Assembly (NCBI GenBank): GCA_900553675.1
Contig: USEH01000052.1
Location: forward strand, 1-11,574
DNA length: 11,574 nt
Origin: an uncultured Ruminococcus sp.
Lineage (GTDB): Bacteria; Bacillota; Clostridia; Oscillospirales; Ruminococcaceae
Direction: 5' to 3'
Part shown: positions 1-11,574 of the stretch, one piece after another
How the letters are laid out: every line of letters begins with the position of its first letter
Numbering within the stretch: position 1 is the first letter of the stretch
Notes under the pieces: generated by a model
Told to the model about the DNA's origin: nothing
The model's database searches: none
What the model saw: the letters and a program-made list of their open reading frames with translations, nothing else
Made by a program: the position numbers and the translations under genes

Positions 1-90
1 TAAAATTATATACATTTATAAAATAATATATAATTACTTATATCATGTGAAGATTGAATAATGGACATTAATATAAATATAAACGCTTTT

Positions 91-549
91 CTATCCCTCA
101 AACTCAGTATTTATAGCCTTCTGCACGGCTTCGTTATCCGGCATGACTACAAAAATATCATATTTTCCTTTGGATATTACCTTTGCTTCCTCAAGCTTAG
201 CCGCCTCTTCCGGGGCGTAGCCCTTGAAATCCTCAATGCGGCTTTTGCGAAATTCCTCTAAAATATCCTTTGCCGAATCCAGAGTTTCCTTTTTATCCGA
301 CTTGAAAATGACTACAATATCAGCGTTGGCAGGCTCTTTTGAATAGTATACCGCGTAATCGCTGAAATCATTGACATCAAGACCGAACAGTATCGATATC
401 ATGTCGCTGTCGGCTTCGTCAAACTCCCTTGCTGTCTGCTCAGATATAATTCTATCGGCAAGCTCATGTGCATCAGGCTCAGGTAGAGACGTGCAGGAAG
501 ACAGAAGTAAAAGCAAAAATGCAAACAGAACCGCAATCGGCTTTTTCAT
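91..549 (-). CDS. DUF4358-like lipoprotein
   Basis: Predicted 152-residue lipoprotein exported and anchored to the outer face of the membrane. The N terminus is a short basic stretch (MKK), a hydrophobic core at residues 4-16 and a lipobox LSSC with Cys19 as the lipidation site. The mature part has the pattern I associate with DUF4358: an early LADRI helix, a central YAVYYSKEPANADIVVIFKS strand region (about 66-84), a charged helix with conserved Arg residues (about 93-105) and a C-terminal strand KYDIFVVMPD (129-138). I chose the ATG at 549 because GGGAG lies 7 nt upstream and it gives a clean signal peptide. An in-frame ATG at 573 overlaps the stop of the upstream gene (ATGA) but lacks its own binding site. 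It follows the SGNH gene in the same operon, so a joint envelope role is likely. Its molecular function is unknown. Confidence 0.8.
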   Translation of the reverse strand: MKKPIAVLFAFLLLLLSSCTSLPEPDAHELADRIISEQTAREFDEADSDMISILFGLDVNDFSDYAVYYSKEPANADIVVIFKSDKKETLDSAKDILEEFRKSRIEDFKGYAPEEAAKLEEAKVISKGKYDIFVVMPDNEAVQKAINTEFEG

Positions 550-556
550 ATCATCA

Positions 557-561
557 CTCCC
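557..561 (-). promoter_or_regulatory. Ribosome binding site deciding the lipoprotein start
   Basis: GGGAG on the minus strand, 7 nt before the ATG at 549. It lies between the SGNH stop codon and the lipoprotein start, and favours 549 over the ATG at 573, which would add eight polar residues before the signal peptide. Confidence 0.65.
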
Positions 562-569
562 GTTCCTGC

Positions 570-1418
570 TCATTTCGCCGTATGACTGAGAATATAGTCC
601 GACAACTTTTCATATGCCGAATATTTAAAGTGCAGACCGTCGTTTTCAGCAAGGTCGGCTGGCATCATGCCGTTTTCATTTTTAAAATATGTATTGACGT
701 CAAGATAATACATATTATTGCTGTTGGCGTAATCCAAAAGCTTTTCGTTAAAGCTGTTTATATCAGCATTGGATATTGGACTTGTCTTCGACTGCTCCTT
801 GGCGTCTGTCACCGGAGGAACTGAAACAATAAATATCCTTGAATTGGTGCAGGCTGCTTTGATTTTATTGGCGAAAGCTATATAATCGGTATACATATCC
901 GAAACTGTCATCGATGCCGCATCGTTTGAGCCGAGCATTATATAAACGTTTTCAAAAGACTTTTTTTCGAGAGCCTCCAAAACAGTCATACTGCCGAACT
1001 GTGTTTCTACCGCTTGGGCATCGGCATTAGAAAGGTTCATGCTCATTGAAGCGTAGACACTTGTCGTGGGAACCACCTCGTAGGAGGACATACCATAAGG
1101 AATAAAGTCGCCTATAAACACGCAGCTGTCAAAATAAGACTTGTCCGCCGCTTCCGATTCCGCAACAGGGTTGATTATCTCACTGTTGACTGTGGGCTGA
1201 GCATCGTCTTCCACACCGTTCTGCTCGTCATCTTTATCCTGCGAATTGAAGGACAAAGCAGGCAGGGTTATATCTCTGTCTTCAGACAGAACCTCTTCTA
1301 ATGTGGTAGTCTTCATATATCTGAAAAACATAAAGCCGAATATAAGTACAGCCGCAAAGAAAACAAGGCTGAAATGATATCTTACTTTTTTCTTTTTTCC
1401 TGATCTATAGTCGCTCAT
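570..1418 (-). CDS. Membrane-anchored SGNH/GDSL-fold protein, nucleophile Ser replaced by Phe
   Basis: A 282-residue protein with a basic N terminus, one transmembrane segment (about residues 16-33), an acidic low-complexity linker (about 40-95) and an extracytoplasmic SGNH-hydrolase domain (about 96-280). Fold signatures are block I FIGDF (101-105), block III GSND (163-166) and block V DGLH (260-263, Asp260 and His263). SGNH enzymes normally use the Ser of GDS in block I as nucleophile to hydrolyse or transfer acyl groups. Here that position is Phe105 (codon TTT), so classical catalysis is doubtful although Asn165, Asp260 and His263 remain. Start ATG at 1418 has GAAAGGG 9 nt upstream and its own promoter. 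The gene is followed at once by the lipoprotein gene. Comparable membrane SGNH proteins often work with O-acylation systems of surface polymers, but no acyltransferase is visible here. The fold is well supported; the activity is not. Confidence 0.8.
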   Translation of the reverse strand: MSDYRSGKKKKVRYHFSLVFFAAVLIFGFMFFRYMKTTTLEEVLSEDRDITLPALSFNSQDKDDEQNGVEDDAQPTVNSEIINPVAESEAADKSYFDSCVFIGDFIPYGMSSYEVVPTTSVYASMSMNLSNADAQAVETQFGSMTVLEALEKKSFENVYIMLGSNDAASMTVSDMYTDYIAFANKIKAACTNSRIFIVSVPPVTDAKEQSKTSPISNADINSFNEKLLDYANSNNMYYLDVNTYFKNENGMMPADLAENDGLHFKYSAYEKLSDYILSHTAK

Positions 1419-1461
1419 GGTTATTATCCCTTTCTTAACATTTTCATCGGGTTATGAATAT

Positions 1462-1490
1462 ATTATATAGGATAATCGTTAAAGTTGCAA
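1462..1490 (-). promoter_or_regulatory. Promoter of the SGNH/lipoprotein operon
   Basis: On the minus strand, -35 TTGCAA (1485-1490), a 17-bp spacer and -10 TATAAT (1462-1467). Transcription should start near 1455, giving a leader of roughly 35-40 nt before the ATG at 1418. That leader contains TGAAAATGTTAA, the complement of a 12-mer that also occurs twice near 10820-10854. Confidence 0.65.
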
Positions 1491-1537
1491 GTGTTTCGCA
1501 AAATTTTCATAATTCATCGCTTGATGTTGATTTAGTC

Positions 1538-1566
1538 TTGAAAAATCACTTGAAATGAGCTATAAT
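1538..1566 (+). promoter_or_regulatory. Promoter of the asparagine synthetase gene
   Basis: -35 TTGAAA (1538-1543), a 17-bp spacer and -10 TATAAT (1561-1566). The expected start is near 1573, leaving an untranslated leader of about 58 nt. That is too short for a T-box, and no riboswitch-like structure was seen. It is arranged back to back with the SGNH operon promoter, with about 50 bp between the two -35 boxes. Confidence 0.7.
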
Positions 1567-1618
1567 ATATATAATTTTAGTTTGACTGAGCTTATTTTCC
1601 CAATAAAATTGCTTGACC

Positions 1619-1623
1619 GGAGG
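1619..1623 (+). promoter_or_regulatory. Ribosome binding site fixing the AsnB start
   Basis: GGAGG, 7 nt before the ATG at 1631. It rules out the in-frame TTG at 1613, which would lie upstream of this site and add six residues ahead of the cysteine that must become the N terminus. Confidence 0.85.
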
Positions 1624-1630
1624 TATATAT

Positions 1631-3454
1631 ATGTGCGGCTTTGTTGGATTTACAAATAATATACAAAATGCAGACGTTGTTTTGGAACACATGAAGGACG
1701 CTATAAAGCACCGAGGACCGGATTCTGAGGGGTCTTATATCGACGATAGGATTGCCCTTGGATTCAGACGGCTTTCTATAATAGACCTTTCTATGGGCGC
1801 TCAGCCGCTTTACAACGAGGATAAGTCAATCGTCCTTGTCTTCAACGGCGAGATATACAACTATCAGCCCCTGCGCGAGCAGCTGTTAAAATGCGGTCAT
1901 ACCTTCGCCACAAACACCGATTCCGAAGTCCTCATTCACGGCTACGAGCAGTGGGGCAAGGAGCTTTTAAACAGGCTGAGAGGAATGTTCGCATTTATAA
2001 TCTGGGATAAAAACAAAGGTGAGATATTCGGCGCGCGCGATTTCTTCGGAATAAAGCCGCTTTACTACGCTCAGATGAGCGGAGTTTTCATGTTTGGTTC
2101 AGAGATAAAGAGCTTTTTGCATCACCCTGCCTTTAATAAGGTATTGAACGAAGAGGCTTTGGAGAACTACCTGACATTCCAATACTCTCCCTGCGTTGAA
2201 ACCTTCTTCAAGGGAGTTTACAAGCTTCTGCCCGCCCATTATTTCATATATAAGAACGGCGTTTTAAAGACCGAGCGTTACTGGAATATCGACTTCAATG
2301 CCGATGAAAAGCCGGATTTGGACCAGTGGGTCAACATGATATCCGATACCTTTAAAAACTCGGTAGAAGCCCACAAGATTGCGGACGTCGAGGTCGGAAG
2401 CTTTTTATCAAGCGGAGTGGATTCGAGCTACGTCGCGGCAGTTGCAAACGTTGACAAGACCTTTACCGTCGGCTTCGGTGAGGACGAAAGATACAACGAA
2501 ATCGGCTATGCCAAGGAGTTTTCAAAGTACATCGGCAAGGAGAACATCTCCAAGGTGATTTCGGCAGAGGAATACTGGGGCGAGTTTCCCAAGATACAGT
2601 ATCACATGGACGAACCGCTTGCCGACCCTGCGGCAGTTGCGCTTTACTTTGTCTGCAAGCTGGCTTCGGAAAGAGTAAAGGTAGTTTTAAGCGGCGAAGG
2701 CGCGGACGAAATTTTCGGCGGCTACAATATCTACAAGGAACCGGACGATGTTGCAATATACAACGCCGTCCCCCGCCCCATCAGACGTGGAATCGGCAAG
2801 CTTGCCGCACACTTTCCGCACAAGCGCGGAGTAAACTTCTTTATCCGCCGTGGAAAGGACTTGGAGGAGCGCTTTATCGGCAACGCATATATCTTCTCGG
2901 AAGACGAAAGAAAGTCCATCCTGAAAATTAAGACCAACGCGCCCAAGGCAATGGAAATAACCAAGCCGTTTTACGATCAGGTTAAGGACAAGGACAACGT
3001 CACCAGAATGCAGTTTTTGGACCTTAATATGTGGATGACCGGCGACATACTTTTAAAAGCCGACAAAATGAGTATGGCAAACTCGCTGGAGCTGCGTGTG
3101 CCATTCCTTGATAAAGAGGTTATGGCTTTGGCAGAGCGGATTCCCAAGCGATATAGAGTCACCAAGGAAAACACTAAATACGCTATGCGCATGGCGGCAC
3201 ACCGAGCCTGCCCTCCTCAGACGGCAGATAAAAAGAAGCTCGGCTTCCCTGTTCCCATCCGTGTCTGGCTGAAAGAGGACGAATACTACAACAAGGTTAA
3301 AGCCGAATTTGAAAGCGTGAATGCAAAGAAATTCTTCAACACCGACAAGATAGTTTCGCTTTTAGACGACCACCGCGCCGGAAAATACGACTACTCCCGC
3401 AAGATTTGGACGGTTTACACCTTCCTTGTCTGGTATAAGGTTTATTTTGGATAA
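1631..3454 (+). CDS. asnB: Asparagine synthetase, glutamine-hydrolysing (class II amidotransferase)
   Basis: Cytosolic enzyme converting aspartate, glutamine and ATP to asparagine, glutamate, AMP and pyrophosphate; 607 residues, typical for the family. The N-terminal glutaminase domain (about 1-200) begins Met-Cys-Gly-Phe: Cys2 becomes the N-terminal nucleophile after Met removal, which fixes the start at 1631. KHRGPDS (27-32) and FNGEIYNY (71-78) are further family motifs. The C-terminal synthetase domain has the ATP-binding PP-loop SSGVDSS (260-266) and GEGADE (355-360). It is monocistronic, with its own promoter and a strong terminator. Codon choice is richer in C and G than in the metallophosphoesterase and GNAT genes downstream, by eye. 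Related AsnB-type enzymes can amidate cell-wall or secondary-metabolite substrates, but nothing nearby suggests that, so the asparagine-making role is the default call. Confidence 0.95.
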   Translation: MCGFVGFTNNIQNADVVLEHMKDAIKHRGPDSEGSYIDDRIALGFRRLSIIDLSMGAQPLYNEDKSIVLVFNGEIYNYQPLREQLLKCGHTFATNTDSEVLIHGYEQWGKELLNRLRGMFAFIIWDKNKGEIFGARDFFGIKPLYYAQMSGVFMFGSEIKSFLHHPAFNKVLNEEALENYLTFQYSPCVETFFKGVYKLLPAHYFIYKNGVLKTERYWNIDFNADEKPDLDQWVNMISDTFKNSVEAHKIADVEVGSFLSSGVDSSYVAAVANVDKTFTVGFGEDERYNEIGYAKEFSKYIGKENISKVISAEEYWGEFPKIQYHMDEPLADPAAVALYFVCKLASERVKVVLSGEGADEIFGGYNIYKEPDDVAIYNAVPRPIRRGIGKLAAHFPHKRGVNFFIRRGKDLEERFIGNAYIFSEDERKSILKIKTNAPKAMEITKPFYDQVKDKDNVTRMQFLDLNMWMTGDILLKADKMSMANSLELRVPFLDKEVMALAERIPKRYRVTKENTKYAMRMAAHRACPPQTADKKKLGFPVPIRVWLKEDEYYNKVKAEFESVNAKKFFNTDKIVSLLDDHRAGKYDYSRKIWTVYTFLVWYKVYFG

Positions 3455-3471
3455 TCTTTTAAGAATAATAG

Positions 3472-3511
3472 AAAAATCCGTTCCTGCAAGAATAAGCAGG
3501 AGCGGATTTTT
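3472..3511. terminator. Bidirectional intrinsic terminator
   Basis: A 16-bp stem (3472-3487 with 3496-3511, one G-T wobble) closes an 8-nt loop and is flanked by A5 on one side and T5 on the other. It can therefore terminate in both directions. It serves the plus-strand asparagine synthetase gene and the convergent minus-strand GNAT gene, whose stop codon begins 5 nt beyond the stem. Confidence 0.93.
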
Positions 3512-3516
3512 GTTGA

Positions 3517-4032
3517 CTATCGCATGGAGAATAAAACATTTTCATTCTTTCTTTGGGGATATCTGAGATAATAAATATCGTCGCCCTCCATATATGCGGT
3601 TTTTCTGAATCCATGATTGATATAAAATTTAGCGGCTAAATGGTTATCCTTGTGGCACCCCAAAGCGATAGGTCTTTCTCCAAACTCCTCATAAACCCTG
3701 CTGATTGCCATTTCCAGCACCTTTCCGCCTATTCCTTTTCCACGAAATCTCTTGTCGACAACAAATCCCATAAGCCGATAGAATGGCTCGCTGCTCATTT
3801 CAGGCGGGTCTGTTTCCCATGCTATAGCTTCACCAAGCAGAATGAGTCCTATATATGTATTGCCATATTTAACGGCAAATGTGTGACCGATGCAATGATG
3901 GCTAACGCCATAATCCGTAATTTCCATTATGGTGCTTACTGTATCGACAAATGCTTCGCTGATGTCGCTGCGGTCAATTTTGCTCACCGAATCAAGGTTT
4001 TCATGCGTTAATTCATAAAGTTCGATTTCCAT
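3517..4032 (-). CDS. GNAT-family N-acetyltransferase
   Basis: A 171-residue single-domain cytosolic protein of the Gcn5-related acetyltransferase fold, which moves acetyl from acetyl-CoA to an amine. Motif A is clear: strand GFVVDKRF (89-96) followed by the pyrophosphate-binding loop RGKGIGG (97-103) and helix (104-115). Motif B is AAKFYINHGF (133-142), the usual end of the fold in RimI-like members. The acceptor substrate cannot be predicted. The start ATG at 4032 has only a weak GGTGAG upstream. It lies 31 bp after the metallophosphoesterase stop, with no promoter of its own visible, so the two are probably co-transcribed. It ends against the bidirectional terminator. Confidence 0.88.
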   Translation of the reverse strand: MEIELYELTHENLDSVSKIDRSDISEAFVDTVSTIMEITDYGVSHHCIGHTFAVKYGNTYIGLILLGEAIAWETDPPEMSSEPFYRLMGFVVDKRFRGKGIGGKVLEMAISRVYEEFGERPIALGCHKDNHLAAKFYINHGFRKTAYMEGDDIYYLRYPQRKNENVLFSMR

Positions 4033-4063
4033 TATTTCTCACCAAGAAGTCTGTTTGATAAAT

Positions 4064-4948
4064 TTACTTTAAATTGATAGTACATGAGCTTGTCATTGGC
4101 TTTATCGATACACCGTTCCACATATAATCATGCAAGCCAATATCATCAGGAGTTACAGACATGTATTCACTTTCCATGCCTTTGATTCTGATCTCGCTGT
4201 CGTCAATTTCTACATATACGCTCATTGCCTGCTTATACTGAAGCATACCATGCAAATATGAATACTTCTGTTTTAAAGTTTCTGAGCTTGATATCCGTGT
4301 TCCGCACCAAGCATAATTTGCGGAATTGACGGTATAGTATGGCACTCCGTCAACGTATGAGCAGCTATCGCCATGGTCGTGTCCGTTCATGCAGAGCAAT
4401 ACCGATTTTCCTTTAAATATCTTTCGGATATCCACTCTGTTGTAGACTCCTCTTTTTCCGAAATCGTTTATAAAACTATGATGAGAGAAAATGATGTATT
4501 TCATATCATCCCGTAATTCGTCTTCTAACCATTTTATTTCCTCTGATGGGACAATAGGATATATACAAGGACTTTGTCTGAAATTATGTTGGTAATATAT
4601 CTCTTCCCGCCCGTCTTTACTTAAATAGCAGGTATTCATAAAAATCAGCTTATAGCCGCCTGACATAACTGAATAATATGGACTTTTATTTGAGAAGAAC
4701 TTTAATATGTCGGCTAATTGGCAATCATCCGTTTCATGATTTCCTATGACATTGTAAAACGGCACACCCAGCGAATCAAATTTATTCAATATTTTTTTAT
4801 TTACATCAACAGGTTTGCACAAGTCCCCTAAAGATACTATAAAGTCCAAATCTCTTTTTTGAGCAGATGCTGCTATATCCTCTACCCGCCTGTCTCCGTC
4901 TGCAACTTCATCATAGTGCAAATCGCTGAACACAAGAAATCTAAGCAT
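4064..4948 (-). CDS. Calcineurin-like metallophosphoesterase
   Basis: A 294-residue phosphoesterase without signal peptide or membrane segment. The dinuclear-metal motifs appear in canonical order: SDLH (Asp9, His11), GDL (Asp42), GNHE (Asn70, His71), SHHS (His156) and GHDH (His190, His192). This is the complete ligand set expected for hydrolysis of phosphomono- or diesters. The layout resembles CpdA/YfcE-like small phosphodiesterases, but the substrate is not determinable. A C-terminal extension from about residue 200 forms strands and lacks a recognised motif. The start at 4948 has AGGAG 7 nt upstream. Only 77 bp, mostly a terminator, separates it from the ABC gene upstream, and I find no convincing promoter there. 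It may be expressed by readthrough or from a promoter inside the ABC gene. It looks more AT-rich than the ABC genes. Confidence 0.88.
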   Translation of the reverse strand: MLRFLVFSDLHYDEVADGDRRVEDIAASAQKRDLDFIVSLGDLCKPVDVNKKILNKFDSLGVPFYNVIGNHETDDCQLADILKFFSNKSPYYSVMSGGYKLIFMNTCYLSKDGREEIYYQHNFRQSPCIYPIVPSEEIKWLEDELRDDMKYIIFSHHSFINDFGKRGVYNRVDIRKIFKGKSVLLCMNGHDHGDSCSYVDGVPYYTVNSANYAWCGTRISSSETLKQKYSYLHGMLQYKQAMSVYVEIDDSEIRIKGMESEYMSVTPDDIGLHDYMWNGVSIKPMTSSCTINLK

Positions 4949-4985
4949 ATTTTTTCTCCTATGTAAGCTGATTTTTTACATCAAA

Positions 4986-5012
4986 AGGGCGAAAGCTAAA
5001 TACTTTCGCCCT
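4986..5012 (-). terminator. Terminator of the ABC/DUF1854 operon
   Basis: A perfect 10-bp stem AGGGCGAAAG/CTTTCGCCCT with a 7-nt loop lies 13 bp beyond the stop codon of the second ABC gene. On the minus strand it is followed by TTTGATG, a short and imperfect U tract. It is probably functional with some readthrough into the metallophosphoesterase gene. Confidence 0.75.
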
Positions 5013-5025
5013 CAGTATTTCTTCA

Positions 5026-7257
5026 TTATGCCTTAGCAAGAACGGTTTTCTCAACCTTTTTCATCTTTGTGGTCTTGCGCTGTGCCATAACCAAGCCGTA
5101 ATATACGCCCTTTTTGCGCATAAGCTCGTCATGAGTGCCCATTTCGGCAAGCCTTCCCTTATCTAAAACGATAAGCTGGTCGGCATTGGAAAGAGTTGAA
5201 AGACGGTGCGCGATTGCAATGGTCGTTCTGCCTTCGCACAGGCGGTTAAGACCCTCCTGAATCTGGCGCTCGGTTTCGGTATCCAAAGAAGCAGTGGCTT
5301 CATCAAGAATGATTATCTTAGGATTGTGCAGAATAGCAGGCGCGATTGCGATACGCTGACGTTCGCCGCCCGAAAGAGTGTGTCCCTTGTTGCCAACGCG
5401 GGTGTTGTAGCCGTCCGGCAGCTTGGTGATAAACTCATGAGCATGAGCGATTTTTGCGGCTTCGACTATCTCCTCAAAGGTGGCGTCCGGCTTTGCATAT
5501 GAAATGTTGTCTAAAACGCTTCCATCAAACAGATATGTCTCCTGCAAAACAACGCCGACCTGCGAACGCAGGCTTTGCTGGGATATCTTGCGGATATCAA
5601 CGCCGTCAATCTTAACGCTGCCCTGCGTAACGTCGTAAAGTCTTAAAATAAGGTTTATCATAGTGGACTTTCCAACGCCGGAGTGACCAACTATACCTAT
5701 CATCTTGCCCTTTTCTATCTTGCAGGTGACATCCTTAAGAACAGGGTTGTATACCTTATAGCCAAAGTAAACATGGTCGAACTCGATATCGCCATTTATG
5801 TCAAGGTCAACGCAGTCCTTCGAGTCCTGAACGTCGGTCTGTTCCTCTAATATCTCGAATACCTTGGAGGCACTGACAGAAGCATCCGCAAAGGTTCTGG
5901 GAAGCTGCATCAGCCAACGCATTGGGGTATACAGCATGGTTATATAGGATGTGAACTGAGTCAACTCGCCAAGAGTCATGCTTCCCCAGCCGGGAACATA
6001 GTCTAAAACCATCTTGGCTCCGAAGAACAGAACAAGGTAGTTACCGAAGGTCAGAAGAAAGTCGGTTATAGGCCATATGAGATTCCACACAACCTCGGCA
6101 TCGGAAGCGGCTTTCGCCCACTTGCCGGAGGCTTTTTCGTACTTGTCGATTTCATTTCTTTCGGTACCACAGGATTTTACTACTTTTATGCCATTGAGTG
6201 CATCGTGCAGAAGTCTTGAATGATTGTTAGAGCATCTCCACGAACGCGAGAAGTGCATATGAATAACGTTGTAAAGACGCTTTACGATAACCATTACAAA
6301 CGGAATCGGGATAACCGCAAGCAATGCAAGCTTCCAGTTCATTGCAAAGGCTATTACCATTACAATTATCAGCGAGAAAATGCGCACGATAGCCTGCTTG
6401 CCGTTATCGGTAATAAAGCTTTGAAGCTTGTTAGCGTCGTTGGAGACACGGCTTATAAGTTCGCCGGCAGTCTTTTTTGAGATGGAGGTCATGCTGAGGT
6501 CGAGGGTCTTGTTGAAAACATCCTGTCTTAAATCCTGACCCAAATTCAGCGCTACATAGTAGCTTGATCTCATATTTATAAAGTTGAGTATAACATTTAC
6601 GATAACCGAACCCAGCAGCGCGGCGCACAGCAGCGCAAAACCGCTCCAGCGGATGTTCTCAACGGTTGCAGCCTCCTGCGCAGGTATAACGTAATTGTCT
6701 ATCAGCAGACGGTTGACGTAAGGCGTTATAACGCCCACCAGCTCGCCAAAAATGGTGCATATGATTGCAACAAGGAACACCCACTTATAAGGTGCAACGC
6801 GCTTGATTAGCTTTGAGAACACCTTTATTTTAGATGTGCAATAAGGGCATTCGGTGTAGCCGTCGAGCGGGAGATGACACTTAGGGCACTTTGGCTCGTC
6901 GATATCGCTTTCCTCAACAAGCATACCTGTTGTGAGATAGTGATTGAGTATCTTCGCTACCTCAGCAAAGGATATAAACTCGTCGTTTGTGAAAGCGCAG
7001 ATACATTTTTCGGTGACATCTTCATGACGTCCGACAAGCATTGAACAGCCCACAAGCTGTTCGCAGGCGTATTCGTCGTAATCATCAAAATTATAGGTTT
7101 CCTTTAGCTCCCCGTCGACGTAAACCTCGATTGTCTTATTATGGGTTACGCAAAGGTTTCCCTTGACCTTCTTCGCCTTTCCGTAAAGGTTAAATGGCAA
7201 TGCGAACAGAAAATCGTCAAGGCTTTTTCCATCGGGAGCTGAAAGCTTAAGATTCAT
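5026..7257 (-). CDS. ABC half-exporter with N-terminal zinc ribbon (second subunit)
   Basis: A 743-residue type IV ABC exporter half-molecule. An unusual cytoplasmic domain (about 1-115, mixed strand/helix, perhaps PH-like) leads into a zinc ribbon with Cys124/Cys127 and Cys137/Cys140. The six-helix membrane domain covers about 150-455. The nucleotide-binding domain (about 488-730) has Walker A GHSGVGKST (524-532), Q-loop Gln572, signature LSGGE (628-632), Walker B IIILDE (648-653, catalytic Glu653) and switch His684. The usual Arg of IARAI after the signature is Pro640 here. The start at 7257 has AAAGGA upstream with a somewhat long spacing. It is the last gene of the operon, 45 bp after the DUF1854 gene. 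The likely partner is the 835-residue half-exporter, as a heterodimer driving ATP-dependent export; the substrate is unknown. Confidence 0.9.
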   Translation of the reverse strand: MNLKLSAPDGKSLDDFLFALPFNLYGKAKKVKGNLCVTHNKTIEVYVDGELKETYNFDDYDEYACEQLVGCSMLVGRHEDVTEKCICAFTNDEFISFAEVAKILNHYLTTGMLVEESDIDEPKCPKCHLPLDGYTECPYCTSKIKVFSKLIKRVAPYKWVFLVAIICTIFGELVGVITPYVNRLLIDNYVIPAQEAATVENIRWSGFALLCAALLGSVIVNVILNFINMRSSYYVALNLGQDLRQDVFNKTLDLSMTSISKKTAGELISRVSNDANKLQSFITDNGKQAIVRIFSLIIVMVIAFAMNWKLALLAVIPIPFVMVIVKRLYNVIHMHFSRSWRCSNNHSRLLHDALNGIKVVKSCGTERNEIDKYEKASGKWAKAASDAEVVWNLIWPITDFLLTFGNYLVLFFGAKMVLDYVPGWGSMTLGELTQFTSYITMLYTPMRWLMQLPRTFADASVSASKVFEILEEQTDVQDSKDCVDLDINGDIEFDHVYFGYKVYNPVLKDVTCKIEKGKMIGIVGHSGVGKSTMINLILRLYDVTQGSVKIDGVDIRKISQQSLRSQVGVVLQETYLFDGSVLDNISYAKPDATFEEIVEAAKIAHAHEFITKLPDGYNTRVGNKGHTLSGGERQRIAIAPAILHNPKIIILDEATASLDTETERQIQEGLNRLCEGRTTIAIAHRLSTLSNADQLIVLDKGRLAEMGTHDELMRKKGVYYGLVMAQRKTTKMKKVEKTVLAKA

Positions 7258-7302
7258 ATATTAATCAGTCCTTTCGGCTTATAGATATTATCTGTCCGGA
7301 CA

Positions 7303-7842
7303 TTAAATGTAGATTTCCAGCACAGCTAAACTCTTCTTGTCAAGCTTGTTGATATCGTCGCAGAAATACTTGTTTCCGTCAACATCCAGCGCATAAAGAT
7401 ATTTGTCTGTAAGAAGTCTGAAATTGGAATACCAGTCGCGGATGCAGATGGTTTTTCTGCCAGCTGTGGTATCAATATCAACGAAAATGAATCCCCTTGA
7501 ATTGTCCTTTATGGAATAAACCTTTGTTATTTCCGGCATGAAGTACTTGTATTCGAGATATTCGTCAACAAGCTTATACTGCTCGTCGGTCAAATCCTTC
7601 ATATCCTTTATAACGCCGATTTCTTTAAATTCGCGGTCTTCATTGTCGTATGCGACGCTGATATATGTAGTCTTGGAGTAAAACGGAATCAGCCTTGTAA
7701 GGCGGACGTTGAAATACTCCTGACCGTCATACTTCAAAGATACGAATCCGGCTTTATCTCTGAAAAATTCAAGCTTTTTAGCATCGAGCAGTTCAAGCTT
7801 ATCTACCTCAAAAAGCTCTTCCTGAAGTTCTTTCTTATCCAT
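7303..7842 (-). CDS. DUF1854 protein, accessory to the ABC pair
   Basis: A 179-residue soluble protein with no signal peptide or membrane helix. I assign it to DUF1854 from the overall pattern: FFR (26-28), a central RLIPFYSKTTYISVAY region (50-65) followed by an acidic patch and an EIGVIKDMKDL segment (74-84), YFMPEI (100-105) and a C-terminal DVDGNKYFCDDI...LD (153-168). DUF1854 has no established biochemical activity. In some proteobacteria members sit beside cyanophycin synthetases together with ABC transporters, but no such synthetase is in this window. The gene lies between the two half-exporters: 14 bp after the first stop, with GGGAGG overlapping that gap, and 45 bp before the next start. 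This tight placement suggests a cytoplasmic subunit or regulator of the transporter. The family call is from memory of the pattern, not a search. Confidence 0.75.
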   Translation of the reverse strand: MDKKELQEELFEVDKLELLDAKKLEFFRDKAGFVSLKYDGQEYFNVRLTRLIPFYSKTTYISVAYDNEDREFKEIGVIKDMKDLTDEQYKLVDEYLEYKYFMPEITKVYSIKDNSRGFIFVDIDTTAGRKTICIRDWYSNFRLLTDKYLYALDVDGNKYFCDDINKLDKKSLAVLEIYI

Positions 7843-7856
7843 ATTGTTTTCCTCCC

Positions 7857-10364
7857 TTATTCCTCAATGAACTTAAGCGCATCCGCCTGAAGCTTATAAA
7901 GCTCGAAGTATTTGCCCTTCTGACGGATCAGCTGATCGTGAGTTCCAAGCTCCTTAAGCTCGCCGTTTTCTATAACGCAGAGCATATCTGCGTCGCGCAG
8001 GGTTGAAAGCCTGTGAGCGATGGAGATGATCGTTCTGCCGTCCTTCAAGGCGTCTATAGCAACCTGAATCTTGCGCTCGGTGCGGGTATCCATAGAAGCC
8101 GTTGCTTCGTCGAGAATGAGTATATCCGGGTCCTGAATGATAGCTCTTGCTATTGAAATTCTCTGGCGTTCGCCGCCCGAAAGCGATACTCCGCCCGAGC
8201 CGATCTTGGTGTTATAGCCGTCCGGCAGCTTGGTTATAAATTCGTGAGCATTGGCGGATTTTGCCGCCTCGATAACCTCTTCAATGGTAGCATCCGGCTT
8301 GGCATAACGGATATTGTCGGCAATCGTGCCGATAAACAGGTAGGTCTCCTGCGAAACTATACCGATATTGCGCCGCAAATCCTCGGTTGCTATCTTCTTT
8401 ATCGGAACGCCGTCGATTGTTATCTCGCCGGAGGTGACATCATAAAGCCTTGCCATAAGGTTTATTATGGTTGACTTACCTGCGCCGGTACGTCCTACAA
8501 TGCCGAACATCTGTCCGGATTTTACCTTGAAGGAGAGATTTTTAAGAATCTGATGTCCGGCTTCGTATTCAAAGAATACGTTCTTGAACTCGATATCGCC
8601 CTTCATATTAGCCATTCTGACAGGGCTTATCTGCTTTTTAACGATATTGCCGTTTTCGTCCTTCTCCTCGGCAAACTCTGGTTCAGCCTCGCGGACGGTG
8701 GGCTTAGCGTCCAGTATCTCGAACATACGCGAAGCGGCGTCTATACATCTTGCCCAGCGGTCGCCTATCCACATAAAGAAGTCTATAGGCTCATAGATCA
8801 TGCCGGTATAGGAAAGTAAGACCTGCAAAGCACCGTATGTAAACACCTTGCCGCCGAACTCGTGATGAATCATTACCAAGTAGCAGCCCACGCAGAACAG
8901 TCCTATACTGATAAGCTGATAGAAGCCCCAAAGGAACGGAACGGTTGATGTGATTCTTTCATTGATGCGGGTGTTGACCTCATAAGCGTCTCTGTTTTTC
9001 TTCTGATATCTGGCGATTTCCTTGCGCTCCTTGGCAAAGGACTTAACTACTCGCTGACCGTTCATAACGTCGGAAAGCACCGAGTTAAGACTGCGCATTG
9101 CAACATCCAGCTTGCGGTAAAGCTTTCTTTCAGACCTATACAGGTGATTGTCGGCGAACAGCACCGCGCAGATGATAACCATTATCGCAGCAGTAAGAAT
9201 CGGGCTTATAAAAATCATTATAGCGGCAACGCCGACAAGCTTTATGATATTCGCAACGCCATAAGGCACAATATCTACAAAGAAGCCGTAAACGTTGTTA
9301 GAGTCGCGGTCGACTCGGGACATAAGCGAGCCGGTCTGCTTGCTGGTGAAGAACTGAAGCGAGAGGTGGCTCATTGCTGCGTAAATCTTAGTGCGGAGCT
9401 GATGCGTTACGCGCGGAACGACCTTTGCGGTTATGATTCCCGAAACAAGTCCTGTTATCTTACTGAGGACATTTGTAAGTATCATCAGCAAAACGACAAG
9501 CAGAACCTGACCGTAGAATTTTCCGCCCGGCTTTAAAACGTCGTCGTAGAGCATTTTTGAGCCGAACCACGGGGATATTACCGCAAGAACGTTTGACATC
9601 AGTATAGTAAGCATAATAAGAGCTACTGCCCACTTGAAATCGCGGAACATTCCCAAAAGCTTTGTGAATATCGAACGCTTATCCAAGCATCTGGGACAGA
9701 TAGGTCTGTTGGGGTTGGGATAAGGCTGATGGCAGGTTGGGCAGATTGTTTGAAGAGAATCAAGCTGACTGTCGTCGATTTCCTCGTGACGGTGAGTCTG
9801 ATTCAGCCTCTCGCAGAAACGCTCGAACTTTTCGCAGTAGCCGATTGAGAATCTTGCTATCTGGATATTGTCTCTGTCATGCTCATAGCTCAGACCAAAC
9901 CAGCCGAATTTCATGCCGAAATCCTCAACGTCTGCATTTTCCTGTTCGTTATCCGGCTTTGGCTGCTCTTCAACCTCACCGTCTTTGAGCATCGCTATGA
10001 TAAGGCGCGCAGAGTTCTGGTTGCGGTCTACAAATATATTCTTTATTTTTGCAATGTCATACTCTGAAAAGTCAACAACCTTATAGCTGACCATCTCGCG
10101 CACGGGCGCGGTTTTAAAGAAGCTTTTTACCACGGGAATATCACGGGCTTTTTCCTGAAGCTTCTCTTTTCCGGAAATCTGCCTGTATTCCTCGTATCCG
10201 CTTATTACATAAAGGGTATCGGAGGTGAAAGTAACGTAAACGTCGTAATACTTTCCCTCGCCGTCCAGATCGGCTTTAACGCAGTACAAAAGCCGGTCAG
10301 TAATAACTCCACGCTTTTCAAGCTCGTTTGAAACAAGCTGAGGAAGCGCGTCAAAATACTTCAT
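7857..10364 (-). CDS. ABC half-exporter with long N-terminal domain and zinc ribbon (first subunit)
   Basis: An 835-residue half-exporter. Residues 1-200 form a cytoplasmic domain rich in strands, possibly two PH-like units split by an acidic linker (about 128-148). A zinc ribbon follows, with Cys208/Cys211 and Cys223/Cys226. The membrane domain spans about 240-545. The nucleotide-binding domain (about 588-835) has Walker A GRTGAGKST (624-632), Q-loop Gln672, signature LSGGE (728-732), Walker B ILILDE (748-753, Glu753) and switch His784, all canonical. An insert at about 560-583 precedes the ATPase domain. I chose the ATG at 10364 because AAAGGAA lies 7 nt upstream. An in-frame ATG at 10472 would add 36 residues but has no binding site and falls in the attenuator leader. 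It is the first structural gene of the operon, probably forming a heterodimer with the 743-residue subunit. Confidence 0.9.
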   Translation of the reverse strand: MKYFDALPQLVSNELEKRGVITDRLLYCVKADLDGEGKYYDVYVTFTSDTLYVISGYEEYRQISGKEKLQEKARDIPVVKSFFKTAPVREMVSYKVVDFSEYDIAKIKNIFVDRNQNSARLIIAMLKDGEVEEQPKPDNEQENADVEDFGMKFGWFGLSYEHDRDNIQIARFSIGYCEKFERFCERLNQTHRHEEIDDSQLDSLQTICPTCHQPYPNPNRPICPRCLDKRSIFTKLLGMFRDFKWAVALIMLTILMSNVLAVISPWFGSKMLYDDVLKPGGKFYGQVLLVVLLMILTNVLSKITGLVSGIITAKVVPRVTHQLRTKIYAAMSHLSLQFFTSKQTGSLMSRVDRDSNNVYGFFVDIVPYGVANIIKLVGVAAIMIFISPILTAAIMVIICAVLFADNHLYRSERKLYRKLDVAMRSLNSVLSDVMNGQRVVKSFAKERKEIARYQKKNRDAYEVNTRINERITSTVPFLWGFYQLISIGLFCVGCYLVMIHHEFGGKVFTYGALQVLLSYTGMIYEPIDFFMWIGDRWARCIDAASRMFEILDAKPTVREAEPEFAEEKDENGNIVKKQISPVRMANMKGDIEFKNVFFEYEAGHQILKNLSFKVKSGQMFGIVGRTGAGKSTIINLMARLYDVTSGEITIDGVPIKKIATEDLRRNIGIVSQETYLFIGTIADNIRYAKPDATIEEVIEAAKSANAHEFITKLPDGYNTKIGSGGVSLSGGERQRISIARAIIQDPDILILDEATASMDTRTERKIQVAIDALKDGRTIISIAHRLSTLRDADMLCVIENGELKELGTHDQLIRQKGKYFELYKLQADALKFIEE

Positions 10365-10371
10365 AATATCA

Positions 10372-10378
10372 TTCCTTT
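10372..10378 (-). promoter_or_regulatory. Ribosome binding site deciding the first ABC start
   Basis: AAAGGAA on the minus strand, 7 nt before the ATG at 10364. It supports this start over the in-frame ATG at 10472, in front of which no purine-rich site is seen. The roughly 150 nt between this site and the leader terminator hold no other gene that I can support. Confidence 0.7.
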
Positions 10379-10513
10379 CCTGATAGCTTAAAGTCTGAAC
10401 TCCTCCACATTCAAGGCTGACCCTATAAATTACATCCTCTGCCGACAGCGACGCTGTTAAAAGCGCCATCATACATGAGACGGCTTATCTCAACGCGATG
10501 AAATAAGTCTATA

Positions 10514-10551
10514 CACAAAAATACCCCTGACGCTTTTTATAGCATCAGAGG
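10514..10551 (-). terminator. Intrinsic attenuator terminator ahead of the ABC operon
   Basis: On the minus strand a 10-bp stem (10551-10542 with 10533-10524, including G-T wobbles) closes an 8-nt loop and is followed directly by TATTTTTG. It begins 11 nt after the leader-peptide stop codon and about 160 nt before the first ABC start. It therefore lies between the promoter and the structural genes, where it can only make sense as a conditional terminator. Its ascending arm has an alternative partner in the leader-peptide coding region. Confidence 0.85.
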
Positions 10552-10603
10552 GCTGCCAGACTTAACTGTTAGCAGAGTGTGATAATCGCGCACTGCTGAT
10601 GCT
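10541..10603 (-). promoter_or_regulatory. Mutually exclusive antiterminator pairing
   Basis: AGCATCAG (minus strand, 10603-10596, leader codons 13-15) is an exact 8-base complement of CTGATGCT (10548-10541), which forms most of the terminator's ascending arm. Pairing the two prevents the terminator. A third short hairpin, AGCAG (10598-10594) with CTGCT (10577-10573), overlaps the first segment and could release the terminator arm. This is the layout of ribosome-mediated attenuation: a ribosome held early in the leader leaves AGCATCAG free, and one reaching the stop codon masks it. The structure is read from the sequence; the mechanism is inferred. Confidence 0.65.
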
Positions 10604-10639
10604 TATAATTAACATATTCAATACATTAGCCTCACGCAT
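10562..10639 (-). CDS. Leader peptide of the ABC operon (25 residues)
   Basis: A small ORF starting ATG at 10639 and ending TAA, encoding 25 residues that begin MREANVLNMLII and end in SARLSHSANS. It has a strong AAAGGAG site (10648-10654) 8 nt upstream, better placed than that of the ABC gene itself. The transcript from the promoter at 10677-10705 would start about 30 nt ahead of it, so it is the first thing translated. It is serine-rich (7 of 25) with a hydrophobic middle, but has no run of one amino acid that would mark a biosynthetic attenuator. The comparable known case is BmrB, the leader peptide of the B. subtilis bmrCD exporter genes, although I see no sequence similarity to claim. 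Its likely role is to sense ribosome speed. Confidence 0.7.
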   Translation of the reverse strand: MREANVLNMLIISISSARLSHSANS

Positions 10640-10676
10640 CTATCTCACTCCTTTCGTATTTTAACAAGGCGTGTTA

Positions 10677-10705
10677 ATTATATACCCCTTTTTTAGTATT
10701 GTCAA
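10677..10705 (-). promoter_or_regulatory. Consensus promoter of the ABC/DUF1854 operon
   Basis: Minus strand -35 TTGACA (10700-10705), a 17-bp spacer and -10 TATAAT (10677-10682): a perfect match to the housekeeping sigma-70/sigma-A consensus with ideal spacing, preceded by A/T-rich tracts. Transcription should begin near 10670. A promoter this strong ahead of an exporter operon fits control by the downstream attenuator rather than at initiation. Confidence 0.88.
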
Positions 10706-10865
10706 TAGGTTTTTGCAAAATTTTTAACTAATTAATCACAGTTATTTGCAACAAATTTTTGTACACAATTTTGTGCATATCGTCTTTTTAGCAAAAATGT
10801 GTAAAGAAAACTTACTTTACTTAACATTTTCAAGGGCGAAGTTTAACATTTTCACAACTAACACT
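10706..10865. other. AT-rich intergenic region with short repeats
   Basis: About 160 bp between the ABC operon promoter and the DUF1846 terminator, with no plausible gene. It holds two exact copies of TTAACATTTTCA (10821-10832 and 10843-10854) starting 22 bp apart, an inverted repeat GTAAAG-N8-CTTTAC (10801-10820) and an inverted repeat CACAA-TT-TTGTG (10764-10775). These could be protein-binding sites or chance structure in AT-rich DNA. Confidence 0.5.
10821..10854. repeat. 12-bp direct repeat, TTAACATTTTCA, two copies
   Basis: Copies at 10821-10832 and 10843-10854 are identical and start 22 bp apart, close to two helical turns. A third identical copy sits at 1435-1446, in the untranslated leader of the SGNH operon. 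It extends to 13 identical bases with the copy at 10820-10832. Confidence 0.6.
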
Positions 10866-10895
10866 AAACGGCAATGCCAAAATGCACTGCCGTTT
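10866..10895 (-). terminator. Probable terminator of the DUF1846 gene
   Basis: A 12-bp stem (10866-10877 with 10884-10895, one G-T wobble) with a 6-nt loop lies 6 bp beyond the DUF1846 stop codon. On the minus strand the stem ends in TTT but then runs into AGTGTTAG, so the U tract is weak. The position supports terminator function; efficiency is uncertain. Confidence 0.65.
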
Positions 10896-10901
10896 TGATA
10901 A

Positions 10902-11574
10902 TTATCCGTGATATAAATTTTTTGTCTGATAAACAGGCTCGCAGGTTACGTTTATGCCAAGCTTTTTAAATGTCTTCATATCCACAGAAGAAAGTATTAC
11001 ACTCGAATGAACCTCGCTGCCCTTTAGCTTTTTAAGCTGGTCAAGAGCAAGCTTGGCGGTCGGATTGGTCGCCGCGCATATGCTCAGTGCTAAAAGCACC
11101 TCGTCGGTGTGAAGCCTTGGATTTTCATTTCCCAGATGCTCAACCTTAAGCTTTTGTATCGGCTCGATTACAACCGGAGAAATCAGCAGAATATCGTCCG
11201 CAATTCCGGCTAGCTCTTTAAGAGAGTTCAAAAGAAGCGCCGCCGAGGCTCCTAAAAGTGCGCTGGTTTTTCCTGTCAGAATCTTTCCGTTGGGCAGTTC
11301 GATTGCCGCAGCGGTATTCTCGGTTTCTTCAGCCTTTTTAAGAGCAGGCTCCACAACTCTGCGCTCGTTAACGCTCAGCCCCGCCTTCTTCATAAGAAGC
11401 TCTATCTTCATTACCTCTTCCTCGCTCGCCTCGCCCTTTTTGCGGCGGCAGAGGGTGGCATAATATCTTCTGATAATTTCCTGCCGAGAGGCCTTGCAGC
11501 AAACGTCGTCGTTGACGATGCAGAAGCCTGCCATATTAACTCCCATATCGGTTGGAGATTTATAATAGGTATTT
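10902..11574 (-). CDS. DUF1846 (UPF0371) protein, C-terminal part, gene runs off the window
   Basis: The visible 223 residues are the C-terminal portion of a cytosolic protein whose family is usually about 490-500 residues long. The reading frame stays open to the right edge, with YKSPTDMGVNMAGFCIV spanning the first Met, so that Met at 11546 is internal and not a start. Recognised stretches are the SRQEIIRRYY helix, the AAAIELPNGKILTGKTS strand-loop, LLGASAALLLNSLK, LISPVVIEPIQKLK, NPRLHTDEVLLALSICAATN and the terminal LGINVTCEP...TKNLYH, all characteristic of DUF1846. Structures are known for the family, but its reaction is not established to my knowledge. It ends 6 bp before its probable terminator. 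Its promoter and start lie outside the window. Confidence 0.9.
   Translation of the reverse strand, partial: NTYYKSPTDMGVNMAGFCIVNDDVCCKASRQEIIRRYYATLCRRKKGEASEEEVMKIELLMKKAGLSVNERRVVEPALKKAEETENTAAAIELPNGKILTGKTSALLGASAALLLNSLKELAGIADDILLISPVVIEPIQKLKVEHLGNENPRLHTDEVLLALSICAATNPTAKLALDQLKKLKGSEVHSSVILSSVDMKTFKKLGINVTCEPVYQTKNLYHG

Follow-up and report, generated by a model that had tools for sequence, protein, structure and literature searches.

In Bacillus subtilis the leader bmrB precedes the two ABC half-transporter genes bmrCD. A translated short ORF, an intrinsic terminator and a predicted antiterminator and anti-antiterminator were described for this leader (PMC4191407). According to the excerpts of that report, bmrB comprises 53 codons and its terminator is located within the ORF; nt 60-162 of the ORF contain each of the three predicted structures, and the authors left open what the anti-antiterminator does (PMC4191407). 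Loss of the start codon abolished the induction by lincomycin. Inhibitors of the 50S subunit including chloramphenicol, erythromycin and lincomycin were named as inducers, kanamycin and gentamicin were not (excerpts of PMC4191407). The tlrB (yxjB) leader of the same species consists of a leader peptide, an intrinsic terminator and an RNA sequestering a Shine-Dalgarno (SD) sequence, and a stalled ribosome leads to read-through (PMC6851288). Its peptide has 9 residues with the tylosin-specific arrest motif RYR, and an overlapping antiterminator was not found as far as the excerpted report describes (PMC6851288). Ribosome-mediated transcription attenuation with leader ORF and intrinsic terminator was also reported for msrDL and mefAL, the leaders of mefA-msrD, which encode the short drug-specific arrest peptides MYLIFM and MTASMRLR (PMC10314930). 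According to the excerpts of that paper, it is the stalled ribosome that blocks the msrDL terminator; an antiterminator is not described in them (PMC10314930).

The leader investigated here is located on the minus strand of an 11,574-nt stretch of DNA from an uncultured Ruminococcus sp. (contig USEH01000052.1), named the window in the following, ahead of an ABC-DUF1854-ABC exporter operon. Like bmrB, as far as the excerpts go, it combines a short ORF, an intrinsic terminator and alternative antiterminator and anti-antiterminator pairings ahead of two ABC half-transporter genes. In contrast to bmrB with its terminator inside the coding region, the window has its terminator behind the stop codon, and the SD and start codon of the leader itself serve as region 1 in the predicted anti-antiterminator. 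With tlrB it shares a leader in which a peptide and an intrinsic terminator are combined with RNA that sequesters an SD. However, the sequestered SD is, by the excerpted description, that of the resistance gene in tlrB and mainly that of the leader itself in the window, where an overlapping antiterminator is also predicted. With msrDL and mefAL the window has attenuation via leader ORF and intrinsic terminator in common, but it differs from msrDL, as excerpted, by its predicted antiterminator. Judged by sequence, the leader would work in the manner of bmrB, except that its own start site serves as region 1.

Amino-acid attenuators such as that of E. coli trp form three mutually exclusive helices, 1:2, 2:3 and 3:4, which are read by the position of the ribosome. 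The window leader is predicted to form the same three helices; in contrast to the trp type it contains no repeated control codon and is not located ahead of amino-acid genes. No paper was found in a literature search combining Ruminococcus, leader peptide and transcription attenuation, with subscription papers outside the search. Expression of the ABC-DUF1854-ABC operon is probably governed by transcription attenuation that depends on translation of the leader and reports ribosomes held on the first codons. If true, widespread and mostly uncultured gut Clostridia couple this exporter to ribosome arrest, and a first regulatory clue to the function of DUF1854 exporters would be given.

Parts of the leader

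All parts are located on the minus strand. The sigma-70-type promoter TTGACA-N17-TATAAT (10677-10705) matches the consensus in 12 of 12 positions. It is followed by the leader ORF of 25 codons, MREANVLNMLIISISSARLSHSANS (10562-10639), with the SD AAAGGAG at 10654-10648, 8 nt ahead of the ATG. The terminator scan detected an intrinsic terminator with U tract (10515-10553); its stem covers 10551-10524 by the scan, or 10553-10523 with more pairs, and ATTTTTG follows directly. The perfect promoter and the 25-codon ORF with strong ribosome binding site, both claimed in the initial annotation, were found again. The terminator described there is present as well, but it begins 8-10 nt past the stop codon and not 11 nt. 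Folding of the 163-nt leader gave a z of -4.3, and none of 200 shuffles was as good.

Codons 13-15, AGCATCAG (region 2a, 10596-10603), are the putative 5' arm of the antiterminator. The ascending arm of the terminator (region 3, 10541-10553) contains their exact 8-base complement, CTGATGCT (10548-10541), just as claimed before. The best duplex between ORF and arm in the window reached -16.9 kcal/mol (z -4.7), and 0/300 dinucleotide shuffles were as good. A third arm was absent from the initial annotation: the region with the SD and start codon of the leader (region 1, 10630-10655) pairs with codons 16-22 (region 2b, 10573-10592), which would act as anti-antiterminator by sequestering the leader's start. 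The duplex of regions 1 and 2b amounts to -19.4 kcal/mol, with a borderline p of 0.055 in shuffles of the window alone. As read from its sequence, the window leader is a 1:2 / 2:3 / 3:4 attenuator layout with three arms rather than two. As in ribosome-mediated transcription attenuators, a short ORF with SD is located between promoter and structural genes, an intrinsic terminator lies between this ORF and the first gene, and an alternative pairing overlaps the ORF and competes with the terminator.

Conservation of the leader

A genome scan yielded 59 loci, mostly from Ruminococcus, Oscillospiraceae and uncultured Clostridia. Readable upstream DNA was available for 55 of them, after exclusion of L016, L028, L052 and L057, in which the gene start is missing. 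A leader ORF with SD and a hairpin were found at the same position in 51 of the 56 upstream regions (window and 55 relatives), and 52 of the 56 carry a promoter with 11 or 12 of 12 matches. No promoter match was detected within 420 nt for L042; the contig of L047 ends 182 nt upstream, and the hairpin of L046, assigned by hand, has a weak T run. The set of 53 leaders used below does not include L006, L007, L008, L039 and L059, which have no leader. In L006-L008 the exporter start lies 78 nt behind a 12-of-12 promoter, and neither leader nor terminator intervenes, in difference to the sister loci L003-L005. These three represent a natural leaderless version of the operon and, if the attenuator is true, a natural contrast set of three relatives.

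The leader peptides diverge strongly, with lengths of 19-51 residues in the 53 leaders. The initial annotation had named a lack of conservation of leader ORF or pairing among relatives as refuting the switch. The comparison gave the opposite result: the ORF retains its position and frame and the pairings are conserved, whereas the peptide sequence is not. The stop codon is located 4-45 nt past region 2b in all 53 leaders. Frame 0 is open from the start through region 2b in 37/37 non-redundant leaders, compared to 2/37 and 8/37 for the other frames; this test is tilted to frame 0, since the ORFs were picked as the best SD-bearing frame. By best duplex, the distance between start and region 2a spans 19-125 nt, and therefore no fixed length of the nascent peptide is given.

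Both pairings were examined by swapping the partners between loci. For the 1:2 pairing none of 20,000 permutations matched the true partners (z -12.2 with 53 loci, z -10.4 with the 37 non-redundant loci). The 2:3 pairing with its own partner was likewise better than with swapped ones (z -6.3 with 53 loci, z -6.5 with 37; 0/20,000 permutations each), although these permutation figures overstate independence because the loci share kinship. A separate partner-swap run gave the same picture. Compared to shuffles of the own composition, the 1:2 pairing reached a mean z of -2.52 with p<0.05 in 36/53 loci. The same measure at the start of the exporter gene, used as control with 50 loci, gave a mean z of 0.06 and p<0.05 in two. 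For the 2:3 pairing the mean z was -1.19, with p<0.05 in just 18/53 loci, when the SD was excluded from the 5' leader; a first test with the whole 5' leader including the SD resulted in a mean z of -0.73, and in 10/49 loci at most 10 of 200 shuffles were as good. With the search range extended to the terminator, the best partner of the SD/start region fell within the ORF in the 53 leaders. Four aligned leaders had 96.7% of cells paired in a base-pair count, but two-sided changes were absent and the count did not exceed that of shuffles; the row of L035, the cultured relative Ruminococcus bicirculans 80/3, is misaligned near the start codon in this column-wise covariation. An alignment of seven leaders was assessed by inspection alone. 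This comparison of sequences establishes the parts as well as the two alternative pairings, and the switch of the window is probably a real, conserved attenuator.

A plain expression limiter, or a terminator governed by a protein or ligand, with an incidental ORF is a very improbable explanation. A strong intrinsic terminator by itself would indeed lower expression. However, the frame of the ORF and the placement of its stop codon are conserved together with two pairings that exclude one another, and no Rfam family was detected at its gathering score: the search, run by E-value, gave three matches in the window, all below their gathering scores, and the sole match over the leader had 19.3 bits compared to a gathering score of 60.

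In a wider sampling DUF1854 was present in 41/297 genomes of one family and in 29/31 genomes of the nearest relative's genus. This sampling provided 52 regions, of which 31 were duplicates of earlier loci and nine were without gene start, so that 12 distinct ones were kept. Judged by eye, a leader is present in two of these 12 more distant upstream regions. The switch is therefore a trait of the clade and not of every DUF1854 operon. In four distant DUF1854 operons (L148, L150, L156, L157) another conserved leader element lies ahead of the first exporter gene, at a distance of about 50-150 nt. It centres on GGCTGCATGAA ... CCCGGCACGGAGG, no Rfam family matched it at gathering score, and it may be a further RNA regulator of this operon.

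Predicted response to ribosome position

The leaders were folded with ribosome-sized masks, using transcripts which ended ahead of the descending arm and at equilibrium, not kinetically. Averaged over the 53 leaders, the pairing between arm 3 and the ORF was 0.16 with no ribosome and 0.56 with the start covered, but it amounted to 0.08 when region 2 was covered and to 0.12 when the ribosome was placed at the stop codon. For the window values of 0.31, 0.86, 0.05 and 0.05 were obtained. Masking of the start raised the antiterminator by >0.05 in 46/53 leaders; the other seven showed no gain, and one of them lost pairing. In leaders with shuffled middle the pairing rose from 0.18 to 0.32 on start masking, in the window's own shuffles from 0.24 to 0.30. 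A rise of >0.3 was found for 33/53 real leaders compared to 105/530 shuffled ones. In this model the pattern is that of an attenuator which is off without translation, off at fast translation and on with a ribosome on the first codons. This three-state logic is a computed one.

We infer that the attenuator operates in the cell as follows. In the ribosome-free leader RNA, region 1 with SD and start codon would fold onto codons 16-22 (region 2b). This fold would hide the leader start and hold codons 13-15 (region 2a) off the terminator, and transcription would end at about 10515. A ribosome of normal speed would cover region 2 and be released just beyond it, so that the terminator would again be able to form. 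With a ribosome held on the first codons, region 1 could not pair, region 2a would be set free to grip region 3, and RNA polymerase would continue into the exporter genes. The initial annotation had proposed that the operon is switched on by slowing of ribosomes early in the leader. Conservation, partner-swap tests and masked folding support this logic, while the SD/start arm had been overlooked.

General early arrest of ribosomes is the likelier signal, since the peptides diverge, no residue is universal and the motif +X+ is found in 18/53 leaders; by analogy with bmrB, translation inhibitors would be the obvious cause. A translation inhibitor, and not another cause of early ribosome arrest, would probably be the natural signal. 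We tentatively propose, as one possible reading, that the leaders are clade-wide sensors of start-codon occupancy. In each leader the start site would be shut by codons further along the same ORF. The operon would be opened solely by ribosomes trapped during initiation or on roughly the first nine codons, and the peptide sequence would be irrelevant. Such irrelevance of the peptide would make the leader a general sensor of early ribosome arrest, caused by drugs or otherwise. If this is true, early arrest is reported through exporter transcription whatever the peptide sequence, and a peptide-independent attenuator design, with a sensor closing its own start codon, is added to the known ones.

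Drug- and peptide-specific attenuation, in which a nascent motif such as +X+ arrests only the drug-bound ribosome as in MefAL, ErmDL and TlrB leaders, is unlikely for these leaders. Twelve of the 18 leaders with +X+ have it within the first 14 residues, and one clade shows a near-invariant I-R-M right before region 2a; ATACGA is found in 12/53 leaders. But +X+ is missing in 35/53 leaders, and the window leader, one of these, has no R/K-X-R/K motif as known from macrolide arrest leaders. Peptides and their lengths diverge, while the pairings are conserved. In the clade mentioned (L017, L019-L025, L027, L029) the sequence ATACGAATG encoding Ile-Arg-Met is nearly invariant while the rest of the leader varies, and no pairing accounts for the whole of ATACGAATG in these ten loci.

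Slightly less likely still is amino-acid attenuation, by which the leader would gauge one charged tRNA via control codons in the spacer. Asparagine is the best candidate: codons 2-12 of 37 leaders contain 55 Asn where 33 were expected (z 4.0), and 45/53 leaders have Asn within these codons. However, Asn, the commonest residue there, is absent from codons 2-12 of eight of the 53 leaders including the near relative L001, and Ala is enriched too. No amino acid is common to codons 2-12 of all 53 leaders, in agreement with the earlier statement that a repeated regulatory codon is lacking. Neither runs in the window leader nor the conserved runs of one regulatory codon typical of amino-acid attenuators were found, and the operon is without amino-acid gene. 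The idea of a pause at the rare codon CGA was rejected as well. CGA accounts for 18 of the 74 Arg codons in 37 leaders compared to 5% in the exporter genes, yet it is equally common out of frame (18, 11 and 21 by frame), and therefore reflects base content and not codon choice.

The exporter operon

The genes behind the leader are also encoded on the minus strand. The first ABC exporter half-transporter gene (7857-10364; Pfam ABC_membrane and ABC_tran) was listed as an ORF of 871 codons at 10472-7857. It probably starts 36 codons later, at Met37 (10364, not 10472), because the homology of the protein begins at residues 30-39 in 49/55 loci, and before residue 20 in none of the 55, and a good SD, AGGAAAGG, is located upstream of 10364. 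It is followed by the DUF1854 gene (7303-7842; Pfam PF08909), and this in turn by another ABC exporter half-transporter gene (5026-7257). The two ABC genes flank DUF1854 in the same order in 56/59 loci, and the three others are cut by contig ends. To our knowledge, bmrCD is without a DUF1854 gene.

Heterodimeric ABC exporters of the BmrCD type have one degenerate ATP site, the catalytic Glu being replaced in one nucleotide-binding domain (NBD). Such a replacement was not found in the window: both NBDs carry LSGGERQ and ILDEA, with catalytic Glu and signature kept. For DUF1854 a structure model was obtained with a pLDDT of 86.8 and a pTM of 0.58. It gave no match to PDB folds at E <= 0.001, the sequence had no substantial match among PDB entries (best E 0.2), and a literature search, with subscription papers outside its range, found no paper naming DUF1854. 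The ABC-DUF1854-ABC operon may have a role in multidrug export.

The nearest NCBIfam names are 'cyanophycin metabolism-associated' (NF052233, NF052234), with scores below the cut-offs (494.8 and 537.4 bits vs 880; 49.2 vs 150). Cyanophycin synthetase (TIGR02068) exceeded its cut-off in none of eight relatives' genomes, the best score being 272.7 vs 850 bits. A link of the operon to cyanophycin was rejected on the basis of these eight genomes.

Two further features were noted on the minus strand of the window. An Rfam match to the histidine operon leader at 3412-3516, near an asparagine-synthase-like gene, reached 29.6 bits compared to a gathering score of 49 and is probably due to chance. A second terminator-like hairpin is located at 10895-10866, just past the upstream DUF1846 gene, and thus the exporter promoter would be isolated from read-through.
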